From: Saururus chinensis
Lineage: Eukaryota; Streptophyta; Magnoliopsida; Piperales; Saururaceae
Direction of reading: 5' to 3'
Length of the DNA stretch: 64,000 nucleotides
Assembly (NCBI GenBank): GCA_035235625.1
Contig: CP141140.1
Coordinates: 7,336,685-7,400,684, forward strand
This document shows, piece by piece, positions 1 through 64,000 of this stretch; position 1 is the first letter of the stretch, and each line of letters starts with the position of its first letter. The position numbers and the translations under genes are program-made. A model generated the notes under the pieces. The model saw only the letters and a list, made by a program, of their open reading frames with translations, had not been told where the DNA came from and searched no databases.

Positions 1-344
1 TGTTTAGTGTAGCCATACATTTTTCTCAATGCCAGATTTTTAGGTTAGAGATAACTTTAGTTCGTTTTGAAGAAAAAGATAAGTTTTGCTCAGAGCACAG
101 TGCATCGTACTTTTGTACTCTTGGACTTTTAAGGTGGAGAGAAGGGCATGTTGAAAATCTTAAGTAACTGATAAATAATTTTTCTATTTTTGGTAGTGCG
201 CATTTCAGATTCATTATGTGAACTACGACCACTTCTACAGATTCTAATTATTTTATCTAATTTCCAATGCATGTTCTGTCCACAAAATTTGATGTGGATT
301 TGTATCATCTATGATAATTTCCTGTTCCCTTCTCAGCAACTTAT

Positions 345-441
345 TTGTCATCAACTCAGATCTGCTCTTGTGCAGGGGGAAGGACCGGGAAGTGACCCTG
401 AGAAATGGAAGGAACTATTCAGATCCGTGCAACTCCAGTGA
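345..441 (+). CDS. Terminal exon of an unrecognised gene (partial)
   Basis: An open frame ends at a TGA at 439-441 after possible splice acceptors at about 344 and 376. The C-terminal residues read GEGPGSDPEKWKELFRSVQLQ minus the last residue or so, a charged helical tail. There is no plausible start codon nearby, and the upstream 300 bases are T-rich like an intron, so I read this as the last exon of a gene entering from the left edge. I do not recognise the family. The alternative is a chance open frame; the protein-like composition after the second acceptor is the only support. Confidence 0.35.
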
Positions 442-966
442 GTGTGTTTGGCTTTGACAGCAGGTTCTCTTTGGTTCACCCAAGGGTTCTCCGTTTAAAT
501 GCTACAAATAGCTGCCTTATTTAGCCTATGTCTCAGCTGACTACATTACATTCAAGAATTAACAATGAGAGTCCATACAAAATTGTGCCAAAGAATTTAA
601 TGAACGTAACTTACCTTGTCTCCTGGTTCAATTTAAGTTCTGACAGTACAATCTACGAAACAATAACCAAGAAAATTAAACCCTTCTTTTACCTAACTTT
701 TCGGAATCTAATCATGCATTCAATTGTTGATTCTTCTCTATGCATTTGCTTCTTTCTGATAGCAGGGAAATGGGGAACAGGGAGTTGGCATGCCATCATT
801 TCAATCGGAGAGCTTATGATATACTCAAAATCCACTAGACTGGAAATAGTATATCTAATGCAGCATTAGTTGCATTAAATCGTCATTTAACATGTTAGTA
901 TGAGCATCATGACATGATTTAAATTGAGACATTTACATCCAAAAGAACAAAAAAATTATATAAATA
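442..966. other. Gene-free flank
   Basis: Presumed 3' UTR and downstream DNA of the gene entering from the left. A 113-codon open frame at 528-869 has no recognisable protein features. I see no other structure. Confidence 0.4.
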
Positions 967-1160
967 CTCCCTCCGTCCTACATGAATAGCTAATTTAAAA
1001 TACTAGCTTTTATTGAATGGTGAAACCCACATCATAGAAAAATAAGCTTATGATTCTCTTTTTTAAGCACCTAATGACTTAAAATTTAACAAAAATGAAG
1101 CTATTAATATAAAATAAATCTTTTTTACAAAATGGAGCTATTAATTTAGGACGGATGAAG
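967..1160. mobile_element. Stowaway-like MITE
   Basis: The left end reads CTCCCTCCGTCCTA and the right end, reverse complemented, reads CTTCATCCGTCCTA. Both ends are flanked by the dinucleotide TA. Size (194 bp), terminal sequence and TA target site match Tc1/mariner-derived Stowaway MITEs. It has no coding capacity. A sequence at about 51467-51661 shares its internal phrases and looks like a more decayed relative. Confidence 0.8.
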
Positions 1161-1479
1161 TATACAAAATGACTTGTCCTAGAAAAAAAAAGATGCAACT
1201 CAAATTTGTATGGCGGAAAAAAAGTGCAGGAAATGCAACAACCTCCTGTTGAGGCGGTTTTGCAGTTGAATTTTTAAATAATATAAGGCATATACTAGAT
1301 CCTAACAATCATTAGGTGGTTGAGGACGAGCTTTCTGTTTCCGCTTGGTTCTCACCATCTCATGGGTTCCATTCATCTTTTCTTATGTTTGGCACCACAT
1401 ACATACACATAGGTAAGATTTGCATGATACCGTTTGGAAATAATTTTGATAGACTTCCAAATGACCAAGCCGATCAAAA

Positions 1480-1735
1480 ACTATAGCATAAACTCAAAAG
1501 CATTTTCTATACTCCACTCTAACAATGCACCGAGCATAAGAAATGCATGGGAGTGGTTGGATTTCAAGATGGGTAACGCACATGCTAGCGCATGGTAGTG
1601 TAAGTATTACTTATGCTAACGTGTACTAGCGTATGTACCACCCATCTTAAAATCCAATGGCTCTTATGCGTTCCTTACATTCGGCGCATATTGAGTAGGG
1701 AGCATTAAAAACACTTTCGGCATAAACTCCATGCC
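1480..1735. mobile_element. Fold-back MITE-like inverted repeat
   Basis: About 115 bp on the left is the imperfect reverse complement of about 115 bp on the right. Matching phrases include TTGGATTT(c/t)AAGATGGGT in each arm, with the centre near 1600 (GTAAGTATTACTTATGC). The whole is nearly palindromic and non-coding. The central phrase recurs at about 22785-22860, so this is a dispersed family rather than a one-off palindrome. The superfamily was not determined because I could not fix a target duplication. Confidence 0.6.
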
Positions 1736-3587
1736 CTGTAATTACTTATCTCATGCAAATAATTTCTTCGTCCTAAAACATTCCTCTCTTAATTGTCAAC
1801 CTCTTCTTTATCACAAAAACAAAGGTGGGCAGTGGGCAAACTCGCCTCCCCCTTAGAATTGAATATTAAACTTAAATTATTTGTCACTCACTTCAGTTAT
1901 TTTAAAACATGGAGCACGAAAGGCCAGATTTTATTGTTTATTGAAATAAAGTTCATTTACATAAACACAGCCGATCGTATCATGCTAGAATATGACATTT
2001 CCAAGATTAATAATACAGTCGTAAGTGGCACACGTACATCGGGACAGCATGTAATATCAGCGACCTACAACATCACGATTCATCAGAGCATGAATTATTG
2101 GAACGTTTGGAATTTACTTCATGGTACTTAGGAAACTCAAGCAAAAAATTTGTAGCGAATTATTTGAACTATGGCAGAGGTTGAATAGTTGCATCTACCA
2201 ATCCGCGACTCCTCATTTTGTTTCAACTTTGCTGCACAGACTGTCTGCTTCATTTTTGAAGTTTGGCATACAATCTGGAAGTTAATAACCAAGTTGCATA
2301 ACCGGTAAAGACAACTTGTACTATTTGCCATAGAGATGATTCGTAGCTTAAGCGGAGCTGCATTCTGAACTGGCCGGTTAAATAGCGAGATGATGTTCAC
2401 TGAGTTGGTTAGATTGGCTATGTAGAAATTAAAAAAATAGATTTTTTTTAAAAATGACTATATATATCAACTTGGTAGAAAATCACTTTGATATAAATTT
2501 ACCTGAGGTTGACCTTAACGTTAATGCAATCCCGCCTTTAAATCAACAAAATTAAGAAGGTATTTTTTAAATTTGGGTTACTGGAGGTAACAAAAAAAAG
2601 TAGAACCGATTGCAATTTAATTATCCCTTTTGATAATGAAGGTCAACCAAATTTGGGGTCAATCTAATATAATAAAACTCACTCATTTAACCTCATTAAT
2701 TTTTTACTATGTTTGAAGTTGAAATTTTGACCATCAAGTGGGCTCCACTTATCAAGATAGGTTTAAACTTCATATATAACCTACTCCCGTAATTCACATG
2801 AACATATCCCATAATTTGCCACACATCTCACTTAATCCCATATCCCTCTTAAATAATGATCCCACAAAATTAGGCCTATAATAATCAACCTTAAAAAGAC
2901 TTTGGCGAGGCCATACCCTAGAAATGAAAACAGAAACACACTTAGATTGTGAGAAGTACTAAAAACTGATAATGAGATAACTTAAAAGGCTCATTTTAAG
3001 TCCTATTAACTCATCATCGCTGGTGTCCAGCAAACTCAACCCTTTCGGCTAAGAAAACTCAATTTCAATTACTCTTATCAAGCTCTCCTTTTCTTAGAAA
3101 AAGGCAATATATGGTTTGGTCTAGGAATGAATCTGATATCAGCCAGGCAAGCATGCAGGATCCAATGGCCCACGTTAGATCAGGCAGACAAGCAGATCAA
3201 GCCCACGTCCTGTGAGCAAGAGCCACGTACCCCATTGCATGCACTCCGCGCATACTAACATAACTCTCTGGTCTAATCACTCTGACCAAGCCATGTACCA
3301 AACTAACCTGACGGGTCCACCAATTGGTATGGCCTAGTAGGCCCAGCCCACCCTATTCAACAAGCCGAGGCATATTAATCAACGCCTAAATGTTGTGCAC
3401 CACACAAACCAACTCTTAGCTTTGTTTTGATCTAAAAAAAACAAATAAAAATGAAACTGAAATTCCTTTTTCATAGAACAAATCCATGGCTAAATTATTT
3501 ACATTTTCACTAACAAAATTTCAAAAACCATAAAACGTGAAGTAATACATTAACAAATCAGATTGGACTACAAACCTTAATTCTAAG
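1736..3587. other. Gene-free intergenic DNA
   Basis: AT-rich sequence between the left-edge gene and the 3' end of MUS81. Short open frames at 1793-2131 and 2137-2400 show no recognisable domain or splice context. Nothing else is supportable here. Confidence 0.4.
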
Positions 3588-3665
3588 AAGGATGGCTGGT
3601 TTGCCACCGTTCGTGTTAAGGGAGTTGGCTGCCAAAATAGGGGGGATGGCAAACCGGCCATCCTT
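3588..3665 (-). other. Hairpin in the presumed MUS81 3' UTR
   Basis: AAGGATGGCTGGTTTGCCA at 3588-3606 pairs with a right arm at about 3643-3665 whose reverse complement is AAGGATGGCCGGTTTGCCA. That makes a stem of about 21 bp with one or two mismatches and a loop of about 35 nt. It starts about 108 nt after the MUS81 stop on the minus strand, so a normal-length 3' UTR would contain it. It may be a small MITE relic; a regulatory role is not shown. Confidence 0.6.
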
Positions 3666-3772
3666 CAAAGAAACACGAAGGTCCAAGATAACATATGTAG
3701 CACGCAAACGTTCCACTCACCTTTGTATTAACACCCAAATCTCACATTCTCACCAAAGCAAGTAATCAACTA

Positions 3773-6700
3773 TCAAGGTGAGGACCCCCACACAAGCTTG
3801 AAGATATTTCTGCTAGCAGCGGAACTAACCACGCTACTTTGCGTTCTCAACAATTCTTCTTGAGCCAGCAAGTCTCCCTCCTTTCCCAAAGAAAAAACAG
3901 AAAATTTTGACTTAATATGCCAAAAAAATGAACTGTATGTACAACTAAAACAAACATAATTTCAGAAAAATCTAATATAAAAAAGTACGATAAATGGATA
4001 CCAGACCAGTGTTTTAAAAACTGATCCGGACACCAACCCATTTAGGTAGTTGGGCTGCATCAAACCAAGTCAAGTAGACCGCCTCAGCCCCAGGTCACAA
4101 ACTCACAAGGAGAAGATGGAGGTTCCAACAATGAGGGGAGGAAGATGTAGCTGGCTAAAAGAAAGGGGTCGCTGGCGAACAGGAGGAAGGGCCTTGCAAG
4201 GAGGAGACAAGGAGGGGCTGCGGGTGAGAAGACAATAAAAGAAAAAAGGATCATCCACAAGGAGAGGGAAAAGAGGCCCCCAGTGAAGAGGAGAAAGAGA
4301 GCAAGGGGCTGCTAGCAAGGAGGTGAAGAGGAGGCCGCCGGTGAGTAGGAAGAGAGCTGGAGCTGCCGGTGAGGAGAAGAGGTAGAAGGGGTGATCCGCT
4401 TGATCCAACCCAACGATTCAATCAGCCGGGTTGTCACCGCTTGGCTAGGATTAATAACATAAAGGGTCCAGTTGAACTGGCCCAGAAAAGTTGCCTTGTC
4501 CGGATTTCACTGGTCCAACCAGCCTGTCCGGTCCGGGTTTCAAAGCACTGCACCACAGTACTACAGCTTGAGGAGGAGATCCCAAGTGTGAAGTCATAAA
4601 ATTCCAACAATATAAATATTACAAACACTTCAAGCTGTTGTATTAAATTGCTTTCCATATATTCATGTTTCCAAGTGAATATGTGAAACTATATGCATCC
4701 TAGCCAATCTGACAACGAATAACCAAATACTAATGACCTCCAACCAACTATAAGTCTAATTTAATGTTTAACGAAATCAGATAATTATAGGAAAAAGTGA
4801 ATCCCGAACAACAAAATGTACTTCCTTAGATTCAGGAATTTTATAATAAGCATATTATAAACAAACAAACAAAAAAACACTCACCAGGAGAGAATATGCA
4901 CGAGCAAGAGAAAGAAGTGTTGGATACAGCTCCAAAACTGCATTGGCCACTTCTTCTGTTACTTGTGGAACCTGTATGTGAACCATCAAGATCACCATAT
5001 ATGCAACAAGATTCAAGCATTAGATGCAAGTAAGATAAAGAACCATATCCATAATCTTTTCTTAAATAGAAAACAACACTAATTGGTCCAAAGATATAGC
5101 TCATGTAGAGGAAACCAACAGATACTAATAACTTTCAGATTGCACTTTCTTGATGCCTCTTATGGCATCCCAAAAGATTTTGCTTAGCCCATGCCAACTT
5201 GAGGAGCAAAATTATAAGTCCAATGATCTGTGATACATCTAAGAGGTTCCTTAAAAAAGGGTTTTAACATGCTGATCTTGTGTCAAGAAAGAAAGAAGAC
5301 ACGGATGCAATGATCCTTTAACAATAAAATTCAAAAAGGAGACGTTTCTAATCTTACTAAGAACATTAATATTGCCAAACAATTACAAAAAGTAAAATTT
5401 ATCAAGAGAGCGCTACCTGCATAAGCTGAACTCCAAACACATCAGTAACTGTCATTTTGTCAAGATAGTGACACTTCCGAACAAATTCATCAAACAATGG
5501 ACATATCCTACTGTTTTCAGATGTGTCATCATATTTCACACTGTAAAATTGGATTATTGCACTAGTCAGATGACAATATTTCTTTAATGTGTCAGTCAAA
5601 CAGCTTGTCCTTTGTACATCAAACCCCTCAAGAATCTCTGTTGTATAACAACTGCAGATGCAAAAATAAAGCACAAGAAATGTCTTAACTAATTAATGAC
5701 ATAATGGCATCTCAAATGTGAAGATTTTGACAATGAGCTACTCATAGAGATCTGACATAAACTAAAAAGTGCTTACGCAGTTTTGATGCTTTCAGATGCT
5801 TCACAAGAATTTGGGTCACCTTCTACTAAATATATCAGCTTCTGGAGCCCACATCTCTAGAGAAGAAAGTATAAGAAGTATTGATGTAAGTAAAGAGCAA
5901 CATTTGAGGAAGGTGCCTGATTTACTAAACTAGCATCTTTGTATGCCCCTAAATAACGTAAAATCAGCACAGATATCAAAAACAGATTATAATTCTGTCT
6001 GCACAGAGAATGTAAAGACTAAAATTAATATGACCTCTAAGGAGTCTGGAAATATTGGACTGAGAATCTAAAAGAAAGATCATCGTAGTTGCACTCAATT
6101 CTCTCTACTAGGACATGGCAACAAACTCAATTCTAGTATTCTGTTTCATAATAATAGACAGATTATCACACCTGATAGCTTCATTATCAAGCTTCTTCTT
6201 ATTACCTAAAATCTATAATGTCATCACCTGCTCTCTCCGCAATAAACCCAAAATGGATAAAAAACACTCAACGAACTTATAGTCAACAATAAGAACTGAA
6301 TGATTGTGAATAGCCTTCAACTGATTAGAAGTGCAATACAAGTCAAACATAAAGTTTGCCACTCAAGTCAACCATACATTAGGCAGTTTCAGACAGAGTA
6401 CACGTAAGTATTTTATCATGCATCAAAATAACAGCTTGAAGAAAGGAAGATTTTACAAATGAAACAACTAGTAGGTAGTTCCATCTGCCTACCAACGGAA
6501 AAGACGCCCATCAAATGCAAATGGCATCCAAAAGATAAATGGAAAAAAGAAGAAACAATACCAAAAGCCTTAGCTTCTGATCTCTGTATCGGTTATCCCT
6601 AATTGAGCCACATAAATCATCAACTTCTTTTCTTTCCACAATGAAATCAAGTACATACTCTTTGTCAAAAAATTTCTGCCGGGCTATCCAAAGTCCATCT

Positions 6701-9700
6701 CCAACAGGCAAGCGCCTAATCTGGAGAACAAGGTAAGTGTTTAATCATCATTAGTTTACTCTCAATCAGGTAGCACGTAAGGGGTAAAAAAAGCCTAAGA
6801 ACCAAGAATGCATATACATGCAGAACTAACCCATTCAATGATAATAGGGGGCAGCGTCATACTCCTGTACTTTTTATGACCATAATCAAATGCTTCTAAT
6901 TGAGAAAAGGAAAACAAATCCTACCCCTTCAATAAAGCAACATAAAGATAGCTTATACCTAACTAAAGGTGCACATGCACAATAAAACCCAAGAACCACC
7001 GTGGCTCAGGTCTGATTAGCCAAATCCAGAGAGAAAAACATGGGCATTCTTTAAACTAGCATTCATGCAGATATATTTTTGGACCCAATTCAAGCTTGAA
7101 TCGTCTCCATGCACACCTCTACCTCGAGTTGCTGCTTTGGTCATGGAATTTAATTGGAGAACACCATCTGCAACCTCTCCAAGAGTCAAAAAACGGGAAA
7201 AAGGAGTTACCTCCAGATTCAGCCCCAATTTTTATTAATGAGCTGACAATTGCCATCATCAACATCATTATAATATCTCAACTATTTAAGGCCAGCAACA
7301 TTGGTAAATCATATGTATGGCATTAACGCCCTTGCACATTTTCTAGTCACTATCCATTAGTGTCATGAAACTTTTGATCCTAGAAATCAGTGACAAAATG
7401 ATACTAAAAAAGAAATGCAAACTATTATGCATTGATTTAAAAAATGGTTGATGCTGAACACATATCAAACCAACACCATATTAATAGATAATAACTCAAG
7501 TATTTTTTATATTACAAAGAACCAGAGTAACAAAAGAATGAAAAGTTGCAATGATTCTAAGTCTATTCCCAAACATCATTCAAAAATTACCTCTACATGA
7601 ACATTGAATTGGCTGCATATATTATCAATAAGCGGTTTGGACCGAGACCTGAAACCATGAAGGCAAAAAGACTTCACTATGGCAGATATCAAGCAAAATT
7701 CAGACTTGCGATGCATCAATAAAGAAACCCAAAATGAGGACCAAGAGAAAACTAATGATGCATATAGTTGTAACAACTGTCTTCACATAATAAAAAAACT
7801 AAGTTCCTTGAAGAACCATATATATTTGATATTGATAAAAACAGGGGATCAATATTGGGTTGATTCTGGACCACCAGAATACCATAAATTCTGAACAGCA
7901 ATCAGCGAGAATGTTCCCAGAAACATATCATTGAGAAGTCTTTTATAAAGTAGTTATAGCTAGGCAACAGCTCAAGCATGTCATCAATATTTTTTAACAC
8001 TTTCCCAAATTTAAGTTAGCATTCTCAGATAACAAAACTGTACCCAGAGAAAAGCGGTGTGCAAAGCAGAAAAAACCAAAATATAAAAGAAAATTCAAAG
8101 CAAATATTATTTAGACTTTCCAGAGGGCAATGATTTCCAAAGGATAACTTACAAACGATTACCCCGAACAAATTGTTCCCGATCATCCAATATTAAGACT
8201 ACATCATACACATCCTCAAATTTCTCTCCAAATCTTCGAGGTGGCATTGCTAAGGTATTCACACTTCTTTCACAATGGTTTGTATCCAATGATTTCTTCA
8301 CAGAGTAATCCTGAAAGATGGAACCAACATGACCATATCAAGTACAACTCCTATGTAAAGTTAGTTACAATAAAAAATGAAGTTACATACAGAAGATGAG
8401 CAAGCATGCACGCCAAAAGATGTAGATGCTGAAATAGCAGAACATGAAGGCTTCAAATTACGACTGTGTTCGCCATATGAAAACTTAGTGGTATGGGTGT
8501 CATCAATCAGAACTACAGTTTTTCCAAAATCTTGCCCAGCATCCAGATTTGAAAGATTAACATGTTCTTGCTGGTGATGACCTATATTAGAAGAAATTTT
8601 CTTCATATGTCCACTAGACACTGAACATTTTTTTCTTTTGGCTGGAAAAGACTCCGAAACTTCCATAGAATAAATTTGCTCTTCTGACTTTTGATCAGGA
8701 GACAGCTGCATAATATTTAGAAGAATTAGAATAATTCTACCAGAAATAAATTTAAACTTTAATTTATCAGAAAATTATACATATTGTATATTCCAATTTT
8801 CATAGTATTAGAGACAATCATATTAAGCAGTTTCATCGCATAGATATTAGCTAAACAGCTGAAAACATTAGCTCTCTTATAAACAAGCTCAAATTGATTG
8901 TAGAGAATCTAACATCTTTTTGTTTTCGCAAAATTTATTTCACTGTCCTCTGTATGTACCTCTTAGAGCCCAAACAATGTGGTGATGATAATAGCTCTGT
9001 ATCTCTTTAGTTTTCACTTGTAAGGACATAAAAGATAAAGAAAAATTTAATTTACCCCTCCCAAAGAGTCAACAGGAATTTCAACTGAACTTCTGCTTCT
9101 AACCAAACCCTTAGATGGCAATATTGCAACTTTGCCTAAAGAAGTATGATCAGTATCAATAACTGGAATATCTTGAACATGCTCAGAACTTGGCACTTTA
9201 TTATTACTCGAAGTCTCCGATGAATCAGCTAAACCAGACCTCAAAAGACATTCACGTGCTGCTTCTTGACCTGCTTGAGTTAGCATGTACCTTGAAATCA
9301 ACATAGCTACAATTATTTTCTGTATCAGACTGCAAAAGTGAATATAAACATATAGAGGTACCAGGATTAACACTCAAGTCCACGATCAAGTAACTGTATC
9401 ATCCAAATAAAATTTTCAACCTAAATAAAACGCTTCACAAATATACCACATCTTTGATGTGAGCCCTTCCTAATACATTTCCGTCACCCTTACAGTCCTT
9501 AAAGGCAGGTCTTCGTGAAAGTGAAATTCTAACTTAGCAAAATTTTAATTTTCAGACATCAATATAAAAAGGAAATAAGAAACAAAGAAGACCGATAATA
9601 TAACACTTTCTATGAACCTCTACATTCTAAATTCACCATTTCAATCAAATGAATTACATAATCCTATCAGCCTTATGTGGTACAAACCATCAAGGAAAAA

Positions 9701-11450
9701 GTGAGCCACATCAGGTAGCAAAAGAAGGAGTTCATTGGTTGATTCAATGAGCAAAATATTCGACCCTTATATACTTTATGTGGCATTGATCTTCTTATCC
9801 TTTATAAATTGTTGTAATTTTTACAAAACAATTGGAAGAGATTTATACAACTTAAATTCGAAACACAACCTCAGTGTGTGTGCCTGCTCAACCCAACTAT
9901 TGCAATATCAAAAGGCCTAATTCAGTCATCAAGGAAATAATTGTTCATATGAAAAGTTAATTATCTACGTTACATACTGACACATCCGTTTTCACATGTC
10001 AGACTTTTTTCCTCTTTTACCACCATTTCTATTGATGTCTATTTGTACTTATAATTTTACAAGTCAGCGCAACTAGAAGTATACGAATATTTCCTTCTGA
10101 CATGCATAGGCTTAAAATGAAATATTATATGCTATAAAAATAAATCAAGATTGCAACTTGAATTTTACTATCTCTTCATGGTTCAAAATGATGAGCATTG
10201 GCATTAATGCCAAAAGAAAAACAGAGACACGAATGTAGATGCAAACCCCATAGATTCCCTAAAAAGTGGGACAACATACAAGAAAATAACCATTGTCTTC
10301 CACCAGTCATTCATCTATAGCTAAAATATTTTAAAATAACTTCAAGAGCAAATGAAGTCTTACTTTGCTGGACAGCTTGATTTCACAATCAACCCTTTTG
10401 TAACTAATGTCTTCATGCAGCTCCATCCACTATACCACTCTCGAGGTGAACTCCCAAGCTGCGTGAGTTTTCCTTTCCCTTTTTCTGGCCTGTTAAAATA
10501 AATTCCTATTTGTCTACTATGTTTAAACAATAAGATAAAAAAATTAAAGAGAAGATACGACCACATACGCAATTGGAACCCTTGAAAGACCACTTGCTTC
10601 AGCTGCCTCAATAAGCTGCTGTTTTAGCATGAAACTCCTTCCAGTTGAAAGTTCCCTAATGATCCGTGTTTCATTTCAATCAAATAAATGATGTCGTTCA
10701 AGCATGAAAAACAAAAAAAGCATGTATAACAAACTAAACTTAAGGCAAATAATGACATCCAACAGAAGTAGCAAAAATAAGAATAATACCTATAGAGGGT
10801 AATCAAAAGTGCATATGCGACAGAATTCTTCTGTGGTACATACCGTTTGGGCCCTTTTGTCTTCTTTTCTGAAACGCAAACAATTAAACAGCGAACAAGG
10901 ACCAACATAAAAACTATATCTTATGCATATACCGTTCTCTTTTTCAAAAATATCAAGTTTCAAAATGAAGTGAATAGAAGTAGAAGGGATAGTAGGTTAC
11001 TAAGCTTTAAATTAGTTTCCTAACACAAGATGTTAACGTGAATAGCACACATGGAAAGGACAAAAACTAGATTTACCCGCAGGCGCTTTGGACGGAGAGG
11101 AAGCCGAATCCTTTGGGAAAAATTCTTTCATCATCTGTAGTGTCCATTGCCCTACACCCCTACCCCAAACAAACCAATTACATATGAACAAACCGCAATA
11201 AACATGAATTAAGAAAAAACCGCAAAAAGAAGAACAGAGAAATGAACCCTAACACGCACTTAACTCGCGAGAGCTCCTTCAAAGTTTTAATGGGATTCCT
11301 GGAGCTGCAGACACTGGAATATGCTTTGTGAAGAGTAAGGTCAAGTCGGTCCGAAGCGCCATTGGACTCGGCCATTTCTTGCTTTTTCTTCCAAATGTAC
11401 GTGGCGAGGTCTTCATTTTCTGGACAGAGCACCGGCCTCCGATTCTCCAT
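3773..11450 (-). CDS. MUS81: Crossover junction endonuclease MUS81, complete, 14 exons
   Basis: Catalytic subunit of the MUS81-EME1 nuclease, which cuts 3'-flap, replication-fork and Holliday-type junctions in the nucleus during repair and meiotic recombination. Exons (minus strand): 11260-11450, 11077-11159, 10790-10868, 10569-10655, 10364-10489, 9056-9290, 8391-8705, 8153-8310, 7591-7648, 6562-6720, 5777-5856, 5417-5651, 4885-4971, 3773-3880. All junctions are GT-AG and phases agree, giving 2001 nt and 666 residues (Arabidopsis MUS81 is about 659). The start MENRRPVLCPEN aligns with the family N-terminus. An N-terminal helix-hairpin-helix lies in about residues 1-90, a winged-helix region at about 120-220, and a variable linker at about 230-390. 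The ERCC4 nuclease domain has DDRE at about 414-417, GDG at 451-453 and ERKEVDD at 473-479, so the GDXnERKX3D motif is intact. A C-terminal helix-hairpin-helix follows. It looks functional. Confidence 0.93.
4007..4550. mobile_element. Non-autonomous hAT-type element in MUS81 intron 13
   Basis: The left end CAGTGTTTTAAAAACTG and the reverse complement of the right end CAGTGCTTTGAAACC form terminal inverted repeats beginning CAGTG, typical of hAT elements. The 8 bases outside each end (4 of them clearly shared) may be a decayed target duplication. The interior is purine-rich with repeats of a GCCGGTGAG-like unit. It sits wholly inside the last MUS81 intron (3881-4884) and accounts for more than half of its length. 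The open frames inside it are spurious. Confidence 0.6.
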
Positions 11451-11886
11451 CGAAACAAGCAGGCAAAAAAATAAGGCAGTGAGCGAGCTTCTACTGTCTA
11501 AGGGTCACAAAAAGTTCGCCTTCGCGGAGCAGCTTGGAATTTCGGAATTCAATCCGCCATTTCTGAAGAACTGAAGAAACGGCGGTAGCGAATGCTTTTG
11601 AAATATTGGCGATTCGAATAGCAGAGAAGCTGACTACGAAATAAGCGGCCCATAATCTTCACAACTGCTCTCGAAATTAGTGAGCTATTTTGGGCCTGTC
11701 TGCTCCCCTGTATTTAAGGCTGCTGGGCCAGCTAAGATTATTGCGGACGCAATGTAGCATAGGCTTGTTTCGGCCCATTGAACACGTACGCCGTGGTACC
11801 TGGGAACAGAACAAGGCACCCACTTCACGGGAGCGCTTTTAAAGCGTACGGCGGAAGTGGCTTGACTTTAGGGAGCGCGATTGATA
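11451..11886 (-). promoter_or_regulatory. MUS81 5' flank and presumed promoter
   Basis: The 436 bp between the MUS81 start codon and the left end of the Mutator-like element. It is less AT-rich than the DNA around it. I see no convincing TATA box on the minus strand, which is common for housekeeping repair genes. All upstream control DNA beyond this stretch was displaced by the transposon. Confidence 0.45.
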
Positions 11887-12004
11887 GGGACAAAATTAAC
11901 TTCTAATAACTGATTAATCCAAACCAAAAGTTTTTATACTAATTAATCCTAATATTAATCAAAGATAGATAATGTATAATGTTACCCTTATCATTAAATA
12001 TCCG

Positions 12005-12260
12005 AACGGTCATTCGATTCTCATTTATCACCCTTCTCAGTCGCTCGATTCTCATTTAAATCTCCGTCGCTCGATTCTCATTTAATACCTTTCTCCGTCG
12101 ATTGATTCTCATTTTACAACTTTCTCTGTCGATCTATTCTCATCTAAAAACTTTCTCCGTCGATCGATTCTCATTTCAAAACTTTCTCCGACGATCAATT
12201 CTCATTTTACAACTTTCTCCGTTGATCGATTCTCATTTCACAACTTTCTTCGTTGCGCAA
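12005..12260 (+). repeat. Subterminal tandem array in the MULE
   Basis: About eight imperfect copies of a unit of roughly 30-36 bp built on GATTCTCATTT and CTTTCTCCGTCGATC begin about 115 bp inside the left end of the MULE. It has no coding role. Subterminal arrays in MULEs and other TIR elements can hold transposase binding sites; that role is inferred here. Confidence 0.8.
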
Positions 12261-12872
12261 CCATTTCCTTTATTCCCGGCCGAGTTAGGATATCATCAAC
12301 AGAGAAGAAAAAAGGGATTCCTGAAGAAGAAAAAGATATTTCATCAACCGAGCGAGTTTCTTCAGAAAATCTTATTGACATTGCTCCTTATGGCGATTTT
12401 TCTTTTAATTTTTTTTCTTACGTTTTTGTATGATATAAAAACTTTCAAAGAATGATTTTGAACTGATTTTATAAGTATACATTTATTATTGAATGTACAT
12501 AGTATTTTATAAATGTAAAATTACAAAAATATAATTTTATTTTGCATGTTTGATCAAAAAATATATCTCATTTTTAGAATGTCTTTATACTTTTTATTAG
12601 TTTGAAGAATATAGTCTTATTTTTGTTTTAATAATAAAAAATATTTTTAAATACAGATTAATCTGTGATTAAAATGCAAAGAAAGAAATTGAGAAAAAAA
12701 TAATATATTATGTATTTTTATTTTTTTTGCATGTACATTTATTATGTTCAGAACTAAAAAATTATTTGTGGTGTGTCATTATATTGTATATTTTACAGTA
12801 TATTATCTAAAAATATAATAATATATTTACATTCTTTATAATTAAACTTCATGTTGTTTTAGATCATCGTGT

Positions 12873-13088
12873 TGTAAAATATAATTATACTCCATATTGT
12901 TCGCATACTGTAATTATACTTTTCATTTGAGAATGTAAAATATAATTATACTCCATGTTGTTCGCATACTATAATTATACTTTTTATTTGAGAATGTAAA
13001 ATATAATTATACTCCATGTTGTTCGCATACTGTAATTATACTTTTCATTTGAGAATGTAAAATATAATTATACTCCATGTTGTTCGCC
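12873..13088 (+). repeat. 61-bp tandem repeat, about 3.5 copies
   Basis: Units start at 12873, 12934, 12995 and 13056, each beginning TGTAAAATATAATTATACTC and containing TTGTTCGCATACTGTAATTA. Copies differ at only a few positions. The array lies just upstream of the first recognisable exon of the ULP1-like gene. Confidence 0.9.
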
Positions 13089-13134
13089 TAATTAAAGTAT
13101 AATTAGTTTACTTATTATGATTTAATGATTACAG

Positions 13135-16100
13135 GAAAGACTTCAATACAAATCTACCTTATGTGCCCTCTCCAAATTTTTCGAAAAGAACAGAAAATTT
13201 TTTAATCAAGAAAAGATTGATATATTGGAGAGAACACATTTTTGGTGTATTTTTAAGGTCTTTTTAGATAATGAAATTAGCTTTGTCGATTGCAAAAAGG
13301 TAGATGAAAATTGCTTACAATTGATCAAATTATATAACAAGAATGTCCATAAATTTAAGATAGGATCAAAGTATATTGAAGTGACAGACATGGACATTTC
13401 AGTTATTTTTTGAATAGCAATGGGAGAAGTTACAATAGTATTGAAACCTAGTAAAATGAAGCCTGATTCAAGTTTTGTACAAAGGAGATTAAAGATGAAA
13501 CATTTGGAAAAAAATTCCATACAAAAGTCACTTGAAGAGGCAGTCAAATCTAAAAGTAAACATGTCAATCAGGATGTAGCTAGACTACTAACCCTTTATA
13601 CAGTTGTCACTCTTTTATGCCCTACAAAGGCTTTTTCAATTCCTTGGTCTTATATAGAATTTGTGGAGGATATAAACAAGATGTCTACATATGCTTGGCC
13701 TCAGCATATTAGACTGAACTTGATGTCATCAATAGAGAGACAACCGAATCCTAAAGATGTCACAGGTTGTGTAGCAGCTTTATTGGTAAGAACAAATTCT
13801 ATATCGAATTATATTTTAAAATTATTTATATGCAAATTTTAACATATATATTTTTTCAGTATTTTTTCTGTGAACATACAAATATTGTTGAAAGAAAAGC
13901 CACAACATATTCATTTCCAAGATTCATGAAGTGGAGTATGCGAGAAGTGAATAAAGCATTTTCCAGTGGAAAATTTAGAGATATTAAAGATGAAATGGTA
14001 ATAGTTTTTTTAAAAATAAAATTTTCTGTTTGTAGACTTTAAAATTAATTAACATGTTCTTATTCATATATAAACAGGTTATTGAAAACAGTGTAATATT
14101 TACTACTGAGGAGAGATTATTTTTCAACAGGATAAGACATGCATATCTGAAACAAGAAACGGTAATCATTTTGTCATTGTTAATATTTTTTAGAATATAA
14201 TTGTACTTCAAAATTATAATTATACTTCATATTATTTTTTATGTTCTCAAGACTATAGGAGATACATAGGGATTGTTCTATTCTACTTTTCGAAATATAA
14301 TTGTACATTACTTTTAATTTCCGGTCACCCCTCAGAAAACAAGAATAAAAAGGAAATGTTTTAAAAACAAGATGAAAATAGCAAATGAAGAGAAAGAAGG
14401 TTGTATTCTCTTTCTTTAATTATTTTAAATATATTCAATTATTTTGTTAAAAATGTGATTTATATTCAATTAGAATGTTTTAAAATATATTTTTACAATT
14501 AATTACCAATTACATTATATTTTATTAAGATTTTACTATGAAAAGTTTTATTATATTTCCTAACTTTATTTGTTCTCCTCATTTACATAAATTATAGATT
14601 CTCCATGGTCAGAGAATCAGGATAAAAAAAGGGATTATGTTCTAGATAGTTTTGGTAAGTTAATCCATACTATGTTAATTTTATTAGTATTGCAAAAGCG
14701 TATTTATATTAAAATACTTTATTACTGTTTTGCAGAGGACTCTCCTATAACAAGTTTAAAAATTGAAATTGAGACACTCAAAACTGAACTGGATGTTGAG
14801 AAGAAGGCGAAAAAGTTGCTTGAAGAAATAATGTCTAAAGAAATGGAAGAAAAACTGGAGCTTGAAATGAAGATAAAAAAACAATGTAATTTACAATTTT
14901 CAATCTTTAATCTTGTATAATATTATTTTATACAATTATCTTCTAATACAGTTGAGTAATTGCATTTGTATATTATAATTTTTATCTATATTTCTCATTT
15001 TTGTGTAATGATAAATATCATTTTTAATTTTGTAGCTGAAGAAATAGCTGCATCAAAAAAAGTTATAATTTCATTGAATGTTGAAGTTGACTTACTTTGG
15101 GAACAAATGGAATAAGAAAAAAGGCATCTGAATATTCTTGAAGAACAACTTCAAAAACAAGAGGAGAAAAAGAAACAGATGGATTCGAATCACATTTCTG
15201 AAATGAAATTGAAACAAGAAGAAATAAACTGTTTAAGAAAAAAAATAGATCTCTTGGAGAAAGAAAAGTCGGATTTGGATGACAGTTTATGTTCTTTGGC
15301 AGCTGAACATTTGGAAGAAAATGTTGGATTGAAACAATGTCCTCTTTCAGAAAAACCTATGTTAAAGCCATCTTCATCAAGAGGGGAAGGCATATTAACG
15401 AGGGAAGGAAAGAGAAAGATGGAGAAGAAAAATGAAATGGAAAATTCTTTGGTGAAAGGTGTCAAGACAAGGACTAGAGGACCAACAAAAACTGAAAAGG
15501 ATGACTCTGTTTATAAATATGATAAACTAGTGAAAGGAGAAAGGATCCTGAGAAAAAGAAAAGATATGAACCCATTGGAAGAAGAGACATCCAAAAAAAT
15601 AAAAATAAGGAAAGGAAAAGTGTGGTCAACCTTGTCTAAAGACAATTAAAAGATATTTTCTGAAGCAGAGAGAAATCAAGAGTAGTAAGTATTCCAAAAT
15701 AAATTGTTATTATATTTTTTATTGTACATTTGAGCTAACTTTAACAGTATAATTTTTGTACTTACAACTTCTTTTTTTCAAATGGAGAAGATGTGAAAGA
15801 AAAAGTACATATTTCAGAGATATGTACTTTGATTAATGATATGGAAGTATCTTTTAGCGTGAGTATTTACATTAAATGTTTGATTTTAGTTTTCAAACTT
15901 TTGTATATAAATTTAGTTTTTAAATCTACTGACTTAGAAATACACAGATCATAAATGCATATGGTATTGTGTTGCATGAGCAATTAAAAATTGATGTTGA
16001 AGAGGGGAGAATTGTATCACAAAATGCAACATATTACTTCCATCATGCCTTATCCTTTATAAGTGTGCTTCATAAAAATACAATGTCCTATACTATTTAT

Positions 16101-16821
16101 ATATTATATATTTTCGTATTGACAAGATAAATATTTTATTGAAACAACACAAACTCAATGATCAAATTAAAAGAGAAGAACTCTGCAAAGAATTCATAAA
16201 GAAAAAGGGCAAATCAAGGTATCAAATATTTCCAATTGCATCAAAATTAGATGACAACCAGGAAGAAAATTATCAATGACATTTGCTAGTGTATGATGAT
16301 GAAGAAGGATGGAGTCATTATAATTCACTTATGTCAAAGTCTGATTTTGTGGACAAATATGAACATGATGCAAAGAAATTGGTGATTCTTTTAATCCAAA
16401 TTATAAATTTATAATTTTATAGAAATTTTATAAATATTGATTTTTATGTCTGACTCTCACTTTTTTAACAGAAATTTATCTTATCAAATTATGGAAAAGA
16501 TGTGATTGCAATGAAAGAGAACCTTGGCCTATCTACTCAAGAATTTGAAGGACCATTTTTTACAATTGAAAATATTCCAAAATAGACAACAATTTTGTAA
16601 GTTTATCATATCTAAATAATATTTAAAAAACAAAAATTTTTATTGGTGTATTTATAATTTTCTTTCTTTGTAGGGACAAATCTGGAATATTTCTTTGTTA
16701 CTACATGTATCATGCAACAAGAAAAATACAAATGTCCAAAAAAGTTGATAAAAAAAGCATCCAACTCTTTTTAGCATCAATGATATCTATGTTGTTGACT
16801 AGTAAAGAAAGTATAGATTAA
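13135..16821 (+). pseudogene. ULP1-like (C48 peptidase family) gene of the MULE, inactivated
   Basis: A spliced gene with AT-rich introns. Likely exons are 13135-13785, 13860-13997, 14078-14161, then about 14337-14400, 14598-14656, 14736-14884, 15036-15649, 15791-15860, 15951-16070, 16140-16380, 16473-16612 and 16674-16821. The N-terminal part (ILERTHFWCIF, TKAFSIPWSYIEFVEDINKM, CVAALL joined to YFFCEHTN) matches the plant mobile-element domain found before ULP1 domains. A long Lys/Glu coiled coil follows (about 14736-15649). The C-terminal part keeps the peptidase shape: HLLVYDDEEGWSHYNSL carries the His motif, and DKSGIFLCYYM takes the place of the usual DCG..C motif, with Ser where the catalytic Cys is expected. 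In-frame stops are seen at 13411, 15113, 15647, 16277 and 16583, so no full protein can be made. The middle exons are approximate. Confidence 0.75.
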
Positions 16822-17954
16822 TACATCATGTAAGTTTGTTTAATTGATTATACCATTAGTTATAAATTTTAAAGTTTTTCATTTAGGTTTTGTACTAATT
16901 AACTTGTTATATTTACTACAATATGGTCATACTTTGTATATTTATTAAAAAATATACTTCAAGTTTTAATTGTAGAAGATACTTTAGGTTTTTTTAGTAT
17001 CATTACCGAGGAGTGTTATTTTACTTTAGGTTTGTTATTAATTTAATAATTTAGAATTCACTATACTTTGTAATGATTAATTTGTTATGTTATGTATAAT
17101 ATTATTATACTTTGTCTTTTAATTGAAAAATATACTTTAAGTTTTAATTGTAGAATATACTTTATATCTTTTAATTTTAGATAGGTCCTATATGAGCTCA
17201 ATTTCGAATGGATTAAATCAGTCCACACCAAATACTTTTTTTTGCTTGGTAATATATGACACATAGCAGTAAAATATTTATATAGCTTGCATTGTGTTTC
17301 ATTTTTTAATTACATTATAGCTTAGGTATGAAAGTGGGACATTGTATCTTTGATTTGACAAACAAATCTAAGGATATTAATTAAGCTATTTGTTGAATCT
17401 AGTTTTTTTGTTTGTTTCAGTTTGAAGCAGTGGACAAGAAGAATTAGAGGAAGATGCCACAGATGCTGGAAATTTTTTTGCCTTCGTCCAATATAGAATG
17501 TCTTAAATTCGAAGGGGATATGTCTTTTTACGTCTATACTACTGAACATGTAGAAAGAAACATCACATACTAATCAAAGTATGAAACTTATAATTACTTT
17601 GGAAATATTAGATATGTATAAACTTTCTTGAATGTGATGCTTGACAAACCAATGATTGGTGGAAAAGTTTAATTGCTTTTGTAAATGTCAGTTTATGGCA
17701 TACATATTCTACTTTTGATTAAATGGGATTTTTTAGTCTTGGCATTTGGAATTTTATTAATTCTGTTATATATTTATTTTCTTAAAGCTGGAGATGCTAT
17801 ATGATTATGACATATGGAAATTGGAGATGCTATATGATTCTTGTTTCTATTTATGTGAATGTTTCTATGGTATTTTGTTAACAAACATGAAGTATGATTT
17901 AATTGCTTAATCTAGTTGCACTGCTTGATGCTTCTATGAGATATTAAGTTCTGT

Positions 17955-18590
17955 TAATGAGATTTTCCCGACTCTCTCTCTAAGGTAGTCTACGCAGTAG
18001 AGTGCACTGATTCTCTCTAGGTTCTGTCTGCCAAATTGTGATTAGAGTTCTCTTGCTCACAACTTCTCATTTTCCTCTGTTTTTGACCATCAAAATTTTT
18101 AGGATCAGGGTACTGAGTTTTGCGTAGTAGGAAAGGTTTTTTATTTTTTAGAAATTTGCCGGAGTGAATTTTGATTTTCTGTTTTGTTAGAAACGGTATG
18201 TTGGGAGCTCCGAATACAGATGGTTGTCCGCTTTGAGAACGAAGTTCTTATGTCGAGTTGATTGATAAAACTTCAAGCAACTTAGAAAATGTGGGGTTTG
18301 ACATTTCATTTGTTCTGAATGTCACGTCCTGTTTTGTTTTCACATCCCAGTCTTTGAGTTTTCCCCCTAACGGAATGGCGAGTACTAACGAGCAGTTTCG
18401 TTTATAAGTTTTTTCTTGGGATTTGCAGCTTGATTATGTGCAGCTATATTTGCCACCACTCTACTCCTTTCCTCATCCAGCATAGAGTAATATATTTTAA
18501 TTGCTTTAAAGCTTAATAGTCTCACTCTCTTTATATTGTTTCCATGTAATCCCTTCATGGCTTTTGGAATCATCCGTTCTATCAATTAAA
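17955..18590. other. Composition island between the two MULE genes
   Basis: This stretch is visibly less AT-rich than its surroundings. It begins with a CT-rich run like a 5' leader (CCGACTCTCTCTCTAAGG) and includes an ATG context at about 18375 and a splice-acceptor-like run before 18429. Minus-strand 18385-18585 has a 66-codon open frame. I recognise no family. It could be host DNA picked up by the MULE, or MULE leader sequence. Confidence 0.3.
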
Positions 18591-19287
18591 TCATACTTCA
18601 TGTTATAGAGATATCATATGCTACTTGTGTGAAACATGAGCCAAAAACTGGAGGACCAAAGTCTTTGAAGGCTATGAAAACTAACCCACAACAATCATTT
18701 CTTTAATCCATCTCTCATATTATTCAGAATAATGAAAAAAATCTATTCGTACAAATCCATAGTTTTAGACCCAAAGGAAAAAAAAAAAGAATAAAGCTAA
18801 AGCTTTATTATTTCTGAATAACACTAGAAAAAATCTTCCATCCTCAAAACAATACAACACATTTGTAAACTCTGTCCTTTTTCAAATTCAATTCTTGCTA
18901 GCGAGGTCGATACTCCTACTATTATCTTCACTTATATCAGACGATGCTTATCATCTAGAGTCCCAAGCTTTTCTTTGAACCATGAAAATGGAGCTCCTGC
19001 AAGTTACAAACACAAAAAGATATTTGCGTTTCATATTCATTTACAAAGCTATTTGATTGAATAAAATTTCCCTATCAAGAAAAAAAATTCTCAAAGTGAG
19101 AGGGAAATAAAATACATGTTGTAGTACATACCAGGAAGAGTATAAATGTCTAAGCTAATCCAAACAGATCCATTAAAATGTAGAATAATACTATGTTCTT
19201 CATAATATATAGAATTTAAATGATAAGTTTTCAAACAATAACAAACAAAATAAAAAATACTAATAAACTGAAAATAAAAATTAAAGG

Positions 19288-21620
19288 CTAGACATTCAAA
19301 TCTTGTAAAGCATCTTTACAAGTCTTCTTGTTGTGATGTCCAAGTTTGCCACAACGACCACATTTAATTGATCTTGTTAACTTTTCACCACGAGATGGAA
19401 TTCTAGTAGACTTTGGTCGACCAGGAGGCCTTCTTAACAATGGAGGCAAGACTACAACTTCTTTTGAAGAAACTTTAGGCTTTTCATAAGAAGGAATAGG
19501 CAATATAGGCTGAGAGTAAGAATTTTCAAATGCAACTTTTGTAAGACAAGTATCACAAAAATATACGAGGGTCTTTCCCATTTCTAAGCAATGTTCTTAC
19601 AAAGATGTTTACAAGGATATCCAGTCAGCTGCCATTTGTAACAAGAACAATTATGAGAATCAATATTCACATATGTTGATGGATTTGACATAATTTCATA
19701 TAGATTATCATGAGAAGCAGCCACTACCCATACACTACCATCCTTAATATTCTCATCTAACTTTTGTTCCATAACTGGGCAAAGAACACTACTCCAACTC
19801 CTTGCTTCATTCCTACGCTCATTCATCATCTCCATAATCTTAATCAGTATCATATCAATCATCTTCATAATGGGTAAATGTCTTTCATCACGTATCCATG
19901 AGTTAAAAGATTCTGCAACATTAGAACACATATCACCATAACGCTTGCCCTTGAAATATGCATTCGCCCAATTTTCTTTTGGAAGATTTTTAAAAAATTT
20001 AACAACTTGTTGTCCGCCATCTTTTTTCAGTTCTTCAAACATCTTGTCAAATTTTGAAGGTCTTGCAACATAAGCACATTGTATAAACTTAAAATCCATA
20101 CTATCACGAAAGTCATTAGTCCTGCCTCTCAACTTGTCTGTCAAATTCATTCTCAAATGGTGTAAACAATAAGCATGTGGAAAAGATGGGAATATTTGTG
20201 ACACAGCTTGAAGCAATCCCTTATTACGATATGAGATAATAGTCAACTCACGTAAAGGATTAAGTATCACCTTCAATTGAATAAGAAACCATACCCAATT
20301 ATCTTCATCCTCAGAATTGACAACAACATATGCAAGAGGGAAAATACCTGAAAAAAATAAAAAAATATTAAAAATAATTTAAAAAATGAATACTTTTAAT
20401 CAAAAGTAAAACATTACTATACACATCATATGCTATAATTTCACTTTGTTATGTAGTTTACCTTCAAAAATTAAATAAAAAAATAAATTACAGCAAGAAA
20501 TAAGAATAAAATAATTACCTTGGTTGGCATTTTTTCCTGTGGCAGCCAACAAATGACCTTTATAATGCCCATGCAAATGGGTTCCATCAAAAAATAACAC
20601 AGGACGATAAAAGTTGAATCCATGGATGCATGCATAAAATGAAACAAACACTCTCTTAAATCGCCCACCTTCATCATCAAACTCCAAAGTCAAATGGCTA
20701 CCAGGATTAGTACTAATAGCAATACCAATGTACCAACATAAATCATCAAAAGACAATGAATGACCACCAAAAATTTTCTTTTGAGCCATTTGAACACTCT
20801 TACATGCAACTCGATAGGAAATATCAAGACCATAACTTGTATTAAATTGACGAACAACATCAATTGGATGAGTACGAGGATTGTTGCTAACTTGACTCAA
20901 CAACTCATTCGAAACAATGACAGTTGTTGTCCTTGGATTTTTCTTTCGTCGCACAATACATCTACATGTATGCTGATTATGAAGTTTACGAATATAAAAA
21001 ATATTACTCCAACCATCTTTTCTTGCGTGAACACGCCATTGACATCCTGTTGATTCTATGTGTTTGCATTCAGCAGTTATCCTTGAAAAATCATTCTTAA
21101 TATACTTAAATTCAAAACCAATCTCAATTGCATAATGACACAACTTTTGCCTAAAGTCTTCAACATCATCAAACTTTTGCCCAATAGAATCAATAGCAGT
21201 AGACCAATTTGTTGTCAAAAGAATATTACTTTCATGCAAAGATGAATAGACTTCTTCATCAAAGACAACATCATCATTAACTTCAATTCTACTACTTATC
21301 ACTTGATTACTAGTACCACTACTAGTTCCTTGATCAACAAAACAATCATTGACCCTTGATGAATTAATAACAAGAACATCAACAATCTTCACATGCAGCT
21401 CATAAGCAAGAAAAATTAAATTCTATAAGTCATCATTATGAAGAAGATTGCATTCTGAATGACGAGCCAAAGAATATTTCAATATAATAGACTCAGAATT
21501 TAGATCACTCCATGATTGACATATCATTGAAATCAACGTATCATAAGAAATACTTCTATTAACCCGAAAAACATTGGTATTAACACAATGTTTGCACAAT
21601 AACAGTATAACAGAGTCCAT
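19288..21620 (-). pseudogene. MuDR-type (MURA) transposase of the MULE, inactivated
   Basis: Exon 1 is 20519-21620 and exon 2 is 19288-20347, joined in phase across a GT-AG intron (..KNANQ then GIFPLAYVVV..). A splice acceptor sits just before the ATG at 21620, implying a leader intron. Domains in order: a MuDR N-terminal DNA-binding region (CKH..GCQW..HNQHTC), a DDE nuclease fold (FFDGTHLHG; CLHHLRMNL; SNVAESFNSW), a SWIM zinc finger (CSCYKWQLTGYPCKHLC) and a zinc knuckle (CGRCGKLGHHNKKTC). The second acidic residue of the DDE triad, usually in an SDRxKGL context, is Tyr here (ISYRNKGLL). There is an in-frame stop at 21423-21425 and a frameshift near 19584, just after the SWIM finger. It encodes no active enzyme. 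Confidence 0.85.
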
Positions 21621-22620
21621 TCTCCTGCAAACATAAAAAATAAAACACAATTAATTATGAAAAGAAGAACATAATATATTTTACATATCCAATAAGTAAA
21701 ACAAAATTTTAAAATTATAATATACTTATTCTAAAATGTTTGATATGAAAAAAATTATAACATAGTAAAATAAAATAATACTCTTAAAAATATATATAAA
21801 AAGAACGATACAAAAATTAATATCCATTAAGAACAAAAACAATTAATGAGTACATACCTGCAACTGTTAAGCACAAACCACAATTTGTTGCTCAATAAAA
21901 ATCAGTAGCTCCCAAGTAAACAACAAAGTTTCATAATCTGACACTCATCTGTCAATATAAAAAAAAAATCTAAATTTCCTTAAAATTAATAAAATTCATA
22001 CTAAATTAAAATAAAAATAAAAAAGGAAAATAATCATTTAACAAACAATCGTGAATGATCAATAATACCCTATACCAAAATAATCGAGAAAATTGTTGAT
22101 GTAGAATATGAGAGACTATGAGTGCAAAGTCCAGGAAATTGACAGGACGCAGTATGAATGCTCTTGAAGAACTATGAATTTATTGTATGTTCCTCGTTCA
22201 ACAACTAATCGTTGCCCACCAAAAATAAGACGAAAGAGTACTTGCTTTCGCCCGAAGATAAAAATCAACTCAACAAACCAAACCCTAAAAAGCCGAAGGA
22301 GATAGGGATAACAGAGCAAATTTTAATAAAATCTCTAAATCAAACCAGGCTGCAATAGAATCCGGCGGCTATATAAGACGGCGGCGAAAGACATGGCGAA
22401 AATCCCTGGCCGAAAACAATAGAGAAAAACTATGCTCCGGAATGGGGAAGGCGGAAAAGGGAAGACATTACGAAGAGGGTATTTACGGAATTTTTAAAAA
22501 TATAATGGCATAGAAGTAAAAAAATGGACTTATCAATAAACAAAAAGTTAAATGTAGGATACGTAGGACTAAAAATAGTTGGTCGAGACTAATCAGTTAT
22601 TAGTAGCGGTAGTTAGGACC

Positions 22621-23403
22621 TAGAGGTAGTTTTCTGTTGAATTTATTGCGTGTTTTGGATAACTTTTATGTAGTAACTACAACTACAAAAACAAAAAAGG
22701 TAACATTTTAAATTTTTACCTCCAATTTTGCATGGAAGTATTTTTCATGCCCCACTATGACAATGATGAGCCCCTATTTATCTACGAGATTGATAGTGCA
22801 CACGTTAGCACATATTAACATAAGTATTACTTATACCAACAAATGCTAATATGTGTGTTGTAGATTTAAAATATAAACGACTCTCCTGCGTACCTTGTGT
22901 CGGGCTCATTGTCTTAGGGAACATAAAAAAGTCGTCCAAATATGCATCCCCGTGCCTAAATACACGTGACAAAAACTCCAAATTTAATTCTTTTGCACAT
23001 TGTCCCTCTTCTTCCTTGTGTTTCACATTCTCCTCTACCCACCTCTCCCTCATGGATCCTGCCTACCAGCCTCCTCACCAACAACTCCCTCATTGTCACC
23101 TCCTTGAAGTTTGTCTGCCTAATCGCCTTAAAGGGCATCCCCTCCATCATCTACTATAATGGGTCCTTCGCATCACAAGAGGAATTGCATGTGGCAATAG
23201 CGGTGGTGGAGGCTATATGCGATAGGGGAAGAGGTTTGAATTTTAGCAGGGAGAGTGGTGGGAGGAGAAGAGGAGTTTGAGAGGTTGGTGGTGGCCTAGT
23301 GAGAGGCAATGGCTGATCCAATGGTGCTATTATTAGCCCCTCAACCCATGCTATAGCCAAAGGGGGCGCCAGTCCCTCAAGCAATAATATCGAAACGATG
23401 GAG
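22621..23403. other. Intergenic DNA with a decayed fold-back repeat
   Basis: At about 22785-22860 an inverted repeat around ATAAGTATTACTTATACC resembles the centre of the element at 1480-1735, so it is probably a truncated copy of that family. Open frames between 22805 and 23384 lie on both strands over the same bases and show no domain. Confidence 0.4.
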
Positions 23404-23646
23404 CAATGTTGGAGCGTTGTATCTCAGAGTAACGAAACGTACTATCCGCGACACGTGATAGGGTGCACATATATGGGAGAGTTGTACACTAAGTGCGCAT
23501 GTGTTGGGAAATTGCTCGTCGTTACAGATAGTTTCTGCAATACATGCACACTTAGTATACAACACTCTCACATGTGTGTGCGGCACAACATGTGTCATGA
23601 ATCGTATGTTTTGCTACCCCATGACACAACACACCCCAACAATTGG
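23404..23646. repeat. Long imperfect palindrome (about 243 bp)
   Basis: The two halves are reverse complements along almost their whole length, with the centre near 23525. The best-matching inner arms are GTTGTACACTAAGTGCGCAT and its partner at about 23535-23560. Arms are about 115 bp with about three quarters identity by eye, and there is almost no unpaired loop. Translations of opposite strands look alike for this reason and are not genes. It could be a fold-back transposon, or a young inverted duplication able to give hairpin RNA. Confidence 0.8.
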
Positions 23647-23819
23647 CACATCATTGCAGAGCATGCTAAGAGAAGTCCTAGTGCAAGCAAGACTTGGTGG
23701 CGAGTTGGGTGGCACAACCACATAAGGTGGGCTCCTATGATGGTCGGGACTCATCCATTTAGATTTGGCAGTCTCCTAGCTCAAGTAGGAGATGGGGCAG
23801 TAACTTCCCTTTAGCTTCA

Positions 23820-24200
23820 AGACTCTTCTGTGCAAGTGCACATAGGACTCTTACCAGGATTAGGAGCTTATAGACTTTCCTTATTTGGCTAGTCAGATTG
23901 CTTTAGGAGGCAGAGTTGGAGAGGGAGTGAACCTCTTGTATGGGTAGGACTATGGTTTCCTAGTTGTACTAAGACTCAGCATGGGTTGAGTCTGCTTAAG
24001 GGAGGGGCGTAAGACTCATTTTGGCATTGAATTTCAGCTAGCCTCTCCCTGCCATAGTTACCTTAGTGCTTAGCAATAAAGAATTGGGTCAGATTCCCTT
24101 TGCACAGAGGCATCTGTGAGTTGTTGAGTTCATCTTCCTTCTACGCATACAAGAGGAAATGACGAAATTGGTTGTTGGTTGCACAGTGTGGCTAGGCCAT
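23820..24200 (+). repeat. Possible LTR fragment
   Basis: The sequence has an LTR-like make-up: repeated GTAAGACTC/GACTC phrases, then AATAAAGAATTGGGTCAG followed by a short pyrimidine-purine tail. No partner copy, primer-binding site or coding region was found in the window, so this is a weak call. Confidence 0.2.
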
Positions 24201-24553
24201 CACCTGAGCGAATGCTAGGCAAAGCTTTTATGCCCATGGCAGCAGCCTTGGTCCCATAGCAGCTTTACCTACATGTTCTTGTCCTCCCCCTTCGTGTCCA
24301 CAAAAAAAGCTCTGACCTTTGAGCAAGGAGGCGTTGAGTGAGGCCACCAAGCCATCTCCAAAGGCATCCAGTGGTGGTAAGGGAAGAAAGAATAAATCAA
24401 AATAGAGTGGGAATTGGTCATAAGCAAAGCATCCATGCAGGAAAAAAACTCGAAAAACATGAAAGAGGGAGGGGAAGGGGGAACGGGAGAGGGAAAGAGA
24501 AGAGAGGAGGGTGAAGGGGATGCTTATTTGGAGTAGAGTATGGACCAGGTCAT

Positions 24554-25175
24554 GTGGGATCAAGGGTCGCGGTAGGGAGGTGCAGGCTGAGGAAGGCACT
24601 TGGCACAGTCAAAGATGAGACCAACACCTCCCTCACCAAGGTCTCCCTTGCCAACTCTACCTCCAACCTTGTTGTTGCCATCTTCCACGCAACCTTCCAC
24701 AATGTGCTCCCCTTCGACAACTGCCTCCCTGATGATGTCATCCACCTCCACCCCCGCCAACGCCGCTTGCATTCGCTGCCTTGCCCACTGCGCTTGCAAT
24801 TGGGTTGTCGCCCTTAAGTCCCTAGCCCTTGCCAATTGTCTCCTCTGCGAGCCTAATTCCAACTTCTATGCGAAGGCCTCTGCACCTTGAACAATGGCAA
24901 CCCTTGAATCCTCAACCTCTCCGCCTTCCATGATGCCTCCATCTCCTCTAGCCCCTAAGACTATACCACCTTTGTCTTCACCTAGGCCCTCTACCTTGAC
25001 CAGCGCCTTGACTACTACCTCTCCAACAAGCTCACCCACAACACCCAACCAATCGGCGGTGACTCCCTCCCCCACATATAGTGAAATCACTCCTCCCATT
25101 TGTTGTCATTTGTTGCACCACCTCCATGACATGAAGCTGGTCATGCTGCTCGACAAGATAGCCCACTAGTTTCTA
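24554..25175 (+). pseudogene. Pseudogene of an ANTH-domain clathrin assembly protein (AP180/CALM type)
   Basis: Consecutive stretches in different frames match the plant ANTH domain in the right order. LRKALGTVKDETNTSLTKV is the family N-terminus, which binds phosphoinositides and starts clathrin coat assembly. Then come CIRCLAHCACNWVVALKSL with ALANCLLCEPNSNF, then a frame reading YTTFVFTxALYLDQRLDYYL, then DMKLVMLLDKIAH. At least two frame changes (near 24757 and near 24900) and in-frame stops break it. No intron-like gap is seen, but many genes of this family lack introns, so a retrocopy cannot be told from a decayed duplicate. The rest of the C-terminal clathrin-binding region is missing. 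Confidence 0.75.
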
Positions 25176-25571
25176 TAGGAATAAAATAGCTTGAGGAGTT
25201 ATTTATTTCTTTGGAAATTTTAAACATTGGATTTCAGACTTTCAATACGCTCCCACAACTTCAATTTTGTGAAACCTTTAGCCAAATATCTTATATCACT
25301 TTCTACACCCACAACTACAAAGCTATGGGAAAAGAACCCAAAAAATGGGTTACCAAACACCCTATTAATCACCTCCAATGTTCCTTTGGTTTGTTCATGT
25401 TGGTTGTTGGATGTATATTTCGGTGCATTTATGTTGTCTTAGTTTTGATGTTTGTATGTTTTTTGCAGCCCTCTCTCTAAAATAGGCTCCATGAATATAC
25501 CTTTTTGTTTAGTGTAAAGATTGCTTAATGGCTTCGAAGCTTATGTGTGCAAAAAAGAAAAACACACAAAT

Positions 25572-25667
25572 ACTCTATCAGTTTACATTCTTAGTATCAT
25601 TTAATTATTTAAATTGAATTAAATTTGTTTTAAAAATTAATAAAAATGTTAAAAAAGATGAATGGAG
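25572..25667. mobile_element. Possible decayed Stowaway-like MITE
   Basis: The left end CTCTATCAGTTTACATT and the reverse complement of the right end CTCCATTCATC share the CTCC-type start, and both are flanked by TA. The interior is AT-rich. Matching is weak. Confidence 0.35.
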
Positions 25668-27031
25668 TATTAGTATTTGCAACACATGTACTGTTAGTCA
25701 GTTACATCTTGGGTCGGGTAAGGTCCAATTCTGGAGGACTTGACCGAACCAAGATAAGAACCAAGTTCCTTAGACTCTTAACATGCGATGAAAACCGAAT
25801 TTCTTTACCCAAAAAATAAATAAAAAAATCCTAGAACCAAAATAGAAACCAAAATTCTATCTTAGTTCAGGTTGATTCCAATAATTCAAACCAAAATAAT
25901 ATCATAATGGTTCAGTTCTATCTATACAAAAATATAAAAATACATATAACTTAGGTTAAATATAATTTTGTAAGATAGTTAGGAATTCAGGTCAAGTCTT
26001 GGGTTTTTTACATGCTGTACCCAATCCGAAATTTACCGATGTAATTTTTTCTTAAACCTGATTCAAGATAAGAGTCAACCTAGGATAGGACCTGACTCTA
26101 CTTAAAAAGGGTCAAATCTCATGTCGATTCCATTTGGATTGTTTTGAACATAGGTCTAACCACACGCCCTTAAAATTAAATGAGCCCAAATAAAATAAGA
26201 GATTAATATAGGCTAAAAAAGCATCAGTTTTGGGCCACATATATTTTTAATCCTGGACTGTTAAAAAATATTGAAAGTAGCTAGCTCATTGACTGTTAAA
26301 TTCATTTTAATTTTTAGGCCAATTTGAATGAGAAGGAGAAATGACGGGAGGGCTGACCTTTAAAGACCGTTTTAAATTGATTTGATATTTTACACAATAA
26401 TATAGCTTAAACTTATTTTATTTAAAAAGTAAATTAGAATCAAAATAGGATGTTTGACAAGTATTATTAAGACCATAATCCAAAAAATTGTAGAAATTAG
26501 CCGAATGGATGGCACGTTACCATTTCCATGGCTGACCACGCGTGTAATTGATAGCTTTATTATCTTACTCTTAATAATTGATCGATATGACCTGCAACTT
26601 ACCACCTGTGATTTTCAGCTAAAGATAACAGCTGTTAATAGAGTATTTTCCTTATTTATGCTGCGTGAGAAATGAGAAATTGAGAATGTAATAATAGATG
26701 AGCGTTCAGGGGCTTCAGCCGATGGTGGGGCCCGCCTGTTGGTACGGGACGTTGTCCCGGAGTAGCACGTGCTTGGTGATGGGTTACTCAGGAGCACTAA
26801 ATAATTTATAATTTTATACATGTCTAGCCTAAACGCCCCCGTGACCATGCCTCATAATTATATTATATATACGTGGTATCTAATACTGTATATAGAGGCA
26901 ATTTTGCTTGGAGCCCCGTATAGCATAGTTAAGGGTGTTGGAAATGAGTCAGGATTTTTTTTTCTCTAACAATCTGGGCCATATATAAAAAAGTCATTTT
27001 ACTTGCACCATGAATGTGGACCATGGACCCA
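25668..27031. other. Gene-free intergenic DNA
   Basis: AT-rich repeat-like DNA. At 25700-26130 it holds recurring phrases such as GGTCGGGTAAGGTCC and GACCTGACTC, the style of the hAT-like repeats at 42818 and 61946, but I could not define ends. No coding region is seen. Confidence 0.35.
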
Positions 27032-27089
27032 GTACATCTTTTGGACATTTCATTGATGAAGTACATCTTTTGGACATTTCATTGATGAA
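27032..27089 (+). repeat. Perfect 29-bp tandem duplication
   Basis: The 29-bp unit starting GTACATCTTTTGGACATTTC occurs twice head to tail without a mismatch, starting about 180 bp beyond the GASA stop codon. Perfect identity indicates a recent slippage event. Confidence 0.95.
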
Positions 27090-27266
27090 ACATGAACGAA
27101 TACAGACAAACTCCTTCATGACATATATAAGCCTACATGTGGAGGGAGATGCGACGGCTACAAAATAATTATAAGAGAAGTGATACTACTTAATTAGCAA
27201 CATTGTTATAAATTGGGCGAGCGGCAAATTAATTAAGCCGAGAGATCGAGTTGTCAGTAGTTGCAC

Positions 27267-27953
27267 TCATGGGCACTTGGGACCACCCCTCTTGGTCTTC
27301 CAGTTGTTGTAGCAAGGGCACATTTGCTTGTTCCCGTATGTCCCTGGAGGAACACACAGGCATTTGGCGCAGCACTTCTGGCAGAAGAACGTGCATGGCT
27401 TCTTGTACGCGGTATTGGAGCACCTATATCCGCACCTCGACGAACACTCTGCATGCCCCCCAAAGCAGGTAATTAAGCATCTCCATAACCAATATTTGTG
27501 GCACTGTATAACCTGATATGGCTTTCTACACTAGCACTTTACATTATGCCCAATAGCATTGTTGCTTGATAAACAAAGAGCTATAGTCTGTCTATAAGGT
27601 GTAATTTATCTTCTCACCTTGAGGACGAAGAGTCCCTTGAGTGTATCCGTACTGCAACAAACAGTAGAAGTGTTAGTAAGGAAATTTATGCGTCAGAGTC
27701 TGGAGCAGAGAGAAACGCTAAGTAGAATGAGTTGAAACTCACCGTGTCTAGATGCGCAGCAGGTTTCACTGGATCAATCATTACTGCCTGCAATCCATAG
27801 TTTCAAAACTCAAAACCAATATGAGGATTCGATACTATTGAAGAATACAATGAGTCATGTAAAATTAGGAAAAAATGGACTCACCGAGTTTTCTCTGGAC
27901 AATGCAAGGATAACAAATACGAAGAGCATTACGACGCCAAGATTTCTCGCCAT
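27267..27953 (-). CDS. Gibberellin-regulated GASA/snakin peptide, complete, 4 exons
   Basis: A secreted cysteine-rich peptide of the GAST1/GASA/snakin family, known for roles in growth, gibberellin response and defence. Exons on the minus strand are 27885-27953, 27743-27787, 27618-27651 and 27267-27448; all are GT-AG and phases agree, giving 330 nt and 109 residues. Residues 1-23 (MARNLGVVMLFVFVILALSR..) form a signal peptide. A short variable stretch follows (AVMIDPVKPAAHLDT, YGYTQGTLRPQ). The C-terminal 60-residue GASA domain has all twelve cysteines and the family signatures KPCTFFCQKCCAKCLCVPPG, YGNKQMCPCYNNWKT and the terminal KCP. The domain most resembles the FFCQKCCAKCLCVPPG subgroup. 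It looks intact. The single-letter order and four-exon layout are normal for the family. Confidence 0.93.
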
Positions 27954-28052
27954 TGTGAGCTGATATGAACTCCAAAGGGAAGAAAAAAAAGGAAACTCAG
28001 AGAGAGCACAAACTAATGCTTTGGATGCTTCAGATCGTTAAGGAAAGGGGAG

Positions 28053-28061
28053 TTATTTATA
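28053..28061 (-). promoter_or_regulatory. TATA box of the GASA gene
   Basis: TATAAATAA on the minus strand, about 100 bp upstream of the ATG at 27953, is a good plant TATA box at a position that leaves a leader of about 70 nt. Confidence 0.65.
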
Positions 28062-28794
28062 GACCATTGCTTGCGTTCAAGTGTGACACATTTCGTGGCT
28101 CTCTCTCTCCATGAAAACGATGCCTTGCTACATTTACAGGACAGGGACATAAAGTGGACAATGCATTCACCCAATCCACCACACTACCAGTCACCAATTA
28201 GACGCTAAGCACCTACACTTCATCCAATATGGCAGTCTATGTCCAGCTAATCCCAACACTGCTTGTATGCACTATGAACGTCTCTTCTATAAAGCGTCTT
28301 CTTTTACATAATTTGAGGTCATTTTTGTCATCATAAATATGGTAAATATGGATAAGGGGAAGGTTGGGACATGGGTTCCTAAACGCTGTACATCATCCAT
28401 GTGCAGTTTGGAAAGTGGGTCCAACCCTCACATGTGCATTCACATGCCCCTCCTTAGTTTTGCTGGGCCCTACCCAACAACCTGAAGCTAAAAGATGCCC
28501 TACCCAAGAAAACAAAAGAGATGAAGAAGGAATACGATTCCAGCCCTCAAAAGTCAAAACTACACAAGGCCATTCCAACCGGAAAAAGCACTCGGATTTC
28601 CCTTCGCCCCTTCAATGGTAAAGCGTTAGATCTCTAGTCATTTGAAGAGTTGGGCCACTCCAATGAGTGAAATCTATTCTCAGCTAGTGAAATTTCAATC
28701 CATGTTAAACTGAAAAAAATTTATTGGCTTAGAAGGAAGGGGTCCATGCAGTCTCTCTCAACTGTTTGACCCCTGTGGTTTCCAATCAATGTTC
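28062..28794. other. Upstream DNA of the GASA gene
   Basis: Likely holds control DNA for the GASA gene. Open frames at 28364-28621 on both strands have no domain. I recognise no specific element. Confidence 0.35.
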
Positions 28795-29412
28795 GGGTGC
28801 GTTTAAATAGAAATAGTTCAAAGAATTAAACCTAAGATTCTCTACAAAAAATTTGTTGAGATAGATTATAGATTGTGTAATGTCGGTATGTTAACGATGC
28901 ATAATCTGAGCTTTTTAAAAAAATTAATAAACTGTGTACCATCACACCAGATTGTGCATTTTTTGCAAAGCTGATTGAACTAATTTGACTGACAATAATC
29001 TCTTTAGACGAGTAACGCCATTGTCACAGTAATTTTCACACGTCAAAACTCTACATCATTATTTCTAATACTACTTATGAATAGGGCCCAACAAATTGTA
29101 CACTTTTTCAAAGTTGATTGAACTATTTTGACTAACAATGACCTTTTTAGATGAGTAATATTTTTGTGATGTTAATTTTCACACGTCAAAATGATGACGA
29201 GTGAAGTCCAAAAAAGTGAGCCTCACTAATTAATATTGTTGAAATAATGAAATAGAGTTTTGACGTGTAAAAATTAATGTCACTCAAGTATTTTTCTCTA
29301 TAGATTGTTTAACTTTTTTTTTATCCTTCTTAATTTAAATATGATTGTAAAATTGTAAGATTGTCATTCAAAACAATGCAGATTCTCCCATTAATTTTAC
29401 ATTCAAACAAGC
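28795..29412. mobile_element. Inverted-repeat element with internal duplications
   Basis: The ends GGGTGCGTTTAAATAGAAAT and, reverse complemented, AGGGCTTGTTTGAATGTAAA form an imperfect terminal inverted repeat. Inside, about 28945-29049 and 29092-29193 are direct copies (both end TTTTCACACGTCAAAA). An inverted copy of the same phrase lies near 29250-29285. It is non-coding; probably a non-autonomous DNA transposon with rearranged interior. Confidence 0.5.
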
Positions 29413-29589
29413 CCTATGTTAGCTAGAGCTAGATCCATCATGCTTCCTTTAGCTCATGGCAATTTATATTTGTATGAAATGATCAGTTCCAGCTATAAAC
29501 TGTTAATCTAAACGCAAACGGTGACCCCAATTCGGAGAAATGTGAAGCAAAGCATTGGACTATAGAAGCCAATACAAATCGCTGTAATC

Positions 29590-29890
29590 ACTTTAAGGCT
29601 TTAGGCAAGCCCATATACAACTTCTTTAGCCGAAAAAAACAGCCCGTATATAGCTCTCTTTCGTCCCCTACTTTTTAGCTGAGTGAAAACCGGCCCGGCT
29701 ACGTTTTGTCTGAGAGTGGGTTTTGGACCTGGTTATTCTTACCCGTGAACTCATATTTCCCACGAAGGCTTTTGGCAAGCGGCAAGCCCATATGCAGGTC
29801 TCGATAGACCCCTACTTTGCTTGCACCTGAGTGAACCCACGCGTTTTGTTTGGGAGTGGTTTTTGGACTGACTTATTTCCGTCCGTAAAT
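29590..29890. repeat. Imperfect direct duplication
   Basis: About 29590-29745 and 29768-29890 share ordered phrases (GGCAAGCCCATAT, CCCCTACTTT, GAGTGAA, GTTTTGTCTGAGAGTGG versus GTTTTGTTTGGGAGTGG, TTTTGGAC). The copies are diverged by indels. No coding meaning is seen. Confidence 0.6.
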
Positions 29891-30227
29891 GCTTATTTTC
29901 AACCTAGAGCAGCAATTTATGCTGACACCCTCACCTCAAAGCAGTGGGCAAAGAATAACACGACGAGAGAATAAAGTTAACGGGATTAAGTATTATTATT
30001 TGAAAAAAAATACTACGCCTTTATCGCTTTTTAGGATAGGCACCACCAAACCAAATATTAAAAAAAATACTATATTTTTTAAAAAAAAATTGTCAAAACT
30101 TCTCATTATTGTATCTTGCATTATCGAAGTCACATTTACATATTTTTGGTTACATTATCAAATGAATTATGACATGGCCCCCTATCTTGTTCTTTTACCT
30201 AACTATCAAAATTAATCATTGTATTTT

Positions 30228-30625
30228 ATATCTCATTGCAAGTTTAACTCCATCACAATTTTGATAACATGTATTGTTATAATTTTGACACTATATATTA
30301 TCAAAGTATCTACCCATCGCAATTTAGACATCATATATTATAAAAAAAAATTACTCATCACAATTTTAACACAATATATTGTCGCAATTTCTACCCATTG
30401 TAATATATACATAGCCCAATTTAGAACTTTCACAATTCAAATACATGTATCATTGAAATTAGACATTATATATTATTGTAATTTCTACTTGTTACAATTT
30501 AGATCCATTATAATTTGGACACATGTCATCACAATTTAGACATCATGTATCATCGTAATTTAGACATCATATATTATCATGTTTTACCGATCACAATATT
30601 TTTCCATCGTAATTTGGACACATCA
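30228..30625 (+). repeat. Degenerate AT-rich tandem repeat
   Basis: Many diverged copies of a unit built from CAATTTAGACATCATATATTAT and TCGCAATTTCTACCCAT run end to end. Open frames through it are by-products of the repeat. Confidence 0.7.
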
Positions 30626-30639
30626 CACCTTAGATGGTG

Positions 30640-31135
30640 GCACACGAAAGGATAAGGGGGAGGAGGGAGGGAGAAAGAGGAGATTAGCTCATAGAGGAGG
30701 AAGTGACAACGAGGCAAATGAGGCGAAAGGAGAGAGTAGAGGGAGGTAGAGGCAACAACAACACACAAAGAAGGACACATGACATGCATTGAAAGTTGTA
30801 TTAGTGACATGAAGAGGAGGAGAAAGAGGAGAGGAGGAGGAAGAGGTGACAACACACAAAGGAGGAGGTGGTGACAACACATAGAAGAGGCTATAACAAC
30901 ATGCAAAGGTGGCAACAATGGTTATAGGAGAAGGTGGCATAGGGTAAAGGGGGAGGAGGGAGAAGGGGCAAATCAACACACACTAGAGGAGAAGGCTGCA
31001 CCACAAAGAGGAGGAAGTGGTAGCATGCAGAGATGGGGGTGAGAAGTAGAGGAGAAGGCAACAGGGGGCAGATCAGTAGTGGACAGAGGAAGTGGCAGGA
31101 GTGCCAAAGAGGAGAAGCAAAAGATGGAGAAGGAA
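30640..31135 (+). repeat. Purine-rich satellite-like repeat
   Basis: Strongly purine-biased sequence with loose repetition of GAGGAGG..GTGGTGACAACACACAAAGG. It resembles the purine-rich interior of the hAT-type element at 4007-4550. Minus-strand open frames of Pro/Leu/Ser type are low-complexity artefacts. Confidence 0.65.
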
Positions 31136-31945
31136 AATGTCATTTTAGCAAAAGTTTATATATTTTTGTAAACCCAAACCAACCCAATTAGAAACCCACA
31201 CACCACAAGACAAAGATGAATAGTGTTTACCGCCTTCATCTTCAACTCCTCTCAGTCATCTTCACTTGTGCTTTCTAGCTTTTTTGATTTTCTATACAAC
31301 GTTTTTAATAAGTCATGTTGTACAAATAGATCTTTAACCCTTCTCTGCCACAAGATGAAGTTACTTTTTTCATCAAAATTTTTAACTTTAAATTAGCTAA
31401 ATCCCTTTGACGTCATCATGAAAAAAAATTGCTTTAAACCAAAGCTCCAATACCACTTTATAGAATTTCGCAATGGCACAATCCAAATATAAAGTAGAAA
31501 AATAATAAAAAGTAAATAGAGCAAGACACGAAGTTTTTGTGGTTTGGCAAGATGCATACGTTCATGACCAGAGAGAGCATTTCCCCTTTTACTTGAGAAA
31601 TATCTAAATAAATTATAAGCTTCTCAAATAGCCCATTGAAAGAACCCTTTGTACACCTTGTTTCTCACCCCTCTCGCAAAAAAGAAAGCCAAGAAGAAAA
31701 AACTGTTTATTCTCTCTACCTAGCCAAAACGAAAAGAGAAGGAGAAAAAAAACTTCTAAAGAAGTCAGCCCATGTGTTACAAAATAAAAGTGAGATAAGC
31801 CATAGTAACAGTTTCCCGATTTACCCTTATCATCTTACATTCCGTACCATCCACAAGAAATTATTTTATCCCGGCTAGACTCTATGTGATGACTTAAGTC
31901 ACATTAACAAGAGAATCTATGTGATTATTATTTTGATCCACTTTA
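31136..31945. other. Gene-free DNA left of the LTR element
   Basis: It holds a phrase near 31520-31575 (GAAGTTTTTGTGGTTTGGCAA region) of the kind found in dispersed plant repeats. I cannot assign a family. No gene is seen. Confidence 0.3.
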
Positions 31946-32255
31946 TGTTATGACCCTCCCTAAGAGTTGGGTCCTACCTTCATAGTCTAGTATAATTAGG
32001 ATTTAATTATAAGTGATAGTATTTTAGGGTAATTAGGATTTTATTCTTATTGGGCTTAGGCTAATGTTAGAGGTCTATTCTAATTATAAATTCTATTAGG
32101 ATTAGGATTAAGATTCTCAATTGTCTATAAATATGTAAGAGATATGTCTTGATTAATAAATTTATAAAATCAATGAAGAATTATATTAGTTATTTTAATT
32201 TAGCCTCTTTAGCCCTAATCTCCTATCTCTTCTCTCTAATTTGGCATGTGTAGAC

Positions 32256-33132
32256 CATGGTTTGCTGTCTTGGATCTTGGTCTTGTCTCGGTGAGCCAAA
32301 GAGATGAGATCTCGGAGAGAACTCATAGAGATCGTGTAAAACAATAGTAAGCATCTAGATCATAAAAAGATAGTCAACATATTTCTCACTATGAGTATAT
32401 ACTATCTTTGACAAATATTAAACACTTGCCAAGAAACCTTACTACTTAACACCAACAGAAAACTGTAATTAGATCTGAAAACAAATGATAAATTCACACC
32501 TACACTAAGGCGATGTCTTCATGAATGAGGACTAGCATTGTTAGAAATAAATTGTCTAACCCTAGTATGCTGATTGGCCAATGTAATTCTAACATTAGAA
32601 TGAGATAAAATGTAACCAACCAGTGGCAAAGATTTCCTGAATCAAGGAATTGGGTACGAGGAAAGAGAACATACCAAAATCGCCACCGCATTTGGCATAG
32701 CTGCAATCGGAGTGGCAGGATGCGATGTCCTTGAATCAGACCTTGCCCGCATCGATATCGTTGTGGAGGGCCACCAGGTGGGCAATGGTGGCGTCGCATA
32801 TGACGCGGCCATCGGGGTCCTTCCAATTCCAAGAGGCCTTGCAGTGGGATCCTTGGTGCTTGATGAGGATGTGCCAGGCCCCAATCTTCTCCCCATACGA
32901 CATCTTCTCCCGATTCCTCCTCCCACTTCAATCAAGCTCGTTTGATTCCTTTCTTCGCTTTCGATCCGCCACTGGCCTCTCTGCAAGAGCTAACGTACGT
33001 AGAGCCGGACCTCTCATCGGATCTCGGTTATCTTAGCGAGATCTCATCGAAATTATGTAAATATGGTTTTACGCAATATCGTGGCTCATTAGATATCTCG
33101 AGATAGAGATCTCGCCGAGACAACAAACCATG
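32256..33132 (-). mobile_element. hAT-like transposon carrying a PIN1 gene fragment
   Basis: Terminal inverted repeats are CATGGTTTGCTGTCTTGG at the left and, reverse complemented, CATGGTTTGTTGTCTCGG at the right (16 of 18). Both ends are flanked by the perfect 8-bp duplication GTGTAGAC (32248-32255 and 33133-33140). The matching place in the partner LTR (about 35055) has GTGTAGAC once, so it serves as the empty site. An 8-bp duplication with CA..TG ends fits the hAT superfamily. No transposase is present. The interior holds part of a host prolyl isomerase gene, making this a Pack-type gene-capturing element. Confidence 0.88.
32675..32903 (-). pseudogene. Captured fragment of a PIN1-type parvulin prolyl isomerase
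   Basis: From the ATG at 32903 the frame reads MSYGEKIGAWHILIKHQGS, then KASWNWKDPDGRVI, HNDIDAGKV and FKDIASCHSDCSYAKCGGDFG. This matches the start of plant PIN1At-type parvulins (HILIKHQGSRRKASWKDPEG..SDCSSAKRGGDLG), which isomerise phospho-Ser/Thr-Pro bonds. An in-frame TGA lies at 32736-32738. The similarity stops at a good splice donor (TTTTG then GTATG), so the fragment seems to be 5' genomic DNA with an exon and intron start rather than a copy of mRNA. About the last 45 residues of the domain are absent. The upstream GC-rich 32904-32990 may be captured leader. Confidence 0.82.
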
Positions 33133-35114
33133 GTGTAGACTTGATCTATAACACTGGTACCAGAGCATGTTCATGCGCCCTCCCACCCTCTCCTACTTGT
33201 CAATTGAATACAAGATTATAAGTATTTTGTCCCCATTGCGAGGGGCTCTATAGCGACCCTCGATGACTCTTTTCAGCAACAACTTGATCATCGTTTTGAC
33301 CATCTTGATCACCGCTTCAACCAATTGTTGCAAGCTATCCTCTAACTCAGTTGACTGTCCTTGCATCTACCACTAGACCTTGCACACCAAAGCCGCATGT
33401 CATCATCATCTCGTCTGCCACTATTGACTACTTAGAAGACGAGTTTGCACCTGTGCTTTTTGTTGCAATCGATGCCAAAGACTCACCTCCCCTTCTACTA
33501 GCAACCAAATATTCTACTACCAAGGACCACTATAAGGGAGTAGATGAATTCTTACTGACATCGGTGAACGAATTGTCTATAGTTAAGATGAACAACGCCC
33601 AACCCTCACAGCCCATTCGCCTTCCCTCCAGCAATGTTGAGACTTTCTTGATTGCTTTTGGCCAACCACCTTTCTGCTCCATGGTCGTCAAGTCCATCTC
33701 TTTCAAACCAATATTGCCACCAATGGCTTTCGATGGTGTGCCACTTACTCCTTCAGTCAGCAATCCCTCTAAGCGTCTTCGCAACAAGATCATCAATTTC
33801 TCCACCCACCTCATGATGAGCATCCATTGCGGCCCCATTTGAGGGACCGCCCTCAAGCTGCAGGAGAAGGAATGGGAATGCCGCATGGACTTTGTCCCCG
33901 ATGAGTCCGCCTTCAAGCTCAACCTCATCGTGGTCGAAAATGAGACCATTGACATACACACATCCTTCGTCATGTCTACCCCATTGGGAGTCCATCCCCA
34001 CTATGATAGTCAAGGATGGATCCTCCCCATGACCCCGGTAGTTTGACGATCGACTTTGACAGCAAAGCATTGGTTTCCCGCCGCACCTCTTAAAGTCCCT
34101 CTGCTTCAATGCAAGTGGTCCATGTCGCTATGCATCATCTTCTTTTGCAAGCTATACTTCTGCCTATCACTCTAGTCGTGGATTGCCCTATCGCCCATCC
34201 TCCAGTCTCGTCTTCTCTATTTGGTCACCATAGACTATGCTACTCAATGCTCCTTCAACGGTCACGACTCACCCCCACAAAGCCCTAACCTCAACCTTTG
34301 CCTTCCACTTTGGCATCTTCATGAAATTTGGAACTGTGGTTCCTGTTTACCGTGGACTCTGCCTTTGTTATAGTCATGCCTCTTACGTGAATTGGATGTC
34401 TGCATAAGATGACTTCCACATGCCAGATCTTACATGGGTCCGCATGAACCTGACCAAACCTGTGGCCACCTTACAAGTCGTTTTGCGGGTTTTGCATTGT
34501 TATTCACACATTGTCTATGCAAACAAGTTCTGCCTAATGTCGACTCGATATGCATTATTCATAGTGTTATTCCATCCATTCATTTTGTTGATGGCACGAA
34601 ATATGACCTTCACTACAGAGCATTGATGGGCCCAAGGGTCATTATATTATGAAGTTACGTTTTGCTTGTATTCGCATGTGCTGCACAAATTAAAGACCAC
34701 CTCGAGGATGAGGTAGAACAGAATCAAGGTGGAATGTTAAGACCCACCTTAGGGGTTGGGTCCTGCCTTCATAGTCTAGTATAATTATGATTTAATTATT
34801 AGTGATAATATTTTAATATAATTAGGATTTTATTCTTATTAGACTTAGGCTAATATTAGTAGCCCATTCTGATTAAATTTTTTATTAGAATTAAGATTAA
34901 GATTCTTAATTGTCTATAAATATGTAGGGGCTATGCCCTGATTGAAGAGTTTTAAAATAAATGAAGAATTATATTAGTTATTTTAATTTAGCCTCTTTAG
35001 CCCTAATCCTCACTCTTTCTATCCTATTTCTCTCTAATTTGGCCGGTGTAGACATTGGTCTAAAACATTCTATTGCCGCAAAGATAATTTTGATCCACTT
35101 CTTTTAAAATGATA

Positions 35115-35217
35115 CTCACTTTGTTCTATAATAAGTGTCTTATTTAGTTTTTCAAAATAAACTAAAATTAATACATATTAAAAAATAAATAAGACATTTA
35201 ATATAAAACTATGGAAG
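35115..35217. mobile_element. Stowaway-like MITE
   Basis: The left end CTCACTTTGTTCTATAATAA and the reverse complement of the right end CTTCCATAGTTTTATATTAA are imperfect inverted repeats flanked by TA. The phrase TCTATAATAAGTGTCTTA is typical of plant Stowaway elements. 103 bp, non-coding. Confidence 0.8.
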
Positions 35218-36329
35218 TATTTGTTAACAAATTTTATAGTATCTGTAGTAAAAAAAAGAATGAAGTTTTAGTCTTGGGCGTTTTTATAGTTAGTTATGTA
35301 AAAAAGTTTATTTTGGATAATTAATTTTTTCCACCTTCGATCTCAAAATTTTGAATAGGAAATGATATTCAAACTTCATTTTATACTACATTTAATTTGA
35401 TAAAGAAATGGGCCACTTTCAGGCTCCAGTAGGAGAACCGACAACCTATGTAATAGGAGTTGCTCGTCACCAACATAAAAATTTGGAACTAAATATCACC
35501 CAAATTAAGGGCTATTTCCACTTGTATGATTGTCGACCAGTTCCAACATCTTGACAATGTCCACTGTTAGCCCCTCAGCCCCGTGACATTTACCAACACT
35601 AGGGGAGATCCCCTGCTATATCAGGCCGCTCCAGTTTTTTTTTTTTTTCTTGCTGACTTTGTAGTTTTCTTTCTTTATTTCCTTTATGTGTTTGATTGCC
35701 TCCTCCCGATCGAGTGCGACAATTTCATTTACCAATAAACACTAGTATTAACAATGCGTAATTTTCAGTGGATATATCTTTAAATAGACTAATTGGTTAT
35801 ATTACACACTTTTCCAAGCCAGCCCATGGACAAAAACCAATGACAAGTCAATTTGATTGTGGGCAGCTCTTTAGTCTTTTCATCGAAGGCACCGAAAGGA
35901 TCAGGCCTTGGCCGTTTCTCACCACAAGTATCACGGACTTTGAAGTTTGAACTGCCAGCCAACAGAATGCCGAGATGTTTTACCACGTTAAAAGTCCTGT
36001 GGTATGCGAACGACTAGTATAACGTTTTTTACACGGCAGGGCCTCCTCCAATGAGAGCAATCTGGAGGATTCGTTGCCACTACTACATTGTGAAAAAAAT
36101 CAATATTTACAACTGACTAGCACCAGCCCCAATTTCAAATAAGACGTTGAAATGATATCTCAGACTTCTTGTGGATTCTTTACATAGTTGATATTTATAT
36201 TTCCAAAAAAATATACTCTATATCTTTATTATTATGTATTACTATACTCTGAGTAACTAACCATCGCTGCTACGGGTAAGGTATTTGACACAGGAGCAAA
36301 TGCAAAACTACTTCCCATTGCTAACAACT
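35218..36329. other. Gene-free intergenic DNA
   Basis: No domain-bearing frame. The small open frames at 35768-35986 overlap on both strands and have no support. Confidence 0.35.
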
Positions 36330-36825
36330 TCAGTAATCAGCAGGCACGCAGTAGGATGGAAAGGAGGAGGCTTTTGTAGCGTAGTCCGACAAGCGAATTA
36401 AGATAATGAGTAGTCCTCCTCCTGGTCTCTTCCCAAGTCTCCAACTTGAATAGTTCGCGCTTTAAACAAGATTGCAGGCGCCAGCTCCTTGGTCCCTTCT
36501 CAACGCAAGTTAGGATTGTGGGCACTGTCCGCTGTGCGTTGGCAGTTCTCGTATGGAAATTGTCTGTAATCATGTGACCCTGACCTTTGCCGGTTTTCCT
36601 TGGCCCTGTGGGCTGTGCCTTTACTCGGTAAAGTGGGCCCTTCGCCTCACAACACTCAGTCGAAACAGTCAGACTCTTACCGGGTGGCATGGTTACATCT
36701 GATCTCATGTCTGGCCGGGAAAGATCTCCCACACCACGCCAAAGCTCCGCACCCAACCTACCACGGCATCGGACTTTCCGCTTCCGGCCCCCGCACTCTG
36801 CATCCCACCCGTAGATAGTAGACGC
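36330..36825. other. GC-rich island, unassigned
   Basis: About 500 bp of distinctly higher GC than the flanks, with a 139-codon open frame on the minus strand (36337-36756) and a 72-codon frame on plus. Neither matches a family I know. There is no intron signal or start context that stands out. It could be an organelle-derived insertion or the remains of a gene. Confidence 0.3.
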
Positions 36826-37718
36826 TTATAAACGTCATTTCTCCTGCTACGAAAGGTATCTGACTTTGAGTTGGAGACTATGTCAACTCATACGTACTAA
36901 TATCACAATTAAATTTATAAGCCAAGAAATAATGTTCTTTCCAAGTGAAGTTAGGGTAATCTTGTTATATAAATATCCCTCACACACACACAAATTCTTG
37001 TTATAAACATTCTCATCAGTTTTCTTATACTCTCAATGTCCAATTGTTAAAGTGGAATTACATTACATTTAGAAGGTATCTTGCAGTATATTGTTACATT
37101 ATTTCTTGATTAGGATGAAATCACTCCAGAAAATTCATTTGCATATAATTAAACAGCATTTGAGTAGGGCTTTCTTTTGTAGAGAAAAATTGATATCCGT
37201 CCAACAAAATCCTACTATCGTAAATTTGTCCAAACATAATAGTCCAACTATGAGTGACATGAAGAAGAGAACTTGCTTTCGAGAGTAGTATAGCAAAAAA
37301 ACACAGTAGGTAACATTGTTATGCACTAAGGCAAGAAGAGAGCCGACGGGGAACAAGAGGCCATGCGGCAGAGTACGAGTCGAACATAAAGGCATGGAGT
37401 CGGGCCCGCTACTGCCGCCAACAACAATGCTATATAGCACTAACTCAACTCAACGGATCAAAGACTCAATTCATAACACGCAACAGAAGAGAAATATACA
37501 TGATCAGTAAACAAATGAGAAGATGATTAGAAGGTGTTTGGTTCTTTTTCCCTTGGCGCTTGGTTTGATGACGTTAGCGCCTCAACAACCAGAAAATTAA
37601 ATCATCATTTTGATTATCACTATTATTATCGTACACAAATAAAACCCTAAACTGTCATGATCATCATAGCAACCGATCGAGGAGCAGGCACAGTCAGAGG
37701 TCGGCACGATGATCCATC
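36826..37718. other. DNA downstream of the calmodulin-like gene
   Basis: Contains the presumed 3' UTR of the calmodulin-like gene just below 37719. The rest shows no gene. Confidence 0.35.
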
Positions 37719-38324
37719 CTATCGTTGCGGCTTCATCATGCGAGTGAAATCCTGAAAGCAGACGAATCCGTCCCCATCGGAGTCGACGTTAACAATCATC
37801 CGCCTGCAGTCCTCAAGCGTGCAGCCCGCCTCGCCGATGCACGAGAATACCTCGAATAGCTCCTCGGCGGAGATCTTCCCGTCCCCGTCCGCGTCGTAGT
37901 AGTCGAAGGCCTCCCTCAGCTCGGAGCCGCCCGCCGGGCCGAGCCGCGAGCTCAGCTCCCCGAACTCCTCCAGGCTGATGCACCCGTCCCCGTCCCGGTC
38001 CGCCTCCTCCAGGATCAGCCCCAGCTCCTCCTCAGTGTGCGGCCCCACACCGAGCCGGCGGAAGACCAGATCGAGCTCCTGTTTGGAGATCTTCCCGTCC
38101 CCGTCGCGGTCCAGGAGGCGGAACACCTCGGCCGCGTCGTCAAGCCGGGGTTCGGGGTCGAGCCACTCGCGGGCCTGCCCGGGGAGGACGCTCTTGGGGG
38201 TCTCCTTGAGGTCGGTCGAGGAGGAGGACGCGGACGAACCGGAGCTCAAAGAACCCGGGTCGGACCGCGCGACGGACCGGGACTTCCTTCTGAAGGGAAG
38301 GAAGGATGTTGGCTTCAATTTCAT
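37719..38324 (-). CDS. Calmodulin-like calcium sensor, CML35/36 type, intronless
   Basis: A 201-residue protein with four EF-hands that binds calcium and relays the signal to targets. I start it at 38324 (MKLKPTSFLPFRRKSRSVAR), not the in-frame ATG at 38357, because MKL followed by a basic, Ser-rich N-terminus is the family start. A low-complexity Ser stretch is at about residues 25-37. EF loops: 72-83 DRDGDGKISKQE, 109-120 DRDGDGCISLEE, 144-155 DADGDGKISAEE, 181-192 DSDGDGFVCFQD. The first three are canonical. The fourth ends in Asp rather than Glu, as in the GDGFVCF(D/Q)DF hand of CML35/36. The coding sequence is very GC-rich with CpG-rich third positions, unlike its AT-rich surroundings. 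Confidence 0.93.
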   Translation of the reverse strand: MKLKPTSFLPFRRKSRSVARSDPGSLSSGSSASSSSTDLKETPKSVLPGQAREWLDPEPRLDDAAEVFRLLDRDGDGKISKQELDLVFRRLGVGPHTEEELGLILEEADRDGDGCISLEEFGELSSRLGPAGGSELREAFDYYDADGDGKISAEELFEVFSCIGEAGCTLEDCRRMIVNVDSDGDGFVCFQDFTRMMKPQR

Positions 38325-38500
38325 GGTATATGAGGGAAAATGCAAATGCAGAAGCAAAGAAGGTGGAAATGCTAGAGGAGGAAGAGAAGAGGAAGAGGAT
38401 GGTGGGAGGAAAGAGAGGGTAGGCTGATTAAATGGCCTTTGGCTCAGACTCAGGAGTGAGCTTCCTGGAAGCTTCGTTAGTCTTTTTCCTTCCTGTTTTT
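38325..38500 (-). promoter_or_regulatory. 5' leader and near promoter of the calmodulin-like gene
   Basis: Read on the minus strand it is CT-rich (runs of TCTTCC and CCTCTCTTTCC), typical of plant 5' leaders and pyrimidine-patch core promoters. I see no clear TATA box. Confidence 0.4.
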
Positions 38501-40640
38501 AATGATAAAAAAGACCAGTAACGTTTTGCTTCGCTTCTTTTTTGGGGGGCTGGGTATTTTATTGGGGAAAGGGGGGCGGGAAAATGGCGGTCTAACTTTG
38601 GGTTACGTGTCGGAGGAGTTTATGTCTTTCTTGTTTATGGATTATTCTCTCTTTTGTATACTTAATATGGTATTTTGGCAGCATTCTCTCTCTCTCTCCC
38701 ATTTTGATAATTCTTTTTATTATGAATTAATTTTAGTTAAGGGTTTAAACTTGCTTAAGTGCACGTATTATTAGCTCTATTTAATTTTTCTAAATGAACT
38801 TGAGGTTACTCTCCTCTGTACGGCAGATTTTTAACGTAAGGCTCAGGGATTGACTCCCTTATCTAGCTTTCCAAAAATTCCTTGCATGTTGTGCATTTCC
38901 AGATTCCTCGAGTATGCATATCGGCGTCCATCGACCAAGTTCTCTGCATTGCCGTCTCCCCTGGATAAGTCAGTGTTTCATTTTTAGGAGTCAAGACCTT
39001 TCGTGGGTTGTAACAAAAAATGAAGTGTTGAAGTTGCCTTTCATTTCTCTAAACGACAATGGCTAAGGAACAACTTACGTGTGCGAGCTGCTTGTGCTCG
39101 GACATAGACACTCATGCCGCTGCGCGCTGGGCCTGCTTATATGCCCTTCAATTTCGTTTTTGTTGTAGATGGGTAGACAGTGCCATGTACCGTTGGTTGA
39201 GAAGTTAAAATCAACATTCCGAAGTATTCAAGGCAAACTGACTTGATATTGTTTAACCTAACGCGGTAATCAATCCGTGATAAGATCAAATAAAACAAAA
39301 ATCATTCGGCGATAGGATAGTATAGAGTAGATGCTACATTTTGGACTTTGTTGGAAGGCACACCAGAATGCGCGCCGATTCTAATTAGTGTTCCTTAACA
39401 ATTTTTTTAAGTGGTGGGTTTCCACGTAAATGCACAAATTGAGATGGTTAGGTACGATCGAAACAACTAATAAATCCCATATCTTTGACTCTCCACGTTT
39501 AACGCACACAATCAAAACCTATTAATCAAATCGCCAGCATTGCAGGATTCATGTATCGCTTCCAGTTTAGGTAGTGCCATTGAATTGCAGTCCTATAACA
39601 ATATTCAAAGTGGCGTGGGTCTAAGAGAGCGGAGTTTTTGTTGGCTGACCCAGCCGATCGACCCTTGGTGCCTTGCATGTTTTTTTTGCAACGTGCACAG
39701 CACAAGGAGGCCGGAGGGGGATACCCGAAATGAAAATAGGCTCTTACACTAGGAGCTTGGGCTGATCTCTTTTAACCTGCTAGGCCAGGTATTGGCGCAT
39801 TATTAGTGCGTGCATGCTTCTTGCCATTCCTTGTACAACAATCCGTTTGCCCCCTTTGAAAAGGCTTTTGACGTGCGTGGTGCGGCATGGTATTGGTACT
39901 TAAAAGCGGCTACGTTCTGTTTTCTCGGCTGTGCAGATTAAAGAATGACGAAAGGACCATAAAAGTTTCAAAATCACAAGTTTTGAGGGGTTCATGCTCT
40001 TGTTCCACGAAATTTCCCTAGTTCTTTTTTAAGCTTTACTTCAAATGGCGGTTTGTGTAGCACACCACAAGTCTACGTACGACTCCACGAACTGATCATA
40101 CATTAATTTCAGTTTCTCTTCTTGAGTGGCCTCCACGTTCCAAACGCGTACGTACCTTCCTTCCACTGAACATGGGCCCTCGTTTCCCCTACAAGAGGAC
40201 GTAGAGACTGTTGTAGTCTACCCCTTAAAATACAAACAAGGAAGTATTGCTTGATAAGACCCACCAACGTCGACGTTACGGCTATCCTCCTTTGTTCGAG
40301 CAGATCAGCAAATTAATACCTTAAAATTAATCTCGACATCGGGGCATGCCGACACACACAAAATAGCAGTTGGCTCCACATGATTCGACGGGTTTTACTT
40401 TAAAGAGGGACGCGTCTAAGCCTGACCGGGCTCTGGTCAAGACCTGGTCACGGAGAGAGCGTACAGATCAACACGGTTTCAAGCACCCGATGGTGTCAGA
40501 GGCTGGCTCACTGAAGAACGATGAAGAGAGCTGGGCCATGCATCCGTTCTCGGTTTCTCGTAAAGGAGATACAAGAGCGGATCTCGCTGCCACTGGATTC
40601 GAGTTGAGGAGGTCTTCTTGCGAGCTTCAAATAATTTATT
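38501..40640. other. Gene-free intergenic DNA
   Basis: A CT microsatellite lies at about 38684-38699. The 40345-40640 stretch is GC-richer with a 91-codon plus-strand frame at 40370-40645 that I cannot assign. No gene can be supported. Confidence 0.35.
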
Positions 40641-42817
40641 TATGATTGTGGTCCTTAAGAGTTGAATAGTGATTGATGAACTTAATATGCACGAATGGAA
40701 CTAAATGTAAAGTGGCTTATCAGCAGAAGCAAAGTAATGGTGTGAGCCTAGAGATCATGCCTTAATAAAAATTAGAGCTTGAACACAAAATCACTATATA
40801 AGCATATAAAAAATCATTTATATAAGTAATAAACATGATCACAAGTTATTAATCAAGTTTAATTAAATAGATGAGTGCTATATACTAATCTTTGAGGTTT
40901 ATCAAACCCTAGATGCATTGATCCTTCATTCCAATGCCTGATAGCTTAATTGAATAATAATTCAATTAAAATACAAGAGGATTACCTTGACTATGTGTAA
41001 CCCTCTAAATTCCCTTCCTTTGAATTATGAAATCTTCTTGACGGAGTACCCTAGCCCTTGCCTTAAAGCCTTTATGTGATACCACAATTTCCATGAAGAT
41101 TGCCAAGAGATAAGATCAACAAGGGAGGGGAGAAACGGGGTCAAGCCCCTTTTCCTCTTCTTCTTTAAGCGACATGCAAGGGGGGAGAGAGGAGGGAGAG
41201 GAGGGTGTGACGGGGAGAGAGGGAAGAAGAGGGGGGATGTGCCAATTTGGGGTTCCCTTCTCTCTTTTGGATTCTATTTATTTTTCCTCGGTTATCTCGG
41301 CTTTATTAAATGAGTCTTTAATTTGAATTCTATTGGATTAACCTAGAGGGCCTAATATAAAGGGAATGAGTTCTATTTATTAGAGCTCACAGAGGCTTAC
41401 CCCCCTACACGCAGTCAAGCACGTGACAAGGTTAACCCCTCACTAACCACGAGTCCGATCATTGACATTAATTTTAGAGTCAGACCCACAAAGTGAATAT
41501 GTGTACCTTAGTCAAATGCATAATGTGTATGTGTGTCAAATATATATGGTTTTAAGAGAATATATGTCATGATGGTTTATGTAGGGTCGATGTGACCTCC
41601 CCCACCATCCTTCGACCTTGTGGTCTAGACCGACTTACTCTAACTAAAAACAAGGGTGCACTACATGGGCATGAGCCCATACCATGGTCCAACCCTAAAT
41701 GTGATCATTCTAATATTTGTATCTGGGATTGAGAAGAATTATGTAGACTAATTAGTTTTGAATAATGTCATTTACATCTCCAAAACTATTTAAGTGAGAC
41801 CTAAAAATTTTATATTTTTATTTATTTTTGTTCTATTGATTGTTTTAGTTTGATTATGATTTTTTTTCTTGTTTTGAATTTTTGTCAAAGAATTAGTGGA
41901 CCACTTCTATCGGGGGTTTACCTGAGGTATGACGGACCATTTTTCATAGTCACAAGGTGGCAATACTCATAGAGTACATTAGTGCCTAGCATAAACCACA
42001 ATGTCTCCACATTAATTATTACAATTTTTATATATTTCCTTTTATTAAGGAAGTAGGCCCCACTCTAGGACACACGGCTATCCCCATTGTCGCACCCAAC
42101 TTGTTGGGCTGCCAACCTTCATTTGAATATCATGTGGGTTTAGACCTTATCACATTCATTTTAGCCAAATTCCAAAGATAGTTTTTATTTGTTCCTTTAT
42201 TGGTTCCATGTTAGCCAACTTACTAATTCACTAGTACAAATACCCAAATTGGCCTCTTCCTTCCTATGGAGTGGCTGAGATTCAAGGGTTGCATGTACTC
42301 TAACCTCTCACTAGAAGGGAATGCATGTGTTCTAGTTTTATCCAAGGTGAGTCAAACAAGTCTACTTTAAAATCTCTTATGCTTTTACCTTGATTTATGT
42401 GTTCTACTTGCATTCATTTGATTGCATGTCTTATACTCCTCAAAAACTTGTTTTGTCTTGTTACTAGTGCCCAAACTTTTTGCATGATGGGTAAGTGAGC
42501 TTAGATCTTCTTGGATATGTATTTTGATAATGTTTTAACATGCATGTGTTATGTTATGTTGGATCTATCATATCTAAAGATTATATTATGTTGATTTTAA
42601 GTTTTATGAGGTTTTGATGGAAGATCAAACTTGTATTTACTGAAAATCATCATTTTTCGTGTTTCTTTGCATGAAGGCCGATCGTTCGAAAAAGGTCTTC
42701 AAAATTTACGGTAGACTGATCGATCAGCCTGTTGGACCGATCAATTAGCCATCCAATCGATTGCTAAAACTATTGTGTCATTTCTTAAGGCCCAATCAAG
42801 TGTTACATGTTACTGGA
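40641..42817. other. Repeat-like intergenic DNA
   Basis: No coding frames of note. The composition (a purine-rich block at 41120-41240, then GGATTAACCTAGAGGGCC and accompanying phrases) suggests retroelement-derived sequence, but no partner repeat is present, so I cannot name an element. Confidence 0.3.
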
Positions 42818-43313
42818 ATTTTAAAATTAAGACATGCTGAAACGCACGATCCTCTCTCGCCATCAAAGAAATAATGTTTATTCTATTTTGCATTGGTATG
42901 TGAGTTAACTAAAACCAAGTAGGCTGATCATGAGTGAATAAACATTGAAGGTCTGTTTTGTTATCATTCTCTTAGAATGGAGGAAATGTAACATTATACC
43001 TCTAAGGTCTTCGTTGATGGTTACTATAAAAAAAGTATTCGCAAATTAGTCAAAGAACCAAACATTTCAAATTAATGTTGTAATGAATTTAATTTCATTT
43101 GTGTTTGCCCTTTGCAAAGAGAAAAGTATATAATACGAGTCAAACAAAAAAAATGTGGAAAAAAGTAGGGTTACCCACATACCCGATCCGACCCGACTCA
43201 AGTAGCTAGGGTTAGTGTTTAGATTTTCGACCCGATTTTAGTGAGAGTCAAGGCCAACCCGACCCGATTTTACCCAACCCAACCCGATTCCTAGCCCTAG
43301 TTATAGGTTTGGT
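42818..43313 (+). mobile_element. Truncated copy of the element at 61946-62826
   Basis: The sequence matches the right half of the element at 61946-62826 over about 480 bp in the same orientation. Shared phrases include GTTTTGTTATCATTCTCTTA, CCTCTAAGGTCTTCGTTGAT, TTCATTTGTGTTTGCCCTTT and GTTACCCACATACC. Both end in GACCCGATTCC(t/c)AGCCCTA. The left half is absent. No coding region. Confidence 0.8.
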
Positions 43314-43762
43314 AGACTGGGTCAACCCGGATTGACCTGGCAGTTAAAACTAGTCGACCTGGCCCGTCCAATCATCTAGGTCGGCAGCCGGGTCAGTTTA
43401 AATGACACTGGCTAAGCATGATCTTGATGCTTGAAATGGGGATCAACTATTATAATTGCTCAACCTCTTTATTTAGTCGTCCATGATGTTACGTAGCTAA
43501 TCGTTTATTACGCCTATTTGACAATTGCCCATAAGTTACGTACATTTTGCAAGCTGATGGCAGATATGAATATATGATTTACGATCATTATTCAATATAT
43601 AGGTATTGAACTAAGTTGCATAACAGGCTTCAGCTGCGTTTTGTTTCGGTTCTTCACAAGCCCACTCTTAAAAGAGTATCCATGTTAGAAGAGAGAAATA
43701 AATTTAACATTTAAAGTCTGTTTGGTAATCATTTTAAAAATCTAAATAGTTTTTTTTGTGAC

Positions 43763-43960
43763 TAGGGGTGTTAACAAGCCGAGCTGAGCCGAATATTAGG
43801 CTGCTATGGCTCAAGCTCAAATTACTGAAGCTCAGCTCAAAATTCGAATAAACTCTAACCTTTTAGCTCGAGCTTGACTTGAATTAGAAATCTAAAGCTT
43901 AGCTTGAACTCAAGTTTGAATGAGTAAATCATAAGCATAGGCTCGAACTAAAAAAGTAAA

Positions 43961-44017
<57 letters not shown>

Positions 44018-45281
44018 ATATGAAGTATCACACATACTAATATATTTTTAGTATTAAATATTTGTGACTCACGTGTAAAATATCACATTACAAAGAAATT
44101 TATTTTGAACAATAATCTTACCTTTAGGGTTCAAGAAGAAATCAAGCATTTCCTTTAATTTTCAAAGTGTTGCAAAAGAGGAAATAAAAAAAAAAGTATC
44201 TATATGTACCCAAATAATCTCTTAAGTACCCTATTTTACTTATAAATTTATAAAAGGGTTCGTTGAGTTATTTGGGGTACTTGAAGGATTAAAGGTGCAT
44301 ATAGACACAATCTTGAAAAAATAAATTCTGGGTCTACAAATGAAACCTGTGCTTCTTGTCCATGGATATGACACGCATTTGAGCCCACTGTAACAAGCAC
44401 TCCGCAGGATCCACTGGCCACCATGCATGTCACCTCCATATGGGCCAAGATCGAGCTTTTAAAATCCTTGACCTGGTTTTAGCGACTGGGTTGAATCAAG
44501 TCTAAACAAGCGGAGGCTGGCCCAAAACAGCCCAGGTGGAGAAGGATGTGGGCTGAGAAGGAAAGGAGACCAACCAGGTGCAAGACCGTTCCAAGATAGC
44601 CAAAAGTGGATTGGACTGTCATATCCAAGACAATTTTCTACTGTATTTGAAGATTTTGTTCTCAGGATATATTATAGAACAGGCACAAATTCTAATCATA
44701 ACTAAAAAGAACCATTTGTTGAGGCTTATGACGTTGGGATATAGTTCGAAGCATTTGAAAATATTCTTCGAACTATGAGTTAAACTGTCCGTGCAACTTG
44801 TACTTTTATGTTTTTATTACACTAAAGAATGAACAGCCGGACATGCTAATCATAATGGATTTTTATGACTTGCTATTATCACAGTGGTGACTATGCTCCA
44901 CTTTTACTTGAATGTCGGGATGTGTACAAAATTTGGCTTCTTTCATAGTAATGTGACCAATTTCTTTTTGATGCAATTTTGCAATTATTTTTGGCAGATG
45001 CATGTTTAAGGGGGCTAATAAGCATAGTTGAGTCAAGTTTTTGTCAAACTCAAAGTCTAAATACTTGATTCAAACTCGACTCGAAGCTCGAACAAGCTTG
45101 AGCTTATTAGCTCAAATTCAACTCGAACTAAAAACTCGAGCTCAAACTCATTTTATTATAATGACAAGCTTAGCTTAAGTTAAGCTCGATTTGTATATAA
45201 AAATAAACACAATTTTAAATGAATTTCAAACTAACATTTAATAAATCAATCAATCAAATAGAATAGGTTGGCACCCCTATG
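43763..45281. mobile_element. Element with TAGGGGTG ends and GAGCTCGAGC-rich termini
   Basis: The ends TAGGGGTGTTAACAAGCC and, reverse complemented, TAGGGGTGCCAACC are inverted repeats. Next to each is a stretch dense in AGCTCGAGCTTG-like phrases, inverted between the ends, a well-known style of plant non-autonomous hAT-like elements. The interior has no recognisable transposase. An (AT)n microsatellite lies at 43964-44013. I could not match an 8-bp target duplication. Confidence 0.55.
43964..44013. repeat. (AT)n microsatellite
   Basis: An uninterrupted AT/TA dinucleotide run of about 50 bp. Confidence 0.95.
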
Positions 45282-48200
45282 CATGTTATATCGGCACAAT
45301 TGCTATTTTTTTTTTAATTAGAAAAGACATCAAGCTTCACATGCAGTTCCATTGGAATCTGATGAATCAACATAGGTGTATGTTCTACTCATATTAGAAT
45401 GTGCGAATTAAATTATAGCTGGGCCTCGAAATCTCCCAAGTCGGAGGCTCTTTTCAACTTGGGTTGGCATGGCTTATTAAGTACCCAAAAACCCCTTCAG
45501 TCGTCAATTGAGCATAGGTAGAGTTCAGCGCGCTTCACGCAGGGTCACTTTTTGGAAGATCTAGCTCTATATGCGCAAGTTCACTAACCTACCCTGACGA
45601 AAATCCGCTCTAATATTGAAGTTATGTATTATAAGCAAGTTGTTTATCCCGTATCATACAAGTTGGGCCGGCAGTCTGGCCAGCTGGCTTACGCTGGATG
45701 ATTGTCATGAACAAAAATTGAGGTCAATTCGTCCAGCTAGAGATTGAGTGTAGTTATATATCAATGACTTTGAGTCTTGACTGCGACGTTGTCCTAGCTC
45801 GTAATAATTCATGAACTTGAAAGCAAAAAATAGTTGAAGCACTATTTAATCTTCAGTCATTTGTAAGATTTAAATTGGCCTCCAAATGCAATTCCAAAAC
45901 TGCGTTACAGTTACTCCTATCGAATTTTAATCAATACCTTAATACTCAAGAATTACCAACAGGTCCAACACTATTACTTACGTACGTAAATTTTCTCTAA
46001 ATATGTTGAATTTCGTCATATTCTCCATATTAATTACATAGCTGGCCGTCGGGTTTTTAAACTTTCCTTTACAACATCCTAATGCTTACAAAAATTTCGG
46101 TGCAGCAGATATTTCAAGACTTCTGAAACTTTCAGTCGTTTGAATTCACAGCACTGCGGGCATCGACATTAGAATGCTTGTGTTTCATCTCTTTTACTAA
46201 TTACCATGCGCTAGATAAAAAAAACAAACAATGCGCTTACTATAAGGCATATATGCGAACTTTCGCCATCGAAGACCTGCATGAAGAAAGAGAAAGACCA
46301 CAGAACTCAGAATGAACTTTTTTTCTCTCCCTAAAACAGTCATAAGGGTAAAGTTGCGAGAGAGGATTTGGAGTCCATGCACTGTGTTAGTCCTGCAGCC
46401 TATTATTTTTCTTTTGGTGGAAAGCCTGACTGTCATGAATCTTTGATAAGATAGAGGGTGCGAGGATTGATTTGACAGGACAAGGCCACTCCCAATTGTG
46501 GGCTTGGTGTGGGTTGACCCATGCCCTATCAGAGGTCTTCTTTCCTCTTCTGTTTCGTTCCTTTCTCTTCTATAAAGGCAATTTTCCCGGGCATCCATCA
46601 CATCCCGGTGCACTCCTCTTCCCCCGGTATATTTAATGATTATATACTGTAGATTTTAGCATCAGGAAATCAGAGGTGCTGTAGGCAACCAGCAATCTGC
46701 TATTGCTCAGCGATTTTTTAGGCCTCAGTTCATTCAAACATCCATCAACCTTGCCCAATGCATGATATAGTAACTAGCCTGTCCTTCTACTAGTCATAAT
46801 TTAATCCTTATGAAGTCTGAACGTACTGTTCTGAAATCCCAACTCAATACCTTTTGGCTTTTGGAAATGCTGACCTCATCTTCCAAGTTCTTACAGGCTC
46901 TTCATGCATGCATTTTTTTTTTGCAACAATAGCTCTTCATGCATGCAAGAATGCGTTGATCGGTTTCTTCAACCTTTAATTAGAAACTAAAATGGCAGGT
47001 CTTCAACCTTTAATAAAAAAGGAAAATAACTGCGGTGTCATATGCTTTTCAAGGCAAACACAGACGAATCTCAATTGCCATGAACGAGCAAACAGATCAA
47101 AGAGATGTGCGTCAGGTTTCGTGTTACGTATCCGGTGATATGAGACTTCGTGGTACCAGTCCAAGATTTTAACTCTCCGTCATTTCACATTTGCGAACCC
47201 TGGAGCCTGATGCCCTGATGGAAGACAAATTAAAACTAGCTGATTTGATAGAAATCAAAATATTAAAAGTGAAGTGACCAAGCCGATACTGTTTGCATTC
47301 TGATTCTCTGACTGTTTGTTCCGCTGCCGGGAACATCGTATGCCTCGCGTGGAGAATCCCAATTCATGCGTCACTTCAGCTATCACATCTGCCTCGACCC
47401 CACCCGAGCTCCGGCTTTGTCCGATATGGAAGAACTGGCATAATACGGCAGTTTGCATTTGCATGCTTCTACCATCCTTGTTCAGAACAGAGGACACGCA
47501 AAACTACAAGCCAAGTACTGGGATAGGGGTGCCTCCCCCACTGTTGAACTGGTAGTTTTCTGATGACTACAGAGATACGACTACGACAAAAAATGAAATG
47601 CAATCTCCACGACTTTCAGTGTTCCAAATCTCAGTTCACCTCCCAATTAAAAAAAGAATCTCAGTTCATCTGACCCCCATCCACTGATCCACATGACACC
47701 GTGGTTCAGAGCTCTATCTTCTCTCTTCCACTTCTACAAGGGAGGTAACACGAGTGTTGTTGACAGTGGACAGAAGATTAATCCATTAACCAGTACGAGA
47801 CAGAACTGAGAAATCATTACAAGAACTATTAAGAGGGATGTGTATTGAATGTATTGACAACATGTCCACAAAAAATCGCCGACAGTTCTTGTTTGACAGC
47901 ATTCGTGCTCTATTAAAGCTGAACTGGCCACACCAAACTGTGAAAAGCAACCCCCATACATATGCCAGCGGATAGATTTAATGTTTCTTGGTCTATTTGG
48001 TGAAGATATTTAATGAATCCAAAGACCAGGAGCGAAGTGCGAGCTATTTGTTGAACTTCTTGCAGACAGACTATAGTTGCAGGTAACATTTCCAAATTAC
48101 CTTAAAAAATAAACCCTTCCTAGTTCCTAGTTGGAAAGCTAGAAAATAAGCACATATTTCAACCAAAATAAATATTAAATCTAAGATTAGCTGGGAGATT

Positions 48201-48765
48201 ATAATCTCTTCCTCGGGTAGCGTTGGAGTTTTTTGCGTACTGCAACGCATTGATGCCTCCTTGTATGTGAAATATTGAAATCAAGATGAAGCACAAGAAC
48301 GAATGCTAGAAAGAAAGACAAACGATTTCTGTCTACGTAATTGCAAGACTGGATAAGATGAACTGTTTATCCTAATTATGCATAACAATTGGGTCCAATT
48401 GCCAATGGTGGCATGTTCCCACCCCATATATGACATGCCCTCAAATTTTCATATAGAAAAATAAAATAATATTTGTATTTTATTTTCTTTATATTATAAG
48501 CTTTGCACCACCTATAATTAGATAAGAAACATGAGTCCTAACTGAAAAAATGAGAAATTTTTTTCTATCTAATTATATTGGGCATAAAGCCTATAATGTA
48601 CAAAAAAAGATAGAAAATATACAGGGATAACGAATGCCTTGCTCCAAAGAGAGAAAGACTTGCTGTAATTTGTTCAGCAAAGTATTTTGTGTTATCAGGC
48701 AACTTCATGGAGTGTCTCCTAGTTCTTAAGATTGTGGGGCCCTTCTTACCTTTTTACTATTTACT
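45282..48765. other. Gene-free intergenic DNA
   Basis: Several small frames (46197-46613, 47255-47555, 47734-48095) have mixed base composition but no domain, splice logic or homology I recognise. Parts at 47280-47530 are less AT-rich. A non-coding transcript or gene relic is possible but not shown. Confidence 0.3.
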
Positions 48766-48990
48766 TACTCCTATAAAATATTTTTCCGTCCTATATTAAT
48801 AACTTTATTTGACAAAAAAATTTATTTCATATTAATAACACCATTTTTTGCCATTTAAGTAGTTAAATACTTAAAAACACATGTAAGTTTAAGCTTATTT
48901 TCTCTTCTACTAAATAGAATTCTTATTATTTGATACAAAATTATAATTTTTTAAATGTAACTATTAAATATAAAACAGAGAGAGTATATT
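48766..48990. mobile_element. Stowaway-like MITE, left end disrupted
   Basis: The left part contains TTCCGTCCTATATTAATAAC and the right end, reverse complemented, CTCTCTCTGTTTTATATTTA next to TA. About 225 bp and AT-rich. The left CTCC end seems split by extra A/T-rich bases. Confidence 0.55.
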
Positions 48991-49140
48991 TCAAGAACGT
49001 GTCTATTTCCCCCCCAAAAAATATTTAGAGCCCCTTACTACAGAAAAATAATAAATATTTTTTTTACAACTCAGTACCCCCATACCCCCTATAATTTTAC
49101 TCCTGTCATCCAACACCCCACACTTTTGGAGGCATTTTAG

Positions 49141-49516
49141 GGGGTGGTACCATCCGCTAAATAACACTGATTAGGATGGAGGCTTTAAGTCCTCGTCAAA
49201 TTCTACATATTGTGACGGTGACCACTTCCAGCCAGAGTTTTTTAAAAGTTTTTAAATTTTATGGCAGGGGTACTCGATAAATAAAATTGTATTATACGGA
49301 GACACAAAAGTCCCCGTCAATGTATGCATATTGTAATAGTGACTTCTCCATGCTAGAAACTATCTATAAGTTTAAAAATTTTCTAAAAGTTTCTTGACGG
49401 GGGATACCATCTATAAAATAAAACTTATTTGCACAGATACTGTAATTCTCTGTCAAATTCTATATATTTTGGTGGTGATTATCCCCATCAAAAATCATTT
49501 ATAAGTTTTCTAGATA
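49141..49516 (+). repeat. Three-copy tandem repeat of about 125 bp
   Basis: Diverged units begin near 49143, 49267 and 49397. Each holds, in order, a GGTACC/GGTACT/GATACC phrase, (T)AAATAA, TC(C/T)(T/C)CGTCAA or TCTCTGTCAA, ATATT, and a tail rich in AAGTTT. Not coding. Confidence 0.7.
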
Positions 49517-51466
49517 AGCAGCAAGGTAACGGGGGAGGAAAAAATATCATAGAAAATAAGTCATAAATGAAGGGGGAAAAGGAAAATAGTTGAAGAAGAA
49601 TATCCACAAGCGACAGGGAAGATGAAAGAGGGAAAAAAATTAAGAATAAAGTAATAAAAGAGTATAAATAAAATTAAAATAAATATTAGGATTGCGCACT
49701 CAAAATTTGTTATAAGAAAAACTACACCTATGTTTTGTTCGCTAACAGGATGATTCGGCGAGGTTCAGCAAAACCGTGGATAAATAGGGACGGCGCACGA
49801 TCACCTTTATACATAGCCCAGTTTCCGATGGATTATACGTGGACAATAGAGGTTCACATGCGCCTGCACCTCATATGTGTTAGTGTGCAGCTGTTGGATT
49901 GGGATCTTGACAAAATTAGTTCAGGGGTGGGTGTTTCAAACCTGCCCGCCCCCATTAACACATGTAGTAAGATCAAAATTCTACGGCCAAATAATTGCTA
50001 ACCTGTGCGAGCCATACGAGACTTTTCTTATACATGTGACATAGACAACTGGTGTCTAATATAAATTAAGTATGTTTATAAGACATTAATCTATAGGCCA
50101 ACGTCCCCTAAGGAACAACAGCAGCCTACCATGCTAGCCAAAACCAGAAAGAAAAAAAAACACAGCCGCCCGCCTAGCGTCTGTTTTGTCTGTTATAATT
50201 CTTTTTGTCCTCCGTTCCTACATCTTTTGCTTCTTTTCCTACAAAGCTCTCTTGGCCTCTTCCTAAGCTGATACATGTAGTTTTGGAGGTAAAAATTCAA
50301 TCATTGATACAAATAGCAACTGCTATAACTGGGTTCCAAAAGTTTACGTGCCCGGAGGCTAGAGACCTAAGTGTTGTAGCCATTTGGAAAGCAAAAGCTA
50401 TATCAGTGACTACCACACTAACAATATCTTTAAAAACAAAAAGAAAAAGAAATTCTGAGGACGCGTGCCGTGGGAGGGAACCCTAAATTGCGTAATACCA
50501 AGATGGCCAAATAAAACTTTTGTGGGCCACGAGCAAGATGTGACATGTCCTTAGAATCTTTCTCCAAGGATTTTACTTTTCTAAGTGACCCACATTTTAA
50601 GTTGTCTGGTCGATAATGTAAGCACATGGTTTTTACGGTTTAGTTTCCGCTTTCTTTATTCTTCTTCTTGTTTGTTTATTTATTTATTTATTTTAATATA
50701 TATATTATATAGGATATAAAATAAAATAAATTATAAATAAAATATATATTAAACAAAAGTATCATTCAAATAATATAGTTATAATATATATTTTAATAAT
50801 TATAAATTATGTATACAAATTTTATATAGGACCAAATGTACTTATAATAGATAATTATGAGTCTAAATCTTATAAATTAAATATTATATTATAAGTTAGT
50901 AAATATAATAATGTAAAATAACCTTTTATTATAGAATGCACTATTCCTATTCAAGAATAATTTGATAGTGTGTCTAATTTGATAGGGCAGGTCAGGCATT
51001 ATCTAATGGTGTAAAAAATATTTAATTCCAAAGGTAGGTAATATAGTTAAAAAAATTATTATCAAAGAAGTGTATTATATAAGCAGGGTATGCAAAAAAG
51101 TTATAAAAAATATAATTAGGTGGGATATTATTTAATAAAACTTGTAAAGAAATTTTTGATGAATCTATTCGAGTCCGAGTTCAAGAGTACAAGATATAAT
51201 ATCATAAAATAAAAATTAACATATTTTAAAAGATAAGGTTCACTAAATATCAATGAACATGGATTAAAGAATATAAAAATTATCTTATAGATATGTGTTG
51301 GTGCATATGAGTTTGGTGTGGTCATGGTAGCAGGGGGTAAAAACCATTGCCCCGATATGTTAGGCGGATTCCTGCTTAGAAGTATCTGGGTGCATAAACT
51401 CCCAAATTAGGAATAAAAAATATAGGTAAAATAATTCAAAAATAAAAATTTATAGGTAAATAGTAC
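49517..51466. other. Gene-free AT-rich DNA
   Basis: Mostly very AT-rich, with a TTTATTTA-type microsatellite at about 50676-50710. Frames at 49735-50001 and 50205-50486 have no recognisable features. Confidence 0.35.
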
Positions 51467-51661
51467 TCCATCTATCCAATATTAATATCTACGTTTGAAA
51501 AATAATTATTTTTATTAAATGGTAAAAACTACATCTAAGACAAAGAAAAATAAATTTAAGACAGTTTTTGTTAAGTATCTAATTTACTAAATAAAATAAA
51601 ATAAAATTATTAATATAGAATTTTTATGTCAAATGGAGAATTAATATAAGGGGAAGGGATA
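51467..51661. mobile_element. Decayed Stowaway-like MITE
   Basis: It starts CTCCATCTATCCAATATTAA after TA and ends near AAGGGGAAGGGA before TA. Internal phrases (ATTAAATGGTAAAAACTACATC, TAAGTATCTAATTTACT) parallel those of the MITE at 967-1160. Terminal matching is weak. Confidence 0.5.
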
Positions 51662-54529
51662 TGAATAAAAATTTTGTAGTTACCAAATCTACTTTATATG
51701 ATAATGTAATTATATTATTAGATTATAAAGAAGTTGTATCCCTCTTCTTTATCCAATCTTCCATCTTCTCATTTTTATTAACCCCCATCAAATTGAATTA
51801 ACTACACTATTTAGTCTCTTTTCCCTTCGAAAAATTATTCAGCGGGACCGTTTTATGGGCCACGTGGTAAATATATATTTTAAATATTTAATAATTTTAT
51901 AAGTATTTAAAAGTGAGTAAATTGGGGCATGTCATGAGTTTCAATTTAGTGTTAAAAAATCAGTAAACATCTACACGGCCGTGTAGTAGAAAGGTTTCGA
52001 CTGGATACCCCACCCCTTCTCCTTCCCGGGGGAGGAAAAATAGGTTTCACATTTGAAAGGGATTTTTTATGTTCATTTAATTTTACCTCGAGGAAAGCAT
52101 CTGAAAGAGATTGATCACATGTCTCCCGTTCTAATGCTAAGACGCGAGGAGACGCAGATGCATCCTGGCCAGGCAAGCTCTCTTATTTGCTTCTCCGTTT
52201 TGAGTTGTGCCAAACTCCGATCTCATTGTCAAGGGGCCCGTTTTCGTCCTGCGTCAAAGGGCCCATTTTGAGAGCGAATGAATCCAGGGAGATTTACAGA
52301 GGATTAGCATCACTTCCATTCGGCGTCATATTTGGGCTCCTTGCCTGAATCTGAAGGCTGAAGTTTTCTCAATCTACCTGCTCAGATTCAGGTCGAATTC
52401 TGACCGAATGAGGTCTAATTCAAGCAAAATTTGAAGGCGCCCTAATTCCGAGTGAGTAATCAAACAAAGTTTCGGGTGAAGTCCGGGATTTTGCCATCCA
52501 AACTGCCTGCTAATGACGCCAAGTCGCTGACCCCAAGACATAAGCAAAAGTTGAGGAGACCGAACGGGGGGCCATCGTTATCCCTTTACGCGGGGCCCGG
52601 AACCTCGAAAGCCTCCATTACCCAATTGAGCCCCTCCTTTTTGCTAGTCACAATAACGTGGTGGTGGGCCCTCACAACTCAAGGGATCGATCAACTTTAG
52701 CACAAATTGCCCGGAATTTGCGTGTCGTGTTGTAGGCTCCTACTGTTTTCCGGTCAGATCTTCTAATTCCGGTGATATTGAACTCCCTGGCCCAAGCTCC
52801 GCCCTGTAACTAATCCCCCCTAAGTAAGCAAAGAATGTAGAGAGGAAGCAAGCAAGCTAAGTGGTGGCAGTCCGGGAAGAAGGAAGCAATCGGTGATGAT
52901 GGAGGAAAGGTGGAGGAGGAGACTAGTCACAGGTCATATCAGAGGCTTCAAATCATAAGACGGGGCCAGTGACCCGTCAACCTCACTCCCGTCATATCGG
53001 CCTCTTCTCCTCCTCCCCCCCCCCCTCCAATCCAATCCAATCCACAAGTCTCCCTCTTTCACCCTCATTTCTCTTCGTGCCGCTTGTCCTCATCTGCTGA
53101 ACAAAGCACACGAGTAATGGAAAAGCCCTGCGCACGTGTGCCATCCACACTGCATTCTTCTCTCGTAGGGAAGCACTCTACTTTACATCACATCGACAGA
53201 CAGATGGGTTAGGCGGCTCAGGGCCCTAAACACAGCAAGTTTGATGGTTTAATACTATTAGTTGCGGGCAATGCCTTTCTGGATCGTTGTACTAGAGATT
53301 AAAATGTTAGTTTGTGTATAATACGAGATAAAGGCTCAATAATGAGGATTCCATTTCGGGTAGATTGTTTTATTTAATTAGGTTATCTATCTGGCCGTCG
53401 GTCACCTCATTTCCCTAATTAAACAACGCCAACGTTCCACAGCTCATTCAGTAATCATTGGCTTTACATGTTTAATTAGGAATTGTGAAATGAAAGCCTT
53501 CCATCAACGGCTAATCTAATTCTTGGAGTAGGAATCAAAGACTTTAATTAATTTACTCAATTCTTAATGCATGCCATTCCATGTGAGCCCGCCTTGCTAG
53601 TGTTTTGGGGTATATCAAGGATCATGCTTCATCCATACTCGAACAAAAACGCCTTAAATCAAGTTCAACTCGTCAACAACTGAGACCTTTCCATTTGATA
53701 AAGAAAGCAAACAAGAAACAACCATATGATTTTCCCCGTATAGAACTTCAACATCAAACTGAAATTACTAGAGCTTCATCCAAAATAGAATTAGAATAAG
53801 CCATAGCTTCATAACAGAAATATAAATCAATCACATGTCATCAGGGCCCCATGTAATAGAAAAAATCAAAGTATTTGCAAGGACAAGAAGAGACTGATTT
53901 GTCTAAATGTATGGTTCGGCATCATAGTTTGAACAACAGAAAGCATATAGTAAGCTCTATTTCGATCAGCCCAAAAAAAAATATAATAAGCCATAGAGCA
54001 ATACAAAAATAATTAGCCATAGATTTTCAAGGGCCCATATATTAGAAAATTTCAAAACTTTTTCAAGGACTGGGAGAGACCATTTGTCGAGTAGCAAAAT
54101 TGATAGAAACATGCAAGCCCTTGGTCATATGGGAGGGAGTGACATGTGCTAACATTGAAACGAATTCTGAGTCACCCAAAAAAAAAAGGCAAAAGAAAAG
54201 AAACGAAGCTAATTCTCTTTTCATTTTTACCCTTGCTCTCCTCAATTATTCTTTAGTACCCAATTCGCCCAGCATATCCACCCAAATTGCTCTCCCTCCC
54301 TCTGGTCTAACAAAACACGAGGCGAAGCAAAAAAAAATCTCAGCTCCGACCTCACTGCACACCATTAGAGAAGGGAAAGACGACACAGGAGCATTTTCAG
54401 ATCATGCCATGGAGATCAGCTCTCCTCTCCTCCTCTCACACTTCTACATGACATAAAGACCCACAAACTCTATTCTCCCCCAACCTTAACAAGGCACTCC
54501 TTCTCCCTTGATTTCCATCAATTTGCATC
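51662..54529. other. Upstream region of the BOP-type gene
   Basis: Probably includes promoter and 5' leader DNA for the BTB-ankyrin gene. The 52000-53060 part is GC-richer, with a C13 run and short CCAAT repeats at about 53017-53045. I see no protein-coding gene in it. The last about 100 bp before 54530 is CT-rich like a leader. Confidence 0.4.
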
Positions 54530-56835
54530 ATGAACAACCTCGAGGATTGCTTCAAGTCCATCTCCCTAGACTACCTCAACCTCCTCATCAACGGCCAGGC
54601 CTTCAGCGACGTGACCTTCAGCGTCGAGGGCCGGTTGGTCCACGCCCACCGGTGCATCCTGGCAGCCCGAAGCCTCTTCTTCCGCAAGTTCTTCTGCGGG
54701 GCCGACCCCTCCCCAGGCCTGCTCTCCCTCTCCTCCCCCAATTCACATGTCATCTCCGTCAATTCAGTCGGATACGACGTCTTCTTCCTCCTCCTCCAGT
54801 TCCTCTACAGTGGCCAGGTCTCGATCCTGCCCCATAAGCACGAACCTCGCCCTAATTGTGGTGAGCGAGGGTGCTGGCACACTCATTGCACCTCCGCCGT
54901 TGACCTAACCCTCGACACCCTCGCGGCCGCTCGATCCTTCGGCGTCGATCAGCTGCTGCTGCTCACTCAGGTTGATTGAATTCCCTTTTTCTGCTTGTGC
55001 GTGCTCTCTAGGCTTGCTCCACTTTTGAGTTGGTTGTTTGTCTTCACAATTTCATCTCTGATTCAGCTTTGTTTTTTCAGCCTTTTTTTTTTTTTTTGTT
55101 GCTATATCAAACCTCTTTACCAAGGATGTACAAGTATTATATCCACATTTCTTTGGTTGATCATTTGGCGCCGAGTATAAAATGATATAATCTAGTAAAA
55201 ACAATATTTTCATAAATGATATGTATCCTTTGTATAATATTAGTTATTTGTTAGATGCTTTTGTAACTACAGATTTTTTTTTAAATTCTTAGTAACTACT
55301 ATACGCCTGACATATGCTTTTTGTGAAATGACTAGTTATGCTGTCATTAATTCGGAGGAAGCGGTGCTATAAGCACAGTGGAGTCAAAATACCACCTTTT
55401 TTGCCATTTTTTTTTTGGTTTTCCTAGAGGGGATTTTCAGGATGCATATATAGGCGCGTTGATAAATTAATATCAGCAAGCAGTTATGATAAATGCTACA
55501 TTTCATGCATGCAGCAAATCAGATCGTTTTCCAGTATTGATTTCTTCTAGATTCAGTTTTCTTTCGTTTCACCGGACCGGACAATGATCACCAGTTTCCC
55601 GATCTGGTTCTCTAACTTCTCCATCAATCACCTGATTCTTTTTCCATCAAAATATCCCACCTTTCCCATTTGGGCGTTACGGCTCTATCATCTTCACTAA
55701 AATAATAACAGCGTTCACTGTGTACACACAAGAGCGCTACTATGTAAACAAAAAGTGATAGTTTTATCGTTTTGCTAGGCCAGGAATGACTTGACGAGCT
55801 TTGCAGAATATTTATATCTGTACTAATTTTTTGCAGAAGCAATTGGCAACCATGGTAGAGAAAGCCTCCATCGAAGACGTGATGAAGGTTCTAATGGCGT
55901 CGAGGAAGCAGGACATGCACCACCTTTGGACCACATGCTCACATCTGGTGGCCAAGTCCGGCCTCCCCCCGGAAGTCCTGGCTAAGCATTTGCCCATCGA
56001 CGTGGTGGCCAAGATCGAGGAGCTCCGGCTCAAGTCTTCCTTCTCCCGCCGCTCTATCCTCCTCTCCCCCCACCATCACCAGCACCGTCCTCACCTCCAC
56101 GATCTAGGTGGGATCGGTCCCGGAGAGCTTGACGACAACAAAATGCGCCGCATGAGGCGGGCCCTCGATTCGTCGGACGTGGAGCTCGTCAAGCTGATGG
56201 TCATGGGGGAAGGGCTGAACCTGGACGACGCCCTCGCCCTCCACTACGCTGTCCAGTACTGCAGCCGGGAGGTGGTCAAGGCACTGCTCGAGCTCGGTGC
56301 GGCCGATGTCAACTGCCCAGCCGGCCCGGTAGGGAAGACTCCGCTCCACCTTGCCGCCGAAATGGTCTGCCCGGACATGGTGGCCGTCCTGCTCGACCAC
56401 CACGCTGACCCGAACGTCAGAACGGCGGATGGGGTGACCCCGCTCGACATCCTCCGGACCCTCACGTCCGATTTCCTCTTCAAGGGCGCCGTCCCTGGAC
56501 TAGCCCACGTCGAACCCAACAAGCTCCGCCTCTGCCTCGAGCTCGTCCAGTCGGCAGCCATGGTCCTGTCTCGGGAGGAAAGTGGTGCCGACGCAGGCCC
56601 AACAGCCATATACGCGCCAAGGAACCCTGAGTCCAGTGGCACCAGCAACCCAATGGTGAACCTTAGCCTTGACTCCAGAATGGTGTATCTCAATTTAGGC
56701 GCGCAAGCTGCACAGTTGGGCTGCAAGATGGATGGCAATGGAGATAGTCCTGGGACCAACAGCAGAAGGGTGAGCATGAATCGGCATGAATCCCAGGGTG
56801 GCTGTGACCCTTCAATATATTCCCATGAATACTAG
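54530..56835 (+). CDS. BOP: BLADE-ON-PETIOLE / NPR5-like BTB-ankyrin protein, complete, 2 exons
   Basis: A transcriptional co-activator of the NPR1 family (Arabidopsis BOP1/BOP2, legume NOOT) that works with TGA-type bZIP factors to set organ boundaries, leaf base identity and abscission zones. Exon 1 is 54530-54970, exon 2 is 55837-56835, with a GT-AG phase-0 intron of 866 bp. That gives 1440 nt and 479 residues, normal for the family. Start MNNLEDCFKSISLDYLNLLI is the family N-terminus. BTB/POZ covers about residues 20-130 and includes the C2HC zinc site (CGERGCWHTHC at 110-120). QLWTTCSHLVAKSGLPPEVL-type sequence (here HLWTTCSHLVAKSGL) and the DVVAKIEELR helix follow, then ankyrin repeats at about 240-350 (LDDALALHYAVQYC, GKTPLHLAAEMVCPDM, DGVTPLDILR). 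No NPR1-type C-terminal extension is present. The exons are GC-rich and intact. Confidence 0.95.
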
Positions 56836-58274
56836 CTCATGTTCTTCCTTCACGTATTAAATATCGAAATATACAGAAGCGCAATCGAGAAAAAAAGTCC
56901 ATGTGAGCATTAGCTGTTTCTTCCAGAATGGAGATGTTGGACGAGGACGAGCAGATTATTTCAGGTTGCTTAGGATCGATGGACGGTAGAAGACGACATG
57001 CAGGTCAATCTTTTCACCCGGCCTGTTATTGGTTTTTCTTTTTTCCTTTTTAATTTTTGGTGGCAAACGATGTTTTTACTATTAATTAATGTGACGATTT
57101 TTGTATCTTTCTCTACCTCTTTATTTTAATATAGTTTACATTTTAAACTCTGCAATTTGCACTCTGCATGGGCAATTGGGTAACGGAAATCAGTACCCTA
57201 TTAAATTCTTAATGGGCCAAATTACTAAAATATGGTGGATCTCCTCTAACAACTCTTCCGATTGCTTTTCAGTTTTTTATGCTTTTCCTCGTGTCGACGG
57301 ATAATGACGGGTTTGTTTGAAGCTTTACTCTAATTAGTATCTTATGTATACTGGAAAATCCATCGTTTCACATTGGACAAAGGAGTATCTTGTATCGCAT
57401 GATTGAAACATGTATGCGACTACACGACACCCCTCCAGATTGCAATGTCTACATATAATATAGTATCTCCCCAGTTTCTCCTCTCCATTCTCCTCAAAGT
57501 CATAGATATATGGTAAGAAGTCATCCATTTGTATATCGATCGATGCTTTAATTGTAAGTCATAGACTTCCTTAAGAAGGCTGGATAGTTTGGGAGATAAT
57601 AACTGTTGATTCTCCATTTTTCTTCTTACAGTCAGCGAGTAAATTCTGTCAGGAATTTTGATTATTTTATAGATAACTGATTTAGTTTTAGAAGCACTAC
57701 TACTAATAGCTGAAAAATTCAGAGGTTAATTAATTAGTATGGCCTTACTTAGGGTGAAATCTTGCGTAAAGACCATATTAATGATGTTGACAGCTAACTA
57801 AAATTGAGAAGCGTGCTAATTATGATAACATCGACTTCTAGAGTAGTATGTACACGGCATTTATATTTTTTATGTGCCTTATGGAATTACTCAAGTTTTT
57901 ATGTCGAACATAAGGAAACTTCTATGATGTCAAAAAAATATAATGCAAATTATGCCTTATAGATTGCCTAGGATATGTCACATTTTGCATTCAATGGGAT
58001 TGTTCTCCATTCTCCTACAGGTGAGCTTGCTAGCTAGAAATCATAATTTTAAAATTTTATTTTGATTTAAAAAATTCTTTGAGTTTACTCCAGTCTTTAC
58101 TCTTTATCTTTTTGTGTCAAACTTTATGGTGACTTAAAAATAAAATAAGTTCTTATTTAATTCTATAATATTTTTGTTTCAAATTTTGTACAAGATAGTT
58201 GTCTGATAAATTGGACTATGTGAACTAAATTATTGAGAAAAACATAAGAAAAATAACTGCAAGATAAAATTAAA
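56836..58274. other. DNA downstream of the BOP-type gene
   Basis: 3' UTR then AT-rich DNA. The small frames near 57101-57617 have no features. Nothing else is supported. Confidence 0.35.
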
Positions 58275-58479
58275 ATAGAGCATAGCCCCTACATATATTA
58301 TAGGTAATTGAGAATCCTAATCCTAATGCTAATAGAATTTCTAATTAAAATAAGCTTCTAACATTAGCCTAAACTTAATACAAATAAAATTCTAATTATA
58401 TTAAAATAGCATCACTAATAATTGAATCCTAACCATACTAAAATATGGAGGGACCCAACTCCTAGGGCGGGTCATAACA
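58275..58479 (-). mobile_element. Partial solo LTR, same family as the element at 31946-35067
   Basis: Read on the minus strand it begins TGTTATGACCCGCCCTAGGA and continues in step with the LTRs at 31946 and 34735 (GTTGGGTCC, TTAGGCTAATGTTAGAAG, then a GTAGGGGCTATG phrase). The last about 100 bp of the LTR is missing. There is no internal region or partner here. Confidence 0.85.
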
Positions 58480-58619
58480 GTATAACACTATGATTGTAAT
58501 CTTATTCAAGCTGAATAAAATTGCATTATATTTACTTATATTTTGCTTTTTAAAAAATAATGCAGAAAAATTATGCCTAATAAAGTAATTTATTTTAACC
58601 AAAAATGTTATATTTACTT

Positions 58620-59660
58620 ATAACATATTTAATACTTTAATATCTCTAATTTGAATCTTTTACTACTCCAAGTCGATGCGACTCAAATAATTTTGGAGCC
58701 GAGTTCAGCCATTGCAGGTAGTATATAGTTGTCTTATTTATAGAAACTAGGAATGAAAGTTCATAGATAACAAATGCTACATATAATCCCACAATTGGAA
58801 GAAACGTTGCTTGGGCAACCTTAATTAGAACCTCTTTGATGTTCAATATTACTAACATCTATCATTTTCCAGATTGAAAATCAGTAACATTATGGACTCA
58901 TCATTGATATTGCTTATGTGGGTATCTGATATTGAACTTAAAACTTCTAGGCTCTAGCGTCTGCATTGCACATTATTATTGTTGCACAATTCGATTTTCT
59001 AACTGTTATGGGAGCAGATACGATAATTATGATACTATCTCTTCATTATGATAAAAATAAATTTACTTTTTAATTATAATTGAAATATATTTTTTATAAG
59101 AATAAGTTATTATGAATATGAGATGTGCATGCATGAGTCGAGGCATCGCAAACCGTAAGATCTAAGATGGTGCGTGTTGCTCAAAAACTGCCTACACCTT
59201 AAGTAACACGCACCGTCCAATTAAAATCAGATAACATCTTTAATATTTTTATACATGTCTCTAATTTGACTCCGTTAAGACTCCAAGTCGACGCCTACAA
59301 ATAGTTTTGGAGCTGAGTTCAAACATAGCTAGTTAGTATATATATGTCTTATCTGTAGAAAGTAGGAATGGTGGTTCATGGATAACAAAAACTACATCCT
59401 GGGAATCCCACAGTTGGAAGAAATGTTGCTCGGGCAACGTTAATTAGAACCTCCTTGATGTTCGATAACACTACATCTATAATTTTCCAGAGAGAAAATC
59501 TGTAACAATATCGACTCATCATTAATTTTGCTCATGTTGGTATCTGTTATTGAACTTATAACCTCTACCGACTGCATTTCACATTATCAATGTTGCACAA
59601 ATTCATTTTCTAACTGTAATGGGGGAAGATACGATAATTATGATAATATCTCACCATGAA
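58620..59660 (+). repeat. Direct tandem duplication, offset about 610 bp
   Basis: About 58620-59050 is repeated at about 59229-59660. Shared phrases include TTTTGGAGC(c/t)GAGTTCA, TTAATTAGAACCTC(t/c)TTGAT, TTGCACAA..TTTTCTAACTG and TACGATAATTATGATA. Copies differ by about 15-20 percent by eye, with small indels. The tail of the first unit holds a short hairpin (GGTGCGTGTT with AACACGCACC, 59170-59210). No gene is recognisable in either copy. Confidence 0.85.
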
Positions 59661-61049
59661 TTAGAAAAATCCATCTTTCTTGCTTATAACAGTTCCCGTT
59701 TGCAATCAACTCCCGGAGGAGAGGAGGTGGCCGGAGCCGGCGGTCTTTGCCCTCCCAATTAATGTTATTAAAGCAAAATTCAATAGAAGTACGATTAACA
59801 TGGATGTTATGTTCGACTATTTCCGATATTTTTTCGTCAAATTTGTAGGAAACACCGGACCTAACATCGTAACATGCTTGAACTAATAACATCGCAGATT
59901 TTGGTAATTCAAAGTGGAAAATTGTCTCTACGTACGTTACTTAGAATTCTTTTTTAAAGCGTGTAGTTGATAGCAGAATTTTTAGCGGAGGCAAGTTGTA
60001 ACAACCGATTTTAATCAACACGGTTACACGGAAAGATTTTATTGCCGTTCTTTTGTTACATGAGTTATCCATATGCTCCCTCGTCAGTAAAATTGTGCAG
60101 TTATGTGCGTAGTATTAGTTGCCCTTTACCGAGGAATCCCTTGATCTTTTGCTAAACTGTTTTCTTGTCTTTCCATTTGATTAGATGGCTGCGTTTTTGC
60201 GCGTATAAAGTTTATTTGGCTAACATGGTATAACAGTTATGTACTCCCTCCCTGGGTCTTCTTGCTGCGGTCCGTTAGATGTATAAGTACAATTCATATT
60301 TGACATACCCTTAATTTCATCCATATGAAGCCCTTATTTTTAGTAGGTATGTATGCCCTACTTGAGCTTATAAGTTACACTACCATGCAGATGATAAGGC
60401 CGAACGTAGAGTAGGAGATGCTAGCAAACGTACGTTTTACACTTACTCATAACGGCTCAAGTAGAAAGTTAGAGCATGGATGATTCTAATTTATGTAACT
60501 ATGATAAAGGGCAATCAGTAAGCTTATTATCAGTAATGAAAATGATGGCGAAGTACGAAATTTCTGAAAAGATTAATATGTAAGGAAGTACTAAGCAATC
60601 CACTTTTATGTTTTCAATGTGTTTTTTTTCTATTCATATGATAGAAGATGAGGTGAAATCCTTGTGGATGCTTCTCTCTATAGATACTTATACTTCTATA
60701 TTGAAAAATACATTATGAAGATGAAGCCAAATGATATTTATGATTCTATATTGAATAAATTCTCTACTGGTTCTAGATTAGAGGAATGTTATAGGACAAC
60801 TTCATTTGAAACGATGTGGTAGAAAGAACCGTGCAACTTGAAGGTCATAACTCATGTATACTCCCTTTGATCAATTCTCTACTAGTTCGAGTCTAAAATT
60901 TTGAGATCGTTTAGTGCCTTTGCGGGGAGCGAGTCCTTGTGTCCTCTTCCGTTTCAGCCACCTCTCTCATGTGGCTTTTCAAAACCAAATAGAAGGTAAA
61001 TTACATGACCATTTACTATAAAAAGGCCATCACATATATACTGATTATA
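59661..61049. other. Gene-free intergenic DNA
   Basis: An isolated CTCCCTCC phrase near 60244 may be half of a Stowaway element. No gene is seen. Confidence 0.35.
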
Positions 61050-61153
61050 CTCCCTCCATCCAATTAGCGTCTGATTAAAAAACCTAAATGAACTGATTTT
61101 AGTTCACTTTTGTTTTCTAATCCACACACATATTGCTGGACGGAGTGAGGGAG
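61050..61153. mobile_element. Stowaway MITE, well preserved ends
   Basis: CTCCCTCCATCCAATTAG at the left and, reverse complemented, CTCCCTCACTCCGTCCAGCA at the right, each flanked by TA. 104 bp, non-coding. Confidence 0.8.
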
Positions 61154-61945
61154 TATATATGAGGCTTGGGATTTTCTGTACGCTCTAGCACTAACCCCTA
61201 ACGGAGTGCTCTCCCATTTCTAAAATTGCAGTGTGGGCAAAAACGTAAAAATGAATCTAACTTCATGATAAAGACGTCTGTAACAAGCTTCCTCTTGTGC
61301 CTTCTGCGGCTTCTGCCCAAGGCCAAAAAGCCTTTGCCGACCAGGTGGCCAGTGGCCCAGTACTCTCTCTTATCCGCACGATTCTTCACTTTGGCAGTTT
61401 GATCCAGGAAGTAAAAGAAGAGGGCAGGATAACTTCTTAAACTCTCCCTACGCGATCGTATCCAATTCCGCTTGTGAAGAACAGTAATGAGCATATAACA
61501 ACAAATGGCTGAGGAATGGCCCAACAATGATTATCGGCCCAAATACTATCTTGAATCTGGTCTCTTATCTCCCAAATCTTTCTTTCTATTCGATTGATTC
61601 GATTGTATACTTTTGTCCCTATTCCTCTCTGGGAACTATAGAACTGCGTCTAGTTTGTGATCCGATTAATGAGGCTGCAAGTAGTAGCCATCATGGTGTA
61701 TCTCGTCCTGATCGAATGACATATGGCTATTTTTTAGCATAAAATAAAGGTCATTAATGTTGTTATGATATAAATTCACATCGGAAAGAAGCACAGAAGC
61801 TCATAAAAGTAATCACAAACTTCAATTTTTTGTGGGATATCAATCCTTATAGGAAATCATCCTATAAGTGAAACCTGAAGACAATAAAACACTTAGAAAA
61901 AATGAGACATGGTCACATAGCTTAAGCTCACGTGGCTGCGCGTGT
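61154..61945. other. Gene-free intergenic DNA
   Basis: Frames at 61198-61527 (minus) and 61527-61742 (plus) show no domain and lack splice context. Nothing else is supported. Confidence 0.35.
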
Positions 61946-62826
61946 AGGGCTAGGAAAATCCAACTCGACCTGTTTACCCGAACCTAACCTGCTTAACCAT
62001 GTACCCGACCCGACTCTAGGTAAGGTTAGGGTCAGGGTTTAAACTTTTGACTCGTTTTAAATTTAGGGTCAGGTTATAACCCGACTTTTACTTGACTACA
62101 AATTTTGTTGTATTCATTATTCATCCTCTCTCTTTCGTAAGGATACATCACACACTAAATTTAGTTTTGTGGTAAATGTCTTACAATTATAATATGGAGC
62201 AGGTTAGAAACATGTAACTAGATATGTGGATAATAAAGCTCGATGATGGACACTTTTCAGAGGAAAAAAATTATAATCAAGTGTCATTGGTTGCAAATGA
62301 GGGTAAGGTTATGAACAACCATAAAGAAGTAATTATTGAAATTATAAAATTAAGATATGCTAAAATATATGATCCTCTCTGGCTATCAAAGAAATAATGT
62401 TTAATTTATTTTGCGTTGGTTTATAGAAATCTAAGTGGGTTGCTCATGAGTAAACAAACGTTAAAGATTTGTTTTGTTATCATTCTCTTAGAATGAAGGA
62501 AATGCAAGATTATACCTCTAAGGTCTTCGTTGATGGCTACTACAAAAAAATATCATCCATAAATTAACCAAAGAACCAAATATTACAAATTAATATTGTA
62601 ATGCATTTAATTTCATTTGTGTTTGCCCTTTACAAAGAGAATGTATATAATACGAATTTAACAAAAAAATTGAGAAAAAAAATAGAGTTACCCACATACC
62701 TGACCCGATCCGACTCAAGTAATATTAGGGTTTAAATTTTTAACCCGATTTAAAAATAACATCGGGTCATGACCTGACCTGATGTCATTGAGGGTTAAGG
62801 CCAACATGACCCGATTCCCAGCCCTA
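61946..62826 (+). mobile_element. Non-autonomous element with TAGGGCTGGG-type ends
   Basis: Left end TAGGGCTAGGAAAATCC and, reverse complemented, right end TAGGGCTGGGAATC are inverted repeats. Both ends carry (A/T)CCCGACCCGAC-like phrases. About 880 bp with no open frame of note. A second copy of its right half is at 42818-43313. The style is that of plant hAT-like non-autonomous repeats. The target duplication is not certain. Confidence 0.65.
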
Positions 62827-63261
62827 CGTGCATAACCCTAAGATCACCTCAACTTTCCCTAAAATGGTTTTCCTACCTTTGAAGATCTTCACGAATTGCC
62901 AAAGAATGCAAATACATGAGGGGCAAGGACCTATAAGAGATAATTCAGAATCTAGCCTAATCCCCGTGGTGTGGGGTAGTATGTGAAGGATGCGTGAGTT
63001 CTTACCTATCCCAAAAAAAAAAAGGAAAAATAGAAATAGTTGCAACTTAAAGACAGCTATTAGTCACCATTTTTACCAGAATGCAGCAATACCTGAGCAC
63101 CATAAACCTAACATATGAATCAAACAGAAGCAACGCTGAATAGGCTAAGAAAAGCTAATTGCATTTTTGTTCGTAGAGCGGGATAGTTACAAAGTACACC
63201 TCAAAGAGTAATGTGCAATATATTTCTCTACAGAATGAGAGGGAAGGCAGTCATCTAGATA

Positions 63262-64000
63262 TTAAATTCTGGAAGGAATCAACGGCGTGTTGTTCTGCAG
63301 ATAAGCAGCAGCTGCTGCCACACCACTTCCTAGCTTAACTGGGTAACCCACGTCTTTGAGAACCATCTCCACCCCACTCAAGCACCCCAGCAATTGAAGC
63401 TGCACAAATTAAAGAAAGGCAATGGTAATTCAATACTTACCTTGTATCAAATAAATTATGCCCACAAAAGATACTACTCATATGATATACTTTCTGAGAA
63501 ATTCGTGACGTCAATTTATTAGTGTGTTCAGATTATGGTCAGATGGCAAGAGATGGAGAAACATGCCTCGTTAAGGCTGCCCAGATGCCCTATTCTGAAC
63601 ACCCTCCCTGCGACCTTATTCAGCCCCAAGCCCAAGCTGAGATTATATCTCTTCCACGCCCTCTTAACAATTTCTGAACTGTCAATGTAAGGAGGAACAA
63701 CCACAGCTGTAACCGTATCGCTAAACCATTCTTCCTTTTGAGTGCAGTTCTTCAAACCCCAAGCTTCAACAGCATGCCTGCCAGTATCAATTTTGTTACA
63801 ATTCCATAATGATTCTTGTACATAAAGCAGATAGCAAGAATAAAGATGCCTTGTTTCATAATATAAAAAAAGAAGAAAGAAAGGATAAATATACCTTGTG
63901 GCTCTTGCCAAACGGCTGTGCCTAGATATTACATTGTCAAGTCCTTCCTCAAATATAAGATCAAGAGCTGCTCTAAGGCCATATAAGAGTTGGATGGAAG
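63262..64000 (-). CDS. AGT1: Serine-glyoxylate aminotransferase, C-terminal three exons (partial)
   Basis: A pyridoxal-phosphate enzyme of photorespiration in peroxisomes that turns serine plus glyoxylate into hydroxypyruvate plus glycine. Exons on the minus strand: 63895-64000 (continues beyond the window), 63567-63777, 63262-63399. About 150 of the usual about 400 residues are present: IQLLYGLRAALDLIFEEGLD, then HAVEAWGLKNCTQKEEWFS, RAWKRYNLSLGLGLNKVAG, FRIGHLGSLNE, and LQLLGCLSGVEMVLKDVGYP. It ends in PLIPSRI, whose SRI tripeptide is the peroxisomal targeting signal of plant AGT1. The intron between the last two exons starts with GC instead of GT (63565-63566), because the frame requires NE joined directly to LQLLGC. 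What is visible looks intact. Confidence 0.93.

Follow-up and report, generated by a model that had tools for sequence, protein, structure and literature searches.

Gene capture by hAT transposons is already known. Gene-carrying hATs have been published from maize, rice, grapevine and animals, and the original prediction, which called capture by hATs less described than that by Pack-MULEs, was fair but needs that addition. In the parts of these sources drawn on here, the closest described systems are the Pack-hATs of maize and rice (Gisby and Catoni 2022, PMC8903248), which like the 877-bp element considered below are non-autonomous hATs with TIRs, an 8-bp TSD and host coding DNA. The same paper, to the extent drawn on, reports stepwise acquisition in one cluster, in which an extra 58-nt gene piece was gained in a Pack-PIF subgroup; the present case concerns another family and species, and here an exon was seemingly replaced with its edges kept, not merely added to. 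Likewise, in maize Ds2 and Ds-l4 variable filler DNA is enclosed by hAT ends (Du et al. 2011, PMC3260210, in part). Ds-l4 is ~1 kb long, and some Ds2 and Ds-l4 elements contain pieces of genes, introns included, that were copied from other chromosomes; the passages concerned report such fragments in only 2 Ds2 and 9 Ds-l4, among 903 Ds-related elements in all, filler being general (PMC3260210). Hatvine-6 of grapevine (Benjak et al. 2008, PMC2528002, in part) also combines shared TIRs with variable parts of genic and non-genic origin, although its members share transposase coding sequence and the 877-bp element has none. Among animal Pack-TIRs, 208 of 370 are placed in hAT in the sections used of Tan et al. 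2021 (PMC8277862). These resemble the present case in hAT capture and short similarity at breakpoints, for which gap filling by template switching during repair is argued there, and differ in being nearly all single-copy, whereas the lineage described here multiplied after capture.

How cut-and-paste transposons capture genes is still argued in the portions cited, the choice lying between template-switch repair and fusion of neighbours (PMC8277862, PMC8903248), and the fusion model, proposed for Pack-CACTA, was extended by Gisby and Catoni (PMC8903248). Within the parts of the literature on gene-carrying hATs that were covered, addition of a second fragment was found and replacement with edges kept was not, which is no proof of its absence; the covered part of one review (PMC13317346) does not mention hAT by that word. 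The readable exchange of cargo is the notable part of the present locus. One genome keeps a readable series, from a transposase-bearing type through PIN1 cargo and PIN1 edges with UGT cargo to a further replacement, and since the donor genes are open as well, both the order of events and the breakpoints are directly testable. The case also illustrates that carriage of foreign DNA can be habitual in a hAT family.

The element and its insertion site

The window, that is the whole 64-kb stretch of DNA analysed, contains at 32256-33132 a non-autonomous hAT element of 877 bp, with 18-bp TIRs (CATGGTTTGCTGTCTTGG and CATGGTTTGTTGTCTCGG) that match at 16 of 18 positions and a perfect 8-bp TSD, GTGTAGAC, on both flanks (Table 1). 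Length, ends and duplication were all found as originally predicted. The prediction that the insertion splits the left LTR of an old retroelement, with the right LTR as the empty site, is borne out by a single alignment: the joined flanks of the left LTR align with the right LTR in one piece, through one GTGTAGAC, at 281 of 335 columns (84%) with 12 gaps. With TIRs and TSD around the cargo and an empty site in the right LTR, the element has the co-mobilised cargo that characterises Pack-TYPE transposons; a different cargo of the family, that of L019, exists as 12 near-identical full-length copies. At up to 3 mismatches the family TIR consensus occurs at three sites in the window, against 0.01 expected, namely both ends of the element and 7642-7659 (3 mismatches).

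Table 1. Features of the element and of the LTRs around it, in window positions.
Feature	Position	Strand	Basis or remark
Left LTR of old LTR retroelement, split by the hAT element	31946..33153	+	335 columns aligned with the right LTR at 84%, after removal of the insert and one TSD copy
Direct repeats supporting the LTR pair	31945-32220 and 34734-35008		
Right LTR, unbroken; empty site with one GTGTAGAC	34735..35067	+	alignment to joined flanks
TSD, left copy, GTGTAGAC	32248..32255	.	
TSD, right copy, GTGTAGAC	33133..33140	.	
Left TIR	32256..32273	+	
Right TIR	33115..33132	-	
Transposon's own left end, element positions 1 to ~166	32256..32421	+	common to transposase-bearing members
Start of PIN1 intron 1, captured	32415..32674	-	GT at 32674-32673; alignment to donor L009 and junction alignment
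Overlap of captured intron with transposon left end: junction similarity ATATTAA(A)CA	left junction		junction alignment
PIN1 exon 1, captured	32675..32903	-	ATG 32903-32901; in-frame TGA 32736-32738; 12-bp deletion, 6-bp insertion
PIN1 5' leader, captured	32904..32997	-	62-bp deletion between CTCT repeats; last ~13 bases by reading of alignment
Short filler at right junction	32998..33011	.	similar in aligned PIN1-derived relatives
Transposon's own right end, element positions 757-877	33012..33132	+	72% match to contig-2 long element, positions 6076-6195

The left end of the element gave a folding z of -0.7, and a reading of secondary structure there was dropped. The host retroelement is short and internally reduced, its interior (33154-34734) measuring only ~1.6 kb between LTRs that are 84% identical; the start of this interior, CTGGTACCAGAGC, resembles an initiator-tRNA primer site.

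The PIN1 cargo and its donor gene

Element positions 160-729 are colinear with contig 11:8912891-8913464, with 483 of 582 columns identical (83%) and no rearrangement. This identity confirms the predicted PIN1-type exon 1 with leader and intron start on the minus strand, and the alignment to the functional gene, which had been proposed as a check, covers all three parts, the intron portion amounting to ~260 bp. Chance similarity to PIN1 is excluded by an alignment of 582 columns in which leader, exon and intron follow in order, and the presence of intron and leader means that the template was DNA, not mRNA. The donor frame on contig 11 (L009) reads MSSGEQVRASHILIKHQGSRRKASWKDPDGRVI... and has an open exon 1 (4.7e-34 to the solved plant PIN1 1j6y); the gene has two exons, the second, also open and encoding the rest of the enzyme, lying ~2.7 kb from the first. 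In the cargo, the 55-aa stretch preceding the stop reaches 7.1e-8 against the same structure. Host coding DNA from an identifiable donor, the PIN1 gene of contig 11, in a non-autonomous element is a further Pack-TYPE property. Transfer in the other direction, from transposon to gene, was rejected, as both exons of the contig-11 gene are open, no family TIR occurs, with up to 4 mismatches allowed, in a 9.9-kb stretch around it, and the transposon copy is the broken one.

At E <= 0.001, PIN1 exon 1 is present at only three places in the genome: the open gene, the 877-bp element with one TGA, and a piece on contig 1. The possibility that every family member carries the same interior, which would have spoken against capture, is contradicted by that count, and the donor gene together with same-ended relatives holding other interiors establishes the capture that had been predicted. 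The contig 1 piece, at 52050921-52051246 (L010:4417-4754), is old, extends from the leader to just beyond the exon and contains one TGA; it stands at 64% in the exon-1 search (at 52050936) and at 76% to the open gene. Around it no family TIR was found at up to 4 mismatches in 9.5 kb, and flanking inverted repeats formed no convincing element. It is perhaps an independent capture by another element.

Over exon and intron alone, the cargo differs from the donor at 64 of 481 aligned bases, and 41 of the 64 differences are C to T or G to A. By site, they affect 29 of 85 CpG positions, 21 of 167 other C or G and 14 of 229 A or T. The overall spectrum, drawn from an alignment in which the leader is partly misaligned across its deletion, predicts 14.8 synonymous and 26.3 other changes in the exon, where 13 and 19 are observed; this substitution pattern gives no sign of selection. 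A working or regulatory role, as a small PIN1-like peptide or through an antisense effect, might be read from the survival of the ATG, of some leader and of the GT where the exon ends, and from the reading direction that cargo and transposase share. Such a role is nevertheless very improbable in view of the in-frame TGA, the 12-bp deletion within the domain and substitutions as expected without selection, and a conserved function of the fragment was dropped on stop, indels and lack of any sign of selection.

The hAT family, its transposase and its cargoes

Across the genome searched (516 Mb in 11 contigs, a plant by its gene content), the TIR consensus CATGGTTYGCCGTCTCGG has 316 matches at up to 2 mismatches, against 6 for the reversed control pattern; the 316 point to some 150 copies or more. 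TSDs were read in 22 short members with both ends, a sample that includes the 877-bp element and was assembled from loci similar to it or matching the TIR pattern, the latter fetched for the 30 perfect matches out of the 316. In this sample 8-bp TSDs are perfect in 14, agree at 7 or more positions in 20 and at 6 or more in all 22, pairings having been drawn from a list restricted to at least 6/8, with one pairing in the distance range, that of the inner left end of L045, hidden. The count leaves aside L015 and L017, in which one end is degenerate or missing, and loci with one end in view. When flanks were cross-paired as a control, 1 of 462 pairs agreed at 7 positions and 0 of 462 at 8. In the members examined, therefore, the TSD is 8 bp, and the flanking 8-mers are duplications in other copies too, as the prediction required.

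The 877-bp element has CATGG at both ends, as most of the 22 members do at theirs, and the hAT superfamily has short TIRs starting YAnnG. When 15 perfect TSDs, that of the contig-8 long element among them, are read on both strands, 20 of the 30 readings have T at position 2 and A at position 7; nTnnnnAn is the TSD preference of Ac-type hATs. The composition is close to that preference, and any placement in the Ac group would be tentative. Two long relatives were followed end to end: one on contig 8 (6767 bp, perfect TSD CTCGAAAG), with DUF659 (9.8e-45) and Dimer_Tnp_hAT (2.9e-10), and one on contig 2 (6195 bp, TSD 6/8), with zf-BED (1e-4), DUF659 (5.8e-48) and Dimer_Tnp_hAT (2.9e-11). The transposase frames of the long members are in several pieces, which may reflect introns or decay, and the contig-8 copy has a stop between a BED-like motif and DUF659. 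The 877-bp element has no transposase gene of its own, its interior being PIN1 sequence, and does not qualify as an autonomous hAT. The hAT identity first proposed from the 8-bp duplication and CA..TG ends is now demonstrated by zf-BED, DUF659 and Dimer_Tnp_hAT in relatives with the same ends.

The hallmarks of Pack-MULEs are a 9-bp (8-11) TSD and a MULE transposase. MULEs are the classic gene-capturing transposons and vary in TSD length, and a Pack-MULE might on that account be considered in place of a hAT; its probability is close to negligible given that TSD identity extends over 9 bp in 0 of the 22 short members, that the TIRs are short, and that hAT transposase domains lie between the same ends. 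MULE identity was ruled out on TSD length and transposase domains. That the element is a hAT and that it captured PIN1, these two points alone, is nearly certain.

With L015 and L017 the short members number 24, of which 22 have a run longer than 480 bp that counts as foreign because nothing in two full and three partial transposase-bearing members matches it; the remaining two, L029 and L039, look like plain internal deletions. Protein families can be named for PIN1, UGT, PPR in three classes (L019, L020 and L024, the call for the L019 class falling below Pfam's cut-off) and DnaJ (L051). Eighteen of the 24 belong to classes with gene-like cargo, 8 of these 18 to a single class with a weak PPR match, a proportion unlike that given for Ds2 and Ds-l4 in the part of that study cited, the two samples being drawn differently (PMC3260210). 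The L019 cargo exists in 12 full-length copies, at contig 4:7788694-7789609 and at 11 other places (94-97% to the query), and represents the most numerous cargo-bearing line observed; carrying cargo is thus no bar to amplification. The L024 cargo is matched in full or nearly so at several other places, the L020 cargo at one (90%) and additionally by a split match, and the L051 cargo is a mosaic that includes repeated DNA. Within the latter, the DnaJ-domain piece (query positions 17-198) has many further matches of 76-92%, the majority of them on contigs 7 and 8, and is possibly carried by another mobile element. All six nameable cargoes read from the right end toward the left end, the same direction as the transposase, which is suggestive only; a frame in L022, without a Pfam match and left out of the six, runs in the opposite direction.

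Probable exchange of cargo and the proposed route of capture

Eight elements carry PIN1-derived sequence, and in a tree of 27 elements built on TE-only left ends they form one clade (98/97, and 99% of bootstrap trees). Two differences from the PIN1 donor are common to all eight, both being C-to-T or G-to-A transitions. In six relatives (L012, L013, L017, L014, L015 and L016) PIN1 intron sequence continues beyond position 166, up to ~252 or 306, and is followed by other DNA, and near the right end stands CACTCTGCAAGAGCCAA or a near variant, which comprises ~20 bp of PIN1 leader plus flank and precedes similar filler; the stretch is incomplete in L012 and L014. Between PIN1 intron and PIN1 leader piece sit pieces of a UDP-glycosyltransferase gene on contig 5 (90% over one, 88% over another), whose donor is an open frame of 486 codons (UDPGT 1.2e-18). 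In L014-L016 the middle comes partly from contig 5:8073276-8073620 (84%), where the frame tested matched nothing in Pfam. L011 has a left half as in this UGT-plus-second-locus class and its other half ~10 kb away, a separation that a later insertion could have caused; despite that interior, it groups weakly with the 877-bp element (83/77).

The TE-only clade of eight and the two shared differences from the donor argue that PIN1 came first and once, the exon being exchanged afterwards. PIN1 was probably captured a single time, the order with PIN1 first and exchange later is most likely, and one capture with later replacement is well supported as a sequence of events. Repeated capture of one locus is conceivable, and the differences common to all eight are transitions of a kind frequent here, which would allow PIN1- and UGT-bearing elements to have taken PIN1 sequence independently; the identical left junction, the similar right junction and filler, and the single TE-only clade make this quite improbable. 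Beyond single capture and replacement, it is tentatively suggested, with somewhat less than an even chance of being right, that the family reloads its cargo in place: PIN1 would have been captured once, its exon would have given way to UGT pieces and to another locus, with the original cargo's outer edges left in place, and all six nameable cargoes lie in the transposase direction. Such reloading would mean that exchange at a fixed slot is driven by repair and runs one way, and that the cargoes were not captured independently.

The best explanation as a whole, the repair step included, can be put forward as probable. In it, the interior of an ancestral element would have been filled by one genomic, unspliced piece of PIN1, comprising leader, exon 1 and the start of intron 1, most likely when repair of a break in the element was interrupted and switched, at short similarity, to an ectopic template. 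The PIN1-loaded element would then have multiplied; the line of the 877-bp copy would have kept its PIN1 piece, which decayed, and in other lines the exon would have been replaced by UDP-glycosyltransferase pieces and another locus, with PIN1 edges left on both sides. The 877-bp copy, presumably moved in trans by the BED-DUF659-hATC transposase of its 6-7 kb relatives, would finally have inserted into the LTR and made the 8-bp duplication. Within this account hAT identity, donor gene and empty site are observed directly; the repair mechanism, movement in trans and timing we infer, as the original prediction did for the mechanism of capture.

The junctions and ends bear on that route. At the left junction AACA (4 bp) is perfect in TE and donor, inside a longer imperfect match of ATATTAAACA with ATATTAACA, and filler occupies the right junction, both as read from the alignment. 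No TIR remnant was found within the 877-bp element at up to 5 mismatches. In L045:178-1518 (contig 3:40445256-40446596) the left 108 bp are doubled, and the 8-bp duplication is present only at the outer pair of ends; end duplications do, therefore, occur in the family. Such doubling would suit a capture by fusion, in which two family members flanking a PIN1 copy moved jointly, as proposed, in the part cited, for all Pack-TYPE superfamilies studied, hAT included (PMC8903248). Fusion is nonetheless unlikely here, given the lack of TIR remnants in the element at up to 5 mismatches and of a family TIR at up to 4 in the 9.9 kb around the donor, and repair would more easily leave PIN1 edges flanking a middle that has changed. 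The absent remnants would accordingly fit template-switch repair better than neighbour fusion, both routes being conjectural. Several observations count against the account as a whole even so: no more than 4 bp match perfectly at the left junction, and filler intervenes at the right one; the doubled left end of L045 also fits fusion of neighbouring insertions; L011 groups, if weakly, with the 877-bp element; the fragmented transposase frames and the contig-8 stop leave present mobility no more than a possibility; and the right PIN1 relic of the relatives is only ~20 bp, the two shared changes being transitions.

Elsewhere in the window, by reading of the frames, two open frames on the minus strand at 19584-21422 resemble MULE transposase, and two likely host genes are present, one for an EF-hand calmodulin-like protein (37719-38498, minus strand) and one for an ankyrin-repeat NPR/BOP-like protein (55795-56835, plus strand).
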